Assembly (NCBI GenBank): GCA_017640605.1
Contig: JAEPQH010000001.1
Coordinates: 62,001-126,000 of the forward strand
From: Balneolaceae bacterium
Lineage (GTDB): Bacteria > Bacteroidota > Rhodothermia > Balneolales > Balneolaceae
Length of the DNA: 64,000 nucleotides
Direction: 5' to 3'
The notes under the pieces were generated by a model. The model worked only from the letters and a program-made list of their open reading frames with translations. It did no database searches and had not been told where the DNA came from. Below, in pieces: positions 1 through 64,000 of this stretch; positions within the stretch are counted from its first letter, which is position 1; each line of letters starts with the position of its first letter. The translations under genes were made by a program, and so were the position numbers.

Positions 1-2
1 TT

Positions 3-1394
3 GAAGTTCATCAGGCTGAAAATGGGGATTACGCGGTACTTTTAAATCAACCGTATAGCAAATTTGCGGTCGATTTACTCACTGAGCAAAAATATCCTCA
101 GGATGCAAAATTCCCTCCTTATGATGCTATTGCCTGGACCTTAGGCTACATGTATGGCGTTGACGTAACCGCCGTAGATTCCATGCACTTTTCGAATGAT
201 GAATTAACGCTTATTACAGATCCCATTACCTATCAAGGAAGTGTTGCTGGGGATGGAAATATGTTTGCCATCAATTACGAGGCAGAATCTTCTGTTATAT
301 CTGCTCTTTATGATGCGGAAAACAAATACCGCAGATTTAAAGCCACGGTGATTGATGAAGTACTAATTGTTGATGAAGACACTTTAGCTGCTGGCTCCGT
401 ATTGATGTCTGGTTTAAATACCAATGATGCCAATGCCCTAGCATCTGCTCACGGATTAGACCTGATTGCCGGCGAATTTGATACAAATGCCGGCAGACCC
501 ATTACTTTGCCAAAAATTGCTGTATATCACAGTTGGTTCGACACTCAAGCTGAAGGTTGGGCGCGATATACGCTCGAACAAAAAGGAATTCCATACACCT
601 CAATCGATAAAGATGATCTGAAAGCAGGGAATTTGAATCGCAAGTTTGATGTAATACTCATTCCACATTTACGTGGAGATGCATCTTCATTTGTAAATGG
701 TTTTGATGACTCATTCGGGCCTATTTCCTACACAAAAACAGATGATACTCCTTCATTTGGTACACCGGATGCAAGTGAAGACATAACCGGAGGACCAGGT
801 TTTGAAGGCATCGCACATCTCAAAGAATTTGTTGAACAAGGTGGTGTTTTAGTTCCTTTGGCAAATGCTTCGCGCATGATTGCAGAACTCGGGATTTCAC
901 CAAAAGTAAGTGCCTTTAATCCGAGTGGCTTATTTCATCCGGGCTCAATCGTTACCGTACAAAAGAACAACGATTCCAGCCCAATTTTATATGGATACCC
1001 TGAAACCTTTCATGTATTTAAAGGAAATGGGTATCTGCTAAATACCAATCGCAGAGACCGTGAAATGAAGGTGCTTCAATTTGGTACAGAACCACTTTCT
1101 GATGAAAAACCCTATACCGGTGAAACCTGGGGCGAACCACTCGACGATTCGATGGCAGAAAGCAAAGCTCCGGAAATGAATAAAGAACAGAAAAAGGAAA
1201 AAACACCGCCTTATGTACGTTCGGGAATGGTTCGCAACCAACAAGCAATTATTGGCCACGCAGCAATTATGAATGCTCCTGTTGGGGAAGGAAATGTGGT
1301 TTATTTCACATTTAATCCACTTAATAGATTCCTAAATCATCACGACTCCGGTCTGCTATGGAATGTGCTAATTAATTGGAATGCTTTAGACTAG
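3..1394 (+). CDS. M14-family zinc carboxypeptidase, C-terminal part (5' end outside window)
   Basis: The reading frame is open from the window edge (first readable residues EVHQAENGDYAVLLNQPYSK), so the ATG at 150 is internal and the true start lies upstream. The visible ~463 residues match the region after the catalytic domain of large Bacteroidota M14 metallocarboxypeptidases. They include the segment PYDAIAWTLGYMYGVDV and a flavodoxin-like domain starting IAVYHSWFDTQAEGWARY, where this family has a conserved glutamine amidotransferase-like fold. The zinc-binding HxxE motif is not in the window, so activity cannot be judged. The protein ends in a normal stop. A tandem GAGGAGTGAG repeat and a weak stem-loop follow the stop. 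Family call is from recognition of the C-terminal pattern. Confidence 0.75.
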   Translation, partial: EVHQAENGDYAVLLNQPYSKFAVDLLTEQKYPQDAKFPPYDAIAWTLGYMYGVDVTAVDSMHFSNDELTLITDPITYQGSVAGDGNMFAINYEAESSVISALYDAENKYRRFKATVIDEVLIVDEDTLAAGSVLMSGLNTNDANALASAHGLDLIAGEFDTNAGRPITLPKIAVYHSWFDTQAEGWARYTLEQKGIPYTSIDKDDLKAGNLNRKFDVILIPHLRGDASSFVNGFDDSFGPISYTKTDDTPSFGTPDASEDITGGPGFEGIAHLKEFVEQGGVLVPLANASRMIAELGISPKVSAFNPSGLFHPGSIVTVQKNNDSSPILYGYPETFHVFKGNGYLLNTNRRDREMKVLQFGTEPLSDEKPYTGETWGEPLDDSMAESKAPEMNKEQKKEKTPPYVRSGMVRNQQAIIGHAAIMNAPVGEGNVVYFTFNPLNRFLNHHDSGLLWNVLINWNALD

Positions 1395-1509
1395 GTTTTG
1401 AGGAGTGAGCCTTGAGGAGTGAGAACTCTCAAACCTCATCCATAGTCTAATTTCTAAATTTTAACCTTTTTTCAATCAACGAAGCTTTAGCGTAGTTGAT
1501 CACTTAAAT

Positions 1510-1869
1510 ATGCTCAAAAAAATAAATTGGGACGATGTCCCCGAAGAACAAGTAAATCCGAAAATGATTCGCCAGATGATCTGGGGTGAGAAAATCATGA
1601 TTGCTCGGATGAAATTTAAAGATGGTTTTGTAGTTCCGATGCACAGTCATGAAAACGAACAAATAACTCAGGTGCAGAAAGGTACCATTCGGTTTTGGTT
1701 CGAAAGTGAAGATGCAGAACCAATGGATTTACACGCCGGAGATTCGGTGGTTATTCCAGGGAATCTACCTCACAAAGCTTTGATGATTGGTGATGTGGAA
1801 GAAACGGACACTTGGGCACCACCTCGTACCGACTGGATCGATGGCACTGACGACTATTTGAAGAAGTAA
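1510..1869 (+). CDS. Small cupin-domain protein
   Basis: A single-domain cupin of 119 residues. Cupin motif 1 is visible as VVPMHSHENEQITQVQKG (His-x-His-x3-4-Glu) and motif 2 as AGDSVVIPGNLPHKA, which together usually bind one divalent metal in a small beta barrel. There is no signal peptide, so it is probably cytoplasmic. The substrate cannot be told from sequence; proteins of this type include dioxygenases, isomerases and sugar- or ligand-binding proteins. It lies 140 bp upstream of an SDR gene on the same strand, so a shared transcript and a shared small-molecule pathway are possible but unproven. Confidence 0.8.
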   Translation: MLKKINWDDVPEEQVNPKMIRQMIWGEKIMIARMKFKDGFVVPMHSHENEQITQVQKGTIRFWFESEDAEPMDLHAGDSVVIPGNLPHKALMIGDVEETDTWAPPRTDWIDGTDDYLKK

Positions 1870-2009
1870 ACCTTTACGAGGAATCGGCAACCAACGCGAG
1901 CCTTTGACGAAGCAATCTCGGTTTTGAGATTTAGAGATCGCCACGTCGAAAAAACATAATACTGTAATTAATCCTATACTCCTCACGAAGCAATCTCATA
2001 AAAATATCT

Positions 2010-2771
2010 ATGGACTTACACATCAAAGGAAAAAAAGCTCTGGTAATGGCATCCAGTAAAGGGTTAGGCAAAGCCGTAGCTTTTGAACTCGCTCGAGAAG
2101 GCGTAAATGTATTGATTTGCAGCCGCACCGAAAAAGATCTGCAAGTCGCACAGGCTGAAATAATCGAGCAAACCGGAGGTAAAGTTCACTACGCGGTTGG
2201 TGATGTAACCACCTCAGAAGGCCGGACTTCCATCCTAAACAAAGCCAAAGAAGTCTTCGGAAGCACAGATATTCTGGTAACCAATGCCGGTGGACCGCCA
2301 GCAGGTTCTTTTGAAGATCATTCGCTGGAACAATGGGAAGCAGCCTACAAACTACTTCTTGAAAGTACAGTAGCGATGATTCAAGGTGTGCTACCGGGAA
2401 TGAAAGATCAAAAATGGGGACGAATCATCACCATAACATCTCAGGCTATTAAACAGCCCGTGAATGGATTAATTTTATCGAACTCGGTACGAGCATCCCT
2501 CCTCGGCTTAGTGAAAACCCTGTCGAATGAACTTGGTCAGTACAATATTACGGTAAATAACGTATTACCGGGCTACACCGAAACTGAGCGACTCATTCAA
2601 CTGCGTGGTGATGCTTCCAATTGGGATGCTTTCACCAACGATGTCCCGTTAGGCAGAGTAGCTCAACCTGAAGAATTTGCCGCCGCCGTTACCTTCTTAG
2701 CCAGCCAACGAGCGGCATATATAACCGGCGTTTCTCTACCTGTGGATGGTGGGTGGATTAAAGGGATTTGA
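2010..2771 (+). CDS. SDR-family oxidoreductase with atypical active site (beta-ketoacyl-reductase-like)
   Basis: A 253-residue Rossmann protein of the short-chain dehydrogenase/reductase superfamily. The N-terminal dinucleotide motif reads ASSKGLG (residues 14-20) instead of TGxxxGxG, NAGG follows at 92-95, and the C-terminus ends in the classic GVSLPVDGGW. The catalytic Ser is kept (TSQ at 143-145), but the YxxxK pair is replaced by SNSVR (157-161), so the usual Tyr and Lys are absent. This matches the BKR-like subgroup of SDRs in which the tetrad is not conserved, so it is probably a family property and not damage. Substrate and even redox activity are uncertain. Confidence 0.85.
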   Translation: MDLHIKGKKALVMASSKGLGKAVAFELAREGVNVLICSRTEKDLQVAQAEIIEQTGGKVHYAVGDVTTSEGRTSILNKAKEVFGSTDILVTNAGGPPAGSFEDHSLEQWEAAYKLLLESTVAMIQGVLPGMKDQKWGRIITITSQAIKQPVNGLILSNSVRASLLGLVKTLSNELGQYNITVNNVLPGYTETERLIQLRGDASNWDAFTNDVPLGRVAQPEEFAAAVTFLASQRAAYITGVSLPVDGGWIKGI

Positions 2772-3027
2772 ATTAGAAATTAGGAATAGGAGAATTATGA
2801 ATATGGGAGTTTGCGTCTTAAGCAACCTCTTGGAAGAGTGTCTGTGGTGGCTGTTAATTCATTACTCTTTTACCAACTAAGACTATTATTCAAAGTATTA
2901 ACCGAATGGAAATTAAATGATGGTCGAATTCTAAAAGCAGTTGAATCTGACACTTAAATCTTGACACCCGAATGCTAGTTAATGCAAATCATTTAAAATT
3001 TTAAATTTTTCACTTTTCATTTCCATC

Positions 3028-4392
3028 TCACTCTACCCACACCGTTTTTATATTCACAAACTCCCTTATCCCAAACAGACTAAGCTCACGACCATAACCC
3101 GAATCTTTAATTCCTCCGAAGGGTAATCTCGGATCAGATTTCACTAAGGTATTCACAAAACAGCATCCTGCATTCAGTTTCTTCGCTGCTATCTTTTCCG
3201 CTCGTCTAATATTCTTCGAGAATACGGCAGCGCCCAACCCATAATTTGTATCATTGGCAACGGCAATTGCTTCGGTTTCGTCGGCCACTTTTATAACGGC
3301 GGCAACTGGACCGAATAATTCTTCGTGATAGGCCGGCATCCCTGAGCTAACATTTGTAAGTAAAGTAACCGGATAAAAAGCTCCTTCACCTGCTGGAAGA
3401 TTTCCACCAAATTCTAAGTTTGCACCCGCTTTTACCGATTCTTCTACCTGTCGATGAAGTTCATCCCGTAAATCTCCCCGAGCCATAGGGCCAATGTCGG
3501 TCTCATCGTGAGTTGGATCACCAACTTTTCTCGAATTTAGTTCTTGACGGAATAGTTTTAGAAATTCATCATGCACCGACTCTACTACAATAAATCGTTT
3601 GGCTGCAACGCAACTTTGTCCACTGTTGATTAAACGGGATTGAGCACAAACTTTGGCTGCTAATTCAAGATCTGCATCCTCTAAAATCAAGTAAGGATCG
3701 GAGCCACCTAATTCCAGCACGTTTTTTTTGAGCACTTCACCGGCTTGCGCTGCCACTACTTTTCCGGCACGTGTGCTTCCGGTTAAGGTTATAGCTGAAA
3801 TACCGCTGTGCTGAACAATGGGCTTCATGTTGTCTTTATCTACAACAATCGTGCGAAACAGCTCTTTGGGGTAACCAGCTTCATGGATGATTTGCTCGAT
3901 GGCCAGAGCACAACCCGTGGTATTTTCTGAGTGCTTCAAAATCACTCCGTTGCCAGCCATCAATGCCGGGGCACCAAATCGTAATACCTGCCAGAAAGGG
4001 AAATTCCAGGGCATGATTGAAAGAACCACTCCCAGCGGCTCAAAAGCCACATAACTTGCCGAAGCATCGGTTTCAACCTGTTCATTTTTTAGAAAATTCT
4101 CTGCATTCTTGGAATAATACCTGCAGAGCCATGCACATTTTTCGACTTCTCCAACTCCCTGCTTCAGTGGTTTCCCCATTTCTTCGGCCATTAGCTCGGC
4201 TAAAACTTCCTTTTTCTCTTCAAGCAGATCTGCAAGTTTACTCAGTAAACTTCCTCTGTATTCAAAACTCGTGGTTTTCCATTCATTTTGTGCAATATTT
4301 GCTTCTTGAATAAACAGTTCAACTTCTTCAAAACTGTGTTCTCTGTATTCTCCTACTAATTCGTTGGTGGCAGGATTTATCGTCTGTAACAT
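3028..4392 (-). CDS. Aldehyde dehydrogenase, succinate-semialdehyde dehydrogenase type
   Basis: A complete 454-residue NAD(P)-dependent aldehyde dehydrogenase. Visible landmarks are MPWNFPFW (127-134), the coenzyme loop TGSTRAG (204-210), the general base Glu227 in LELGGSDPYLILEDAD, and the nucleophile Cys261 in NSGQSCVAAKRF. The start INPATNELVGEY and length are typical of the succinate-semialdehyde dehydrogenase branch, which oxidises succinic semialdehyde to succinate. Its ATG lies 5 bp after the stop of the upstream class III aminotransferase, so the two form an operon. That pairing fits a 4-aminobutyrate or similar omega-amino-acid degradation route. Exact substrate is inferred from branch and context. 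Confidence 0.88.
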   Translation of the reverse strand: MLQTINPATNELVGEYREHSFEEVELFIQEANIAQNEWKTTSFEYRGSLLSKLADLLEEKKEVLAELMAEEMGKPLKQGVGEVEKCAWLCRYYSKNAENFLKNEQVETDASASYVAFEPLGVVLSIMPWNFPFWQVLRFGAPALMAGNGVILKHSENTTGCALAIEQIIHEAGYPKELFRTIVVDKDNMKPIVQHSGISAITLTGSTRAGKVVAAQAGEVLKKNVLELGGSDPYLILEDADLELAAKVCAQSRLINSGQSCVAAKRFIVVESVHDEFLKLFRQELNSRKVGDPTHDETDIGPMARGDLRDELHRQVEESVKAGANLEFGGNLPAGEGAFYPVTLLTNVSSGMPAYHEELFGPVAAVIKVADETEAIAVANDTNYGLGAAVFSKNIRRAEKIAAKKLNAGCCFVNTLVKSDPRLPFGGIKDSGYGRELSLFGIREFVNIKTVWVE

Positions 4393-4397
4393 ATTAT

Positions 4398-5585
4398 TTA
4401 TTTATAATTTCGTTGGATACTCTCCATGATCTTATCCATCACGGTTGATAATGTTTCATCATCAGTAACTAGTGGTGGAGCAAGTCGAATTAATGTGTTA
4501 GAATGCAATGTCCATCCAAGTAAAATTCCCTGTTCGAAACATTCTTCTACAACTTGCTGTGTGAGTTCTCGAGATTCCAATTGCAACCCCAACATTGCTC
4601 CTTTTCCACGTACCTCAACGATTCCGGGCCCAACCAGCGTTTCTTTTATTTTCTTTTCGATGAGGGAAGCACGTTCTAAATAATCCCCGGAAAGCAATTC
4701 TTTCAAATTTGCCAAAGCTGCAGCGGCACATACCGGATGTCCACCAAACGTGGTTACGTGATTTAGCGGAGGATTATACATGAAACTCTCGAAAATAGTA
4801 GCACTCGAAATGAAGCCCCCCATGGGCATTCCTCCTGCCATCGCTTTAGCCACACATAGAATGTCGGGACAAATATGATATTGCTGAAAGGCAAATAATG
4901 AACCGGTTCGCCCGAATCCCGATTGTATTTCATCATAAATCAGTAATGCTCCTGCTTGGTTACACCGATTTCTGATTTCTGCCAACCATTTCCAATCTGC
5001 GGGAATAATGCCACCTTCACCCTGAATCGGTTCCATTACAACGGCTGCAGTATCGTCATCAATTGCATCTAATCCTTCAAAACTATTGAATTCCAGAAAA
5101 TGGACATCCGGCAACAAGGGCAAATATGGATCACGGTACACATCCCTTCCGGTAACGGAAAGCGAACCGTGTGTATCGCCATGGTAACTGTTTTTAAAGG
5201 CAACCAATTTAGTGCGTTTTGTATGCTTTTTTGCAAGTTTAAGCGCACCTTCGATGGCTTCGGTTCCACTATTCACAAAGTACACTTGTTCCAAATGCTC
5301 TGGAAGTTGTGCCGTAAGTAATTCTGCAAATTCGAGCTGTGGTTGTTGAATAAACTCCCCATACACCATCACATGTAAATGTTTATCAACCTGTTGATGA
5401 ATAGCCTCAACTACTTTTGGATGCCGATGCCCTAAACTACTCACCGCAATCCCAGATATGAAATCGATAAATCGTTGCCCCTGTGTTGTATATAGATGAA
5501 CCCCTTCGGCGTTTGAAATCTCTAAGCCAAGTGGAGCATCACTGGTTTGAGCAACTACGGTTTTAAATCGATCTAAGGTGTTCAT
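4398..5585 (-). CDS. Class III PLP-dependent aminotransferase (acetylornithine/4-aminobutyrate type)
   Basis: A 395-residue fold-type I aminotransferase. The PLP-binding Asp sits in LLIYDEIQSGFGRTG (Asp218) and the Schiff-base Lys in DILCVAKAMAGGMPMGG (Lys247). EPIQGEGG (185-192) and FVNSGTEAIEGALKLAK are also class III hallmarks. Members move an omega-amino group of ornithine derivatives, GABA, putrescine or lysine to 2-oxoglutarate. It is the first gene of an operon with the semialdehyde dehydrogenase 5 bp downstream, which makes an omega-amino-acid catabolic role more likely than arginine biosynthesis. Arginine-biosynthesis ArgD cannot be excluded from sequence alone. The ATG start at 5585 gives the expected family N-terminus. 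Confidence 0.87.
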   Translation of the reverse strand: MNTLDRFKTVVAQTSDAPLGLEISNAEGVHLYTTQGQRFIDFISGIAVSSLGHRHPKVVEAIHQQVDKHLHVMVYGEFIQQPQLEFAELLTAQLPEHLEQVYFVNSGTEAIEGALKLAKKHTKRTKLVAFKNSYHGDTHGSLSVTGRDVYRDPYLPLLPDVHFLEFNSFEGLDAIDDDTAAVVMEPIQGEGGIIPADWKWLAEIRNRCNQAGALLIYDEIQSGFGRTGSLFAFQQYHICPDILCVAKAMAGGMPMGGFISSATIFESFMYNPPLNHVTTFGGHPVCAAAALANLKELLSGDYLERASLIEKKIKETLVGPGIVEVRGKGAMLGLQLESRELTQQVVEECFEQGILLGWTLHSNTLIRLAPPLVTDDETLSTVMDKIMESIQRNYK

Positions 5586-5674
5586 ATTAACAACGTGTTA
5601 TACAATTTACAGGTGTTTTGAAAGGTTAAATTTAGCATATTGATTACACAATTAATTTAATCAACCATTCTTTA

Positions 5675-6064
5675 ATGCGAATACATTTCATGTTAGTGAT
5701 GGTCTTGTTGATAGGGGTAACAACAGGATGTGCATCCAACAAACAAAAACAGCCCAACGTGGATACAGAAAGTATTGAAAAACAAATCCCGATCCCGGTA
5801 GGATCAGCTAAAGTTGAACTTGAGTTCATTGCCTACGAAGACGAACTGGTTCAAGCTTCTGTTCGCGAAGTTATCGAATATGGAGCATCTACCGATCGAA
5901 TCAGTCGGTCGGCACCGGTTTCTTTCCATGTTCACGATTCGATTGTAGATAAAGTAGAGATGCTGCAGGAAAGTGACGTTTTTATCGCACTTGTAGCGAT
6001 GCAACCTGCCGGTATGGGTATGAAATCCGGTAGTTGGACTATAACACAAATTATTTCAGAATAA
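5675..6064 (+). CDS. Small predicted lipoprotein of unknown function
   Basis: A 129-residue protein starting with a hydrophobic stretch (FMLVMVLLIGVTTG) and a lipobox-like TTGC, after which the mature protein would begin CASNKQKQPN. This predicts lipid anchoring in the envelope. The mature domain (VELEFIAYEDELVQASVREVIEYG) looks like a compact beta-rich fold, but I do not recognise the family. It ends 14 bp before the next gene on the same strand, so the two may be co-transcribed. It is divergent from the aminotransferase operon. Confidence 0.65.
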   Translation: MRIHFMLVMVLLIGVTTGCASNKQKQPNVDTESIEKQIPIPVGSAKVELEFIAYEDELVQASVREVIEYGASTDRISRSAPVSFHVHDSIVDKVEMLQESDVFIALVAMQPAGMGMKSGSWTITQIISE

Positions 6065-6078
6065 TAACATCAAGTAGA

Positions 6079-8904
6079 ATGAAAAAAATCATCACCTTTG
6101 CTGTTTTTGTGACTTTAGGGGTTGCAGGAACGCTTTATTTAGCAACCAGCACAAACTTACAAACAACGACTAACCAGTCTGGCGGCGATTCTTTTGTAAA
6201 GAATCCCACCATCATCAGTAAGGAAACCACCCAAAAAGATAGAGCCGAGTATTTCCATAAAATGCTCAAAGATCCAGAATTAGGGAAAATCCCGGATGGT
6301 ATACACGCCCGGGAAATTGCTTTTGCTGAAAAATTAAGCCAGGAACAGCCGAACAGAAGAAAGGCCGTTAACGACGTATTTGAATGGAAAGAAGTAGGCC
6401 CAAATGATGTCGGAGGTAGAACACGTGCGTTGGCTATGGACTCTCGCAATTCTGACATCATTATTGCCGGTGGAGCTTCAGGTGGAATTTGGAAATCGAC
6501 CAATGGTGGGCAAACCTGGAGTAAAAAAACTGATCTCAACAGCCATCTTGGTGTTACGGCCTTAGTTCAAGACCCAACAGCGCCGGATAATTGGTATTAC
6601 TCAACCGGAGAATTTTTCGGTTCTGCGGGAGCAACCGGTGCAAGTTTCTATGGCTCCGGTATTTTTAAATCAGAAGATAACGGCGAAACTTGGTCTCAGA
6701 TCGAAACTACTAGAGATAGTGATACTGCATTTAATTCAAGACACGACTTTATCGTAAATCTCGCAATCAGCCCAACAACAGGAACGATCTTTTTTGCTAG
6801 TAATGCATTGGGGATTTACCGAACCACCAACGATTTTACCTCCTCCATTCACGCCTTAGGTGAAGTTAACAACCATGTATGGTCGGATGTAGTTGTTAAT
6901 AAGGATGGAATTGTAATTGCTGTTTTATCTACGGCATTTCAAGGTGTTGAACAAACTTTTGATCCCGGCGTGTATGTATCAACCGATGATGGAATCAGTT
7001 GGTCGGATGTAACACCCGGTTCATTTCCAAATAATGGAAATCGTAGTGTAATTGGTGTTTCCGAATCGGATCCTGATGTATTTTATGTGCTAACCGATAC
7101 CGGTTCAGGACCTGAAGGAATGGACTTGCACCGATTTGATATCAGCGAGCCTTTTAATGTGCAAACGAGCGATAGAACCGGTGGAATTCCTACATTTGGT
7201 GAACCTGTGGGTGATTTAGATCCTCAAGGTGGCTACAATTTAATGGTGAAGGTACATCCAACCAATCCGAATTTAGTATTTGTAGGTGGAACAAATTTAT
7301 TCCGTTCTACTTCCGGATTCAGTAATCCTCCTGTTTCTGATAACCAAGGGAAATCCTTACCTGGCGAAGGACCTAAGTTCTGGGTAGGTGGCTACGACTT
7401 CGACAATGACATCAGCCAGTTTCCAAGTCACCACCCCGATCAGCACAACTTAATTTTCTATCCTGAAAATCCTAATAAAGCGATAAGCGCTCACGATGGC
7501 GGTTTAAGTTTAACTAACGACATTACCGCAACTCCAGTGGTTTGGGTTGATTTGGACCAAGGCTACAATGTAACTCAGTTTTATACAGTTTCGATTCACC
7601 CTGATGCCGACGATGGACGCATTGGTGGTGGTACTCAGGATAATGGTACACCGTACTTCATCTTTGATTTTGATGGGCAATCAAGTTTATCGGTAGATGC
7701 TTCTTCAGGTGATGGCGCGCATACTTATTTAGGAAATAATTTTGCAGTTACTTCATCTCAAAATGGGTTTTTGCTAAAATTTGATTATGCTGGAACCGAT
7801 CTAACTAATTTCTCTTACATCTCTCCATTGGGAGCAGTAGACCAACAGTTTATTCACCCATATGCTGTAAATCCATCAGACGAAAATTTTATGGTGTACC
7901 CGGCTTTTGATCGATTATGGGTGAATGATCAGCTTTTAACATTAACGAGAAATACTTCTAACTCCGACGGAACATCTGAAGGTTGGACGGATCGCACAGA
8001 TTTAGACTCCGGCACCGAGAATCATGAAATTACTGCGGTATCTTTCAGCAGCAGCAATCCGGCAGGGAGACTCTATTACGGTTCTTCCGATGCTGTGGAT
8101 GTTCAAATCCCGTTTATCAAAAAGGTAGACGATTTAACCGCTAACAATGGCGATGAAAACATCGTAATCGCCAATGCATCCAGTGGATCTTATGTTAATG
8201 ATATCGCAGTAAATCCTGATAATGGCGATGAATTAATGGTGGTAATGTCGAACTATGGAGTTAAAAGTGTTTGGCATAGCTCCAATGCCGGCTCCAACTG
8301 GACAGACATTGAAGGAAACTTAGCCGGTGATGACGGTCCTTCTATTCGCTCTGGTGCAATTGCTGTTACTAACGAAAATGGAACCTTCTACTTTGTAGGA
8401 ACAAGCGTAGGTTTGTATTACACCGATCAATTAAATGGTTCGCAGACAGCTTGGACGAGAGTTGCCGAAGACAAAATCGGAAATGCGATTGTTTCATCGC
8501 TTGATTATCGTCGATCAGACCAAACCTTAGCCGTTGGTACCCATGGCCGTGGTTTATTTGTTGGGAAAATTGGTACTGCCGTTTCAAATGAGTTAGAATT
8601 ACCGGAAAACGACCAGCCTTCCAATTTTGCATTAAATCAGAATTTCCCAAATCCGTTTAACCCAACCACTAATATTTCATTCAATCTTCCATCCAATGCG
8701 ACTGTGAGTTTGACTGTATTTGATCTAAACGGAAGAAAAGTAGCTGAAATTTATTCAAACCGTCAAATGGCAGCCGGTTCCTTTACTGCTACATTTGATG
8801 CGTCAAGCCTTGCCAGCGGAACTTATCTATATCAATTAGAGGCTGTTCCTCAAAATGGAGGAAGCCCATTCAGGCAGACAAAAACGATGACGCTAATCAA
8901 ATAA
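6079..8904 (+). CDS. Secreted BNR/Asp-box beta-propeller protein with T9SS sorting domain
   Basis: About 941 residues. The chosen ATG gives MKKIITFAVFVTLGVAGTLY, a good signal peptide; an in-frame upstream ATG at 6034 would overlap the previous gene and bury the signal. Several Asp-box (BNR) repeats are visible: KSTNGGQTWSK, KSEDNGETWSQ, VSTDDGISWSD and HSSNAGSNWTD, as in sialidase- or VPS10-like propellers. The C-terminus carries a type A sorting domain, LNQNFPNPFNPTTNISFNLP, ending GTYLYQLEAV...MTLIK, which directs transport by the type IX secretion system. A glycosidase role is possible, but no catalytic residues can be assigned; a binding or scaffold function is equally plausible. Confidence 0.85.
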   Translation: MKKIITFAVFVTLGVAGTLYLATSTNLQTTTNQSGGDSFVKNPTIISKETTQKDRAEYFHKMLKDPELGKIPDGIHAREIAFAEKLSQEQPNRRKAVNDVFEWKEVGPNDVGGRTRALAMDSRNSDIIIAGGASGGIWKSTNGGQTWSKKTDLNSHLGVTALVQDPTAPDNWYYSTGEFFGSAGATGASFYGSGIFKSEDNGETWSQIETTRDSDTAFNSRHDFIVNLAISPTTGTIFFASNALGIYRTTNDFTSSIHALGEVNNHVWSDVVVNKDGIVIAVLSTAFQGVEQTFDPGVYVSTDDGISWSDVTPGSFPNNGNRSVIGVSESDPDVFYVLTDTGSGPEGMDLHRFDISEPFNVQTSDRTGGIPTFGEPVGDLDPQGGYNLMVKVHPTNPNLVFVGGTNLFRSTSGFSNPPVSDNQGKSLPGEGPKFWVGGYDFDNDISQFPSHHPDQHNLIFYPENPNKAISAHDGGLSLTNDITATPVVWVDLDQGYNVTQFYTVSIHPDADDGRIGGGTQDNGTPYFIFDFDGQSSLSVDASSGDGAHTYLGNNFAVTSSQNGFLLKFDYAGTDLTNFSYISPLGAVDQQFIHPYAVNPSDENFMVYPAFDRLWVNDQLLTLTRNTSNSDGTSEGWTDRTDLDSGTENHEITAVSFSSSNPAGRLYYGSSDAVDVQIPFIKKVDDLTANNGDENIVIANASSGSYVNDIAVNPDNGDELMVVMSNYGVKSVWHSSNAGSNWTDIEGNLAGDDGPSIRSGAIAVTNENGTFYFVGTSVGLYYTDQLNGSQTAWTRVAEDKIGNAIVSSLDYRRSDQTLAVGTHGRGLFVGKIGTAVSNELELPENDQPSNFALNQNFPNPFNPTTNISFNLPSNATVSLTVFDLNGRKVAEIYSNRQMAAGSFTATFDASSLASGTYLYQLEAVPQNGGSPFRQTKTMTLIK

Positions 8905-8915
8905 AATCTCACAAA

Positions 8916-8940
8916 GGCAGCAACTTCGCTGCCTTTTTTT
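8916..8940. terminator. Intrinsic terminator between convergent genes
   Basis: A 6-bp GGCAGC/GCTGCC stem with an AACTTC loop is followed directly by seven T on the + strand. It sits 12 bp after the T9SS protein stop and its T-tract overlaps the stop codon of the convergent thioredoxin-like gene at 8939-8941. Confidence 0.88.
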
Positions 8941-9559
8941 ATGCAAGTGATTCAAGCAATATTTTAAAGTCATCCTGAATCAACGCTCCTTTATCTTTAG
9001 CATAAAAAGTGTGCAGATTTTGAGAAGCAAGCTTAGCGCCAATTTCGGGATCAGCTTTTTCTGATAGATATTTTTTTTGCACTTGAGCAGGTCTTGGTCC
9101 CCACTCGCCGAGTACTTCAAGAGTTTGAGCATCTAAAACAATTACCTTTGGGATAGATCGACTTTTTCCGTCGGTCAAAAAGGCATCCATTACTTCGGGA
9201 TATTTGTCGCGCAGGATTATCCTCAATTCAATATTCTCAGCGAATTCCGTCATTTTTTTAATGTAGGGTAGGATTTGGGCAGAATCCCCACACCATCCCT
9301 CCGTTATCACCAACCAAATTTGGTTTCCGCTGATTTGCCGGATCAACGATTGAATATCTTCGCGAATAACTCCACGTTTATCGATTCTGTTGGTTCGTTG
9401 AATGTTCAACTTTGTGTATTCCAACATTCCCTCAGAGTTATCATCATTCGTTGTGCGACTTTCATCAAACAATGTATTGGTGAGCAAATTAAAAGCTTCA
9501 TACTCTAAGGCTTCCTCAATAATTTTGTGGGTAATAACTGATTCTTTAATAGTAGACAT
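8939..9559 (-). CDS. Thioredoxin-fold protein with WCGD motif
   Basis: I place the start at the ATG giving MSTIKESVITHKIIEEA (206 residues); a longer in-frame start at 9610 adds 17 residues with no family match. The thioredoxin fold is shown by the beta-strand and active-site segment IWLVITEGWCGDSAQ (Cys90) and the cis-proline loop SIPKVIVLD. The usual CxxC is reduced to a single Cys (CGDS), so it cannot act as an ordinary dithiol oxidoreductase. It resembles the thioredoxin-family proteins of Bacteroidota with WCGDAAQ-type motifs, of unknown role. No signal peptide is visible, so it is likely cytoplasmic. Confidence 0.8.
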   Translation of the reverse strand: MSTIKESVITHKIIEEALEYEAFNLLTNTLFDESRTTNDDNSEGMLEYTKLNIQRTNRIDKRGVIREDIQSLIRQISGNQIWLVITEGWCGDSAQILPYIKKMTEFAENIELRIILRDKYPEVMDAFLTDGKSRSIPKVIVLDAQTLEVLGEWGPRPAQVQKKYLSEKADPEIGAKLASQNLHTFYAKDKGALIQDDFKILLESLA

Positions 9560-9668
9560 GGCCAAGCCGATTAAATAATAATAAGCCAACAAGTTACGAA
9601 CACCTTTCAACTCAAATGATTGATTTGTTCAATAATGATGATAGTTCCACAAAGTGTTATCTTTGGTT

Positions 9669-10571
9669 ATGCAGTCGAACATCGTAGATTTACCAAACCA
9701 TATTACAACTCAATATTCAAGATCAGCCTGGAAGAAGAGAGAAGCTGCGCATCAGCAAGAGGTTTCATTGTTGATCGATGGCTACTTGGATAAACGAAGC
9801 CGGGGCATAAAACAACCGGTGATGGATTTTCTGTTTGAGTATTATCCATTTCGTCCTTCATGGCTAAAAAAATGGAGTCCTGGGATTGGCGCTGGTCTCG
9901 AACTCGACCAAATTCAAGACTTGCCACCGTTAAAAGTGTGGGAATTTGAATACGAAATCGCCTTTTTAACTCCAAACTCCATTCCTGAAAAGCGACTCAA
10001 ATCTTTCAACTGGATACTGCATCTATTGAAAAGCACCAAAGATCGTCGCCCTGCTTTTGGTTGTTTTGGAATGCACGAATGGGCGATGGTGTACAAATCT
10101 GAAGAAATCCGCCATGGACAAGTTCCGCTTCGAATGGATGACAAAGAACTTGCTGAATTCGTAGAGTCCCGACCTTTAGTTTGCACTCATTTTGATGCTT
10201 TTCGTTTTTTCACTCCTGAAGCTGTACCGTTAAACAAACACATGCTATCTCGTGAAAACTTTGCAGATATGGAGCAACCGGGATGCATCCACTCGAATAT
10301 GGATTTATACAAATGGGCGTTCAAAGGCTTTCCATGGATTGCGTCTGATGCTGTTTTTGCTGCCTTCAAACTTGCCTGCGAAGCTCGTGAGGTTGACATG
10401 AAAGCAAGTCCCTACGATTTACGCGAACATGGTTTGGAACCCATCAAAATTGAAACCGAAAGCGGGCGTAAGGAATACCTGGAGGCACAGCAAACTATTT
10501 ATGAAAAAGGAATTCCTGTAAGGGAGGAGTTGATTGAGGAGTATGAAAGAATCATTGGTTTTAGACCTTGA
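9669..10571 (+). CDS. Conserved protein of unknown function (often labelled 3-methyladenine DNA glycosylase)
   Basis: About 300 residues. An in-frame GTG at 9654 is also possible; I chose the ATG giving MQSNIVDLPNH. Segments such as MDFLFEYYPFRPSWLKKWSPG, GCFGMHEWAMVYK and CTHFDAFRFFTPEAVPLN are distinctive of a conserved family found in actinobacteria and Bacteroidota. From memory, databases sometimes call it 3-methyladenine DNA glycosylase. I see no helix-hairpin-helix motif that would support that name. The many Trp, His and Tyr residues suggest an enzyme. The gene is followed immediately by the left copy of a structured repeat. Function unassigned. Confidence 0.7.
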   Translation: MQSNIVDLPNHITTQYSRSAWKKREAAHQQEVSLLIDGYLDKRSRGIKQPVMDFLFEYYPFRPSWLKKWSPGIGAGLELDQIQDLPPLKVWEFEYEIAFLTPNSIPEKRLKSFNWILHLLKSTKDRRPAFGCFGMHEWAMVYKSEEIRHGQVPLRMDDKELAEFVESRPLVCTHFDAFRFFTPEAVPLNKHMLSRENFADMEQPGCIHSNMDLYKWAFKGFPWIASDAVFAAFKLACEAREVDMKASPYDLREHGLEPIKIETESGRKEYLEAQQTIYEKGIPVREELIEEYERIIGFRP

Positions 10572-10888
10572 TTTTATTGATTACAGGATTTAGATGATTT
10601 TATTTCTGATTACGATGCTCTGCGTCGTAATCAATCTCCTTGAGTTACCCACCACCATTTCGTCGAAGTCGGTGTGATGGTGTGTAGAGTAAATCCCCTA
10701 TTGTCATCCCTGCGGAGCACGCGCACAGTAGTTTTAACGAAAGTGTGGCAGGGATCTAGATCGTTGATTTAGCTTAGATATTAGTTAAATGCATCAGATT
10801 CCCACCTTCGTGGAAATGACTTCGATTTAATAATCAAACCGCGGCATTTCCAAAACCCTCAGCCATGCAGCACAACAGACGGAGGTTC
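10570..10888. repeat. Structured direct repeat, left copy
   Basis: About 310 bp repeated at 11550-11868 at high identity by eye. It contains four successive inverted repeats: 10608-10632 (GATTACGA/TCGTAATC), 10650-10682 (CACCACCA/TGATGGTG, one mismatch), 10706-10755 (ATCCCTGC/GCAGGGAT) and 10798-10817 (ATTCCCAC/GTGGAAAT, one mismatch). It fills the 435-bp gap before the antitoxin gene. The antitoxin promoter probably lies in the remaining unique sequence (10889-11006). Confidence 0.85.
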
Positions 10889-11006
10889 TTTTAAGTGACA
10901 AAGTTTTTCTCTGTACTTAGAGTTATTGTGAACTAGCCATCCTTAAATTAGATGACGCTATGATTAATTTGTCATCAGATATTAAATGTGATACTTTAGT
11001 ATCACT

Positions 11007-11264
11007 ATGAAAACGGAATTAGTTACTACGCTTAAAAGAGAAGCGACGAAAGTTCTAAAAGAACTTAGAGAGCAAAAAGAACCGGTATTAATAACCGAAC
11101 ATGGAAAACCTTCTGCCTATCTGGTTGATGTTGAACATTTCGAATCTCTTCAAAAAAAGGTGGCATTACTCGAAAAGCTAGCTCGTGGTGAAAAAGCCAT
11201 TTCAGAGGGTCGAATTATTTCCAATGATCAAGCCAAGGAACGCCTTTCCCGATGGCTGAAATAA
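11007..11264 (+). CDS. Phd/YefM-family antitoxin
   Basis: An 85-residue antitoxin. The N-terminal half (LVTTLKREATKVLKELREQKEPVLITEHGKPSAYLVDVEHFESL) has the Phd/YefM DNA-binding fold pattern, including EPVLITEHGKPSAYLV. The C-terminal part is the charged, flexible toxin-neutralising region. Proteins of this family bind and repress their own promoter together with the toxin. It overlaps the toxin reading frame by 13 bp, the usual arrangement for an autoregulated pair. The antitoxin appears intact although the toxin is interrupted. The module lies between two copies of a ~310 bp repeat, which suggests acquisition as a unit. Confidence 0.9.
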   Translation: MKTELVTTLKREATKVLKELREQKEPVLITEHGKPSAYLVDVEHFESLQKKVALLEKLARGEKAISEGRIISNDQAKERLSRWLK

Positions 11265-11545
11265 TCTGGACGGAACCGGCAATTCAATCACTCGATGAAA
11301 TTGCTGATTAAATTGCTTTAGATAACTTAAAAGCTGCTCAAGATTTAGTTCTTGAAGTCTTCGATCAACTAAAACGATTAAAAGAGCACCCTTTATCTGG
11401 AAGAACAATACATGAATTGGATGTATCTATTTACAGGGAGATCATAGTCTCGCCTTGCCGCGTTTTTTATCGTGTTGATGGCGATAAGCTTTATGTGGTG
11501 GCAATTATCAGAGAAGAACAACAGTTTAGAAATCCATTTTATTGA
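11252..11545 (+). pseudogene. RelE/ParE-family toxin, interrupted by an in-frame stop
   Basis: Read from ATG 11252, the frame gives MAEIIWTEPAIQSLDEIAD, then TAA at 11309-11311 (codon 20), then IALDNLKAAQDLVLEVFDQL and onwards to a natural TGA at 11543-11545. The total, 97 codons, is the normal ParE length. The family usually has Tyr at this point (DEIAEYIA), so one base change TAT/TAC to TAA explains it. The downstream frame keeps family features such as SPCRVFYRVDGDKLYVV. With no ATG soon after the stop, the toxin is probably dead. A sequencing error or stop read-through are the alternatives. Confidence 0.85.
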
Positions 11546-11549
11546 CCGT

Positions 11550-11868
11550 GATTCTAATGATTACAGGATTTACTTGATTTTTATTTCTGATTTCGATGCT
11601 CTGCGTCGTAATCAATCTCATTGAGTTGCCCACCATCATTTCGTCGAAGTCGGTGTGATGGTGTGCAGAGTAAATCCCCTATTGTCATCCCTGCGGAGCA
11701 CGCGCACAGTAGTTTTAACGAAAGTGTGGCAGGGATCTAGATCGTTGATTTAGCTTAGATATTAGTAAAATGCATCAGATTCCCACCTTCGTGGGAATGA
11801 CTTTGATTTATTAATCAAACTGCGCATCACCAAAACCCTTAACCGAGCATTCGCCCAATAGACGGAGT
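11550..11868. repeat. Structured direct repeat, right copy
   Basis: Second copy of the ~310 bp element, starting right after the toxin stop and ending just before the rpoN stop codon. Here the CACCATCA/TGATGGTG and ATTCCCAC/GTGGGAAT stems are perfect, while the first stem has one mismatch. This copy also lies downstream of rpoN on the opposite strand, where its hairpins could help end transcription. Confidence 0.85.
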
Positions 11869-11874
11869 GCTTAC

Positions 11875-13371
11875 TCAAATAATTTGCTTACGTAATCGTG
11901 CTACCGGTTCGTTGAGTTGCTCTCGGTATTTACTCACTGTTCGTCGTGCGATGTTGTAGCCTTTTTCGTTTAATTTATCGGCTAAGGCCTGATCGCTTAA
12001 TGGATTTCTCTTGTCTTCATTATCGATGATGGTTTGCAAAATATTTTTTACTTCCCGGTTACTTACCTCTTCCCCGCTTTCGGTCGTCAATCCTTCATTG
12101 AAGAAATATTTGAGTTCATAAACACCAAAATTTGTTTGCACATATTTCCCATTTACAACACGCGATATCGTTGAAATATCCATCCCAATGCGCTCAGCTA
12201 CATCTTTCAAAATCATGGGCTTTAAGCCATCCCCGAATTTGAAAAACTCTTCCTGCAACGCCACTATTGTTTTCATCACATTCATTAGAGTATTTTGGCG
12301 CTGCTTAATCGATTCGATAAACCAATTCGCCGAATCAATCTTAGTGCGCATAAACTGTTGAGTTTGTGCATCGGGCTTTTCTTTTCGGCGTTTTATCTCT
12401 TCCCACATTTGCGTGTACTCGGGAGAAATCTTCAGCTGAGGAGCATTCCGCTGGTTCAATGAAATCACAAACTCCCCTTTTCCGTTATCTGTTTGATTGG
12501 CCCCTCTCCAATACACTTCAAAATCCGGTTCAATGTAATTTTGAGTTTCCTCCAACCCGTCACTCAACGCACCCGGACGTGGATCCATGTGTCGTATTGC
12601 CTCAAAGGCTTCTTTAAGGGCTTCTTCGTCGGTATTGAGACGCTGAATCAGCTTTTTAAAATGCTTTTTCTCGAAGGCATTCCATGCATCCCGAACTATA
12701 CGAATAGCGAGTGAACGTCCGGGTAAATCTCCATCGGCGTGTTTGAGTTGAATTAATAAACAGTCTTGCAAATCGCGTGATGCAATCCCAATCGGATCGA
12801 GTAGCTGTATTTTCTTTCGTACCGCTTCTACATCGTCTTCTTCAATAAATACCCCATGATTGAAGGTGATATTGTCTGCCACAGCAATTAATTCGCGCCG
12901 GAAATACCCATCTTCATCCAATGAACCCAAAATCTGATCCGCAATCAGCTCTTCTTCTTCGTTTAAATCCAATAAGGAAACCTGTTGCTCAAGTTCTTCA
13001 AGTAGCGTTACCTCATACTCGTTCGGAAGATCGCGCCATTCATCCAAATCAGGATTTCTTGGTGTTGAATACGTTTCGCCATCGTAGTCGGTATTTTCAT
13101 CGAAATCGTCCCAATCTACTTCGTGCTCATCTAAGCTTTCCAGTGCTTCTTCTTTTTCAGGGGATGACTCTTCGATCTCAGTAAGTTCATTTTGTAGGCT
13201 TTGATCCCCTTCTTCAAGAATCGGATTCATCTCCATCTCTTCTTTGATGCGCTGTTCCAAAGCGATGGTGTTTAATTGCAGTAATTTTATGTACTGCAAC
13301 TGTTGGGGCGACAGCTTTTGCTGCATCCCTTGTTGTAAACTCTGACCGATATTTTGTCTATTCTTAAGCAT
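11875..13371 (-). CDS. rpoN: RNA polymerase sigma-54 factor
   Basis: A 498-residue sigma-54. The N-terminal activator-interacting region I is Gln- and Leu-rich (SLQQGMQQKLSPQQLQYIKLL, followed by ALEQRIKEEMEMNPILEE). An acidic linker follows (roughly residues 50-115), then the core-binding and DNA-binding domains. The RpoN box is ARRTVSKYREQL (475-486), which reads the -24 promoter element. The factor needs AAA+ activators, none of which is in the window. Its ATG overlaps the last 8 bp of the upstream DUF3109 gene, so the two are translationally linked. The frame is intact and of normal length. Confidence 0.97.
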   Translation of the reverse strand: MLKNRQNIGQSLQQGMQQKLSPQQLQYIKLLQLNTIALEQRIKEEMEMNPILEEGDQSLQNELTEIEESSPEKEEALESLDEHEVDWDDFDENTDYDGETYSTPRNPDLDEWRDLPNEYEVTLLEELEQQVSLLDLNEEEELIADQILGSLDEDGYFRRELIAVADNITFNHGVFIEEDDVEAVRKKIQLLDPIGIASRDLQDCLLIQLKHADGDLPGRSLAIRIVRDAWNAFEKKHFKKLIQRLNTDEEALKEAFEAIRHMDPRPGALSDGLEETQNYIEPDFEVYWRGANQTDNGKGEFVISLNQRNAPQLKISPEYTQMWEEIKRRKEKPDAQTQQFMRTKIDSANWFIESIKQRQNTLMNVMKTIVALQEEFFKFGDGLKPMILKDVAERIGMDISTISRVVNGKYVQTNFGVYELKYFFNEGLTTESGEEVSNREVKNILQTIIDNEDKRNPLSDQALADKLNEKGYNIARRTVSKYREQLNEPVARLRKQII

Positions 13372-13948
13372 CCTGATGCTCTCTTACATATTCACATGCT
13401 GCTAAAAACTCATCGTACCATTCCTGCCCATAACGCCTAACCAACGGGCGTTCTAAAAAATCAGCTAAATAGATGTCCTCTTTCTCTCCCTTAGCGCAGG
13501 CTGCTGAACACATGTTAGGCATGTATTCAAAGTTGGCATACTCAAATCCACCAATTTTTTTTAATCTGACCGGATATAAATGGCAACTGATCGGTTTTTC
13601 CCAATTAAATCTGCCTTCAAAAAAAGCTTTTTGGATGGTGCAATAAGCGACATCCTGCTCATCGTAATTTACAAAAATACACTCTGCACTGTCGACGCAC
13701 GAAATCTCATATCCTTTTTCTTTCGATCCAATTACCACTCCATCCTTTTCTGCAACAGCGATAGCTTCGGGCCGAAGTTCATCTTTTAATGTATGATAGG
13801 CTTTGTGAAGAACCGGGATTTCATCTTTCGACACCGGAGCGCCGGCATCACCAACCACACAACATGCGCCTTTACAAATGGGAGTATCGCATGCGAACTT
13901 TTGTGTCGCAATATCGTCTGAGAGAATTATGTCGCCAACTTTAATCAT
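13364..13948 (-). CDS. DUF3109 cysteine-rich protein
   Basis: The ATG at 13948 gives MIKVGDIILSDDIATQKFACD; a TTG two codons upstream is less likely. The roughly 194-residue protein has the Cys pattern CDTPICKGACCVVGD near the N-terminus and CVDSAECIFV, YCTIQKAF, SCHLYPVR and MCSAACAKG further on. This is the pattern of the DUF3109 family, related to YkgJ-like cysteine clusters, and suggests zinc or iron-sulfur binding. No biochemical role is established to my knowledge. It lies first in an overlapping pair with rpoN, an arrangement that suggests joint expression. Confidence 0.88.
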   Translation of the reverse strand: MIKVGDIILSDDIATQKFACDTPICKGACCVVGDAGAPVSKDEIPVLHKAYHTLKDELRPEAIAVAEKDGVVIGSKEKGYEISCVDSAECIFVNYDEQDVAYCTIQKAFFEGRFNWEKPISCHLYPVRLKKIGGFEYANFEYMPNMCSAACAKGEKEDIYLADFLERPLVRRYGQEWYDEFLAACEYVREHQDA

Positions 13949-14080
13949 ATCCAAATATACAATAATCGTGCCATTTGCTTGCTTCTAAAATTGTGAAATG
14001 ACTAACCAATTACCAATTTTTTAAGACATAAGAACTCAAGTACACGTACTTTCATTTGGTGTTTAACATAATCTAATTCA

Positions 14081-16921
14081 ATGCTGGTAAGTAAACGAAT
14101 CTCAATGTTTCTGCTTTTTGCAGTTTCTCTACTCATAAACCAAAATACTCAAGCTCAGGATTTTTCCGTCGATTTCGAAAAATTCACGCTGGATAACGGT
14201 TTGGAAGTCATTTTTCATGAAGATAAATCTGATCCTGTAGTAGCAGTTGCTCTAACCTTTCATGTTGGTTCTGCCCGTGAAAAAGAAGGCAAAACCGGTT
14301 TTGCTCACCTGTTCGAGCATCTTTTATTTCTGGAGTCTGAAAACCTGGGGAAAGGTGGTCTTGATAAAATGAGTAGCCGCATTGGTGGTTCCGGAGCTAA
14401 TGGCTCTACTTCTCGTGATCGAACAAACTACTTTCAAACCGTTCCAAATGATGCCCTCGAAAAAATGATCTGGGCAGAAGCTGATAAACTTGGGTTTTTT
14501 ATCAACACGGTGACTGAAGCTGTAGTAGCTAAAGAAAAACAAGTGGTTAAAAATGAAAAACGTCAAGGCGTAGATAATCGTCCTTATGGTCATGTAAATT
14601 ATGTAGTTGGCAAGAACTTATATCCAGCAGATCACCCCTATAATTGGCAAGTTATTGGTTCTCTGGAGGATCTTCAAAATGCTACTCTGGCCGATGTAAA
14701 AGAATTCTACAACAAATGGTACGTGCCTAACAACGCAACTCTCGTAATTGCCGGCGATTTCGATTTTGAACAAGCTAAAGCCTGGGTTCAAAAATATTTT
14801 GATGAAATACCACGTGGTGAGGAAATCGAGCCTTTAGCAGACCGACCTGCATCCTTAGATGAAACTAAAAAACTCTTTTATGAGGATAATTTTGCTCGTC
14901 TACCTGAACTACGTTTAACCTGGCCGGGAGTAGACGTCTATCACGAAGATTCTTATGCACTTAATATTCTAACTGAATTTCTAGCATCAGGCAAAAAAGC
15001 GCCTATGACTCAGGTCTTGGTTGATAAACAAGAGCTTACTTCAAATGTATTCTTCTTTTCAAACAACTCGGAGATTGCCGGTGAGATGTCGTTGATTGTA
15101 CGAGCATTCCCAAACACTGATCTGAATGAGGTGCATAGCGCTGTTTATGAAGCTTTTGATCGTTTTGAGGAAGAAGGTTTTAGTGAAGCAGATCTGGATC
15201 GGATAAAAGCCGGTATCGAAACTCAGTTTTATAATGGTCTTTCCAGCGTACTTGGTAAGGCATTTAACTTAGCGCAATACAATATTTTTGCCGGCGATCC
15301 TGGGTATATCAATGAAGACATCCAAAAAACACTCGCTGTTACTAAAGATGACGTGATGCGCGTGTACAATCAATATGTAAATGGAAAAGATTACATAGCA
15401 ACCAGTTTTGTTCCATTGGGTCAGGCAGACTTGGCGCTAGATGGCTCTGAACCTGCTGAAGTTATAGAAGAAGTAATTACCGAAAGCGGCGCAGATGAGC
15501 AGTTTGAAGTACCGGAAGAAACAGATTTTGAACGTACTCCTTCCAGCTTTGATCGCACTGTTGAGCCACCGTATGGCGATTCACCCGAACTAGCGGTGCC
15601 GGACGTATGGTCATTTACTCTAGATAATGGAATTCCGGTCCACGGTATAACCAACACAGAACTTCCTCTGGTTCAATTTCAGTTACGCATTAAGGGAGGC
15701 TTGATGCTGGAAGAAATGGATAAAATTGGAGTTTCGAATCTACTTGCAGAAATAATGACACGCGGAACGGCCAACAAAACGCCCGAAGAACTTGAGGAAG
15801 CCATCGATGAACTTGGGGCTTCCATCAACATTAATTCCGGGCGACAATCCATCACGATTTCTGGAAATACCTTAGCTCGTAATTTTGAATCTACCATGGC
15901 ATTGGTTGAAGAAATGCTATTAGAACCCAGATGGGATGAGACAGAATTCACCCTCGCAAAACAAAGTACCTTAAGTGCTATTGCTGCACAAAGCGCCGAC
16001 CCGAATTCCATTGCAAGTAACACTTTTAATTCGGTGGTTTATGGTGAGGAGAATATTCTTTCCAAAAATCCAATTGGTACAATCAACACCGTCGAAACCA
16101 TCACTCTAGATGATCTGAAAGCGTTTTATGAGAAGAATATAAGTCCAAGCGTGGCAGACTTTATGGTGGTTGGTGCAACCGATCAACAAAAGGTAGAAAG
16201 TGTGTTATCCGGCATAGAAAACAGCTGGGAAGGCGCAGAGGTGCAAATTCCTGAGTTTGTAAAGCCTGAACCAATTACTGAGCCGATCGTTTACTTTTAC
16301 GATGTTCCGGGCGCAAAGCAGTCGGTATTAAACTTCGGTTATTTAGCCATGCCCGAAACCGATCCGGATTATTATCCGGCTACGGTAATGAATTACATAC
16401 TTGGTGGCGGTGGTTTTGCCTCTCGTTTAACGCAAGAATTACGCGAAGGCAAAGGCTACACCTATGGCATCCGATCCGGTTTTAACGGCAATGAATTGCC
16501 GGGAGCTTTCCAGATTTCGAGCGGTGTTCGTACCAATGTTACTTTAGAATCTGCTGCTTTAGTAAAGCAAATACTGGAAGATTATCCCACAACCTTTACT
16601 GAGACGGATTTAGCTACTACAAAAAGCTTCCTACTAAAAAGTAATGCCCGACGATTTGAAACATTGGGTGCCAAACTGAACATGTTGTACAATGTTAGTA
16701 CGTATGGATGGGATCCGGATTATGTGAAAGAACGTGAGCAAATTGTCCGCGACATCACCATCGAAGATATCTCTGAATTGGCCGAAGAATATGCTAATCC
16801 AAACAGGATGATTTATGTAGTTGTTGGAGATGCCGAAACGCAAATGCACCGACTCGAAGAGCTCGGTTTTGGAAAACCGGTGTTGGTGAACGAACAGGTT
16901 AAAGAAGGAAATGAAGAGTAA
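14081..16921 (+). CDS. Secreted M16-family zinc peptidase (two-domain, insulinase/pitrilysin type)
   Basis: A 946-residue protein with a signal peptide (ISMFLLFAVSLLINQNTQAQ). The first M16 domain has the inverted zinc motif HLFEH (76-80), with the downstream Glu-rich helix KEKQVVKNEKR supplying the third ligand. The second half (from about residue 500) is a catalytically silent M16 domain that keeps the substrate-binding Arg-Tyr motif in ELREGKGYTYGIRSG. The length and tandem arrangement match periplasmic M16 peptidases, which form a clam-shell around peptides. A role in degrading imported or misfolded peptides in the envelope is inferred. Divergent from the DUF3109-rpoN pair. Confidence 0.93.
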   Translation: MLVSKRISMFLLFAVSLLINQNTQAQDFSVDFEKFTLDNGLEVIFHEDKSDPVVAVALTFHVGSAREKEGKTGFAHLFEHLLFLESENLGKGGLDKMSSRIGGSGANGSTSRDRTNYFQTVPNDALEKMIWAEADKLGFFINTVTEAVVAKEKQVVKNEKRQGVDNRPYGHVNYVVGKNLYPADHPYNWQVIGSLEDLQNATLADVKEFYNKWYVPNNATLVIAGDFDFEQAKAWVQKYFDEIPRGEEIEPLADRPASLDETKKLFYEDNFARLPELRLTWPGVDVYHEDSYALNILTEFLASGKKAPMTQVLVDKQELTSNVFFFSNNSEIAGEMSLIVRAFPNTDLNEVHSAVYEAFDRFEEEGFSEADLDRIKAGIETQFYNGLSSVLGKAFNLAQYNIFAGDPGYINEDIQKTLAVTKDDVMRVYNQYVNGKDYIATSFVPLGQADLALDGSEPAEVIEEVITESGADEQFEVPEETDFERTPSSFDRTVEPPYGDSPELAVPDVWSFTLDNGIPVHGITNTELPLVQFQLRIKGGLMLEEMDKIGVSNLLAEIMTRGTANKTPEELEEAIDELGASININSGRQSITISGNTLARNFESTMALVEEMLLEPRWDETEFTLAKQSTLSAIAAQSADPNSIASNTFNSVVYGEENILSKNPIGTINTVETITLDDLKAFYEKNISPSVADFMVVGATDQQKVESVLSGIENSWEGAEVQIPEFVKPEPITEPIVYFYDVPGAKQSVLNFGYLAMPETDPDYYPATVMNYILGGGGFASRLTQELREGKGYTYGIRSGFNGNELPGAFQISSGVRTNVTLESAALVKQILEDYPTTFTETDLATTKSFLLKSNARRFETLGAKLNMLYNVSTYGWDPDYVKEREQIVRDITIEDISELAEEYANPNRMIYVVVGDAETQMHRLEELGFGKPVLVNEQVKEGNEE

Positions 16922-16924
16922 GAA

Positions 16925-17030
16925 TATTCAATATTCAACATTCAATTAGCAATAGGCAACTTTCAATAAGTTAGTTATACACTCTAAATGCATTGTCTAT
17001 TGAATGTTCTTTGTTGAATGTTGTAACTGT
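16925..17030. repeat. Short degenerate inverted repeats of the TTGAATGTT type
   Basis: AATATTCAACATTCAATTAG and AGCAATAG face CTATTGAATGTTC and TTGTTGAATGTT across an ~50 bp gap. Similar TTGAATGTT words recur at 28931-28944. They look like old, degenerate copies of a small intergenic repeat. Confidence 0.4.
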
Positions 17031-17038
17031 AAACAGCT

Positions 17039-17548
17039 ATGAACCATCAGGAACGCATAGAATTTATAGTCAACCATTTGGAGCTTCGTCCACATCCCGA
17101 GGGTGGCTTTTACAAAGAAAGCTATCGGAGTGAAGGAAGCATCTCAGCAGAGGAATTAGGAAAAACCTTTAACGGTGCCCGTAACTATGCTACGGGCATC
17201 TATTTTTTGCTAACGGCCGGAAATTTCTCGGCTTTTCATCGGATTAAGCAAGATGAAATGTGGCACTTTTATGAAGGGGATCCGCTGCGTGTGCACATGA
17301 TTGATGCATCAGGAAATTATTCGTATCAGGATATTGGGCTGGATTTCGCGCAAAACCAACGGCCTCAAATTGTGGTACCGGCAGGAGTTTGGTTTGCTTC
17401 GGAAGTGGTGGATGGCGGTAATTATTCACTAGTTGGCTGCACCGTCTCACCTGGCTTCGATTTTGAGGATTTTGAATTGGCAAAGCGTGAACGATTGGTT
17501 GAGGATTATCCGATGCATAAACAGGTTATTGAGCAGTTAACTCGGTAG
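17039..17548 (+). CDS. DUF985 (cupin_5) family protein
   Basis: A 169-residue protein opening with the family signature HLELRPHPEGGFYKESYRS. It continues with ATGIYFLLTAGNFSAFHRIKQDEMWHFYEGDP and PAGVWFASEVVDGGNYSLVGCTVSPGFDFEDFEL, all conserved in DUF985. The family forms a double-stranded beta-helix; the His and Glu residues suggest metal binding. No enzymatic function is firmly known. It stands alone between two repeat-containing intergenic stretches, so co-transcription with the M16 gene is doubtful. Confidence 0.9.
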   Translation: MNHQERIEFIVNHLELRPHPEGGFYKESYRSEGSISAEELGKTFNGARNYATGIYFLLTAGNFSAFHRIKQDEMWHFYEGDPLRVHMIDASGNYSYQDIGLDFAQNQRPQIVVPAGVWFASEVVDGGNYSLVGCTVSPGFDFEDFELAKRERLVEDYPMHKQVIEQLTR

Positions 17549-17674
17549 AAACATAACTCCCGTTTTATCAAAATTTTTGTTGAGGGATGAGTTTTCACAG
17601 AATGTTTTCAACTATTTGATCGGCTAGAGCACGATATACTTTTCGTTTAATTTTTATAACTGAAGGTTTTTTGG

Positions 17675-17682
17675 TTAATTTT
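17675..17682 (+). promoter_or_regulatory. Possible Bacteroidota -7 promoter element
   Basis: TAATTTTG matches the Bacteroidota TAnnTTTG -7 element and lies only 5 bp before the ATG of the nucleotidyltransferase gene, which would give an almost leaderless mRNA. No clear -33 TTG was found. Confidence 0.3.
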
Positions 17683-17687
17683 GTCTC

Positions 17688-17978
17688 ATGAAAAGTTTAA
17701 GCGAAATAAAAACCACTCTTGAACAGAATAAATCCAGGCTATATAGTTCATATCCCATCGAATCTATGGCAATATTTGGATCGTTTTCGAGAAATGAACA
17801 ATCATTAACCAGTGATGTTGATATAGTGGTTGAATTCAACGATAAAATTGGAATTCGCTTTATTGATCTGGCAGATGAGCTTGAAGAGTTAATTGATTTA
17901 AAAGTTGATCTAATCTCTAAAAAAGGATTGAAAAAACAGTACCTCAAATCGATAAAAGAAGATTTGATTTATGTCTAA
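17688..17978 (+). CDS. MNT-type nucleotidyltransferase antitoxin (MntA-like)
   Basis: A 96-residue minimal nucleotidyltransferase. The motif MAIFGSFSRNEQSLTSDVDIVVEF carries GSxxR and the metal-binding DVD of the fold. Such proteins (MntA) neutralise HEPN-family RNase toxins (HepT), by AMPylating a Tyr where studied. Its stop overlaps the start of a HEPN reading frame, the standard order for this pair. The partner is truncated (see next entry), so the gene is an orphan antitoxin. Composition is AT-rich compared with the M16 and rpoN genes, consistent with an acquired module. Confidence 0.88.
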   Translation: MKSLSEIKTTLEQNKSRLYSSYPIESMAIFGSFSRNEQSLTSDVDIVVEFNDKIGIRFIDLADELEELIDLKVDLISKKGLKKQYLKSIKEDLIYV

Positions 17979-18066
17979 GAGAGATAATAATCTACTTCTT
18001 TTAGATATGCTTGAGTCTGCAGAGAAAATAAAAAGGTTATTGAGCGACTTACCAGATCCTGAATAA
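17971..18066 (+). pseudogene. Truncated HEPN toxin (HepT-like) remnant
   Basis: From ATG 17971 the frame reads MSKRDNNLLLLDMLESAEKI then KRLLSDLPDPE and stops at TAA 18064-18066. The first ~30 residues match the start of DUF86/HepT proteins (xLLLEDILESIEKIKRYT). The rest of the family, including the catalytic RX4-6H motif and the usual ~110-residue length, is missing. I found no continuation in other frames. The stop lies at the edge of a 60-bp hairpin (18061-18120), so insertion of that element or a deletion ending there probably created it. Confidence 0.75.
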
Positions 18067-18157
18067 ATCCCATCTTCAACAAACTGAATATTGACTCTTA
18101 ACCCAAGATGTGATTTATTCAGCATATTCTAATTAATTAGTAGAATATGATGAATAA
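18061..18157. repeat. Two overlapping inverted repeats at the toxin break point
   Basis: First hairpin: arms 18061-18076 and 18105-18120 pair over 15 of 16 bases (GAATAAATCCCATCTT against AAGATGTGATTTATTC). Second hairpin: arms 18115-18131 and 18141-18157 pair over 16 of 17 bases around ATTAATTAG. The word TTCAGCATATTC occurs here (18118) and again at 18193. Looks like a small non-autonomous mobile element or its scar. Confidence 0.7.
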
Positions 18158-18232
18158 CACTTAAAGATCAAACTGGGATATAATGAATAGAGTTCAGCAT
18201 ATTCCGATGTTGGGGCACATTAGAAAAACCGA

Positions 18233-19228
18233 ATGGGAATATTTAAAAAAAAGAAGAAGTGGGGAAATTTTAATGGGAACATTAATATCTATGACGACCT
18301 CAAATCTTCTGATATCCCCAAATTAATTCAGGAAAAAGACATTCATTCTCTCCAATTTTTTGAATTCAAAAACCCGAATAAAAAGACTTGGGACATATTG
18401 AATTCATTCTATAAAGAACACCCTAATATCGGACTGAGAATAGTTTGGTATGACCAAATGAATTTCGATTTCTATTCCCAATTGCCCGCATTACGGAATA
18501 TTGATATTTCTTCATTTCACACTTCTGACTATACACCGCTACTCCAAAACAAACTACTTACTGACTTAGGTATTGGAGAAACTAAATCCACGGCAGTTGA
18601 CTTGAGTTTTATTAGTGAGTTCAAAGATTTAACGACACTTTGGATAGACGGAATGAAGAAAGGACTTGAGAATGCATCCAAGCTCAAGAAACTTGAACGT
18701 CTTACTTTTCGTGGCGTTAAAATGAATAATCTTGACTTAATCAACAATCTTGAAAACCTAAGACAATTAAGGTTGCTTTTTGGAAGCTACAAGAATTTGG
18801 ATGCAATCTCGAATGTGAAAAGCCTTAGAACACTTGAAATAAGCAGAACTAGACAAATTCCTAACTACGATTTTTTAAAGTCTATGGAGAATCTCAATTC
18901 ATTGTATTTTGAAGGAATGTCGAAAATGGAGAAGCTGCCAGACCTTTCAGGATTGAAAAATTTGAAGAGAATCCAAATAGATAACAACAGTCGATTGACA
19001 GATATAACCAACCTCAATCAACTTCAAAATTTGGAAACATTTCTGCTATTCTTTCCAGAAAATTTCAAAGCTGCATATCGGAAAGAGCTATTTAAACAAG
19101 CGATTGAATTTCTATTGAAATCACCGACTGTTAAATACACAAACCTTTTCTTTTGGTTAGAAGACGACATAAAAAAACAACTCGAAGAGAAAGGAATAGA
19201 AAAGTGGGAATATGGAATGGATATTTAA
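18233..19228 (+). CDS. Leucine-rich-repeat-like protein of unknown function
   Basis: A 331-residue soluble protein without signal peptide. Irregular leucine-rich repeats run through the middle: LTTLWIDGM, LERLTFRGVKMNNLDLINNL, LRQLRLLFGSYKNLDAISNV, LRTLEISRTRQIPNYDFLKS, LNSLYFEGM and LKRIQIDNNSRLTDITNLNQ, each ~22 residues. The N-terminus is Lys-rich (MGIFKKKKKWGNF) and the C-terminus is a charged helical tail. Such proteins normally bind other proteins. The gene is more AT-rich than the flanking core genes and is followed 12 bp later by an attC-like hairpin, which suggests it arrived as a gene cassette. Function unknown. Confidence 0.7.
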   Translation: MGIFKKKKKWGNFNGNINIYDDLKSSDIPKLIQEKDIHSLQFFEFKNPNKKTWDILNSFYKEHPNIGLRIVWYDQMNFDFYSQLPALRNIDISSFHTSDYTPLLQNKLLTDLGIGETKSTAVDLSFISEFKDLTTLWIDGMKKGLENASKLKKLERLTFRGVKMNNLDLINNLENLRQLRLLFGSYKNLDAISNVKSLRTLEISRTRQIPNYDFLKSMENLNSLYFEGMSKMEKLPDLSGLKNLKRIQIDNNSRLTDITNLNQLQNLETFLLFFPENFKAAYRKELFKQAIEFLLKSPTVKYTNLFFWLEDDIKKQLEEKGIEKWEYGMDI

Positions 19229-19235
19229 AATAAAA

Positions 19236-19300
19236 ACGTGCTACAACAACACCTATACGCAATGCCCTTCGGGACACTGCGCATAGCTAAACCGTTATAA
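19236..19300 (+). other. attC-like or conserved hairpin element after the LRR gene
   Basis: CTATACGCA (19253-19261) pairs imperfectly with TGCGCATAG (19278-19286) around an inner CCCTTCGGGA hairpin, and the block ends in CCGTTATAA. The pattern ACGCAATGCC...CACTGCGCATAG recalls recombination-site hairpins found after cassette-like genes in Bacteroidota. The GTTRRRY core is not exact (GTTATAA), so this is a resemblance only. Confidence 0.4.
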
Positions 19301-19338
19301 ACTTTCTCACCCTCTACCTATTTTCTAAACAATAAAAT

Positions 19339-19369
19339 AATCCCGCCCCTTTATTCAAAGAGCGGGATT
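19339..19369 (-). terminator. Intrinsic terminator of the DUF305-LVIVD operon
   Basis: An 8-bp AATCCCGC/GCGGGATT stem lies 40 bp downstream of the LVIVD protein stop. Read on the minus strand it is followed by ATTTTATTG, a T-rich tail. Confidence 0.75.
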
Positions 19370-19408
19370 CATGGACTGTTTAATTACAATCCGTTCAACT
19401 TCATTGTA

Positions 19409-21418
19409 TTACATAGAAGCTAAATCGCGTAATGTGTTTGCCAGCTTTTGTACTTTTTCTGAGTCGGAACTCATTGAAGAATGATCAGCTACTTCATCGG
19501 CTAGGCGAGTAAGCATTTTGCCTCTCTTTTTGGCCGGAGTTGCTTCTGCATTGGCAATTCCCTGACGGAAAGCTTTTATCGCTTCATCAGAAACACTGTT
19601 ATCACGGTCTAACTGATCCACATAAGCTCTTGCTAAGTGGAAAGTAGTTGGCCATTCAATTTTTGGCTGACCTTGCGCATTCAGGTAATCCCACCTTACT
19701 GTTTTTGCAGCAGCGATTTCGTTCTCGGTTAAGAATGGGCTTGGCTCCAGATCGAAAATATCTAAACCACGAGCGATTTCTGAGTTAACGATAACGCCGT
19801 TGTACCAGTACACACTCCAGCTTCCGCCAAATCCGGAACCATCGGTTGCAACCGGACCGTAATCATGAAATGCGATTTCGGTAGGATTAGCAGGATCAGT
19901 GAAATCAAAAATAGAAATACCACCCTGATACCAAGACTGAACCATAATGTCGCGATCCGGTACCGGAATCAAAGAACCATTGTGCGCCACACAGTTTTCA
20001 TACACTGTTTGCGGTGCTGGCATTTTGTAGTAATCTTTGAACACCATTTCGCCATCTTCAATAGTAAAGATTGCATTTGCTCCCCACTCGTAAGGATCGT
20101 CAACGCGGCATTTTGGTCCGCCACCTCCGCCCCACTCATCGGTGAAAATTACTGAACTACCATCGTTGCTAAAAGTAGCGGAGTGCCAGTAGGCGAAATT
20201 CGAATCTGCTACAGCATCAATTCGAACAGGATTTACAGGATCGCTGATATCAAGCAATAAACCATAACCTTCACATGCTCCACCGGCTAGGCCGATTTCA
20301 GGATAAAGGGTGATATCATGACATTGATCCGGTCCACGGCGACGAGTTTCATCATCATCACCACCGCCAAACATCATATCGATACGCGCTTGTAAAGAAC
20401 CTCGAAGTGCTACACTATCTTCTGCTGTTGGTGCGCCTTCGCCACCACGCTCTTGCACAATTGAATTCAATAAGTTTCTGGCAAAGCCATCAGGTAGCAC
20501 ACGCTCCGTTCCACCAAATACGAAAGTGAATTTTCCGGCTGCTTTTGCAGCTTCCAAAGCAGCAAGATCGGCTGGTGCTAAACCGTGAGTTGGAGGAGCT
20601 TCCAGATCTTCAAAAATACGAGGTGAGCTTACGATAGCTGCATCTTCCGGGCTATCGAGAGGAACTTTGATAACCTCAATTCTGAATAGCGCAGAATTTG
20701 GATCTTCTTCCGGTTGTAAATCAGAGCAACCCGGTAATTCTTCGTCCGGACGTACAACAAAAGAACCTGATACGTACACATAGATATTTTCGTCGTCATT
20801 AGGATCTTTCAGTACAGAATGTGTGTGAGAACCGCGACAAGTTTGTACGTTTGATACGTAAACGGGATTCTGCACATCAGAAATATCGAAAATACGGATT
20901 CCGCGTAGACGATCTTCACTAACTGCCGCTTGTACTCCTTGAGTACCACAATCGAGGCGACCTTCAAGACCTTCACCAGAAACGAACATAAGGTTTCCAT
21001 AAACAGAAACATCGCTTTGAGAGGCAGGGCATTCGTAATCGCGAACTAAAACAGGGCTTTTAGGATCGGTAATGTCCCAAATAATTACACCGTTGTAGTT
21101 TCCTTGAAACACGTAATTGCCTTTAAAAGCGAGGTCAGAATTTGTTTTTCCAACAAATTTCTCAGGTGGAGGTGTTTGTGATAATCGCTCCATATTCCAG
21201 TAAGCTTGCCCGGCGTCATAAAGTCCGGCTTCTAGCCCAACACGAGGATCAGGTGTTGGTACAGTTGCATCCTCAACCGGAGCAACTTCCGGAGCGGTAA
21301 ATGGTGCCATCGTTGTTTCCGATGACGATGAACAGGCATAGCTGAAAAGCAGTGCCCCGGCAATTGCGGATAATTTTGCGTACCCGAACAACCGTTCTTT
21401 AGTAGAAGTATGATTCAT
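19409..21418 (-). CDS. LVIVD-repeat lipoprotein
   Basis: A 669-residue protein with a lipoprotein signal: the hydrophobic segment AIAGALLFSYAC ends in a lipobox whose Cys becomes the first mature residue (CSSSSETTMAP). Repeated blades of the LVIVD type follow: GVIIWDITDPKSPVLVRDY, GIRIFDISDVQNPVYVSNV, GLLLDISDPVNPVRID and GISIFDFTDPANPTEIAF. These predict a beta-propeller on the cell surface or in the periplasm. Several His-containing loops (CRGSHTHSV, FAYWHSATF, NCVAHNGS) recur at equivalent blade positions. It sits 46 bp after a DUF305 lipoprotein gene, so both are probably expressed together. The ligand is unknown; metal or cofactor binding is a guess from the His loops. Confidence 0.87.
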   Translation of the reverse strand: MNHTSTKERLFGYAKLSAIAGALLFSYACSSSSETTMAPFTAPEVAPVEDATVPTPDPRVGLEAGLYDAGQAYWNMERLSQTPPPEKFVGKTNSDLAFKGNYVFQGNYNGVIIWDITDPKSPVLVRDYECPASQSDVSVYGNLMFVSGEGLEGRLDCGTQGVQAAVSEDRLRGIRIFDISDVQNPVYVSNVQTCRGSHTHSVLKDPNDDENIYVYVSGSFVVRPDEELPGCSDLQPEEDPNSALFRIEVIKVPLDSPEDAAIVSSPRIFEDLEAPPTHGLAPADLAALEAAKAAGKFTFVFGGTERVLPDGFARNLLNSIVQERGGEGAPTAEDSVALRGSLQARIDMMFGGGDDDETRRRGPDQCHDITLYPEIGLAGGACEGYGLLLDISDPVNPVRIDAVADSNFAYWHSATFSNDGSSVIFTDEWGGGGGPKCRVDDPYEWGANAIFTIEDGEMVFKDYYKMPAPQTVYENCVAHNGSLIPVPDRDIMVQSWYQGGISIFDFTDPANPTEIAFHDYGPVATDGSGFGGSWSVYWYNGVIVNSEIARGLDIFDLEPSPFLTENEIAAAKTVRWDYLNAQGQPKIEWPTTFHLARAYVDQLDRDNSVSDEAIKAFRQGIANAEATPAKKRGKMLTRLADEVADHSSMSSDSEKVQKLANTLRDLASM

Positions 21419-21464
21419 ACTTGTCCTTTTTGTTATTGTTGATTGTTGAAAATTGATAGATGAA

Positions 21465-22406
21465 TTATTCTGATTGCTCGGCCTGCATGATTTGCATGAG
21501 CATCAATCGCATTCGTTCGATTTCAGTTTTTTGATCTACGTTAATATCGCCGGCGAGTTTCCCGATACCTACTTCTTGCGCAGCGCCATCCGTTTGAACC
21601 AAATCGTTAACCATGGTAATGGCTCCTGCATGATGCTGAATCATATAGCGTAGAAACAGACGATCAAAGTCTTTCCCTTTGGCCATGGCAAGTTCTTCGA
21701 GTTGCGTTGGATTTAACATACCGGCCATATCGGAGTGATCGTGCATCATTCCGCCCATATCCATGTTACCACCACCTGTACCGTTATTGGCCATGTGCCC
21801 CATGTGCGAAGAGTGATTTAATTCTTTATCCATTTCTGCATGCATTTTATCACGCATTTCTTCGGGTTTTTCTTCCGGTTTTTTGGTGTGATGATCTCCG
21901 TGTCCCATTTGCTCATGTGCTCTATGAACAACCGATTCCTGATCAAATGATAGCGAAGGGGTTTTTCCCGGTGTGATGATCAAGTTTAATCCATCAACAG
22001 TTACTTGTGGTACTGTTTCATCGCGATCACTTAACCAGCGCTGCATGATAGCAATTTCGTCTTTCTGCGCATTGATTATGCGAGCGGCCAGCGTTTGTAC
22101 CGATTTGCTCGCATTATTAGGTTTTGCAAGGCTCGACATGATTAACGCCTGAGAATGATGGGCGATCATCCCTTGCATAAAATCGACATCCGCTTTGGCG
22201 TAATTTAAAGTGGTGCTATCTCTGCGAGCCCAGAAAAGCTTTTCAATTTCTGCAGCATCTCTGGTGTCGTTTAATACAATTTCCTCTTTGTTTTCTGCTT
22301 CTGCATTTGAAGAAGTTGTTGAAGCTGTGGGCTTAGACGTGCTGCAGGCCATCATTACCGTAGCTGAGAAAGTGAGTAATAATAGATTCGTAAAAAGACG
22401 TCTCAT
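21465..22406 (-). CDS. DUF305 lipoprotein (ferritin-like, metal-binding family)
   Basis: The ATG at 22406 gives MRRLFTNLLLLTFSATVMMAC, a lipoprotein signal; a TTG three codons upstream is less likely. Two DUF305 motifs are visible: DVDFMQGMIAHHSQALIMSSL in the first half and RYMIQHHAGAITMVND in the second. A Met/His-rich stretch lies between them (HMGHMANNGTGGGNMDMGGM). DUF305 proteins form four-helix bundles; some, such as CopM, bind copper or silver. The His/Met-rich insert supports metal handling here. It is the first gene of an operon with the LVIVD protein. Confidence 0.9.
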   Translation of the reverse strand: MRRLFTNLLLLTFSATVMMACSTSKPTASTTSSNAEAENKEEIVLNDTRDAAEIEKLFWARRDSTTLNYAKADVDFMQGMIAHHSQALIMSSLAKPNNASKSVQTLAARIINAQKDEIAIMQRWLSDRDETVPQVTVDGLNLIITPGKTPSLSFDQESVVHRAHEQMGHGDHHTKKPEEKPEEMRDKMHAEMDKELNHSSHMGHMANNGTGGGNMDMGGMMHDHSDMAGMLNPTQLEELAMAKGKDFDRLFLRYMIQHHAGAITMVNDLVQTDGAAQEVGIGKLAGDINVDQKTEIERMRLMLMQIMQAEQSE

Positions 22407-22605
22407 TGGTTCCAAGATTGGGAGTTCAAAATGAATACAATTAGAAATGGAATAAGGTAGCCAAAAAGCCCCGATTTTAGCAAAAAATCAGCACATCAAT
22501 TTAAATCGGATAACCATTTTACAAAAACTGCTTCGACTTATTCAAAATAACCGAAACTTTACATTTCAATATTGATTCACAGCTATCAAATAGTGCATAG
22601 TTTTA

Positions 22606-22613
22606 TATATTTG
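22606..22613 (+). promoter_or_regulatory. Possible -7 promoter element for the phospho-sugar mutase
   Basis: TATATTTG matches the Bacteroidota TAnnTTTG consensus 33 bp before the ATG at 22647. A convincing -33 TTG at the right distance was not found. Confidence 0.35.
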
Positions 22614-22646
22614 CACCAATCCGTTAATCAATAAAAATTTAGCTCA

Positions 22647-24383
22647 ATGGGTAATCTGGAAGCATCAGTTGAACAAAGAATAAAGCAATGGCTCGAAGGG
22701 GGTTATGACGAAGAAACTAAAGCTGAAATTCGATCTTTATTAGAAAAAGAAGCATACACCGAATTGACCGATGCCTTCTATAAAGAGTTAGAATTCGGTA
22801 CCGGAGGATTACGCGGAATTATGGGGGTTGGCTCCAATCGGGTAAATAAATATACCTTTGGAATGGCCACACAAGGTTTGTCAAACTTCCTGAAAAAGGA
22901 ATATGAAGGCGAAGAAATTAAAGTTGCCATTGCGCATGATTGCAGAAATAACTCGGACACGCTTGCCAAAGTTGTAGCCGATGTATTCTCAGCAAACGGA
23001 ATTAAGGTGTACTTTTTTGATGGTCTCCGCCCCACTCCCGAGCTTAGTTTTGCAATCAGAGAATTGAATTGCCAGAGTGGTGTGGTTTTAACTGCATCCC
23101 ACAATCCGAAAGAATACAATGGCTTTAAGGCTTATGGCAGTGATGGCGGGCAATTTGTATCTCCTTACGATAAAATGGTGATGGAAGAAGTACAGAAAAT
23201 TGCTTCTGTGGATGAGATTAAGTTCGAAGGAAATCCGGATTTGATAGAAACCATCGGCGAAGAAATTGACAAGAGATATATTGAGGAGTTGGTAAAATTG
23301 TCGGTTTCGCAAGATGCTATTAAGCGACAACACGATTTAAACATTGTCTTTTCTCCCATCCACGGGACGGGGATTTCAGTAATCCCTGCTCTTGAAGCGT
23401 ACGGATTTACCAATGTTAATGTAGTGGAAGAACAAATGGTGATTGATGGAAACTTCCCTACCGTTGTATATCCCAATCCTGAAGAACAAGAAGCTTTAAG
23501 CATGGCGATGACCAAAGCCAAAGAAATCGACGCTGAGTTGGTTATGGCTACCGATCCGGATGCCGACCGCGTTGGGATTGCCGTAAAAGACGACCAAGGC
23601 GAATGGATGTTGTTTAATGGAAATATGACCGGAACCTTGCTCATCAATTACATGCTAACCGCATGGAAAGAAGCCGGTAAATTAACCGGAAATGAGTACA
23701 TCGTAAAAACCATCGTAACCAGTTACCTCATCGATAGGATTGCGGCAGCTTACGGAGTAGAGTGTTTTAATACTCTAACAGGTTTCAAGTATATTGGCGA
23801 GTTGATTACTGATTTAAAAGGAAAGAAAACCTTTATTGCGGGTGGAGAAGAAAGTTATGGCTATCTGGTTGGTGAACATGCCCGTGATAAAGATGCCGTG
23901 GTTTCTGCGGTAATTATTGCTGAAATGGCTGCCTATTACAAAGATCAGGGAAGCAGTCTTTTTGAAGCCTTATTAGATGTTTATGTAGAACATGGATTTT
24001 TCCGTGAAAAGTTAATTTCCGTCACCAAAAAAGGAAAAGAAGGCGCAGAAGAAATCCAGCAAATGATGGCTGATTTCCGGGCAAATCCACCAAAAATGTT
24101 GGGCGGTTCACCGGTTACTGTGTTGAAGGATTATCAAACACAAACCGTGCATTATCTGGATACAGAAACCTCAGAGCCGACTAATCTACCGGCATCGAAT
24201 GTATTGCAATTTATCACGGAAGATGGAAGCATTGTTTCTGCTCGGCCATCAGGAACCGAACCTAAGATTAAATTTTACTGCAGTGTAAATGGTGAGCTTT
24301 CGTCTCGCACCGATTACAAAACTCAAGCTGAAAAACTCGATACTAAAATCACTGTTTTACTCAAAGATTTGGGCGTTTCGTAA
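22647..24383 (+). CDS. Phospho-sugar mutase (phosphoglucomutase/phosphomannomutase)
   Basis: A 578-residue alpha-D-phosphohexomutase. All four loops are visible: the phosphoserine loop TASHNPKEYNG (Ser151), the metal loop DPDADRVG (303-310), the sugar-binding GGEESYGYL, and the phosphate-binding SARPSGTEPKIKFY near the C-terminus. The extra N-terminal ~50 residues and overall length match the PgcA-like phospho-sugar mutases of Bacteroidota and Firmicutes, which interconvert glucose-1- and glucose-6-phosphate (and often the mannose forms) through a bisphosphate intermediate. Cytoplasmic. It stands alone, divergent from the DUF305 operon, with a possible promoter 33 bp upstream. Confidence 0.95.
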   Translation: MGNLEASVEQRIKQWLEGGYDEETKAEIRSLLEKEAYTELTDAFYKELEFGTGGLRGIMGVGSNRVNKYTFGMATQGLSNFLKKEYEGEEIKVAIAHDCRNNSDTLAKVVADVFSANGIKVYFFDGLRPTPELSFAIRELNCQSGVVLTASHNPKEYNGFKAYGSDGGQFVSPYDKMVMEEVQKIASVDEIKFEGNPDLIETIGEEIDKRYIEELVKLSVSQDAIKRQHDLNIVFSPIHGTGISVIPALEAYGFTNVNVVEEQMVIDGNFPTVVYPNPEEQEALSMAMTKAKEIDAELVMATDPDADRVGIAVKDDQGEWMLFNGNMTGTLLINYMLTAWKEAGKLTGNEYIVKTIVTSYLIDRIAAAYGVECFNTLTGFKYIGELITDLKGKKTFIAGGEESYGYLVGEHARDKDAVVSAVIIAEMAAYYKDQGSSLFEALLDVYVEHGFFREKLISVTKKGKEGAEEIQQMMADFRANPPKMLGGSPVTVLKDYQTQTVHYLDTETSEPTNLPASNVLQFITEDGSIVSARPSGTEPKIKFYCSVNGELSSRTDYKTQAEKLDTKITVLLKDLGVS

Positions 24384-24427
24384 CACCCTCTCAACTTAAA
24401 TTAATCACCTAAACACCGAGGCTGTTT

Positions 24428-24853
24428 ATGAAAAACCTGTTGGCGACAATCTTCTTATCCATATTATTCGTTGTGCCGAGCTACGCTCAATCTTATACCG
24501 AGATTGTTTGGACACAAATTCAGAATTCGTTTGAATCAGCATCCAGCGATGGATATGCAATGAAAAATTACATTATCGGTGCAATTGGTGAAGATGAAGA
24601 CAACACCTGGACTTTTTACTTAGATAGCAGCAAAGAGTACTTAATTCGGGGCTTTTGCGATGAAGATTGCAACGATCTGGATTTGTATCTCAGGGATAAT
24701 TCGGGCGAGGAACTCGATAGTGATATCGAGGACGATGACTTCCCTTTGATGTATTTCTCTCCTACCAGCTCAAATCGATATCAGATCGAAATATCGATGT
24801 ATTCCTGCTCCGTTGAGCCGTGTTACTTTGGCTTGGCTATTTTTGAAAAGTAA
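24428..24853 (+). CDS. Small secreted protein with PPC-like domain
   Basis: A 141-residue protein with a clear signal peptide (MKNLLATIFLSILFVVPSYAQ). The mature part TFYLDSSKEYLIRGFCDEDC, continuing NDLDLYLRDNSGEELD and ending YQIEISMYSCSVEPCYFGLAIF, resembles bacterial pre-peptidase C-terminal (PPC) jelly-roll domains, which stand alone in some secreted proteins. Four Cys residues (two in CDEDC, two in CSVEPC) could form disulfides. The high acidity (strings of D and E) suits a halophilic or marine secreted protein. No catalytic motif. Located 44 bp after the phospho-sugar mutase. Confidence 0.65.
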   Translation: MKNLLATIFLSILFVVPSYAQSYTEIVWTQIQNSFESASSDGYAMKNYIIGAIGEDEDNTWTFYLDSSKEYLIRGFCDEDCNDLDLYLRDNSGEELDSDIEDDDFPLMYFSPTSSNRYQIEISMYSCSVEPCYFGLAIFEK

Positions 24854-24885
24854 AAGAGCTTAATGATTTTTTCAGGAAGTGGCAG

Positions 24886-24917
24886 GTAGGCTAAGGGCGT
24901 GTATCCGTACGCCCTTA
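24886..24917 (+). repeat. REP-like palindrome preceded by GTAG
   Basis: TAAGGGCGT (24892-24900) and ACGCCCTTA (24909-24917) form a perfect 9-bp stem, with GTAG at 24886-24889 just 5' of it. This is the layout of bacterial REP sites (GTAG/GGAG plus hairpin). The stem word GGGCGT...ACGCCC also occurs in the array inside the REP-associated transposase gene at 37147-37226. It lies between convergent genes and lacks a T-tract. Confidence 0.55.
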
Positions 24918-24951
24918 CACCACCATCCATTTGCATTAAGCTATTTTGATA

Positions 24952-27900
24952 TTATTGACCATCGAGCTCACGCAGCATTTGATCGACAGCTACTTCGAGC
25001 TGCTCATCTTTGCCGAAGTCAATTTCGCCCGGCATATTCTTCACGATGATATCGGGATTGGTCTGATTATTCTCTAACCATTCACCTGCTTTATTTTTGG
25101 CGCTAACCGGCACTACTCCCCAATAACTGCCATTTGGTAAACCTTCCCATCCTGCAAAGCTGCACGTTCCGGGCACCGGCATCCCAACCGATGTTCCTAA
25201 ATCCAAATCTTCAAAACCGCTGGCATAGCAATGACCATCGCTGTACATGCTTTCATTGAATAAGCCAATCACGGGTTTTGTCCAGCGCGAAGTAGGCTCG
25301 CCACCTACCACTTTTGCTTCGGTAGCGTAAGTAAGAAAACGCTCGCCGGTAAAGAACATTTGAAGATCAGCAACTAAGTCTCCACCTCCGTTATTTCTGG
25401 TATCCACAACTATGGCTTCTTTGTCATAGTGATCGCCCAGCATTTTCTCGATCACATTTCGGAATTGGCCGTCGTTCATCCCGGCAATGTGTACATAGCC
25501 CAATCGGCCATTACTACGTTCGAGTACTTCTTGTTCGTTTTTATCTACCCAACGATCGTACAATAATCGATATTCAGCACCCAAAGAAATAGGTTTTACT
25601 GTAATCTGTTGGCTATCACGCCCACGTTCGTCGGTGATTTCAAGCAACGTAAAGTCACCCGCCTTCCGATTTAAGTATATGGCTACATCCATGCTTGCTG
25701 ATACCACTTCACCGTCGATTTTCTGGATGATCATCCCCGGTTTGATATCGAAATCTGCTTTATCTAACGGACCACCTTCAATCACTTCCACGATTTTGAT
25801 GCCATCTTCATCATGTTCGTAGTCCATAAAAATACCTAACGATGCCGTTGCATCTCCATCCGAAGAACCACCACGATATCCACTTCCGGCATGCGAAACA
25901 TTCAGCTCGCCAAGTAATTCACTCAATAGCTCCGCAAACTCAAATCCATTTCCAATATGAGCTACTTTTGGTTGATAGGCATCAGCCATAGCTTCCCAAT
26001 CGATGCCATGAAAAGTGGGCTCATAGAAGATTTTTTCTGTTCTCAACACTACATGATCGAACATCACCTCTCGCTCGGCGTTTCCATCTAACATCATTTC
26101 AGAACTGATAGAAATACCGGTTCGTTTACCACTTTCCGGATCCACTTTAGCAATTCGCCCGCCACTTAGGAGATACAGATTTTCCATCTTAGCATCCCAC
26201 ATCAAATTACCGGATGAAGCGTCGAGTGAAATTGCAATTTTGGTTTCTTTAGTGCGTAGATCGGTGGTCCACAGATTAAAGCCTTTTTCGAAACGAGCTA
26301 AGTAGTAGAGTTTGCTACCATCTTTCGAAAGCACCGCATCACCTAAACTCGAAGAATGAATTGTCAATCGAGCGGTTCTGTCGTCCAGATTATCCCACTC
26401 AAAGGTTAACGATTTTTCCTCATCTTTATCCTCTTCATCTTCGTCTTTATCATCCTCCTCATCGCTTTCCTCTTTCTTTTTATTGGCTTCCGCGATGGCT
26501 TTGTTTAATTCGTATTCCTCTTTGCTAAGATTGAATTCATCCCAGGCATCTTGCGTAAAAAACATGGAATACACATCGTATTGCGTACTTCCACTTGTTG
26601 CGTAGCTTTTTAAGCCATTTCGATTACTAAACCAGATCATTTGCTTGCCTTCGTTCACCCATTGTGGCGTATGATCGTAGTACCCACTTTTAACCAAGGT
26701 TCGCTTTTCTTGCTCGCCCGAAGCATCCAATAAAATCACATCACTATTATTTAAGAGTCTACTAAAACTAGCGAGTAACCACTTACTATCCGGACTCCAA
26801 GTAAAGTATTTATCACCATCTCGCATGTGAAATAGTTCATCCGGAGTTAGCAAGGTTACCGTTTCTCTGGTTTCCAAATCCATCACCTTAAGCGTTCTTC
26901 GATCTTCGATAAAGGCCATTTTCTTCCCATCAGGAGAAATCTCGGGCAAGTAATTATCAAACTCATTTTCGAGAACAACTTCTTCATTCAATAAAGTAGC
27001 TGCATAGAAAAAAGGCTCTTGATCTCGCACCTTTTTGGTTTGATAAATACTCCATTTTCCATCGCGCTCGCTGGAATAAATGACAGCATCCCCATCACCG
27101 CTCCAGGTTACGAATCGCTCGGTTGCTGGAGTTTTGGTAATTCGCTTGGTGAAATTTCCATCAGCTGAGGTTACAAATACTTCTCCACGAGCAATAAATG
27201 CAATTTCCTTTCCATCAGGTGAAACGGCCATTTCAGCAACACCACCATTAATGGTAATCAAATCCTCAGGGTTTTCTACCTCTTGTGTGCGAATGGTTAC
27301 TTCAATAGCTTTTGGATCTTGTCCCTCTCTTAAAGTATGTAAGATGCCATGATAACTGAAAGCCATTAACCCGTTGTTACTCATGCTTAAAAAGCGTATT
27401 GGGTGAGTATCTAAATCGGTAATCTGAGTTATTTCGCTGGTAGCTAATTCCATTTTATGCACATTAAACGTGCCGTTTTGCTCACTTAAATAATAGAAGG
27501 CTGTTTCGTCATTCGACCAAACCGGATTGCGATCTTCTCCTCCAAATTCTGTTAGTTTTGTGTGTTCACCGGAATTAGCATCGTACATCCAGATATCACG
27601 AGTTACCGAGCTTTCGTGATGTTTTCTCCAGATATTTTCACCACCGGGCTTATCCTGATATAGAAATCCTGAACCATCTCTTTTCAAACTGATGTGTTCT
27701 GCAGGAACCGTTAATATTTGCTCAACTCTACCACCATTCGCCGGCACTGAGTACAATTCTGTTTGGCTAGAGGTTGGATGTTGCCGGTGAGTGGCTAAAT
27801 CCTGTCGATGTGCCCCAAAAATTACCGACTCATTATCATTAGAAAAGGAATACGGCGATTCGTCGTTGGAGTGGAAAGTAAGTCGCGTTGCAGCTCCACC

Positions 27901-28188
27901 TTTGGCATCCATCACGAAAATATCGAAGTTTCCATGTCGATTTGATGCAAATGCCAGATGTTGAGAATCGTGGCTCCAAACCGGCATGTAATCGTGAGCG
28001 GTGTGGAAAGTAAGTCGCGTTGCTTCTCCTCCTGTTGCGCTTACAGTGTATATATCACCTTTATAAGTAAAAGCGATGGTGCTTCCATTTGGTGATACAA
28101 CCGGATAGCGAACCCATTCCGGCGAGATTTGTGCTTGAGCTGAAAGGAATAATAAACTGGCTATTACCAGTGAAAACAATGATTTCAT
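24952..28188 (-). CDS. Tricorn-like S41 protease, secreted
   Basis: The ATG at 28188 gives MKSLFSLVIASLLFLSAQAQ, a good signal peptide; the TTG at 28221 would spoil it. About 1078 residues follow the tricorn layout: TolB-like beta-propellers (SPNGSTIAFTYKGDIYTVSA, HDSQHLAFASNRHGNFDIFV), a DE-rich linker, a PDZ domain (IVEVIEGGPLDKADFDIKPG) and a C-terminal S41 serine protease domain with the oxyanion and nucleophile region VVDTRNNGGGDLVADL and NESMYSDGHCYASGF. These enzymes trim peptides. Here the signal peptide suggests an envelope or periplasmic location. The acidic linker with runs of D/E/K is long compared with archaeal tricorn. Catalytic residue assignment is by motif, not structure. Confidence 0.92.
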   Translation of the reverse strand: MKSLFSLVIASLLFLSAQAQISPEWVRYPVVSPNGSTIAFTYKGDIYTVSATGGEATRLTFHTAHDYMPVWSHDSQHLAFASNRHGNFDIFVMDAKGGAATRLTFHSNDESPYSFSNDNESVIFGAHRQDLATHRQHPTSSQTELYSVPANGGRVEQILTVPAEHISLKRDGSGFLYQDKPGGENIWRKHHESSVTRDIWMYDANSGEHTKLTEFGGEDRNPVWSNDETAFYYLSEQNGTFNVHKMELATSEITQITDLDTHPIRFLSMSNNGLMAFSYHGILHTLREGQDPKAIEVTIRTQEVENPEDLITINGGVAEMAVSPDGKEIAFIARGEVFVTSADGNFTKRITKTPATERFVTWSGDGDAVIYSSERDGKWSIYQTKKVRDQEPFFYAATLLNEEVVLENEFDNYLPEISPDGKKMAFIEDRRTLKVMDLETRETVTLLTPDELFHMRDGDKYFTWSPDSKWLLASFSRLLNNSDVILLDASGEQEKRTLVKSGYYDHTPQWVNEGKQMIWFSNRNGLKSYATSGSTQYDVYSMFFTQDAWDEFNLSKEEYELNKAIAEANKKKEESDEEDDKDEDEEDKDEEKSLTFEWDNLDDRTARLTIHSSSLGDAVLSKDGSKLYYLARFEKGFNLWTTDLRTKETKIAISLDASSGNLMWDAKMENLYLLSGGRIAKVDPESGKRTGISISSEMMLDGNAEREVMFDHVVLRTEKIFYEPTFHGIDWEAMADAYQPKVAHIGNGFEFAELLSELLGELNVSHAGSGYRGGSSDGDATASLGIFMDYEHDEDGIKIVEVIEGGPLDKADFDIKPGMIIQKIDGEVVSASMDVAIYLNRKAGDFTLLEITDERGRDSQQITVKPISLGAEYRLLYDRWVDKNEQEVLERSNGRLGYVHIAGMNDGQFRNVIEKMLGDHYDKEAIVVDTRNNGGGDLVADLQMFFTGERFLTYATEAKVVGGEPTSRWTKPVIGLFNESMYSDGHCYASGFEDLDLGTSVGMPVPGTCSFAGWEGLPNGSYWGVVPVSAKNKAGEWLENNQTNPDIIVKNMPGEIDFGKDEQLEVAVDQMLRELDGQ

Positions 28189-28384
28189 AAAACCCGAGTT
28201 TGTTTGAATTGATAGAAACAAAGAGAGAAGACGATTTTTAATCGCGAATGTTCTATGGTAGCTAAATCAATCGAAAAGATAAAAATCAGAATTGCAATAA
28301 ATTGTAGCCTCGTTGTCCTATTGCCATCTGCTTTTAGTCAACTAAGAATAAGTGAGCTCTAGTCGGGCGTTGTTTCGGGTATTG

Positions 28385-28466
28385 CCGCGTCGATGACTAT
28401 TTTTCAATTCCTTCTTCCTTTCTCCTTCTTCCTTGCTCCTTCCTCCTTCCTCCTTTGTACCTTTCC
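28385..28466. other. Pyrimidine-rich tract in intergenic region
   Basis: The 346-bp gap between the tricorn start and the thioredoxin gene holds an ~60-bp stretch of almost only C and T (repeated CTTCCT and CCTTC units at about 28403-28465). Nothing else recognisable was found there except a TACCTTTG promoter-like word at 28511-28518, 17 bp before the thioredoxin ATG. Confidence 0.6.
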
Positions 28467-28534
28467 TCAAAACCTATCATAACAAGTCATGACATCCGGT
28501 GATTAATCCGTACCTTTGTTGAAACATTAAATTG

Positions 28535-28912
28535 ATGAGCGATATGGCAACAGAGCATTTAACCAAACAGAGTTTTTTAGAGAAAATCTTCAATTTCGAA
28601 ACCGAGCAAGAGTGGAAGTTTTTGGGGGATCGACCTGCAATTATTGATTTCTACGCTGATTGGTGTGGTCCATGTAAAATGATTGCCCCTGTGATGGAAG
28701 AACTTTCGGATGAATACGCCGGAAAAGTGGATATCTACAAAATTGACACCGAAGCCGAACAAGAATTAGCCGCAGCTTTCGGAATCAGAAGTATACCTTC
28801 CATATTATTTATACCAATGGATGGAGCTCCACAAATGGCGCAAGGTGCACTACCAAAACACACATTTAAAGAAGTAATTGAAGATAAATTCGGAATTAGT
28901 GATCCTGCTTAA
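28535..28912 (+). CDS. trxA: Thioredoxin
   Basis: A 125-residue thioredoxin with the standard active site WCGPC (43-47) in IIDFYADWCGPCKMIAPVMEEL, and the cis-proline loop GIRSIPSILFI. No signal peptide, so it reduces protein disulfides in the cytoplasm, supplied by thioredoxin reductase (not in the window). The N-terminus has an extra ~20 residues (TEHLTKQSFLEKIFNFETEQ) often seen in Bacteroidota thioredoxins. ATG 28535 and ATG 28544 are both possible starts. TACCTTTG at 28511 may be its -7 promoter element. Confidence 0.93.
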   Translation: MSDMATEHLTKQSFLEKIFNFETEQEWKFLGDRPAIIDFYADWCGPCKMIAPVMEELSDEYAGKVDIYKIDTEAEQELAAAFGIRSIPSILFIPMDGAPQMAQGALPKHTFKEVIEDKFGISDPA

Positions 28913-28920
28913 CAAATGGT

Positions 28921-28969
28921 AAATGTTAAGTGTTGAATGTTAAATGTGACCATTTAACACTTAACATTT
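28921..28969. terminator. AT-rich inverted repeat between convergent genes
   Basis: A perfect 14-bp stem: AAATGTTAAGTGTT (28921-28934) and AACACTTAACATTT (28956-28969). It lies between the thioredoxin stop and the symporter stop and could act as a bidirectional terminator or be a repeat scar; there is no long T-tract. Confidence 0.5.
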
Positions 28970-28974
28970 ATGAC

Positions 28975-30738
28975 TCACCTTGGATATCGAATCGATTCAA
29001 CCATTTCCTGTACTTCCTCCGGGGGATCAGGATATATCATTCCTACTGCAAGAGAAACCGCTAAATTCACGATCATACCAAGCGTTCCGATGCCTTCCGG
29101 AGAGATACCAAACCACCAATAATCGGGAGTATTATACTCGGGATACAGAATCTTGAAAAAGACAATATAGGCCAAGGTAAACAACAAACCTGCTACCATT
29201 CCGGCTACCGCCCCTTCACGATTCATACGTTTGTAGAAAATCCCAAGAACAATCGCCGGGAAGAATGAAGCCGCTGCTAAACCAAAGGCAATGGCAACAA
29301 CTTCGGCTACAAATCCCGGGGGATTGATGCCAAAATATCCGGCTACAACAACCGCAACAGCTGCCGCAATACGAGCATATCGTAATTCTGCTTTGTCAGA
29401 TATGTCTTTGTTAATTTGCTTCTTGATGAGATCATGAGAAACAGCTGTTGAAATCACCAATAAAAGTCCTGCAGCGGTAGAAAGTGCGGCAGCTAATCCG
29501 CCTGCTGCAACTAAAGCAGCCACCCAGTTTGGGAGACCGGCAATTTCGGGGTTAGCAAGCACCATAATATCCCGATCTACATACAATTCATTGGGTGAAT
29601 CCGTGCGATAGTTATTCAATAACGGCTCGCCATTTTCGCCACGTTGTATTTCACCATCTAACCGAACCAAATCGGGTGCGCCATCGATAGCGGAGCCCGG
29701 ACGATAATTTATCAGTCCATCTTCGTTTTTATCCACCCAGGCAAGTAATCCCGTTTCTTCCCAGGTGTGGAACCACTCGGGCATTTCGGCATAAGGTTGC
29801 TCGCTTACTGTATCGATGAGATTGGTTCTCGAAAAAACTGCAATAGCTGGGGCAGTTGTGTATAAAATCGCAATAAAAATAAGGGCGTAACCTACCGAAA
29901 CTCGAGCATCTTTTACTTTAGGAACAGTGAAAAAGCGAACAATAACGTGTGGAAGTCCGGCAGTTCCAACCATTAATGCAACGGTGATAAAAAACACATC
30001 CTGCATACTTTTTGTACCGGATGTATACTCTGCAAAACCCAGTTCGGTATGAAGTTGGTCGAGTTTGTCAAGCAAATACATTCCTGATCCATCGCTCAAC
30101 TGAGAACCAAATCCGATTTGAGGAATCGGACTTCCGGTTAACTGCATCGAAATGAAAAATGCCGGTACCATGAAAGCAAAAATGAGTACACAATACTGAG
30201 CAACCTGCGTGTAGGTGATGCCTTTCATCCCACCCAAAACCGCATAGAAAAATACGATGGCCATCCCAATAATCACTCCCCAAAAAATATCAACTTCGAG
30301 GAACTTTGAGAATACTAAGCCAACTCCGCGCATTTGTCCCGCCACATAAGTAAATGAAACGATGAGCGCACAAATTACCGCCACCGTTCGGGCGATTTGG
30401 GAGTAATAACGATCACCGATGAAATCAGGAACGGTAAATTTCCCAAATTTTCTGAGATAAGGAGCCAATAGTAACGCAAGTAATACGTAACCTCCTGTCC
30501 ATCCCATCAAGTAAACCGTGCCGTCGTAGCCCATAAATGAGATAAGTCCGGCCATGGAAAGAAAAGAAGCCGCCGACATCCAGTCGGCGGCAGTTGCCAT
30601 GCCATTTGTTAATGGTTTAACTGCACCTTCAGCTACATAAAATTCGCTGGTTGACCCTGCCTTCGACCAAATTGCGATACCAATATAAATTGCAAAGGTG
30701 ATTCCTACTAAAATGTATGTCCATACTTGTACATCCAT
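28975..30738 (-). CDS. Sodium:solute symporter (SSS family, large subunit)
   Basis: A 587-residue multi-spanning membrane protein of the SSS family, with about 13 hydrophobic segments. Signature stretches are GWTGGYVLLALLLAPYLRKF, TYVAGQMRGVGLVF and GLAAALSTAAGLLLVISTA, plus the sodium-site-like AADWMSAASFLSMAGL. An unusual hydrophilic loop of ~90 residues (about 325-405, YAEMPEWFHTWEETGLLAWV to ELYVDRDIMVLANPE) interrupts the middle; it includes an EF-hand-like DKNEDGLINY. Together with the DUF4212 small subunit encoded just upstream it belongs to the acetate/organic-acid symporter branch. Substrate is inferred only. Confidence 0.9.
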   Translation of the reverse strand: MDVQVWTYILVGITFAIYIGIAIWSKAGSTSEFYVAEGAVKPLTNGMATAADWMSAASFLSMAGLISFMGYDGTVYLMGWTGGYVLLALLLAPYLRKFGKFTVPDFIGDRYYSQIARTVAVICALIVSFTYVAGQMRGVGLVFSKFLEVDIFWGVIIGMAIVFFYAVLGGMKGITYTQVAQYCVLIFAFMVPAFFISMQLTGSPIPQIGFGSQLSDGSGMYLLDKLDQLHTELGFAEYTSGTKSMQDVFFITVALMVGTAGLPHVIVRFFTVPKVKDARVSVGYALIFIAILYTTAPAIAVFSRTNLIDTVSEQPYAEMPEWFHTWEETGLLAWVDKNEDGLINYRPGSAIDGAPDLVRLDGEIQRGENGEPLLNNYRTDSPNELYVDRDIMVLANPEIAGLPNWVAALVAAGGLAAALSTAAGLLLVISTAVSHDLIKKQINKDISDKAELRYARIAAAVAVVVAGYFGINPPGFVAEVVAIAFGLAAASFFPAIVLGIFYKRMNREGAVAGMVAGLLFTLAYIVFFKILYPEYNTPDYWWFGISPEGIGTLGMIVNLAVSLAVGMIYPDPPEEVQEMVESIRYPR

Positions 30739-31001
30739 CAGGCATCCTCCTCGCTTACACCAAACTCGCGATCAAGTTTGTTCATCAAATACACATACAC
30801 AAAAATGATGATCACGAACGCATAAATAGAACCTTGCTGAGCGCACCAGAAACCAAGTTTAAATCCACCCATTTTTATTTCGTTTAACATAGGGGCAAGC
30901 AGAATTCCAAAACCGTAAGAAACAGTAAACCAGATTGTTAACAAGATGGATAAATAGCGCAGATTTTTTCGCCAATACCCTTTTAAATCGCGTTCGCTCA
31001 T
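30738..31001 (-). CDS. DUF4212 symporter small subunit
   Basis: An 87-residue membrane protein with two transmembrane helices (LSILLTIWFTVSYGFGILLA and GSIYAFVIIIFVYVYLMNKL) after a basic N-terminus (RDLKGYWRKNLRYL). This is the DUF4212 family, which is nearly always encoded directly before an SSS symporter and is thought to be its partner subunit. Stop and start overlap by one base (ATGA) with the symporter gene, indicating coupled translation. The acidic tail DREFGVSEEDA faces the cytoplasm by charge distribution. Confidence 0.93.
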   Translation of the reverse strand: MSERDLKGYWRKNLRYLSILLTIWFTVSYGFGILLAPMLNEIKMGGFKLGFWCAQQGSIYAFVIIIFVYVYLMNKLDREFGVSEEDA

Positions 31002-31092
31002 TGTACCTCTTCGTTTGTGTGTGGCTGATTATCCCTTTTTTCGCGCATTGGTGCAAATCAAATTCATTGTGCCCTAGCGATCCTTATTGATG

Positions 31093-31569
31093 TCATCCAA
31101 AAAATGACTGTAAGAAATTATACAATTGAATTGCCGTTGATTCAATTTTTGCCCAATTGAAATAGCTTAAAAGTCCGATTAATTGGCCAATCCAGGTGAA
31201 AATAACAGACGGTAAGCGAGTGATGGTGTGACTTTTCTTTCTTAATTCAGAAGTAAACTTTTCGACAACATCACCGTCTAAATCTTCCATTTTTTGATGA
31301 TGGATATAGATTGAAATATCTCCGGTAAAATACATGATGGCACTTAAACCGTGAGTTTGGGCAAACCTATTCAACTCTACTCGTTGGGTTCTCATCAGTT
31401 TCCAGAATTCTTTTAAAGCCTTAGCTGCTCTTATCCAGAAAATGGGATTTATGCTTTGCAATAAAACATCCCCATATTTTAAAATGGGAAACGGGATTAG
31501 TCGATTGACTCTAGGAATGAGTCTTTTTCGAAAAATTCTCAAGCTTTCTTTTTGAGCGGATTTGTTCAT
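31093..31569 (-). CDS. Unknown protein E of five-gene operon
   Basis: A 158-residue protein that I do not recognise. The N-terminal ~60 residues are basic and amphipathic (LRIFRKRLIPRVNRLIPFPI), the middle contains LSAIMYFTGDISIYI (75-89) and MEDLDGDVVEKFTSEL (94-109), and the C-terminus is hydrophobic (LPSVIFTWIGQLIGLLSYFN), possibly membrane-seeking. FTGDISI and DGD match motifs in other operon members (FSGNFNI and DGD in protein A). Its ATG overlaps the stop of protein D by 4 bp, so translation is coupled. Last gene of the operon; no strong terminator was found after it. Confidence 0.7.
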   Translation of the reverse strand: MNKSAQKESLRIFRKRLIPRVNRLIPFPILKYGDVLLQSINPIFWIRAAKALKEFWKLMRTQRVELNRFAQTHGLSAIMYFTGDISIYIHHQKMEDLDGDVVEKFTSELRKKSHTITRLPSVIFTWIGQLIGLLSYFNWAKIESTAIQLYNFLQSFFG

Positions 31570-32531
31570 CGCTTCTTTAACACATTATGCAGCAGCGACA
31601 TCAACGCATCAAAAATCTTTTCCCAGAAATCTACCGATATGCGAATGGAGGTATTATGGATGTCGAGGATAAATTGCTGGGGTTCCTCGCTAAATGACTG
31701 TGTTAAACGTGTGGTGATGTCGCCATCCATTCCGATTCTGGTTTGCATCAAAATTTTCTCAACGCCAATATCGATTGACTTTCGAAGTGAAAGCCGGTGC
31801 CTTAAATCAAACTGAAAATTCTCGGTATTATCCTGAAATTTAACCGGATCGGTTTCTACCCAGTTATAGCCGTCCGGTTCATGAGGTTTTAACTCCAAAT
31901 AACGATTCATCAACCCCAATAAATGCTCTTTGGTAGTTTCCGGAAACGTTGATAACTGTTCTACCTCTTTGAAATACGGGTGTAAATTCTGCCCTTCTTT
32001 AGTCCCGATTTCTTCTTCTTTTATGGAATCTTTCACGATTCCACCTTCCAGAATTTTAAATCCATCTCGTTCTTTGAAGAAATGCGCCTCTATCATCTTA
32101 GACATTTCCAGACACTTTGCTGCAATTCGTTTTAGCTGATATTGATCGTCTATTCTTTCGGATTCTTCGTTGATCAGATACTCGTCATAATCTTCCAGCC
32201 ATTCATCTGCATATCGTGCCCAAATTCCGATCTCACGAAAGGAAAACACTCCACCACCTTTAAAAATGCTGACTCGACGAAATAGGTTTGCCTCATCGGA
32301 CATGGTTTTCACCACTTTCTGATAGAACTCGCTTTCCTCCGACAAACATTTAGCATATCGATTCCCAAGCCGTTCAAGCTCACTGGAATAAATCCCTGCC
32401 AATTTATACAGCGCTTCTTTATCATCGTCGGGTTGTTTTCCGCCGGTCATGCTTCGCTTTACAATTGTATTTATCTCAAGCGTTGTGAGGTCTTCGGCGG
32501 TACGAATTACCTTTTCAATATGCTTAGCCAT
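31566..32531 (-). CDS. Unknown protein D of five-gene operon
   Basis: A 321-residue soluble, mostly helical protein with no recognised family. It starts with AEDLTTLEINTIV (12-24), nearly the same as NLTTLEIKTIVG in protein C, and ends with MDGDITTRLTQSFSEEPQQF (268 on), nearly the same as SGDITTRITPNF in protein C. Between them lies an insertion of ~230 residues rich in charged helices (EAHFFKERDGFKILEGGIV, HRLSLRKSIDIGVEKILMQT). So D looks like protein C with a large inserted domain. The C-terminal 30 residues (VDFWEKIFDALMSLLHNVLK) form an amphipathic helix. Starts 5 bp after the stop of C. Confidence 0.72.
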   Translation of the reverse strand: MAKHIEKVIRTAEDLTTLEINTIVKRSMTGGKQPDDDKEALYKLAGIYSSELERLGNRYAKCLSEESEFYQKVVKTMSDEANLFRRVSIFKGGGVFSFREIGIWARYADEWLEDYDEYLINEESERIDDQYQLKRIAAKCLEMSKMIEAHFFKERDGFKILEGGIVKDSIKEEEIGTKEGQNLHPYFKEVEQLSTFPETTKEHLLGLMNRYLELKPHEPDGYNWVETDPVKFQDNTENFQFDLRHRLSLRKSIDIGVEKILMQTRIGMDGDITTRLTQSFSEEPQQFILDIHNTSIRISVDFWEKIFDALMSLLHNVLKKR

Positions 32532-32536
32532 TCAGC

Positions 32537-32920
32537 TTATGTATCCTCGTTTAGCTTGTCGTCGTTATTTAGCAAGCTTACCAAGGTTGTGCCGATTTCC
32601 TTAACCACCTGCAGGTTCTTCCGAACGATTTCCTGTCCCTGATTTTCCTTAACCAGATGGTATTCCATCAGCTGCGCATAATTCTTTCCAAAATTCGGGG
32701 TGATTCGTGTGGTGATATCACCTGAAACCAACTGTACTTTGCTGACTATACCTTCTAAATCGCCTGAAGGTGGTTTCAGACTTCCATCTTTTTCAAATTC
32801 AATGGCACCAACGATGGTTTTGATTTCCAATGTTGTCAAATTTTTCACACCATCTTTAGCGTTATCAAGAAAATCCTGAATCGCTTTTTTCGATGTACTT
32901 TCCCCTGTTGTTCCGGCCAT
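32537..32920 (-). CDS. Unknown protein C of five-gene operon
   Basis: The ATG at 32920 gives MAGTTGESTSKKAIQDFLDN (127 residues); a longer start at 33007 overlaps the upstream gene and is rejected. Motif 1 NLTTLEIKTIVG is at 27-38 and motif 2 SGDITTRIT at 66-74, both shared with protein D. The C-terminal half is a predicted helix (YHLVKENQGQEIVRKNLQVV). No signal peptide or membrane segment. Family not recognised. It lies 8 bp after gene B and 5 bp before gene D. Confidence 0.72.
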   Translation of the reverse strand: MAGTTGESTSKKAIQDFLDNAKDGVKNLTTLEIKTIVGAIEFEKDGSLKPPSGDLEGIVSKVQLVSGDITTRITPNFGKNYAQLMEYHLVKENQGQEIVRKNLQVVKEIGTTLVSLLNNDDKLNEDT

Positions 32921-32928
32921 AATAACTC

Positions 32929-34569
32929 CTATTGTTGATAGATTAATTGATGTTTTTGATATAATACTCGTGTGGCTTTTGCCAATTGCAGGATTAGAAT
33001 GGGCCATCCTACAAATCCTTTTATCATAAACTTCAGAAGCTTTAGTACTTCGCCTACAATGGCTACACTAAACTGAGAACTGCGCTGAACTTCCCGTACT
33101 TTTCGTTTATGCTGATGGATACCTTCGATTGAAAGTTCATTATCAAAAATGGATAAGGTATCGCCCATAAATTCGCTATGACTTAGCGCTACTTTTCGGT
33201 CAAATTCACTTACAATAGGCAACCTTCCAATTATGTATTTAATGCCTTGAATGAATGATTTGAGAGCACGTTTCCCATATTCGAGTACTCGTTTGAAAAA
33301 GTCTTTAAGCTGATTAAATATCTTTTTCAGGTGATGAAGAATCGTTTTTACCAATCGCTTGCCTATTCGAAACAGTTTTTTGAGAAAGCTTCGAATACCA
33401 AAATAGATTCGCTTACCTACTCCCATTTTTTGTTTCTGCTGATCTTGGGAAAGCTCAATTTTAGCGGAACTCAACACCTTCGATAAATTATCCTCAAAAG
33501 TTCGTTTTTCAGATTCTTTTAGTCTACCGGATTGGATAGTGAGTTTTTTGATTAGTTCTTCATCCATCGTTTCGGGCACTTGCTCAATTACATACCTTTT
33601 GATTAATGAAAGTGCATTAAACACGAAATAGCCATCCCCTATGTAATACAACACCGAATCGAGATTCAACTCGTTCTTGGAGGCAGCATTGTAGAACTTC
33701 AGTAAATCAGCGATTGAATTCAGACTCACACTCCCAATCTCCCCGTCTGTTTTCCCATCATAAAACCCATCCATCCATTGGTGAACTTGCAGCACTTTGA
33801 TGATAAAATTAGTGAGTTCGTCGGTACTTCTACCCTTCACATATTCCCATTTTACATCTTTAGATTTTCTAGGCAAAATATCACGCTTAAAACCTGCGAG
33901 GTATCGAGGCTTAAAGTCAAAATCCGTACTTAAATGATTATAAAAATCTCTTGCCGATCTAAGTTTTTTGGGATCAAACTCGAGCGTATTAAATGCTGAC
34001 TTTGCGATATGTATAAACATTAAACAGCGCTCTTTTCCATATATCGAAAGAATACGCTTTAGAACCCCTTCTTTGTTGGCTAATGCATTCACGGCATCCA
34101 AACCATTCTGCAAGGCTAAATAATGTTTTAAGGACTGAATTGCATTAACTGAGACGAATCCAAAAGCTCGAGTGGCGTCAAAATTGTATAAACCATACAT
34201 CAAAAGGCGATAATGCAGGATTCTTGAACTCAATGAAAGCTCACCCATTTCCGGTAATTTTCTTAGAGCAATCCCTTCGTCTAAATCCATTAATTTCCGA
34301 AGCATTTCTTCGGCTAAATCTTCACTATACAATGCTCTTAAAGAGTTTATTGCATTGTCAGAAAACAACTTAGATTGTATAAGATCATACTCGAATTCTT
34401 CCAGAGCTTTCTGATAGGTTGATTCCTTATTAATCACATTGAACGGAAGCTGTGAGAGATATCCTAAATCACGTAAATGTTGAATTATCTCTGCTGAGTC
34501 ATCTCCGAAATCAGCAACTTGTTGTTCGGCTTCTTTTAGTAATAGGTCAAGATGTTCTGAGCTGGCCAT
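32929..34569 (-). CDS. Unknown protein B of five-gene operon, peptidoglycan-binding-like repeats plus cationic amphipathic region
   Basis: A 546-residue protein, no signal peptide. Two or three segments resemble peptidoglycan-binding (PGBD-1-like) repeats: EIIQHLRDLGYLSQ followed by YQKALEEFEYDL (27-63), and VLQVHQWMDGFYDGKTDGEI then SLNSIADLLKFYN (259-294). Residues 382-450 are strikingly basic and amphipathic (KRIYFGIRSFLKKLFRIGKR, LVKTILHHLKKIFNQLKDFF), with about 19 Lys/Arg and two or three acidic residues. A hydrophobic stretch near the C-terminus (LLKFMIKGFVGWPILILQLA) follows. This could mean binding to cell wall and insertion into or lying on a membrane. PGBD similarity is weak and judged by eye. 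It is the largest member of the operon. Confidence 0.7.
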   Translation of the reverse strand: MASSEHLDLLLKEAEQQVADFGDDSAEIIQHLRDLGYLSQLPFNVINKESTYQKALEEFEYDLIQSKLFSDNAINSLRALYSEDLAEEMLRKLMDLDEGIALRKLPEMGELSLSSRILHYRLLMYGLYNFDATRAFGFVSVNAIQSLKHYLALQNGLDAVNALANKEGVLKRILSIYGKERCLMFIHIAKSAFNTLEFDPKKLRSARDFYNHLSTDFDFKPRYLAGFKRDILPRKSKDVKWEYVKGRSTDELTNFIIKVLQVHQWMDGFYDGKTDGEIGSVSLNSIADLLKFYNAASKNELNLDSVLYYIGDGYFVFNALSLIKRYVIEQVPETMDEELIKKLTIQSGRLKESEKRTFEDNLSKVLSSAKIELSQDQQKQKMGVGKRIYFGIRSFLKKLFRIGKRLVKTILHHLKKIFNQLKDFFKRVLEYGKRALKSFIQGIKYIIGRLPIVSEFDRKVALSHSEFMGDTLSIFDNELSIEGIHQHKRKVREVQRSSQFSVAIVGEVLKLLKFMIKGFVGWPILILQLAKATRVLYQKHQLIYQQ

Positions 34570-34581
34570 TCACCTTTTGGC

Positions 34582-34947
34582 TTACACCAACCCTTTAATC
34601 ATATCTACGATGGCTTTGCGTGAATTCTGACTCGCCTCAATCATTTCGCGGTGGAATTTCACCAATTCCATTTGCTCGCTACTCAGATTTTCTTTCACAA
34701 TATTTACCTGATCGCCGTCCAATTTTATGGTTGAGTAAGCAACTACATTCAATTCTGCATTTACATCGGCTTTCATGCTGTTCAGCACTTTTTCCAGATC
34801 GAATTTATTCTGATCATTTCCGATAACATCGCCAACTTTGATGTTGAAATTGCCTGAAAATGTCACCACATCCAGCGAAACAGCATCGTTTACTTTATCA
34901 GCGATATTCGATTTCAGGTTTTCGAATGCTTTTTTTAGATCAGCCAT
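34582..34947 (-). CDS. Unknown protein A of five-gene operon
   Basis: The ATG at 34947 gives MADLKKAFENLKSNIADKVN (121 residues); the longer frame to 35022 adds an unlikely leader. SLDVVTFSGNFNIKVGD (24-40) resembles LSAIMYFTGDISIYI in protein E, and LNVVAYSTIKLDGDQVNIV (66-84) carries the shared DGD motif. The C-terminal helix MELVKFHREMIEASQNSRKA aligns by position with the tails of C and D. First gene of the operon, 12 bp before gene B. Soluble; family not recognised. Confidence 0.72.
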   Translation of the reverse strand: MADLKKAFENLKSNIADKVNDAVSLDVVTFSGNFNIKVGDVIGNDQNKFDLEKVLNSMKADVNAELNVVAYSTIKLDGDQVNIVKENLSSEQMELVKFHREMIEASQNSRKAIVDMIKGLV

Positions 34948-35118
34948 AGTTAGTTCCCGTAAAGTTAACCCGTTAATAATTAGTACCTTTGCAGAAGGTG
35001 TGAAAATTAAAGCAAAACCCAAATTCCTAATTCTGCTTTTCTACTAAATTTGTTACTGTAATCAAGATGAATTAACCGCCCATTTGTTTCAACTTAGCCG
35101 AAACGTAAATCAACAACT

Positions 35119-35535
35119 ATGACAAACTCCGCCTGGTTTAATTTGCCCGTAAAAGACCTCCAATGCTCAAAGGTATTCTTCAAAGAATTAGGCGCCACTT
35201 TTGTGGAGAATGAGACCAATGAAATGTTCGGTATTTATTTGGGCAAAAATAAGGTTCAGGTAATGATGTTTAGCTACGTTCAATTCGAGCAGTTTACTCA
35301 AGCTAAAGTTGCTGATTTGAGCCATTCAGGTGAACTTCTTATATCGATGGAAGCTCAATCGAAAAAAGAAGTAGATGACATGGTCGAGAAAGTCAGGAAA
35401 GCAGGTGGTACCATTTTCGCCGGACCTGAAACTTGGCAAGGCTGGATGTACGGTTTTGGTTTTCAGGATCCGGATGGGCATCGTTGGAATATGGCATTTA
35501 TGGATTGGGATAAGAAACCCACTACAAAACCTTAA
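35119..35535 (+). CDS. VOC-family (glyoxalase/bleomycin-resistance fold) protein
   Basis: A 138-residue protein with the vicinal-oxygen-chelate fold: MTNSAWFNLPVKDLQCSKVF at the start, a central FGIYLGKNKVQVMMF, and the typical ending MYGFGFQDPDGHRWNMAFMD. The His/Glu metal ligands of true glyoxalases are only partly kept (DPDGHRW remains), so substrate and metal are uncertain; family members include lyases, dioxygenases and antibiotic-binding proteins. Divergently placed from the five-gene operon. TAAATTTG at 35045 could be its promoter -7 element. Confidence 0.85.
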   Translation: MTNSAWFNLPVKDLQCSKVFFKELGATFVENETNEMFGIYLGKNKVQVMMFSYVQFEQFTQAKVADLSHSGELLISMEAQSKKEVDDMVEKVRKAGGTIFAGPETWQGWMYGFGFQDPDGHRWNMAFMDWDKKPTTKP

Positions 35536-35656
35536 ACTTTCTTCTGTGTTGAATACACTAAAATAAACCCAAATGATTTGTCACTGATCAGAATGTGCAT
35601 GATTTCTATTCCCCACCTAAGGCACTTATCTTAGCATAAATCCTCATTCATTGTTC

Positions 35657-36799
35657 ATGTTCAAAAAAACAGCATTACTCCTGATCATTGCTTTTTGTCA
35701 GGTTTCACTCACATTTGCACAAACTGAATCACTAAAATTCATCATTCGGGTTGATGATATTTTAAATCGAAATACTACCATTCTTCCTCGATCTATTGTT
35801 CCATTTCAGGATAGCGTGGAATCACGCGGAGGCAAAGTAACTTGGGGTGTAATTCCACATCGGTTGATAGAAACAGCTAATGTCGATGGCGTTCTTGCCG
35901 AAGAATTAAAAGCTACCATTACGCGCGGACATGAAGTCTCGGTTCATGGGTTCGATCATATTTGTAATCGATGCGAAAGTACACCTCGTGCAGCCTTTTG
36001 GGGACATGAGATGTATTGTACCACACACAATGAGGCTTTCACCAAGGCTGAACAAACAGCACTAATTCAAGACGGGTTGGCCTTGTTTGCCGAACATCTG
36101 GATTTTGTACCAACCTCGTTTATTCCTCCCGGACATGTAACCGATGCCACTACCTTTGAAGTGCTTTCTGATTTCAATTTAACCTCGTTTTCTGATGATA
36201 CAGAAGCACAATTCATGACCAACAATGTGTTCAACTTTCCAATAAATGAAGAATATACTTGGGCATTATCGCAGGAAATGTATCAACAGAACTTAGACAG
36301 TGCGTTGGCTGACATTAAAATGGCGGCTTCAGAAACCGGTATTTACGGATTAATGCTGCACGATCATTTTACCAGAAGTGGATACTCGAACGGTATTGTA
36401 CTCGACTGGATGGTTGAATTGATGGATTCTTTAAACCACTATTACGGCGATAACATCGAATACCTGACGCTTTCTGAAGCGGTTGAAAGCATTAAAGGTC
36501 AGTTTGTTTCGGTAGAAGAAGCATCTGAAGAAATTGCTGATTTCCAACTACATCAAAATTATCCAAACCCCTTTAATCCAGCTACCACAATTAGTTTCAC
36601 GCTGGAAAAAGCATCTCGGGTGAAGTTGCTGGTGTTTGATATTCAGGGAAGAGTGGTGAGCGCTTTAATCAATCAAAGCTTTAGTGCAGGAAATCATCAG
36701 ATTCCGTTTAATGCCGGTAACTTACCGTCGGGACAATATTTCTACTCATTAACCGCCGGTGGACAAACTACTACCAAATCGATGACTTTGATTAAGTGA
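35657..36799 (+). CDS. Secreted polysaccharide-deacetylase-like (DUF2334) protein with T9SS sorting domain
   Basis: The ATG at 35657 gives MFKKTALLLIIAFCQVSLTF and a signal peptide; a TTG two codons upstream is less likely. The domain of ~270 residues has NodB/DUF2334 features: IIRVDDIL (Asp-Asp metal site), WGVIPH, and GHEVSVHGFDH (His-x4-His-like), with IYGLMLHDHFTRSG near its end. Such enzymes remove acetyl groups from polysaccharides; the true substrate is unknown. The last ~80 residues are a type A T9SS sorting domain (LHQNYPNPFNPATTISF, ending MTLIK). Its 3' end overlaps the convergent transposase gene by 8 bp. Confidence 0.85.
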   Translation: MFKKTALLLIIAFCQVSLTFAQTESLKFIIRVDDILNRNTTILPRSIVPFQDSVESRGGKVTWGVIPHRLIETANVDGVLAEELKATITRGHEVSVHGFDHICNRCESTPRAAFWGHEMYCTTHNEAFTKAEQTALIQDGLALFAEHLDFVPTSFIPPGHVTDATTFEVLSDFNLTSFSDDTEAQFMTNNVFNFPINEEYTWALSQEMYQQNLDSALADIKMAASETGIYGLMLHDHFTRSGYSNGIVLDWMVELMDSLNHYYGDNIEYLTLSEAVESIKGQFVSVEEASEEIADFQLHQNYPNPFNPATTISFTLEKASRVKLLVFDIQGRVVSALINQSFSAGNHQIPFNAGNLPSGQYFYSLTAGGQTTTKSMTLIK

Positions 36800-37547
36800 A
36801 TCTGCTAAATCGATCTTCACCCCATTTTCTGGGATTAGATTGTATGTAGAATCTGATTTGATTTAATGCATCTTCATTGCGGATAATATGCTCGTAATAA
36901 TTGCGGTGCCATACCGGAATGCCTTTCACTTTCCGACTCTTATTTATATTTGTGGTTACAGCAGCTTTATATCCACGGATGATAGCCCCCAGATCTTTTG
37001 AAGGCGATCGGAATGAGCGCTTTTCGAATTGATTATTGATTTGATTTCCATTCGGAATATTTGGCTCTCTTTTATTGCTATGAGGCAGATTTCTTTTTGA
37101 GAGAGCAAGCAAATCGCTTTCGCCAGGCGCTTGCAAATTGCTTTTGGGGAGTATGGGCATATCGCGATTGGGGAGTACGGGCGTATCGCGATTAGGGAGT
37201 ACGGGCGTATCGCGATACGCCCGTACGATTTCATTTTCATTGCAATTTGCCTTTGCTGGATTTTGATCTTGCCTTTTATCAATAATCCGAATAATCCCAT
37301 GCATATGATTCGGCATGATTACAAATTCATCCAAGATTACATTATCTCTTATTTCTGATGTCTTGATCCATTCTCTCAGCGCAATTTCGCCAAAGGAGTT
37401 TAATTTCATAATTCCATCCTGCACCTCACCAAATATATGCTCCATATTCTTCGTGCAAATGGTGATAAAATAATAGCCTGGCCAAGCATAATTCCACGAA
37501 GCAAGGCGAATGGATTTCCGGTTTGGGTATTTATTCTTCATACCCAT
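36792..37547 (-). CDS. REP-associated tyrosine transposase (RAYT, Y1 transposase)
   Basis: A 251-residue single-strand DNA transposase-like protein. The opening SIRLASWNYAWPGYYFITIC is typical of the family, the HUH motif is IMPNHMHGII (His81, His83) and the likely catalytic Tyr is Tyr193 in IIRGYKAAV. RAYTs are domesticated IS200/IS605-like enzymes that act on REP palindromes carrying a GTAG or GGAG foot. Residues 112-135 are three copies of an 8-residue unit (RDTPVLPN) produced by a REP-like DNA array inside the gene. The region between HUH and Tyr is also longer than usual. Frame is intact, so it may be active. Confidence 0.93.
   Translation of the reverse strand: MGMKNKYPNRKSIRLASWNYAWPGYYFITICTKNMEHIFGEVQDGIMKLNSFGEIALREWIKTSEIRDNVILDEFVIMPNHMHGIIRIIDKRQDQNPAKANCNENEIVRAYRDTPVLPNRDTPVLPNRDMPILPKSNLQAPGESDLLALSKRNLPHSNKREPNIPNGNQINNQFEKRSFRSPSKDLGAIIRGYKAAVTTNINKSRKVKGIPVWHRNYYEHIIRNEDALNQIRFYIQSNPRKWGEDRFSRFT
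37147..37226 (+). repeat. Internal REP-like array inside the RAYT gene
   Basis: Three 24-bp units, each GGGAG + TAyGGGCrTATCGCG + linker, start at 37147, 37171 and 37195. The third continues into a 28-bp perfect palindrome (37199-37226, half GTACGGGCGTATCG) that is directly preceded by GGGA, giving a GGAG foot. The units keep the coding frame. Confidence 0.85.
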
Positions 37548-37745
37548 TAGATCATTTTTAAATCAATTCCTTACAACATTCTTTAAAAGGAGAGGCTCCC
37601 GGCCCTCCACGAGTGTTGCAATGGACTCCCTGTCCCATTGTTTCATTTTTGACTGCCGGGCCAGTCTCAGCTTTTGCTGGGAGATTTTTCCAACACTATG
37701 ATTTCCCGTAATCTTTAAAGAAAAATCATTAATAATACTCTCAAT

Positions 37746-37782
37746 AAAAAATGCCCCACCGAAATCAATCTGGTGAGGCATT
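37746..37782 (-). terminator. Intrinsic terminator downstream of nrdJ
   Basis: On the minus strand an 11-bp stem (AATGCCTCACC against GGTGGGGCATT, one wobble) is followed by TTTTTATTG. It lies about 90 bp after the nrdJ stop. Confidence 0.8.
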
Positions 37783-37824
37783 ATCCTGTTTCTCCATGAA
37801 AGAAAATCAGTTTTCAATAAAACA

Positions 37825-37858
37825 ATGAAGGGGGCTGAGCTTCTCAAAGGCCCTTCAT
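37825..37858 (-). terminator. Second hairpin just after nrdJ
   Basis: ATGAAGGG (37825-37832) and CCCTTCAT (37851-37858) form an 8-bp stem 15 bp beyond the nrdJ stop; on the minus strand TGTTTTATTG follows. A weaker candidate terminator in tandem with the one above. Confidence 0.5.
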
Positions 37859-37873
37859 GTCTTTCAAAGTGTG

Positions 37874-40800
37874 TTAGCTACAACCCGATGTAGAACCACA
37901 GGTGATACATTTCATGCACGTTCCGTTGCGAACCATTGTCATGCTTCCACATTCCGGGCAAGCATCGCCGGTGTAACCTAGTTGCTTGGCTTTATCGTAC
38001 TCGCTTTCGTAGCTGGATGTAGCCTTAGCAACCGCAGGAGCCGGCGCTGATGGTGCAACTGCAGGTTCCGGAACCGGTGTCGGAGCAACGGCTGCAACCG
38101 GAGCTGCCGGTTGTGCAGACTCTTCTTCATCAGTCGGACGAAGATCACGTGTCGTGATCTGATCAGATGGTACATGTGCTAAATCTTCTCTTCCTAAATA
38201 AGTAACTGCTAGTTCACGGAAAATGTAATCGATTACCGACGTACTCATTTTCACATGAGGGTTGCCATTTACCATACCACTTGGTTCGAATTTGGTGAAT
38301 ACAAAGGCATCCACAAATTCTTCGAGTGGTACACCATGTTGCAAACCAAGCGAAATCGAAATAGCAAAGCAGTTTAGTAAGCTTCGGAATGCAGCGCCTT
38401 CGCGGTGCATATCGATGAAGATTTCACCAAGCTGACCATTTTCATATTCCCCGGTTCGCAGGTAAACACTTTGTCCGCCAATTTTCACTTTTTGGGTGTA
38501 TCCTTCGCGTCGGAATGGCAATCGTTGGCGGCGAGCAACGTATTTGTGAATAATACGCTCTGCAATTTCTACCACTTTATCCTGAGCAACCGTGGTAGCC
38601 TGATCAACAACTTCTTCCTCTTCTTCCAGCTCTTCAAACACATCGGCCATGCTGTTTAGTGGTTGACTGAGTTTAGAACCGTCACGATATAGTGCATTTG
38701 CTTTCAACATCATTTCCCACGAAAGCATGTAAGCGTCTTTCATGTCCTCAACCGTTGCCTCGTTTGGCAGGTTAATGGTTTTAGAAATAGCACCCGATAG
38801 GAATGGTTGCGCAGCAGCCATCATCTTAATGTGACCGGAAGCCGCGATATAACGTGTTCCAATTCTTCCACATTTATTGGCACAATCGAATACCGCAAGA
38901 TGTTCGTCTTTCAGATATGGAGCACCTTCAACAGTCATAGTTCCGCAAACGTAATCGTTAGCTTCCTGAATTTGCTCTTTGCTGAACCCAAGATGTCGGA
39001 GCATATCGAAAGAAAAATCTGACAATTGCTCTTCAGTGATACCGAGCACATCTTTACAGAAATCTTCACCTAACGTAAACTGATTGAAGGCAAACTTGAT
39101 ATCGAAACTGCTTGGAAGTGCTGCTTCAATGGCATCAATTTTGTCTTTGGTGAAGCCTTTTTCGCCAAGTGACTGTGGGTTAATGTGTGGACATCCTTCC
39201 AAAGTTGCAGCACCTTTTGCGTAATCAATAATGGCTTTTGATTCTTTTGGAGAATAGCCAAGATTTTTCAGTGCGGCCGGCACGCTCTGGTTAATGATTT
39301 TGAAATATCCACCACCGGCAAGTTTCTTGAATTTCACTAACGCAAAATCAGGCTCGATACCCGTTGTATCGCAATCCATCACCAAACCAATTGTTCCGGT
39401 AGGTGCAAGAACTGTTACCTGTGCATTACGGTAGCCATTTTTCTCACCTAAATTAACCGCGGCATCCGAAGTTTCCTGTGCTGCTTTTAGCAGATAATCA
39501 GGGCAAATTGTTGCATTGATTCCGAACGGTTTTACAGTTAAACCCTCATATTCATTTGGATCGGCATTGTAAGCAGCGCGACGATGGTTTCTCATCACGC
39601 GCAACATGTGCTCTTTATTTCGCTCGTATCCTTCAAAAGCGCCTAACTCTCCGGCTAATTCTGCACTCGTCTCATAGGCTTTCATATGCATGATCGATGT
39701 GATTGCACCTGTAATAGCCGCTGCTTCGTCAGAATCGTATGGAATCCCTTGCACCATCAATGCAGCACCGATATTTGCATAACCAAGTCCTAGTGTGCGG
39801 AACACATACGATAATTCAGCAATTTCTTTGGATGGGAACTGCGCCATTAGCACGGAAATTTCCAGAACGGTGGTCCAGATACGGCTGGCAAATCGAATCG
39901 ATTCTACATCAAACTCTTTGTAGTCATCATCTTTGAAGAACTTCATCAAGTTCAATGAAGCCAGATTACATGCAGTATTATCCAAAAACATGTACTCTGA
40001 ACACGGATTACTCGCTCTGATTTCGCCATCTTCCGGGCAGGTGTGCCATTCGTTGATGGTATCATGATACTGAGTTCCGGGATCGGCAGAAGCCCACGCT
40101 GCATACGCTATTTGATCCCATAATTCGTTAGCATCAAGTGTTTTGCATGGCTCCGGCTCACGACCTTCAAGCGCCGCTTTTTCTTTTTCTACTCTCCAGT
40201 ACAAGTTAAACTCACTGTTATCCTTAACCGCTTTCATGAACGAGTTAGGTACGCGAACGGAGTTGTTAGAATTTTGTCCGGCCACAGTAGCATACGCCTC
40301 AGAGTTCCAATCGGTATCAAACGTTTCGAATTCCAGATCAGTGAAGCCTTGTGCCGCTAATTGCATTACGCGCTCGATATAATTCAATGGAACTTGATCG
40401 CGTTTAGCTTGGCGGATTACTTTACCTAATTCTTTGTTTTTTAGGGGGTCGCGACTCATAGCTCCGTTGAAGGTACGTCCTTCAATTTCAACAGGAGTAT
40501 GGCAAAGTTTGATAATTTCTTTTAAGTGCTTTTGGGTGATTTTTGATCCGGCAACCAAGGCAGCTACTTTCTGCTCTTCCTTAACTTTCCAGTTGATGTA
40601 CTCTTCAATATCCGGGTGATCCAAATCCAGAGTAACCATTTTCGCTGCTCTTCGTGTCGTTCCACCCGATTTGATGGCACCTGCAGCGCGATCACCAATT
40701 TTGAGGAAACTCATTAAACCGGAAGAGCGACCGCCACCACTTAGAGGCTCATTAGCTCCGCGGATATCAGAGAAATTACTTCCTGTACCGGAACCGTATT

Positions 40801-41479
40801 TAAATAATCGAGCTTCACGGACCCATAAATCCATTATTCCGCCTTCGTTTACCAAATCATCATCCACGCTTTGGATAAAGCATGCGTGTGGCTGCGGGTG
40901 AGTGTAAGAATCCTTTGAACGGGTCAGTTTTCCAGTTTTGGCATCTACATAATAGTGTCCTTGGGCCGGACCGTTAATTCCGTATGCCCAATGCAAACCG
41001 GTGTTAAACCACTGTGGACTGTTTGGTGCAGCCATCTGCTGAGCAAGCATATAGCAAAGTTCATCATAGAATACTTTGGCATCTTCTTCGGATGCAAAGT
41101 AATCGTTTTTCCAGCCCCAGTATGTCCAACAACCCGCCAATCTGTTAAACACCTGGCGACTATCCACCTCATGAGAAAAGCGCTCATTTTCGGGCAATTC
41201 CTTTAGTTTGCTTTCATCAGCTACTGAGCGTTGCAGCCAAACCGGTACTCCTTTTTCTTTCACTTTTTTAAGTGCTGCCGGCACTCCCGCTTTTCTAAAA
41301 TACTTTTGGGCGATAATGTCGGTAGCAACCTGGCTCCAACTCTCGGGAACCAACACATTTTCCATATGGAAAACTTGAGAGCCATCCGGATTTTTGATCT
41401 CAGAAGTTCTACTTACAAAATTGATATTATCATACGGGGTATTCCAGTCTGATTTGGTATAAAAGCGGGAAAAATTCAT
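37874..41479 (-). CDS. nrdJ: Vitamin B12-dependent (class II) ribonucleotide reductase
   Basis: A 1201-residue adenosylcobalamin-dependent ribonucleotide reductase that makes deoxyribonucleotides without oxygen or a second subunit. Landmarks are [20 protein letters not shown] with its active-site Cys, the phosphate-binding [20 protein letters not shown], and a C-terminal Cys-rich tail ([20 protein letters not shown] then [11 protein letters not shown]) that probably re-reduces the active site and may bind zinc. An Ala/Pro-rich linker (about 1115-1160) precedes the tail. No class I nrdAB genes are seen here. The gene lies downstream of a cobalamin-riboswitch operon on the same strand, tying cofactor uptake to its use. 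Confidence 0.97.
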
Positions 41480-41619
41480 GGGCGTACTTCGCTATGGTTA
41501 CTATTGATAGATGATGCTCCGGGCGTGTTATCCCTGTAATAAAATGAGCCAAAACTCCTAAAGAAGTGCTACCAAATATATACGCCTGCAGGTATGCTCA
41601 CAAATTAAATCTGCATTTC

Positions 41620-42194
41620 TTTTCCACAAATAGATTCACTTATCCACATTAGTAAAATTTTAAAAGCCACATCGAAGAAATGGTAAAATTAAAATTATAT
41701 TTTTTTATCGATGTTCACTCAAAATCGTATTTACCACCTTTCTTTAAAACCCCTTTTTTGATACAATTTGTGATGCTTTTCTTACTTATGCAAACATTAT
41801 AGTTATCCACATTGCAAAGATGAATAGTATATTTATATAATAAAAAAAGCAGAATATTTTGATTAAATATTCTGCTTTTAATAATAATATTTAGATAAAA
41901 AATACGTTGTTATTATATAATATTTTTTACTTAATAAGCATCATTTTTTTTGTAATAATACCTTGACTTGTTTGAAGCCTGTAAAAGTATACACCCGTTG
42001 AAATTGAGCTTGCTTCGAAGGTTACGGAATGATTTCCTGCACTCAATCTTTCATTAACAAGCTGTGCAATTTTTTGTCCGGCTGCATTAAATACATACAG
42101 CTGTACTTGTCCCGTTTCTGATAGCGAAAAACTGATAGTGGTGCTCGGGTTAAATGGGTTCGGATAGTTTTGATGGAGCTCAAAGTTATCCACA
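41620..42194. promoter_or_regulatory. DnaA-box cluster and AT-rich region upstream of nrdJ
   Basis: The 447-bp gap before nrdJ is AT-rich and has exact DnaA boxes TTATCCACA at 41640-41648 and 41803-41811, a near match TTTTCCACA at 41620-41628, and a third exact box at 42186-42194 inside the neighbouring coding region. All have the same orientation. They could mark DnaA control of nrdJ or an origin-like region. No 13-mer array or dnaA gene was seen. Confidence 0.5.
41845..41879. terminator. Strong bidirectional intrinsic terminator
   Basis: A perfect 14-bp stem, AAAAGCAGAATATT and AATATTCTGCTTTT, around a 7-base loop. On the minus strand the T-tract TTTTTTT follows; it ends the receptor-propeller operon. 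Confidence 0.88.
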
Positions 42195-43267
42195 GGGTGT
42201 GTAGATTCTTCGGCAATAGAAGTAGACATTTCGTAATCAAAATGGATATCGCCGGGTATGATTCCGGAATCAAAACTTCCGACAAGCGATCCATCTTCTG
42301 AGTAGTATCGAACTTCACCGGCATTGGTAAATGATTTTGCATCAGCGGTAAAGAACAAGTTATTTACCGCATCGTAATTGAAGCTGTAAAAACTTCCTGC
42401 AATCAAAGTGTCTGCAACTACTTCTAGATCATCAAGATTTACTCTTCTGATTCCACCGCTATTTATATAGAGATTATTAGTTTCTGATACGATGGCAAGA
42501 TCATTTCCCGCAGAAGAAACCTCTATTGAAGCCACCACTTGTCCGGTGCTTGGATTTATTTTATGAACACCACCGGGACGTGAAGTGCCCGGAATCAAAT
42601 TAAAATCGTCGTCAAAATCGCCAGAATAACCGGTTGCCACCACCCATAGCATTCCTTCATTATCGAGCACCATGCTAGCCGGACCTCTACTCACTATGAT
42701 CGTATCAACAACGGTATGTGTGGTGATATCTACTTTAAAAATAGTACTGTCGGCACCAAAGCCGTTGTTTGCCACAAATACAAAGTCGTTTACTCGGAGC
42801 ATTTGATCTGGATTTCGTCCCACTTTAATAGTGTCACTTAATACAGTTTTTGTGTTCAAATCCACTATCAAAACATGATTTCCAAACAAATCGGTGATAT
42901 ATGCTTTATTGTTTCCGATTGGAAGTATTTCTCTCGGACTTGAACCGGCTCCAAGTGTTATTTGTCCGGTTTGTTGAAAGGTATCCGGATTGGTGATTAC
43001 TACTTTTTGTGAATTATTCACCACGATATATAGCTGATCATCAATTTCGGTGATTGACTGAACAACATCCCCGAGCCCTACTCCATTTGCATTCAGGAAT
43101 ACACCATCGGTTGCAGTTTTAGTGGCAAAATCAAAAGCGGTGATGGTAGCATTACCGGAGCCAAAATTCCCTTCATTACCAATGAGTACCCGTTCAAGCG
43201 TTTGTTGGCCTACCACTGATGTTGATATCAACAAGAAAGCAGACAGTAAAAAAGTAGCTTTGTTCAT
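41927..43267 (-). CDS. Secreted YncE-like beta-propeller with T9SS sorting domain, possible BtuG-like B12-binding protein
   Basis: A 446-residue protein with a signal peptide (MNKATFLLSAFLLISTSVVG). The body has ~7 repeated blades such as DQLYIVVNNSQKVVITNPDT, KAYITDLFGNHVLIVDLNTK and DFVFVANNGFGADSTIFKVD, the YncE/DUF5074 propeller pattern. The last ~80 residues are a T9SS type A sorting domain (LHQNYPNPFNPSTTISFSL, ending MMLIK). It starts 3 bp after the BtuB-like receptor gene and shares its cobalamin riboswitch. In Bacteroides, the BtuG propeller lipoprotein captures B12 for BtuB, so this protein is a good candidate for an equivalent with a different anchor. B12 binding is inferred, not shown. 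Confidence 0.75.
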   Translation of the reverse strand: MNKATFLLSAFLLISTSVVGQQTLERVLIGNEGNFGSGNATITAFDFATKTATDGVFLNANGVGLGDVVQSITEIDDQLYIVVNNSQKVVITNPDTFQQTGQITLGAGSSPREILPIGNNKAYITDLFGNHVLIVDLNTKTVLSDTIKVGRNPDQMLRVNDFVFVANNGFGADSTIFKVDITTHTVVDTIIVSRGPASMVLDNEGMLWVVATGYSGDFDDDFNLIPGTSRPGGVHKINPSTGQVVASIEVSSAGNDLAIVSETNNLYINSGGIRRVNLDDLEVVADTLIAGSFYSFNYDAVNNLFFTADAKSFTNAGEVRYYSEDGSLVGSFDSGIIPGDIHFDYEMSTSIAEESTHPVDNFELHQNYPNPFNPSTTISFSLSETGQVQLYVFNAAGQKIAQLVNERLSAGNHSVTFEASSISTGVYFYRLQTSQGIITKKMMLIK

Positions 43268-43270
43268 TCG

Positions 43271-45205
43271 TTAGTTTGTTTTGAGGTTAGTTGTAAAAGT
43301 TAGGTTAAAATGAGTACCCGGCATGGGATAGTCCCGAATTATTGAATAGCGCTCATCAAGCAGATTCCTGATACCGAGCAAGATTTGATGTTTACCTAAT
43401 GACGTTTCAACTGATAAGCTACCTGTTACATCCAGCGTGTTGTAAGCAGGTAAGGGATCGAAAGGTGAACTATGATCGCTTGTCGTGAAACGTTCATCGA
43501 TATACGCAAAAAGAACCGTAGCCGAGAATGACTTTACTTGGATGGTTGCATGGCCTTTATACTGCCTTTCGGGGGTGTAAATCAATTGTTTATCGACTGC
43601 ACGATCATTTTCGAATCGCGCTTGGTTGATGGATGCCAGTGCCTGATTTAATGACCCGCCCAGTAGAATTTCTACTGGATTTAAGTCGATTTGTGAACTA
43701 ACTGTAAGCTCTACCCCGCTAATAGCTAACGATTCTATATTCTGTGGTGCGCTCTGCCCGTTTGATTGAGGGAGCCAGCGAATGCCATTATTTACATCGG
43801 CAGTATAAACGGTTAATTCAGTATTCGATGTAACCCGCTGCCGATTCAAGCGGAATTCAATCGAGGATTCTGCTTTAATCATGGTTTCGGGCTGCAAGTT
43901 TGGATCACCCAGCACCGGCCAGTATAAATCGTTGAAGGTTGGTGTGGTAAAATTTCGACTTACCGTGGATTTCAAAAATAACTGATCCTTTATTAGCGAA
44001 TAATTCGCACCTAATTGCGCGGTGTGAGCATTTCCAAAATCAGAATAGGAATCCAATCGAACGCCCGGATATATGAAAAGGTGCTTTACCGGCATCCAAA
44101 CAGATTGAAGATTAAGCGAAAGTTGATTCCTGGCAACATCAGCGGGATACTCAGAACTTCGAACTTCTGCCCTGCTAAGTTGAATAGCTCCAATAGTTTG
44201 CAATTTTGGATTAATGGAGCTACTCACTGAGGCGTCTAAAGAAAATAAATCGGTAGAGCTTAAACTGTTTATCTGTGCTGCATCATCCACATAATCGAGA
44301 TCTTGAGTTGAAACGTAGGAAGAAATTCTTAGCCTCTGTTTATCAAACTGTCGCTTCCATGTTGTTACCCATCGGACAAAACGATCGTCTTGTTGTGCGG
44401 AATTACTTTGTGAAGAAATTCCGCCTGGTATCTGATTTATAGAATCCAACATCCAAAGCTTTGTGTAAAACACATCTTGCTCACCTTCCCGCTCTAAACC
44501 AATGATTACCGTAGCCGATTCTGTTCGATTGTGCTCTCTTTTCTTTTTAACATCAACAAAACCAACGGCTTCGTTGCTGAATACTCTGGTCTGATATTCA
44601 AAATCATTATCTGCATTTCGGAAACCGGCTAAAACCTGCACGTTCCAATCTTTTATTTGTTGGCCGGCCTTCACCGAATACGCATTGGTGCCGTAGCTTC
44701 CTGTTGAATACTGCACTCCCACACCTTTTGTTGGTTGCGCGGTTTTGATAGCTACGGTTCCGCCTCCCTTTTCCCCAAATGATGCATTTGAAGCACCGGC
44801 ACTTACAGCCACCGATTGAATAGCGATTGTTGGTATCAGGCTTAAATCGGTAACACCGAGCATCGGATGATTGAGTGGAAATCCATTCCAGATTACCTGA
44901 GTTTGTGAGGCTGAAAATCCACGCGAAGAAAAAGTGGAGAGTCCGCCCGGACCGGCATCCCGAACGTAAATTGGGGTTAGTGCTTGTAAAAGACCGGACA
45001 GATTGGTTGTAGAAATTCGCTGAATTTGCAACGAATCGATTCGCTGTACAGCTACAGCTTGATAAGAATCCTCAACATCCACACGAGTGGCTTGCACTCG
45101 TATCTCATCCATCCACAGCGAGTCGGTGGCGGTTTGTGCGATAGTTTTTTGTACCGATAGTAAGAGACCACAGGCTATTATTACCCGTGCATAGGTTGAT
45201 TTCAT
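43271..45205 (-). CDS. btuB: TonB-dependent outer-membrane cobalamin receptor
   Basis: The ATG at 45205 gives MKSTYARVIIACGLLLSVQK and a signal peptide; longer frames run into the riboswitch and are rejected. About 644 residues: plug domain (LLQALTPIYVRDAGPGGLST, SRGFSASQTQVIWNGFPLNH) and a 22-strand barrel ending in a C-terminal aromatic strand (GTHFNLTFTTN). The TonB-dependent transporter BtuB imports vitamin B12 using proton-motive force. The assignment to B12 rests mainly on the cobalamin riboswitch directly upstream and on the downstream propeller, because receptor sequences alone rarely fix substrate. Inner-membrane BtuCDF genes are not in the window. Confidence 0.88.
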   Translation of the reverse strand: MKSTYARVIIACGLLLSVQKTIAQTATDSLWMDEIRVQATRVDVEDSYQAVAVQRIDSLQIQRISTTNLSGLLQALTPIYVRDAGPGGLSTFSSRGFSASQTQVIWNGFPLNHPMLGVTDLSLIPTIAIQSVAVSAGASNASFGEKGGGTVAIKTAQPTKGVGVQYSTGSYGTNAYSVKAGQQIKDWNVQVLAGFRNADNDFEYQTRVFSNEAVGFVDVKKKREHNRTESATVIIGLEREGEQDVFYTKLWMLDSINQIPGGISSQSNSAQQDDRFVRWVTTWKRQFDKQRLRISSYVSTQDLDYVDDAAQINSLSSTDLFSLDASVSSSINPKLQTIGAIQLSRAEVRSSEYPADVARNQLSLNLQSVWMPVKHLFIYPGVRLDSYSDFGNAHTAQLGANYSLIKDQLFLKSTVSRNFTTPTFNDLYWPVLGDPNLQPETMIKAESSIEFRLNRQRVTSNTELTVYTADVNNGIRWLPQSNGQSAPQNIESLAISGVELTVSSQIDLNPVEILLGGSLNQALASINQARFENDRAVDKQLIYTPERQYKGHATIQVKSFSATVLFAYIDERFTTSDHSSPFDPLPAYNTLDVTGSLSVETSLGKHQILLGIRNLLDERYSIIRDYPMPGTHFNLTFTTNLKTN

Positions 45206-45254
45206 AATTACCTCAGAAACTTTAACTCCCGAAAGCTTCCCGAGAAATAGATTG

Positions 45255-45435
45255 ATCGATGGCAGGTCTCCTGACTTTTCGCTTAACATCGCCTTCCCGT
45301 AACGCCGTGGCGTAACAGTGGCATGAAGTGGATGTTAACAAGCCCGGCGGTATGGCCGGAATCGAAATTACAGTTGCGGGTACAGTTCCGGATTTACACC
45401 GGATTCCCTTTTCATCTCTTTACGAGAACCATCAC
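45255..45435 (-). promoter_or_regulatory. Cobalamin (AdoCbl) riboswitch
   Basis: On the minus strand the leader holds the conserved blocks of the cobalamin class: GAAAAGGGAATCCGGTG, AATCCGGAACTG, CCCGCAACTGTAAT, and the 3' B12 box AGTCAGGAGACCTGCC (45261-45276). Spacing and order are canonical. It lies 50 bp before the receptor ATG and is expected to switch off the operon when cobalamin is plentiful. Confidence 0.96.
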
Positions 45436-45514
45436 TATTTCAAAGAGTGCTAAAAGGTAAACACACAGTAAGTATGATCAAAACTGAAATATTTTAATTA
45501 TAGACTAGCTTACT

Positions 45515-46657
45515 TTATGATTCAGTATTTGATTTCTCTGTCTGCACAGCATTAGGAATTATAAGCGTAAAAGTTGTTCCTTCATCTACCTTGCTTTCAA
45601 CGGTAATATCTGCACCAATGGCAGTTGCTAAACGTTTACAAATCATCAAACCAACCCCTGCCCCGCTTTTGTTTTTCATGCTGAAGTCTTTGGGATGATG
45701 AGATTCGTTAAACATGGCATCTCGAACCTCCTCGGGCATACCTTGTCCAAAATCCTGTACTAAAATTCGAATTTCATCCTCATACTTCTCAACTTTTGTA
45801 TGAATTTCTGAGCCATGGTTACTGAACTTAATGGCGTTGGATTGCAGATTCCTGATTATTGTGGCGATTACTCTTCTGTCTGAATAGATTTCTAGCCCCG
45901 GATCGCAAGTTGAGATGATTTCTATTTTTTTCGAAGATAGCTGATAGCTATTAAGTTTTTCCACCATCTCTAAAACATTACAAAGCTTAAATGCATGTTG
46001 ATGGGATTTAAATGAACCAGATTCTAATTGCCCCCAACTTAGTAAATCATCCAACATAGCACCAAGTTCAACGGATGCAGAATGTGAAAGGCTCGCAATT
46101 TGTTTCATAGATGCGAATTCGTCTTTGACTTGTTCTTTAAGCATTTCTAATATTAATTCCAGTGCTCCGCTGATTCCACTAACCGGCGAGCGTAAATCAT
46201 GCCCAATCACAGAAAATATTCTATTTTTAAAATCAACTGCTTTTGCTAGTTCTTCGCGCTGGCGGGCTATTTCATCTTTAGATAATTTCAGCGAAATATG
46301 TGTTTCAACCCGAGAAAGCAGTTCTTGTTTATTAAATGGTTTAGTGATGTAATCTACGCCGCCTACTTCAAGACCATAGTTAATATTTTCTTGTTCACTT
46401 TTTGCTGTGAGAAATATCACCGGTATTTCTACTAGGGTTTGGTCATTTTTTAATTGTTCACAAACTTCAAACCCATTGAGTACCGGCATCATTACATCGA
46501 GAAGAATCAGGTCGGGATTTGATTTTTTGGCACTTTCCACTACTTGAGTAGACTTAGAAGTTGCTATAACCTGATATCCTTCTCCGCGTAGCGTCATACC
46601 TAATAATTGTAGATTGGCTGGGGTATCATCTACAATTAGAATCTTTCCGTCTTTCAT
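45515..46657 (-). CDS. Response-regulator/histidine-kinase hybrid
   Basis: A 380-residue cytoplasmic signalling protein. An N-terminal receiver domain (ILIVDDTPANLQLLG; phospho-acceptor Asp54 in DLILLDVMMPVLNG; Lys106 in ITKPFN) is joined by a short coiled coil to a HisKA domain with the phospho-His153 in FSVIGHDLRSP and an HATPase domain (RNLQSNAIKFS, DFGQGMPEEVRDAMF, GAGVGLMICKRLA). So its own kinase output is placed under a receiver. It starts 3 bp after the upstream PAS-kinase stop, so both are made from one transcript. No DNA-binding output domain was seen in either protein, implying a separate target. Confidence 0.92.
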   Translation of the reverse strand: MKDGKILIVDDTPANLQLLGMTLRGEGYQVIATSKSTQVVESAKKSNPDLILLDVMMPVLNGFEVCEQLKNDQTLVEIPVIFLTAKSEQENINYGLEVGGVDYITKPFNKQELLSRVETHISLKLSKDEIARQREELAKAVDFKNRIFSVIGHDLRSPVSGISGALELILEMLKEQVKDEFASMKQIASLSHSASVELGAMLDDLLSWGQLESGSFKSHQHAFKLCNVLEMVEKLNSYQLSSKKIEIISTCDPGLEIYSDRRVIATIIRNLQSNAIKFSNHGSEIHTKVEKYEDEIRILVQDFGQGMPEEVRDAMFNESHHPKDFSMKNKSGAGVGLMICKRLATAIGADITVESKVDEGTTFTLIIPNAVQTEKSNTES

Positions 46658-46660
46658 TAT

Positions 46661-49600
46661 TTAATTCTGAGTTCCTTTTAATTTTATGGCGCTTTCAATA
46701 ATGTCTTCGAATTTCTTAAGCTCAGCGAGTACTTTTTCAGTATCAAAGGTTTTTGCGGCAAAGTCAATTTCTGAGGCTAAATCAATGCACCATTTACTCC
46801 TAATGGTTTGACCTGCGCTTCGAAGCATTCGTGCAAACTCTTCGCATTTATCCATTTCTATGGCTTCTTTATCGATCAGGTTAAACTGCACATAGAGTTC
46901 ATCAAATCTATGCTGCACTAATTTCTCAAGATCATGGGTACTTATTGACTTCGAGCCTGAAGTTTTCGGTATTCCCTCAGCAACATGAATATCTTTCTTT
47001 TTATTAATTTTGCCACCCAAATGGGTATGTAACGATTTCATCAAATCTAAATAGCTAATGGGCTTTTTTAGAAACTCATCAAATCCTTCATTGATCACCT
47101 TTTCTTCATAACCCACCATTACAGAAGCCGTAAGTGCAACAACCTTAGATTTATAGTTCATCGCACGAAGTGATTTCATCACTTCAACGCCATCAAGTTT
47201 CGGCATTTTTATATCAAGTAAAACCAAATCGAAGTTACTTTCTTTTGCTTTGTCCAGCGCCTCTTGCCCATCATTTGCCATTACTATTTCAACCGGTTGA
47301 TCGATAAGACAGGCTGCGAGTAATTCTCGGTTATTTTTTACATCGTCCGCAATCAGAATTCTGGATTTGTTTAGGGTGTAACTAATCTCATTTTTCTGAT
47401 AGTTCTCCTCTTTAGAAGTTATCGTGGAAACGGCCACATTCGGAATCAAAATCCTGAACGTAGTACCAACACCAAATTCACTTTCGATTTGAATTTCGCC
47501 ATGCATTAGCTCCACAAGTTTCTTTGAGATACTCAGCCCTAGACCCGTTCCGCCGTATTCATCCGAAATTGACCTGCCTTGTTGTTCAAATGCGTTAAAA
47601 ATAGAATCGCGATGTTCCGGTTTTATTCCAATACCCGTATCTGAAATAGATACTTCAAGATCAATTCTACTATCTGAGTGAATGGATTCTTTGGCTTCCA
47701 CATTAATATTTATGGATCCGGAGTTGGTGAATTTAATCGCATTCCCCACGATGTTGAACACAATTTGCCGTAAATGTTTTTCATCCAATAATAGAGCCGA
47801 AGGTAGATCTTCAGAAATCTGCATTTCAAAATCCAAATTCTTTTCGCCGATACTGAGATCAAATACTCCTTTTATTTCTTGCAGCGTTCGAACTAAGTTC
47901 ACCGGTACAAGTAACGATTTAACAGCCCCGGCTTCAATTTTAGAAAGATCCAGAATGTCATTGATCAGCTTCAATAGTAATTGACCACTACTTGATATAT
48001 TCGATAAATATTTGAGCTGTTCCTCGTCGGTTATTCGATTTGTAAGTAACTCTGTAAAGCCAAGAATGGAATTCATCGGGGTGCGTATTTCATGGCTCAT
48101 GGTAGCCAGAAACTGACTTTTTGCTCTATTCGCGAGATCTGCCTCTTCTTTAGCTTTTATTAGCTCTTCTTCCAGTTTTTTTCTTTCGGTGATGTCGTGA
48201 AACATCCCAATGAAACTGGTTACTTCACCTTCTTTATTACGCTCGAATGGACTATCTATAGAATAACACCAAATCCAATTACCATTTTTATGCTTAAACC
48301 GGTATTCAATGGCATGCTCCCCTTTTCCTGAAGCTAGATACTTCATGTGTTCACCAAGCTTTTCGTGATCATCGGGATGAAATAACCCAAAAAACTCTGT
48401 TTGTTCCATCGCATTTATATCATCGATGGTATAGCCTAACAATTTCTCATATTGTTCATTCACAAAAGAATTCAGCGATTTGGTAAAGTCGTAGATATAC
48501 ACACCCATTGGACCAACACTGGCAATTTTTTCAGAAAACTGCTTCTCTCTTTTAAGTTGTGATAAAAGCTCGTGATGTTCGGTTAAATCCTGGAAAGTAC
48601 CCAGCATCTTTATGGGCTTATTTTGCATAAATTCAACTCGACCTTTAGCTCTCACCCAAAGTTCATTTCCCTTTGCAGTAACAAAAGGAAGCTCTAAATC
48701 CCAGCCTTCCCCTGTTTCTAAGGCATGAGTTACTGCCGCGGTAATCGAATCGCGTGAGAATCCTTCCGGATAAAAGCTAATGCCATCATTAATATTTACA
48801 GGTGTACCAATTTCTACCTCGTGAATACGATACACTTCGTCCGACCAATACAATTCACCGGATTCCAAGTAATATTCCCATCCACCCACATTAGCCATTT
48901 GTTGGGCATCTTTGAACAATTCTTCATTCCGCTTTATTTCGGTGATATCCTGAAAAGCACCGGAAACCTTTACTATTTCCCCATCTTCGTACTGAGGTTC
49001 ACCAATAGCCCGAACCCATTTGTAATTATTTAATTCCGAAATAAATGGAATAGAAATATCATAACGCTCACCTTGCTCAATCGCTCTGTTAAATGCCTGT
49101 TCAAGCTCATTTTTTGCTTTTTCAGGATAATAAGAAAAAGCCTTTTCTACGGTAATTCGCTCCTTGTCTGGTAACTCATAAATCTGGTAAACCTCTTTCG
49201 ACCAGTATAAATCTTGCGTTTTCAAGTCGAATTCCCATGCGCCTACCATTGTCATTACTAACGAACGCTGTACCAGCAGTTCTTTCTTCTTTTTTTCGTC
49301 GATTACCCGAGAGCGTGTTTGAATGAAAAGAGTTTCACCGGCTTCATTTTTTACCGGTATTGTATTGGTAAAAAGCCAATTGTATTCACCACTCTTGTTT
49401 CGATAACGATACTCGATGCCCGGATCTTCATTTTGTATAAGCACCTTTGCATGTACTTCTTTTATAGCTTGTACATCATCCGGATGGAAAAAACTGTAAG
49501 GATCCTTGCCTAGTAAATCGCTGATTCCATAACCCAGTTTTTTTGTAAATGACTTAGAAACATATTTGTAGGTTCCATCAGATTCATGCAAAGCAATCAA

Positions 49601-49687
49601 ATCTGTATCGGTATCTGCGAGAATTTTAAATAGATCTAAACCACTCAACTCGTCGGAGTGGTCGTTTTCATTATTCTGTACATCCAT
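46661..49687 (-). CDS. Multi-PAS hybrid histidine kinase
   Basis: A 1008-residue cytoplasmic kinase. Four PAS/PAC modules are visible (about 15-140, 140-255, 255-375, 380-505): PEYRYRNKSGEYNWLFT-type PAC endings and VSGAFQDITEIKRNEEL, MLGTFQDLTEHHELL and FIGMFHDITERKKLEEEL. Then HisKA (phospho-His about 530 in FLATMSHEIRTPMNSILGF), HATPase (ADDEYGGTGLGLSISKKL-like EYGGTGLGLSIS), a receiver (ILIADDVKNNRELL, LVLLDIKMPKLDG) and a C-terminal ~120-residue helical tail that could be an Hpt-like domain, though no clear phospho-His motif was identified. No membrane segment, so signals are probably intracellular. First gene of a two-kinase operon. Confidence 0.92.
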   Translation of the reverse strand: MDVQNNENDHSDELSGLDLFKILADTDTDLIALHESDGTYKYVSKSFTKKLGYGISDLLGKDPYSFFHPDDVQAIKEVHAKVLIQNEDPGIEYRYRNKSGEYNWLFTNTIPVKNEAGETLFIQTRSRVIDEKKKKELLVQRSLVMTMVGAWEFDLKTQDLYWSKEVYQIYELPDKERITVEKAFSYYPEKAKNELEQAFNRAIEQGERYDISIPFISELNNYKWVRAIGEPQYEDGEIVKVSGAFQDITEIKRNEELFKDAQQMANVGGWEYYLESGELYWSDEVYRIHEVEIGTPVNINDGISFYPEGFSRDSITAAVTHALETGEGWDLELPFVTAKGNELWVRAKGRVEFMQNKPIKMLGTFQDLTEHHELLSQLKREKQFSEKIASVGPMGVYIYDFTKSLNSFVNEQYEKLLGYTIDDINAMEQTEFFGLFHPDDHEKLGEHMKYLASGKGEHAIEYRFKHKNGNWIWCYSIDSPFERNKEGEVTSFIGMFHDITERKKLEEELIKAKEEADLANRAKSQFLATMSHEIRTPMNSILGFTELLTNRITDEEQLKYLSNISSSGQLLLKLINDILDLSKIEAGAVKSLLVPVNLVRTLQEIKGVFDLSIGEKNLDFEMQISEDLPSALLLDEKHLRQIVFNIVGNAIKFTNSGSININVEAKESIHSDSRIDLEVSISDTGIGIKPEHRDSIFNAFEQQGRSISDEYGGTGLGLSISKKLVELMHGEIQIESEFGVGTTFRILIPNVAVSTITSKEENYQKNEISYTLNKSRILIADDVKNNRELLAACLIDQPVEIVMANDGQEALDKAKESNFDLVLLDIKMPKLDGVEVMKSLRAMNYKSKVVALTASVMVGYEEKVINEGFDEFLKKPISYLDLMKSLHTHLGGKINKKKDIHVAEGIPKTSGSKSISTHDLEKLVQHRFDELYVQFNLIDKEAIEMDKCEEFARMLRSAGQTIRSKWCIDLASEIDFAAKTFDTEKVLAELKKFEDIIESAIKLKGTQN

Positions 49688-50016
49688 TGTTAGGTAATTT
49701 GATGAAACCCTCTGTATAACTTGTTATCGGCAATACACTGAATACTTAATCCAAGTTCTTGGAAAGACTTTGTGCCTGTATTCAGCTCTAACCCATTAGT
49801 AATCATATTAATTCAAAGAGGAACAATCAATGTTAAATCTAACATAATAAAATATTAATCTTAGGCAATGCACTCTATCACTCACCCAATCTCTTTTCTA
49901 TTAAATAAATGAGCAGTGTTTAAACTAATTCTTAGTGCACTTCTAATAAGTATCACATTTTGATCAAATCGTGCCTCTTGGCAATCTAATCTGACACTAT
50001 CCTCGTACTTTAAAAT
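49688..50016. other. Intergenic region without recognised element
   Basis: 329 bp between divergent genes (the kinase operon and the DUF3047 gene). It is AT-rich and must hold both promoters. Only a small ATGTTA/TAACAT stem near 49830 was noted; nothing else recognisable. Confidence 0.5.
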
Positions 50017-50790
50017 ATGTTACCACAAATTACTCAACAAAATATGTTCTTTCGATGTTGTTCAAGCTTATTAATCATCTTTCTGACCCTTTGCACTGTT
50101 AAAGTACAAAGCCAATCCTCTATTACAATTCCTGTTACTGATTTTAATCCCGAATCACTAGAAAATGAGGATATCGAAAACCCAATATGGAGCGAACTCA
50201 CCTTACCCCGCCGTTCAAAAACGGAGTATTCTTTACATCAACAAGATTCGATGGTATCGATAAAAGCAGTAAGCGAGAATAGTGCATCCGGTTTGGTGTA
50301 TAAAGTTGATATTGATCCGGCTGAATTCCCCATCATAGAATGGAAATGGAGGGTGGATGATTTGGTGGAAGGTGGGGATTTCCGATCAAAAAAAGGAGAC
50401 GATTATGCCGCCAGAATTTACATCACTTTCGATTACGATAAATCGAATCTTGGCTTAGGTGACCGTATCAAATACGAAACCATACGGACTTTCAGCAGAT
50501 TTAAAATTCCACTCCGTGCCATCAATTACATTTGGGCAAACGATGCAGAAAAAGACACGATTGCTCCCAATGCTTATACCAATTGGGTGATGATGGTGAT
50601 TTCTGAAAGTGGCAACGAACGCACTTCAGAATGGCTGTCGTACTCAAGAAATATTTACGAAGACTATAAAACAGCTTTTGGCGAAGAACCGCCGCGCATA
50701 AACGGCATTGCAATCATGACAGATACCGATAATACCAAAAGCACAGCATCGGCTTTTTATGGAAATATTGTTTTCCGTAAAGCTAACTAA
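50017..50790 (+). CDS. DUF3047 protein, exported
   Basis: A 257-residue protein with a signal-like hydrophobic segment (CCSSLLIIFLTLCTVKVQSQ). The body matches the DUF3047 family: IIEWKWRVDDLVEGGDFRSK, DDYAARIYITFDYD, AINYIWAN, YTNWVMMVISESG and GIAIMTDTDNTKSTASAFYG. Function unknown; the compact beta-sandwich suggests a binding role in the envelope. A later in-frame ATG at 50044 may be the real start. It precedes the RND efflux operon by 113 bp on the same strand. Confidence 0.85.
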   Translation: MLPQITQQNMFFRCCSSLLIIFLTLCTVKVQSQSSITIPVTDFNPESLENEDIENPIWSELTLPRRSKTEYSLHQQDSMVSIKAVSENSASGLVYKVDIDPAEFPIIEWKWRVDDLVEGGDFRSKKGDDYAARIYITFDYDKSNLGLGDRIKYETIRTFSRFKIPLRAINYIWANDAEKDTIAPNAYTNWVMMVISESGNERTSEWLSYSRNIYEDYKTAFGEEPPRINGIAIMTDTDNTKSTASAFYGNIVFRKAN

Positions 50791-50903
50791 TATCAATTAG
50801 TAACTGCTCTAATTTGTAGTTGTGGCAAAAATTCTTGCGAAACATTGAAATATCGCGGGCGTATCAAGCGCACGCTTTAACCCCTTAAATCAATGTTTGA
50901 AGA

Positions 50904-51962
50904 ATGAAAACCAAAAAGTTAGGCACCTTTTTAACTGCAGCAGCACTATCAATCGCTTCCCTTTCTGCTTGCAGCAATGGAGAGAACAACGAAAACATGA
51001 ACGACGATGCCGATTCAACGCTCGTTATTCCTGTTGAAGTAATGGACGTAAGCCGGGGAACTATTTCAGCTTATTACTCCAACACAGCAACCCTCGAAGC
51101 TGTAGAAGAAGCTAACATCGTTTCTAAAGTACGGGGCATCATCCAAGAAATTAATGTAGAAGAAGGTGATAAAGTTCGTGCCGGACAAGTAATCGCGAAA
51201 ATTGAAGACGATCAGTACCGAATTGAAGCAGAACGAGCTAAAGCCACGCTCGATCGCATGTTCAACGACTTTCAACGAAACAAAGAGCTGTTCGACAAAC
51301 AATTGATTAGCGCCGAAGTGTACGAAAACTCTCGTTTTGAGTATGAGGCTCAAAAATCAGCCTACGAGTTGGCGCAACTGAACTATCAACATACCTCTAT
51401 CAAATCGCCGATAACCGGGGTGATTTCGGAGCGAATGGTTAAAAAGGGAAACATGATTGGTATCGATCAACAAGTGTTTCGGGTTACTGATTTCGATCCC
51501 ATCCAAGCCATTTTATATGTTCCTGAGCACGAGCGTTCAAAAATCAGAAAAGGGCAACGTGCCGAATTGTTAGCTGATGCCATTCCCGGAACTTTATTTA
51601 CCGGAAAAGTTGAGCGTATCAGTCCAACCATCGATCCAACAACCGGTACATTTAAAGTGACCATCTACATGGATCAAAATCAAGATTTCCTACGCCCCGG
51701 TATGTTTGGTCGCGTTAAAATTGTGTACGACACTCGCGAAAACACCAAAATGATTCCTAAAGCAGCCATTATTTCTGAAGATGAAACTCAATCAGTATTT
51801 GTAATTAAGGACTCTCTCGCTTTCCGTAAAACTATCCGAACCGGTTACATTAACGGAACAAGTATTGAAGTTATCGATGGCTTGGAAGACGGCGAAATGG
51901 TAGTAACCACAGGCCAAGGAAGCCTTACCGACAGCACTAAAGTTAATATTGTTCGACTTTAA
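50904..51962 (+). CDS. RND efflux periplasmic adaptor (membrane fusion protein)
   Basis: A 352-residue HlyD/AcrA-type adaptor with a lipoprotein signal (FLTAAALSIASLSAC). Domain order is visible: lipoyl half (ANIVSKVRGIIQEINVEEGD), alpha-hairpin (about 105-150, KATLDRMFNDFQRNKELFDK), second lipoyl half (KSPITGVISERMVKKGNMIG), beta-barrel and membrane-proximal domain. It bridges the inner-membrane pump and an outer-membrane channel. It is followed 20 bp later by two RND permease genes. No TolC-like gene is nearby, so the channel must be encoded elsewhere. Confidence 0.93.
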   Translation: MKTKKLGTFLTAAALSIASLSACSNGENNENMNDDADSTLVIPVEVMDVSRGTISAYYSNTATLEAVEEANIVSKVRGIIQEINVEEGDKVRAGQVIAKIEDDQYRIEAERAKATLDRMFNDFQRNKELFDKQLISAEVYENSRFEYEAQKSAYELAQLNYQHTSIKSPITGVISERMVKKGNMIGIDQQVFRVTDFDPIQAILYVPEHERSKIRKGQRAELLADAIPGTLFTGKVERISPTIDPTTGTFKVTIYMDQNQDFLRPGMFGRVKIVYDTRENTKMIPKAAIISEDETQSVFVIKDSLAFRKTIRTGYINGTSIEVIDGLEDGEMVVTTGQGSLTDSTKVNIVRL

Positions 51963-51982
51963 GTCGGCATTGAGGATTCGCC

Positions 51983-54900
51983 ATGAAACTCATTGATTTT
52001 TCTATAAAACGTAAGGTCACAATAAGCATGTTTACCGTTGCTATTCTGTTATTCGGAATAGTTTCGTTATCGCGCTTAAATGTAAACCTCCTTCCCGATC
52101 TCAGTTACCCAACGCTAACAATCAGAACCGAATTTGAAGGTGCCGCTCCACTTGAAGTGGAAAATCTTATCACCAAACCAATTGAAGAAGCCGTTGGTGT
52201 GGTGAAAGGTGTTAAAAAAGTGCGCTCTATTTCCAGAACCGGTCAGTCTGATGTTGTGCTGGAATTCAGCTGGGGCAGTAATATGGATATCTCCAACCTG
52301 GATGTAATCGCTAAGTTGGATGCTTTGCAGCTCCCTTTGGATGCAAAAAAACCGGTTACCTTACGCTTCGATCCTACGCTGGATCCGGTAATGCGCTATG
52401 CGTTGTATTATGATAACACCGAAGCTGAACAAGATAACACTCGGGATGTTCAAGTTGATTATGCATCCGAAACCACCGACATCAACAGCAGAGATGCGAT
52501 AGCAGAATTAAAACAACTTCGAATTATCGCCGATGAGTTATTAAAGAAAAATCTGGAATCCTCCGATGGTGTGGCATCGGTAAAAATTAGTGGTGGTTTA
52601 GAAGAAGAGATACAAGTAAACCTGGATCAACGCCGGCTTTCTTATCTCAATATTCCCATCGAAGCAGTAACCAATATTCTGAGTGCAGAAAATGTGAATC
52701 TTTCCGGTGGGCGATTAGAGGAAGGAACCCAGCAATATCTGGTTCGAACACTCAACGAATTTCAAAACATTGAGCAAATTCGAAATGTGATTGTATCTAC
52801 CACAGGCGGAAATACCATCTACTTGAAAGATATCGCCGATGTAACGCAATCTTATAAAGAGAGAGAAGCTATAACTCGCTTAAATGGAATGGAAGCAGTT
52901 GAGGTTGCCATCTATAAAGAAGGTGATGGAAATACTGTAGCCGTAGCAGAAGTAGTTGAAGATCGCATCGACCGAATTCGCAATACGCTTCCCGAAGGCA
53001 TGAAATTGGAAAAAGTGTATGACCAATCCATTTTTATTTCCTCGGCTGTAAATGAAGTTAAGAATGCCGGAATTATCGGTGGTATTCTCGCAATATTGGT
53101 GCTTTACTTCTTTCTTCGAAATTTCTGGAGTACCGTTATTATTTCGGTATCCATTCCGGTTTCCATCATTGCAACCTTCAATTTGATGTATGGGAACGAC
53201 ATCACCCTAAATATTATGTCGTTGGGTGGTATTGCACTCGGTATTGGAATGTTGGTGGATAACTCCATTGTGGTGTTGGAGAATATAGCCCGACATCGCG
53301 AAATGGGTAAAGGTGTGCTTCAAGCCGCACAGGATGGCGCTGGTGAAGTTGGAACCGCTGTTATCGCTTCCACACTCACCACAGTTGCTGTATTCTTCCC
53401 GTTAGTTTTTGTGGATGGAATTGCCGGACAACTATTCCGTGATCAGGCTTTAACAGTTACGTTTTCGCTCTTAGCTTCGCTTGCTGTTGCGGTTACCTTA
53501 ATCCCGATGATGAGTTCATTGAGTGGCAAGAAAAAAGAAATTGCACCACTCGATTTAAAAGAACCGAAAACTAAATTCGGTAAAGGCGCTCGCACTCTCC
53601 GCTTGTTTTTCTTTTACAGTATTCCTGCTTTTTTCACAAAGATTTTTAAGTACATCGTTGCCGGAATTTCTATGGTTTTTAAAGGGATTTTCTATTTCCC
53701 ATTAAAAGGCTTTGATGCCGTATATAACGCGATCGAGCGTGTGTATGTGGGCGTACTTCGTGGTGCACTAAATCATCGTTTAGTTGTGCTTGGTATTGCG
53801 ATTATCGCTTTTGCGGGATCATTGACCTTGATTCCCCGAATTGGAATCGAGTTAATTCCTCAATTATCACAAGGTGAATTTAAAGTAGAGTTTAAACTTC
53901 CTCCCGGAACACCAATCGAGCAAACGGACGCGGCTTTACGAAGTGTGCAAGCAGCAACGAATTCGAACTCTAATGTTCGTTCCAGTTTTGCTGTTGCCGG
54001 AACGGGAAATCGAATTGATGCTAACCCCGATCAGGGTGGCGAAAACTCCGGTGAGTTGAATGTGATGTTAGCCTCTGGTGCTTCATCTGACACTGAAGAA
54101 CGAACGATGAGTGCAATGCGAAGTTCATTGGCTCAGGTTCCCGGACTTCAATACAAATTCTCACGACCCTCTCTATTCACCTTTTCCACCCCAATCGAAA
54201 TTGAAGTAAGTGGTTTTGATTTGGATGATTTGAAAGAAGTAAGTGATGAATTATCCCTCAAAATGGATGCAAATCCTCGCTTTGCGGATGTCAAAAATAC
54301 CATGGAGATCGGATCTCCTGAAATTCAAATTCTATTCGACAGAGATCGTGCTGCTGCGCTTGGCTTGCAAGTGCACGAAGTAGCCGATCGGGTGGTGAGT
54401 AACGTACGTGGTGATGTTGCCACAAGGTATACTTACAGAGATCGAAAAATTGATGTATTGGTTCGAGCTCGTGAACAGGACCGTTCATCAGTAGAAGAGA
54501 TTCAGCAAATCGTTGTGAATCCAAATGCTGAGCGCCCTATTCCGCTAAGTGCCATAGCAGATGTACGAGTTGCGAATGGACCAAGTGAAATTCGCAGGGC
54601 TTCTCAACAACGTGTTGCTTTAGTTACCGCCAACTTAACCTATGGCGATTTAGGTGAAGCCGCCGAAGATGTGCAGGAATTGATTGCCGGGACTAGTATG
54701 CCTGTTGGGACTTATGCCCGAATCGCCGGCCAGAACGAAGAAATGTCGAACTCCTTTCAATCGTTGATTTTTGCCTTATCACTTGCTGTATTTCTGGTTT
54801 ATTTGGTGATGGCTTCACAGTTTGAGTCGTTGCTTCATCCTTTTATCATCCTGTTTACTATTCCATTAGCATTGATTGGAGCAATTTTAGCATTGTATGT

Positions 54901-55288
54901 AACCGGTACAACCATCTCGGTGGTCGTGTTCATCGGGTTGATACTATTGGCCGGAATTGTGGTTAATAACGCCATCGTTCTTATCGACTTAATTAATCAA
55001 ATGCGCCAGAAAGGAGCTTCAAAAATGGAAGCCATTATGGAAGGCGGAAAATCCAGACTTCGCCCCATTCTTATGACAACTCTGACAACCACTTTGGGTT
55101 TATTGCCTTTGGCCATTGGCTTTGGTGATGGCGCAGAATTACGTGCTCCGATGGGAATCACAGTAATTGGCGGGCTATTGGTAAGTACATTACTAACGTT
55201 GGTTGTGATTCCTGTGATGTATTCTATCCTTGATTTCAAGAATTACAGCACGGATGATAATCTCGAACCCGTAACGGTAGAATCATGA
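51983..55288 (+). CDS. RND efflux permease, first of a pair
   Basis: A 1101-residue inner-membrane RND transporter with 12 predicted TM helices and two large periplasmic loops. TM4 carries the proton-relay Asp in GIGMLVDNSIVVLENIARHR (about residue 423), and the family opening FSIKRKVTISMFTVAILLFG is typical of HAE1-type pumps. A cytoplasmic insertion of ~100 residues between TM6 and TM7 (IAPLDLKEPKTKFGKGARTL to FDAVYNAIERVYVG) is longer than usual and has hydrophobic parts. Its end overlaps the next permease start by 4 bp. As in MdtBC, two different permeases might form a mixed trimer. Substrate unknown. Confidence 0.93.
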   Translation: MKLIDFSIKRKVTISMFTVAILLFGIVSLSRLNVNLLPDLSYPTLTIRTEFEGAAPLEVENLITKPIEEAVGVVKGVKKVRSISRTGQSDVVLEFSWGSNMDISNLDVIAKLDALQLPLDAKKPVTLRFDPTLDPVMRYALYYDNTEAEQDNTRDVQVDYASETTDINSRDAIAELKQLRIIADELLKKNLESSDGVASVKISGGLEEEIQVNLDQRRLSYLNIPIEAVTNILSAENVNLSGGRLEEGTQQYLVRTLNEFQNIEQIRNVIVSTTGGNTIYLKDIADVTQSYKEREAITRLNGMEAVEVAIYKEGDGNTVAVAEVVEDRIDRIRNTLPEGMKLEKVYDQSIFISSAVNEVKNAGIIGGILAILVLYFFLRNFWSTVIISVSIPVSIIATFNLMYGNDITLNIMSLGGIALGIGMLVDNSIVVLENIARHREMGKGVLQAAQDGAGEVGTAVIASTLTTVAVFFPLVFVDGIAGQLFRDQALTVTFSLLASLAVAVTLIPMMSSLSGKKKEIAPLDLKEPKTKFGKGARTLRLFFFYSIPAFFTKIFKYIVAGISMVFKGIFYFPLKGFDAVYNAIERVYVGVLRGALNHRLVVLGIAIIAFAGSLTLIPRIGIELIPQLSQGEFKVEFKLPPGTPIEQTDAALRSVQAATNSNSNVRSSFAVAGTGNRIDANPDQGGENSGELNVMLASGASSDTEERTMSAMRSSLAQVPGLQYKFSRPSLFTFSTPIEIEVSGFDLDDLKEVSDELSLKMDANPRFADVKNTMEIGSPEIQILFDRDRAAALGLQVHEVADRVVSNVRGDVATRYTYRDRKIDVLVRAREQDRSSVEEIQQIVVNPNAERPIPLSAIADVRVANGPSEIRRASQQRVALVTANLTYGDLGEAAEDVQELIAGTSMPVGTYARIAGQNEEMSNSFQSLIFALSLAVFLVYLVMASQFESLLHPFIILFTIPLALIGAILALYVTGTTISVVVFIGLILLAGIVVNNAIVLIDLINQMRQKGASKMEAIMEGGKSRLRPILMTTLTTTLGLLPLAIGFGDGAELRAPMGITVIGGLLVSTLLTLVVIPVMYSILDFKNYSTDDNLEPVTVES

Positions 55289-58200
55289 GCTTAACCGAAC
55301 TATCTGTCCGCCGACCGGTAACCACAATGATGGTGTTTGTAAGCCTCGTTGTGGTTGGGCTCATCGCAACCCGATTAGTACCCTTAGAGTATTTCCCGGA
55401 CATTTCATTTCCCGGCGCTTTTGTCCAGGTGCCCTACCCTAATGCCTCGCCGGAGGAAATTGAAGAGCAGGTAATTAAACCGATGGAAGAAGTGCTTGCT
55501 ACTATTTCTGGTGTTGATCGCATCAACTCAAATGCCGGTGAAAATAATGGCGGTATTCAGGTGATTTTTAAGCAAGGAAGCGACATCGATCTTAAAGCCA
55601 TCGAAATAAAAGAGAAGATCGAAAGTGTAAGGAATCAGCTGCCCGATGACTTTGAATACTACAACATATTCAAATTTCAGGATGGTGGTGGTAATACCCT
55701 TCAGCTCAGAATTTCCAGCGAACGTGATTTATCCAACGCTTACGATTTACTGAATCGAAACTTGAAACAGCGTATTGAGCGCATTGATGGAGTTGGACAA
55801 GTAACGCTATATGGCGTAGAGAAAAAAGAAATCCGCATTGAGCTCATCAACGACAGGGTTTTAGCATATGGGATTGATTTGGGGCAACTCACCCAGACTC
55901 TTCAGCGTGCTAATTTCTCTACATCAGCGGGTAAAATTACCGATGCCGGACTTCGATATAATGTTCGTCCGATGGGAGAACTTACCGGTGTTGAGGATAT
56001 CGAAAATCTGATTATCGGTGCAAATAATCTTCGCATGAAAGACATCGCCAATGTGCGCTATACCGAACCGGTTCGCAACTATGCTCGTCATTTGGATCAG
56101 AAATATGCGATTGGATTGGATATCGTAAAAGAATCATCGGCCAACACGGTAGCTACGGTTGACCGAGTACTTGAGGAGATTGAAGAAATCAACAAGCTTC
56201 CGGAGATGCAAGGCATCAAGATCTTCGAAATGAACAATCAGGCCGAAGGGATTCTGAGTTCACTCAGAGAATTGTTTAATGCCGGAATTTTAGGTGCGGG
56301 ACTTTCCATCATAATGCTGTTTTTCTTCCTACGTCAGTTCAGCACTACAATGATTGTAGCCACAGCGGTTCCTTTCTCTTTGATTGTTACTCTTGGGTTT
56401 TTCTACTTCCTCGACATTTCGCTAAACATCCTTTCTATGATGGGGTTGATGCTGGCCGTAGGTATGCTGGTTGATAATGCGGTAGTGGTAACAGAGAACA
56501 TCCATCGGCATCAGCGGAAAGGTGCTGATAGCAAAAAATCTGCCATATGGGGAGCGCGTGAAGTTGGGATTGCTGTAACTGCCGGAACACTAACATCGGT
56601 TGTAGTATTTTTGCCGAATATTGTGAATGAGAGTTTCATTAAGCAGTACATGTATTATATCGGGATGCCTATCATCATCTCGCTCATCGCCTCTTTACTG
56701 ATTTCATTGACGGTAATTCCGTTGCTGACCTCTAAAATCCCGGTTCCTAAAGTTCGAAAACGAACGGTTATAGATAAACTCGCTGATGTGTATGCACGAT
56801 TCTTAGGATGGTTCATCGATCGAAGATGGGTTTCAACTATTGGTATTACGGCTTTATTCTTCAGTGTAGTTATTCCCGCCGGTATGATTAATGTGGACAT
56901 GTTTCCGCGTGTGGAACAACGAGAACTTCAACTACGATATAACCTGAATGCCTCTTACACGCTCGATCGAGTAAAAGAAACGGTAGATAAAGTGGAGCAG
57001 TATTTATACGATAATCAGGATCGCTTTGAGATTGAATCGGTTTACACCTACTACGAGCCTGAATTTGCAAACTCCACGATTATTCTGATCGAGGAAGAAG
57101 ACGCAAAGAAATCCGTTCCTACCATCAAAAAAGAAATCGAGGAGAATTTACCACTAGTTACCATTGGTGAGCCTAGTTTCGAGTTCCGAAACAGAAACAG
57201 TAGCGAAGCGGTGAAAGTTTTTGTTCATGGCGAATCGATGGATGTACTCGAAGAACTCGCAGAACAAGTTGAATGGCGACTAAATCAAATTGATGGCTTA
57301 TCGGATGTAAAATCCGACGCAGAAATGGGTCGCGATGAGGTTCGACTAACTATCGATCATGAACGCGCGCGAAATTATGGCCTCACTTCTTCCGTAATTG
57401 CACAAACAGTTTCTAGCTCGGTTCGAGGAATGAATCTACGACGAATTCGTGGCGAACAATCCGAAATTGATGTAGTACTTGCTTTACAAAATGCGGATCG
57501 CCAATCGGTAGAAGATTTACGTGAACTTCCGATAAGTATTGGTGATAATCAGAGTATCAAACTTTCAAGTGTAGCTGCTTTTGAAGAGACTAAAGGTCCC
57601 GGACGAATTTTCCGTGAAAATCGTAAAACTTCTTTGGGTATTTCCGTGAATCTCGATGATTTACCCATGGATGAAGCCCGACCTATTATCGCTCAGGTTA
57701 TGGATCAGATTGTGTATCCCGCCGGTTATGGCTGGGGCTATGGTCGAAGTTTCGATGATGATGCTGAGGCCTTAAATGTGATGTTATTTAACCTTGCAGT
57801 CGCTTTTTTCCTGATTTACTTGGTAATGGCTTCCCTGTTTGAATCACTCATTTACCCAACAAGTATTCTTACCTGTATTCTATATGGTGTGGTAGGTATT
57901 TTTTGGTTTTTCTTCATCACAGGAACCACCTTCGATCTAATGGCAATCATCGGAATTCTTATTTTGATGGGAATTGTGGTGAATAATGGAATTGTGTTGA
58001 TAGATCATATTCTTCATCTGCGAAGCGAAGGTATGAGTCGACGTGAAGCTGTGGTTCAAGGTGGAAAAGATCGTATGCGTCCTATTTTGATGACCGCTGC
58101 AACAACCGTTCTTGGTTTAATTCCACTATGTATCGGAACCACTCAAATCGGTGGTGATGGTCCTCCCTACTTCCCAATGGCTCGAGCTATCGTTGGTGGA

Positions 58201-58314
58201 TTAACATTCAGTACTGTTGTAACTCTGATAGTATTGCCCTCTATTTACATCATCCTCGACGATATTAAAATCTGGAGACAGCGTGTAGGTGTGATGTCTG
58301 AGATTAAAAGGTAA
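55285..58314 (+). CDS. RND efflux permease, second of a pair
   Basis: A 1009-residue RND transporter without the long TM6-TM7 insertion of its partner. Key parts: the start MSLTELSVRRPVTTMMVFVS, TM4 with VGMLVDNAVVVTENIHRHQ (about residue 395), and the C-terminal half with GIVVNNGIVLIDHILHLRSE. Overlap of 4 bp (ATGA) with the first permease means coupled translation and near-equal amounts, consistent with a heteromeric pump driven by proton flux. The two permeases differ enough in sequence that they are not a recent duplication. Last gene of the operon; a hairpin follows at 58357. Confidence 0.93.
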   Translation: MSLTELSVRRPVTTMMVFVSLVVVGLIATRLVPLEYFPDISFPGAFVQVPYPNASPEEIEEQVIKPMEEVLATISGVDRINSNAGENNGGIQVIFKQGSDIDLKAIEIKEKIESVRNQLPDDFEYYNIFKFQDGGGNTLQLRISSERDLSNAYDLLNRNLKQRIERIDGVGQVTLYGVEKKEIRIELINDRVLAYGIDLGQLTQTLQRANFSTSAGKITDAGLRYNVRPMGELTGVEDIENLIIGANNLRMKDIANVRYTEPVRNYARHLDQKYAIGLDIVKESSANTVATVDRVLEEIEEINKLPEMQGIKIFEMNNQAEGILSSLRELFNAGILGAGLSIIMLFFFLRQFSTTMIVATAVPFSLIVTLGFFYFLDISLNILSMMGLMLAVGMLVDNAVVVTENIHRHQRKGADSKKSAIWGAREVGIAVTAGTLTSVVVFLPNIVNESFIKQYMYYIGMPIIISLIASLLISLTVIPLLTSKIPVPKVRKRTVIDKLADVYARFLGWFIDRRWVSTIGITALFFSVVIPAGMINVDMFPRVEQRELQLRYNLNASYTLDRVKETVDKVEQYLYDNQDRFEIESVYTYYEPEFANSTIILIEEEDAKKSVPTIKKEIEENLPLVTIGEPSFEFRNRNSSEAVKVFVHGESMDVLEELAEQVEWRLNQIDGLSDVKSDAEMGRDEVRLTIDHERARNYGLTSSVIAQTVSSSVRGMNLRRIRGEQSEIDVVLALQNADRQSVEDLRELPISIGDNQSIKLSSVAAFEETKGPGRIFRENRKTSLGISVNLDDLPMDEARPIIAQVMDQIVYPAGYGWGYGRSFDDDAEALNVMLFNLAVAFFLIYLVMASLFESLIYPTSILTCILYGVVGIFWFFFITGTTFDLMAIIGILILMGIVVNNGIVLIDHILHLRSEGMSRREAVVQGGKDRMRPILMTAATTVLGLIPLCIGTTQIGGDGPPYFPMARAIVGGLTFSTVVTLIVLPSIYIILDDIKIWRQRVGVMSEIKR

Positions 58315-58356
58315 TACTCTCCAAAAAACCAATACTTTCCAATCTTTTTCCGTTCT

Positions 58357-58386
58357 AGTATCTCCGTAGCTTGCTATGGAGATACT
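58357..58386 (+). terminator. Hairpin after the RND operon
   Basis: A 14-bp stem (AGTATCTCCGTAGC with GCTATGGAGATACT, one G-T wobble) with a 2-base loop, 43 bp after the permease stop. No T-tract follows, so it may be an RNA-stabilising hairpin or a Rho-assisted terminator. Confidence 0.5.
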
Positions 58387-58603
58387 GGTTATTCTGCTGA
58401 AATAAGCCTAAACATTTTATAGGAATTCTCTTGCTTGAGTTACCCCAATCTGCAGGGTTCTCTCGGATATATTGACAAACACGATCTTTTTTAAACTGAT
58501 TTCGAATAACCCCACCTCTTCGCTCGTCGACTTTTTTGTCTATATTTCCCCACGTTTCTATTCATCCCACAAATAAACAATAATCTACACATCCTCTCAA
58601 TTT

Positions 58604-59338
58604 ATGGAAAACACCTTCCACACTGAGCAATTTACAATCCGTGCGAATGAGGTCGACATTACCGGATCACTCTCTTTAGCCGCCATTTGCAATTACTTTC
58701 AGGAAGTGGCCGGAAATAATGCCAAAGATTTGAATTTCGACATCACCGATATGCACGAGCAAAATCTTACTTGGGTACTCCATCGAATGGATATTCACAT
58801 TTTTGGCAAAGCAAATTGGCGAGATTGCATCACCGTGGAAACTTGGCCCGCCGCCGGAGATACCATACGTGCTTATCGGAATTATCGTTTGCTTGATGAA
58901 GAAGGCGACGAATTCGGGCACTGCCTCAGCTATTGGATGGTAATGAATTTAGAAACTCGAAGACCAACCCGAATTCCGCAAGAAGTATTAGATACTCGCT
59001 TAACCGACCGACCTCATGTAACTGAGGTAAAGTCGAATCGCATTCGCCCTTTCGATGATGCTGAGGCTAGTAATTCCAAAACCATCATCGTGCGTCGTGC
59101 CGATTTAGATATGAATAATCATGTGAATAACGTGCGATATTTAGAATGGATGTTAGAAACCATCACCTTAGATGAGGTTCAAAAACTCACAAACATCGAC
59201 TTAATCTATATGATGGAAACCTTTGTAGATGACAAACTCACTGCATCGTGTAAACACATTGATGCTTTGCACTTACAGTTCAAAATTACTAACCAAAACG
59301 GTAAAGTGATCGCTGTAGCTGAAGCCACTTTGAGTTAA
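58604..59338 (+). CDS. Acyl-ACP thioesterase
   Basis: A 244-residue double-hotdog thioesterase of the bacterial FatA/B-like family. The first hotdog has FTIRANEVDITGSLSLAAIC and WVLHRMDIHIFGKANWRDCI; the second carries the catalytic Asn/His region in RRADLDMNNHVNNVRYLEWM. It releases free fatty acids from acyl carrier protein in the cytoplasm, which feeds membrane or storage lipid pathways. Convergent with the aldo/keto reductase, whose stop is 5 bp away, with no clear terminator between. Confidence 0.92.
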   Translation: MENTFHTEQFTIRANEVDITGSLSLAAICNYFQEVAGNNAKDLNFDITDMHEQNLTWVLHRMDIHIFGKANWRDCITVETWPAAGDTIRAYRNYRLLDEEGDEFGHCLSYWMVMNLETRRPTRIPQEVLDTRLTDRPHVTEVKSNRIRPFDDAEASNSKTIIVRRADLDMNNHVNNVRYLEWMLETITLDEVQKLTNIDLIYMMETFVDDKLTASCKHIDALHLQFKITNQNGKVIAVAEATLS

Positions 59339-59343
59339 CGAAT

Positions 59344-60162
59344 TCAATCCCATTCCGGGGCAAAATCCGGATTCACAATACGGTGATCTTTTGGCAGATC
59401 ATCAATTGCGTAGAAATCATCATCTTCTAATACAAAGTCATAGATATCTATGTTTTCTTCAAGATGTTCGCGCGATGAAGCTTTTGGAATAACAGTTACT
59501 TGCTCCTGCTCAATCAACCATCGCAAAGCGATTTGTGCAGGAGATTTTCCGTACTTCTCCCCTAAGTTTATCAAGAGCTCGTTCTCAAGCATCTGTCCTT
59601 GTCCCAGCGGGCTGTACGCCGTAACCATCAAATCATTTTCTGCGGCGTAGTCTAATAAATCAAACTGCCCTAAAAGTGGGTGATATTCCACTTGATTTGC
59701 AAAAATTGGAGCGGCCATTTCATCGTTCACTTCTTGAAGCAATTTCATAGGAAAATTACTCACTCCGATATTCAACGCCTTCCCTTGATCCCGAAGTGTG
59801 AGCATCGCTTCTACCGCTTTCTCTAGGTCGAACTCCGGATTTGGCCAGTGGATCAATAACAAATCAACATAAGGTACATCAAGTTCCTGCAAACTACGTT
59901 CAGTCGATTTCAGCAGTTTATCAGCATCTAAGTTAATCCGATCTACTTTAGTGGTAATAAATAACTCATCGCGATCGATGTGCGCTGCTTTTATAGCATT
60001 ACCAACCTCTCTCTCATTTTTATAGACTTGAGCTGTATCAATATGACGATAACCCATATTTAGTGCCATTTTAACTACCTGCTCACAGGTTTTTCCAATC
60101 AGTTTAAAAGTTCCAATTCCGATTTCGGGAACGTCTACCCCTTGAATAGTTTTTGAGTTCAT
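59344..60162 (-). CDS. Aldo/keto reductase
   Basis: A 272-residue AKR of the 2,5-diketo-gluconate reductase-like branch. The catalytic tetrad is present: Asp42 and Tyr47 in GYRHIDTAQVYKNE, Lys72 in ITTKVDR and His105 in LLLIHWPNP. The NADPH-binding end reads VTVIPKASSREHLEENIDIY. The NADPH-dependent enzyme reduces aldehydes or ketones to alcohols in the cytoplasm; substrate not predictable. Complete and normal length. Confidence 0.93.
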   Translation of the reverse strand: MNSKTIQGVDVPEIGIGTFKLIGKTCEQVVKMALNMGYRHIDTAQVYKNEREVGNAIKAAHIDRDELFITTKVDRINLDADKLLKSTERSLQELDVPYVDLLLIHWPNPEFDLEKAVEAMLTLRDQGKALNIGVSNFPMKLLQEVNDEMAAPIFANQVEYHPLLGQFDLLDYAAENDLMVTAYSPLGQGQMLENELLINLGEKYGKSPAQIALRWLIEQEQVTVIPKASSREHLEENIDIYDFVLEDDDFYAIDDLPKDHRIVNPDFAPEWD

Positions 60163-60208
60163 TTCAGAAGTGTAATTCTGTATTTAATGGTTTGTATTTA
60201 GATTTTGT

Positions 60209-62944
60209 TTATTTGACTAGCGTCATTTTTCGAGTCAATACTTTTGTACCTACCTCTAGTTGGTATATATACATACCACTTGGATAGCCTGTGGCGTTCC
60301 ATTCAAAGTGATGTTCTCCGGCGTTTAAAACGCCTTTGGTTAAGGTAGTAACGGGTTGGCCAACAACGTTAAACACCGAAAGCGAAACCTCTACAGGTTC
60401 TGGTAAATAAAAAGAAATAGTTGTTGCCGGATTAAATGGATTTGGATAATTCTGAAATAATTCGATCTGTTCCGGAATCGATTCATCCTGTAATTCCACT
60501 CCGGGAGGTACCATCAATAATCGGTATCTCTGATTGATTTGTGATTGATTTTCAGGTTCATTGTTGAGCTCATCATTGGCAAAATATTCGAAATTAAAGG
60601 CAACCCCTGGAAGAAGCTCGAGCTGCTCTTCCATCTCCAAATCTTCAATAAATAATTGCCAACCGCCTTCTAAATTCCAATCTGTAATCTCAAGAGTCAT
60701 TTTACCGGAAACGGTATCTCTTACTCCAAGTGGGATAGAGTACATCACATCTGAAGTATATCCCAAATTCAAGCTCGATATCCATCGCTGCTCGGCTTGT
60801 AAAGCAAACTGGAGTCCGTTATTGAGTATGTCCGACTCGGAAAAGCTAATACTTGGATTAGGAACACTTTTTTTGATCACCGTCTCAGCATCAAATAATG
60901 AAATCTGAGTGGTTTTTATGTCAATTTCGGATTGAAGACTGAGTTCAAGGGTTGAGACCGGCTCGACAGGTAATTCAAACTCTGTAATCGAATTATTTAA
61001 CTGTTCAGGACTGATTACAATATCAGTCTGTGGTAAAATCGAATCTGCGAGCATCCAAAACAATTCGTTTGGTTTGATTAAAGTGTTTTCTTCATATACC
61101 GCCAATTGCTGAAAATTCAAATCGAACACATACGGACTGACTTTACCTTCCCCAATTTGCTCGGTAATAGCTGTAAGTAAATTCTGCACAGATATCTCAG
61201 CGCCGGATGAATTTTGCAGTAGATTTAGTCCCTCCAGCCCATCGATTACTGAGTTCTCGTTTCGATCTAAGGCTGTAATTGAAATCACCCAATCACTTTG
61301 CGTAGATGAAACTTCAGGTTGAATGGAATTCGATGAATCCTTTAATACCTCCCAATCATTCATGTTATCTATTGAATGATCAACAAAATGGAATAAACCT
61401 TTCCCTGAAATTGAATCTTGATTGGCAGAATTCACAATACGAAAAGATTGAGAGTACGGATCCCAAAAATGTACATCTGAACTGAATGTGTCAGTTAACT
61501 CTCCAGTAAAAGGGCTCCAACCTTTAATCGGTGTAGAAATCGAATCCGACTTATTCGATTCAAATGCTTCGCTGTTAATTTGATTTACTACTCCCGATTC
61601 AATCGTTAGCTCGCTACTAGCTCCAACATCCTGCGATATATCGTTATTATTTCGTTTGATTTTAGCTGGTTTTGATTGAGCGATATCATTGCTTTTACTC
61701 AAGCTCAGTTCATCAATTAATTGTCCTTCCCGATCCAATATTTGAAGCGTATTTAGTGAAGGCTTTCGGAGACTTTCCAACATTTGCTGGGTTACAAAAT
61801 CATCAAGAATAACCTGTTGATTTTCATACGGAGCGATTTCTATCAATTCAGCGAGAGGTATCACTAATTCATCAATCTTTATTTGCCAATCGTTGATGTT
61901 TAAGTAAACACGTTCGTTATTAGTAATCGACAATATTGGTAGCTTGAAATCTTTTTCCTGATTAGCGGTTATTTGTACATCTGGAATCTCGTTATCTAAA
62001 ATAAATGCTGCATGGCTAATAAAATCGCCGAATTGACCGGAGGATAAATTCTCTAATTCAAAGAAGGCAGTCTCTCGGTCTTCAAAAAAGGAATCATCCG
62101 TGATTGGAACAACTTTTTCGTACACCGCATCGCCAATCAAACCCGTAAAATTGAAGGTGTACTTTTTAAACTGATTCACGTCGTTAGTGTCGGCAGTGCT
62201 GTATTCGTGATGGAATTTGGCATCAACTGTTAGCTTAGAGCCATCATGTTCATAGATTGCAACATTCAATCGAATACTATCGCTTTCGGATACAGTGGAT
62301 ATATTTTGATCGAATACAATTACCGGGCCATTTAGAATTCTTAATGAAGTTTGGAAGCTGGAATACGGTGTGGTAGATGATTTCCAATTTGCAGGATTTC
62401 CCACCATTTTTGCGAGCATGTTTGTAGTGCCACTGGCTCCATTTTTCAGATGATATTGATAGTGGCCACGCTCATCAAAACGTAACATGGGCACCGATGG
62501 ATAGTTGGCAAAAGCGTTGATAAGATCGCTTTCATAGTTTCCCCAAGTGATACCAAAAAGTAGGCGATTTATCCCTTCGTCGGGTTGCGAAAACATAATC
62601 ATCCCCGTTTCCAAATCAACTTGAATTGGTGCCGAAAGACTAATTAAATCATTTTCCTCATTTGAAACCGAAACTCTTTGTCCACGAGTAACTGTTTGCT
62701 CAATGATTATTGTAACAGGCTCGAATGAGCTTTTTTCACCCGCACCAGATAATCGCAGCTGAGTTCCCGCTTCGAGATCAATCAACGGAATTAGTTCGAA
62801 CTCGTTAACAGATGTATTGGCAGTAACTACTAACAGATCGCCGGGTAGCAATGTAGTTTGTGCATAGCTTTTTCCGAGTAAAACCCAGAGAAGTAGCAGA
62901 GACGATACTATGTGTATTAACTTTAATACTCTTGATTGTAGCAT
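60209..62944 (-). CDS. Large secreted protein with Calx-beta-like region and T9SS sorting domain
   Basis: The ATG at 62944 gives MLQSRVLKLIHIVSSLLLLW and a signal peptide; an ATG at 62953 and a TTG further up are also in frame. About 911 residues. A Calx-beta-like segment is visible around residues 210-325 (STVSESDSIRLNVAIYEHDG, ITDDSFFEDRETAFFELENL). The middle is Asp/Ser-rich with few known motifs, and the end is a T9SS type A sorting domain (LFQNYPNPFNPATTISFYLP, ending MTLVK). It is probably a surface or extracellular structural or adhesive protein. Family otherwise not recognised. Confidence 0.75.
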   Translation of the reverse strand: MLQSRVLKLIHIVSSLLLLWVLLGKSYAQTTLLPGDLLVVTANTSVNEFELIPLIDLEAGTQLRLSGAGEKSSFEPVTIIIEQTVTRGQRVSVSNEENDLISLSAPIQVDLETGMIMFSQPDEGINRLLFGITWGNYESDLINAFANYPSVPMLRFDERGHYQYHLKNGASGTTNMLAKMVGNPANWKSSTTPYSSFQTSLRILNGPVIVFDQNISTVSESDSIRLNVAIYEHDGSKLTVDAKFHHEYSTADTNDVNQFKKYTFNFTGLIGDAVYEKVVPITDDSFFEDRETAFFELENLSSGQFGDFISHAAFILDNEIPDVQITANQEKDFKLPILSITNNERVYLNINDWQIKIDELVIPLAELIEIAPYENQQVILDDFVTQQMLESLRKPSLNTLQILDREGQLIDELSLSKSNDIAQSKPAKIKRNNNDISQDVGASSELTIESGVVNQINSEAFESNKSDSISTPIKGWSPFTGELTDTFSSDVHFWDPYSQSFRIVNSANQDSISGKGLFHFVDHSIDNMNDWEVLKDSSNSIQPEVSSTQSDWVISITALDRNENSVIDGLEGLNLLQNSSGAEISVQNLLTAITEQIGEGKVSPYVFDLNFQQLAVYEENTLIKPNELFWMLADSILPQTDIVISPEQLNNSITEFELPVEPVSTLELSLQSEIDIKTTQISLFDAETVIKKSVPNPSISFSESDILNNGLQFALQAEQRWISSLNLGYTSDVMYSIPLGVRDTVSGKMTLEITDWNLEGGWQLFIEDLEMEEQLELLPGVAFNFEYFANDELNNEPENQSQINQRYRLLMVPPGVELQDESIPEQIELFQNYPNPFNPATTISFYLPEPVEVSLSVFNVVGQPVTTLTKGVLNAGEHHFEWNATGYPSGMYIYQLEVGTKVLTRKMTLVK

Positions 62945-63036
62945 ACAACCCATAGGCAAGTATTTGCGATAGAGAGTACTAGAATTAACGGCTTATTCTG
63001 CAAAATGCCATATTAATTCTTCCGATTATCGAAATT

Positions 63037-64000
63037 TTAATCTACTAAATTTGGCTCATGCAATTTCCCTTCTGATGCGGCCACAGCATACGAAACGGCG
63101 GCATCTCCGGTAATATTCACCACGGTACGGCACATATCTAAGATCCGATCAACTCCCAATATCAGTGCAATTCCTGCAGTTGGTACGTTAATCGACTCCA
63201 GAACTACTACAAGCATTACGATTCCGGCTCCCGGAACACCAGCTGCTCCAACAGATGCTGCGGTAGCAGTAAGTACAATCATTAATTGCTGAGTGAAGCT
63301 GAGATCAAGTCCAAGAGCCTGCGCAATAAACACCGCTGCAACAGCCTGGTAGGCACTGGTTCCGTCCATGTTGATGGTAGCACCTACAGGGAGTACAAAA
63401 CTTGCAACCTCTTCATCAACCCCAAGGTTTTTTTCTACACGTTCCATAGTAACCGGTAGAGTTGCCGAACTAGAACTGGTACTAAAACCAAGCAGCATAG
63501 CAGGTTGAATGGCTTTGAAAAATTGTAGTAAACTCAACTTCCCCTTACTGAAGTATTTAAACATACCTGCATATACAATCAAAATATGTAGTATTAAGGC
63601 GGCTAATAGTGTTAAACTGTATTGCCCTAACGCACCTAGCAGTTCTAAGGCTTTTCCTAAATCATCACCGGCAAGTTCTACGATTAGTCCGGCCATTAGG
63701 GCGAAAACACCGTACGGTGCTGTCTTCATGATCAGGTCTACAATCAAAATGATGACATCGTTAAACGCATCAAACACATTAACCAAGAGCTTGCCTTTTT
63801 CTCCTCCCAAGTGAATAATTCCAATACCCAGCAAAATTGCCACAAACACTACTTGAAGCATATTGGAGTTATTAGAAGCTGATTCGAAGAAGTTTTCCGG
63901 AACGATATTCACTAAAATATCCAGATTACCTCGTTCCTTAACTGCTTTGGCCGACTCTTCCCGATCTTCGATAGATTCACTGTAAGTTTCCTGTAAGCTA
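63037..64000 (-). CDS. Dicarboxylate/amino-acid:cation symporter (DAACS), 5' end outside window
   Basis: The frame remains open to the window edge (readable start SLQETYSESIEDREESAKAV), so the GTG at 63912 is internal and the true start lies outside. The C-terminal ~320 residues contain the Ser-rich re-entrant loop FSTSSSSATLPVTMER and the conserved LPVGATINMDGTSAYQAVAA, where NMDGT helps bind substrate and sodium, plus GVPGAGIVMLVVVLESINVP. These identify a glutamate/dicarboxylate symporter of the GltP/DctA family in the inner membrane. Which substrate is carried is not determined. Confidence 0.93.
   Translation of the reverse strand, partial: SLQETYSESIEDREESAKAVKERGNLDILVNIVPENFFESASNNSNMLQVVFVAILLGIGIIHLGGEKGKLLVNVFDAFNDVIILIVDLIMKTAPYGVFALMAGLIVELAGDDLGKALELLGALGQYSLTLLAALILHILIVYAGMFKYFSKGKLSLLQFFKAIQPAMLLGFSTSSSSATLPVTMERVEKNLGVDEEVASFVLPVGATINMDGTSAYQAVAAVFIAQALGLDLSFTQQLMIVLTATAASVGAAGVPGAGIVMLVVVLESINVPTAGIALILGVDRILDMCRTVVNITGDAAVSYAVAASEGKLHEPNLVD

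Follow-up and report, generated by a model that had tools for sequence, protein, structure and literature searches.

A five-gene operon of Balneolaceae with a recurrent uncatalogued domain that probably acts on the cell envelope

In the networks built on effector-associated domains (EADs), small domains that are repeated within a system and fused to variable effectors link the latter to cores, and the partners of EAD1 include lysozyme-like and papain-like peptidoglycan enzymes (PMC7159879, eLife 2020). Another point of reference is provided by holin-endolysin systems and explosive cell lysis (PMC4834629, PMC8131026). By analogy, the EAD concept can be considered as the closest published logic, and holin-endolysin lysis as the closest known output, for the locus described here, a set of five genes (A to E) carried by a 64,000-nucleotide stretch of DNA from a Balneolaceae bacterium (the window).

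As in the EAD networks, one domain is found in several members of the system (the products of A, C and D) and, in some relatives, fused to a putative effector, a C25-like peptidase. The locus differs from these networks by the absence of a STAND, MoxR-vWA or GTPase core from the operon, none being noticed at the related C-D-E loci read. Furthermore, the domain is predicted to adopt an alpha-beta-beta-beta-alpha arrangement and matches nothing in Pfam, NCBIfam or PADLOC, its comparison with the published EADs having been made through Pfam and NCBIfam only. As in holin-endolysin lysis, a membrane-active-looking protein is found, in some relatives, near a wall hydrolase without visible signal peptide, and the TIGR02594/CHAP-PGBD enzyme of a sister species (L005) is related to phage enzymes. 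However, four apparently paralogous domain proteins are found here, for which no phage counterpart was found, and the window copy has no hydrolase, whereas L005 and Sphingomonas natans (L015) have one and two other loci (L016 and L068) have one nearby.

Globally, the cell envelope is the probable target of the five-gene set, since the domain recurs in at least three phyla beside wall-cutting or caspase-like enzymes, and it is perhaps a controlled lysis device. What were five 'hypothetical' genes can now be treated as a single, definable system, for which a common domain, a stable gene order and the distribution are described and whose parts can be tested.

The operon and its copy in a sister species

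The operon (31093-34947, minus strand) consists of five adjacent ORFs transcribed in the order A-B-C-D-E and spaced by 12, 8, 5 and -4 bp (Table 1). The first-pass annotation had described it as five same-strand genes outside known families. The coordinates and spacing are confirmed by the ORFs and by L005 (Balneolaceae, Balneolota), which carries all five orthologues with order, reading frame and flanking neighbours kept. The absence of known families also held, none of the five proteins matching a Pfam, NCBIfam or PADLOC family above the cut-offs. Some weak Pfam matches, among them SUI1, dodecin and Est1, lie below the cut-off, are absent from the homologues and were rejected. A start of C at an upstream ATG, giving 156 aa, was dropped in favour of the ATG at 32920, which is preceded by AGGAG.

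Table 1. Genes of the operon and features of protein B (positions in the window)
Feature	Position	Strand	Size or residues	Description	Basis
Gene A	34582..34947	-	121 aa	Paralogue of C, consisting of the shared domain alone	
Gene B	32929..34569	-	546 aa	Candidate effector directed at membrane and wall; signal peptide not seen	
PGBD-like stretch of B	33691..33795	-	residues 259-293	Place aligned with the PF01471 match of the homologue L050	PF01471 match in L050
Basic amphipathic stretch of B	33214..33432	-	residues 380-452	Net charge +18	Hydrophobic moment versus shuffles
Gene C	32537..32920	-	127 aa	Shared domain, predicted alpha-beta-beta-beta-alpha	AlphaFold2
Gene D	31566..32531	-	321 aa	Apparent shared domain split by a helical insert of ~230 residues	hhalign, low-confidence model
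Gene E	31093..31569	-	158 aa	Distant putative copy of the core of the domain (GD motif), with hydrophobic C-terminal segments	Profiles, hydropathy

The proteins of the window and of L005 are 88% (A), 71% (B), 87% (C), 91% (D) and 60% (E) identical, with dN values of 0.07-0.38 (0.07-0.09 for A, C and D, 0.24 for B and 0.38 for E). As order and frame are kept and dN/dS reaches only 0.03-0.20 for A, B, C and E (dS being saturated, and D not computable), the ORFs are genes under purifying selection; the faster evolution of B and E is expected of exposed or effector parts. The GC content of the operon is only slightly low (0.386 versus 0.413 +/- 0.015), and promoters and terminators are hardly more numerous there than in shuffles, so that they were left out of account. 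Near the operon, a gene at 36792-37547, also present in L005 (4884-5651), resembles, by eye, transposases of the REP-associated type (Y1) and carries internal peptide repeats RDTPVLPN.

An uncatalogued domain in A, C, D and, more weakly, E

According to profile comparisons, one and the same uncatalogued domain is present in A, C and D and, with weaker evidence, in E. Indeed, C and D have in common the motifs LTTLEIxTIV and GDITTR, and the C profile retrieves both A (E-value 6e-4) and D within the same genome. With hhalign, C aligns with A over 96 columns (E-value 8.6e-5) and with the C-terminal half of D over 57 columns (E-value 1e-5); for the pair formed by C and E, the GD motif alone is aligned. 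The homology of E to the three other proteins is weak: the profile of E homologues retrieves D members (E-values between roughly 1e-5 and 1e-3), and that of C retrieves the E gene of L057 (E-value 3e-4). Thr35, Asp68 and His88 (C numbering) are invariant across ten aligned A and C members. The AlphaFold2 model of C (mean pLDDT 81) displays a helix, three strands and a long helix. In the low-confidence model of D (pLDDT 47), a helix and a strand at the start and two strands and a helix at the end are separated by the helical insert.

Foldseek found no significant fold match among PDB and viral structures, and the C profile no convincing match among the sequences of solved structures. COMM domains also have three strands ahead of a helix, and COMMD proteins (human CCC complex 8f2r, bacterial COMMD-like 9q6c) are among the top Foldseek rows for C, but with non-significant scores (E-values of 0.2-0.3, TM-scores <=0.2). 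Comparison with PHROGs gave chance-level matches only, and homologues of C, D and B were not found in the viral contigs and phages searched. A match to C at an ESX locus of a Mycolicibacterium plasmid (E-value 0.3) was set aside as chance-like.

Gene modules and their neighbours

Judging from their homologues, A-B and C-D-E are separate conserved sets, united here in one operon. The first-pass annotation had proposed that a conserved set of genes be sought amid variable neighbours; this is what was found for C-D-E and also for A-B, the latter in a single distant genome. The five-gene set that it had envisaged is whole in L005 but modular elsewhere.

The C-D-E triplet displays a conserved order in about a dozen genera, with neighbours that vary by genome. 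It is carried by plasmids and genomes of Azospirillum, among them Azospirillum brasilense Sp7 with the genes AMK58_RS24010 to RS24020, by S. natans, by Plasticicumulans, by a Thiomargarita-like MAG and by several alpha- and gammaproteobacteria. In each of the groups sampled it is rare, with 0.5-2% of the genomes, C being found in 2 of the 394 genomes of Balneolota, the phylum of the window (one genus only), in 2 of 369 from the class of L007, in 6 of 289 from the class of L016 and in 3 of 284 from a third phylum, where one of the three (L056) is a peptidase fusion. These matches indicate that the domain spans at least three bacterial phyla, and the sporadic occurrence of C-D-E fits transfer. 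The trees of C are poorly resolved and include an L014 row in the wrong frame, the sole hint used being that L006 and L007 are the nearest relatives; gene calls at high-GC loci are based on ORF length and third-position GC. Some copies are incomplete: L006 has C-D without E, and in L016 D is followed by a transposase-like gene and a weak E remnant only. Upstream of C-D in L016 (980-8572), several tandem genes share another uncatalogued domain (AIAEAQxxLD ... LGFxPTFYxFxDT), one of them with OmpA and one with PASTA.

The A-B set was found in the alphaproteobacterium G964 (locus L050), where A is directly followed by B and preceded by a gene encoding a PGBD-containing protein; the C-D-E set of this genome lies on a separate contig. 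The B proteins of the window and of L050 are 23% identical over residues 256-531 (E-value 2.7e-11), and B occurs in 1 of the 289 genomes sampled in the class of G964. In L055, from the third phylum, a divergently oriented A adjoins C-D-E, whose E is recognized by profile (E-value 2e-16). The presence of B after this A looked likely by eye, but the 113-residue fragment at the contig end is unsupported by the B profile and was discarded. Neither A of L055 nor B of L050 had a match among the plasmids searched. In two further genomes of the third phylum (L066:5624-8622 and L067:6618-9599), a TerB/LETM1-related gene, whose product in L066 is NF040639-like, is followed by A-like and E-like domain genes.

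Among the loci read, genes encoding the domain are repeatedly close to wall hydrolases and C25-like peptidases. In L005 and L015, a CHAP/TIGR02594 gene with PG_binding_1 overlaps the end of E; relatives of the L005 hydrolase are found in 769 phage records. Downstream in L016 are genes encoding a GH19-like protein with a PGBD and a protein with a SLATT domain, and the genes of L068 are flanked by one for a VanY carboxypeptidase and one for a protein whose PGBD match falls below the threshold. As in phage endolysins, no signal peptide was discerned by eye in these hydrolases. At two loci, L056 and L068, a protein matching Peptidase_C25 weakly and below the cut-off (E-values 3.5e-4 and 9.7e-4, respectively) bears the domain as a C-terminal fusion. 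Close plasmid relatives of the fused peptidase part are annotated as C25 family cysteine peptidases, and relatives of this peptidase are found near CHAT proteins on plasmids. The majority of C-D-E loci have no nearby hydrolase. Where L005 has its hydrolase gene, the window species has 91 bp, and a search run without positive control detected no homologue of this hydrolase in the window genome. As this genome has neither an L005-type hydrolase nor a PF01471 protein, any lysis here would need B alone or B together with another hydrolase.

Membrane and wall features, proposed mechanism and rival readings

The first-pass annotation had noticed in B a highly basic amphipathic stretch and weak PGBD-1-like repeats. 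The former proved robust: its mean hydrophobic moment is 0.71 versus 0.28 in shuffles, none of 1000 reaching 0.71, and B of L050 retains the feature despite an overall identity of 22%. As for the repeats, one weak copy stands through L050, whose B matches PF01471 (E-value 8.5e-4, 19.9 bits versus a cut-off of 23) at the aligned place; the further copies are unsupported, the window copy alone scores within shuffles, and PF01471 has no match in window B or in the whole window genome. E homologues have hydrophobic C-terminal segments according to hydropathy, which is moderate in the E of the window (best 19-residue mean 1.48, below usual transmembrane values). The envelope-directed, transferable system suggested earlier finds support in the amphipathic stretch of B, the C-termini of E homologues, the adjoining wall hydrolases and the sporadic spread, though the set is modular.

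The reading that we tentatively prefer, at somewhat less than even chances, is that a complex of adaptor domains at the inner membrane controls a membrane- and wall-directed effector and leads to controlled lysis or wall opening. By pairing, the paralogous domains would form a hetero-oligomer, which the hydrophobic tail of E would hold at the cytoplasmic side of the inner membrane, D being its large soluble regulatory subunit. B would act as effector, entering the inner membrane through its hydrophobic end and its basic amphipathic helices and contacting peptidoglycan through its PGBD-like part. In relatives, the complex may be coupled to signal-less wall hydrolases (CHAP/TIGR02594, GH19-like, VanY) or, alternatively, to a C25-like (caspase-like) peptidase bearing the domain. 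After a trigger, the permeabilised membrane would let cytoplasmic hydrolases, or B itself, reach the wall, causing controlled lysis or local wall opening. Homotypic assembly of the domains, anchoring by E, insertion of B and the final output are all inferred; the logic would be that of the adaptors of EAD networks and the output holin-endolysin-like. A broader proposal appears somewhat unlikely: a new domain superfamily would build a hetero-oligomeric, membrane-anchored machine in at least three phyla, releasing cytoplasmic wall-cutting or caspase-like effectors in a phage-independent programmed lysis or death. If lysis is indeed the output, the system would represent a phage-independent self-opening of the bacterial envelope, tied in relatives to caspase-like peptidases, and would define a domain absent from the family libraries searched.

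The same parts could form an envelope-stress or repair complex, in which a membrane-associated scaffold of the domain proteins would detect damage to the membrane or the wall, the hydrolases serving for remodelling and not for killing. The conservation of A, C and D, close to that of neighbouring housekeeping genes, the TerB/LETM1-related protein adjoining domain copies in L066 and, by similarity, L067, and PspA- and YjfI-like genes seen by eye a few kb downstream in L006 agree with such a role. However, the sporadic occurrence is unusual for an upkeep function, and the caspase-like peptidase fusions and phage-type endolysins suggest a harsher output; this explanation is unlikely.

An anti-phage or conflict system, in which infection would be sensed and an effector would abort the cell, lysis serving as abortive infection, seems more doubtful. 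It would account for the sporadic, mosaic distribution, for an adaptor-plus-effector logic resembling EADs (PMC7159879), for the SLATT-domain gene of L016 and for the proximity of C25 peptidase relatives to CHAT proteins. Against it, PADLOC models gave no match, an NTPase, cyclase or nuclease core is lacking, and defence genes are absent near most loci.

A nucleoid or DNA function, the domain being a YbaB/EbfC-like DNA-binding fold, is very improbable. The top VIA-align row for the C model is 1ybx (Z 6.0, rmsd 5.0, 87 residues), which we take to be a YbaB-family protein; the modelled order of secondary-structure elements is that of YbaB/EbfC, and ParA/ParB-like genes precede C-D-E in Azospirillum. 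However, a Z below 8 may reflect a common arrangement, hhalign against a single YbaB detects no sequence similarity, the gene context differs, the acidic proteins A, C and D have net charges of -4, -4 and -13, respectively, and such a function fits poorly with the hydrophobic E and the wall hydrolases. Antagonism by exported proteins attacking neighbouring cells is the most improbable reading: wall hydrolases and a membrane-active-looking B are typical toxin activities, but neither signal peptide, secretion tag, injection machinery nor immunity gene was seen at the loci read.

In L040 (15600-18900), a CRISPR-like repeat array and a possible CRISPR-associated gene were seen by eye ~7 kb from C-D-E. 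In two gammaproteobacterial MAGs (L007:9026-9574 and L006:6119-6673), an uncatalogued gene encoding 182-184 aa (MQMSF..EFRxWLTRRYVKLLW) lies directly upstream of C.
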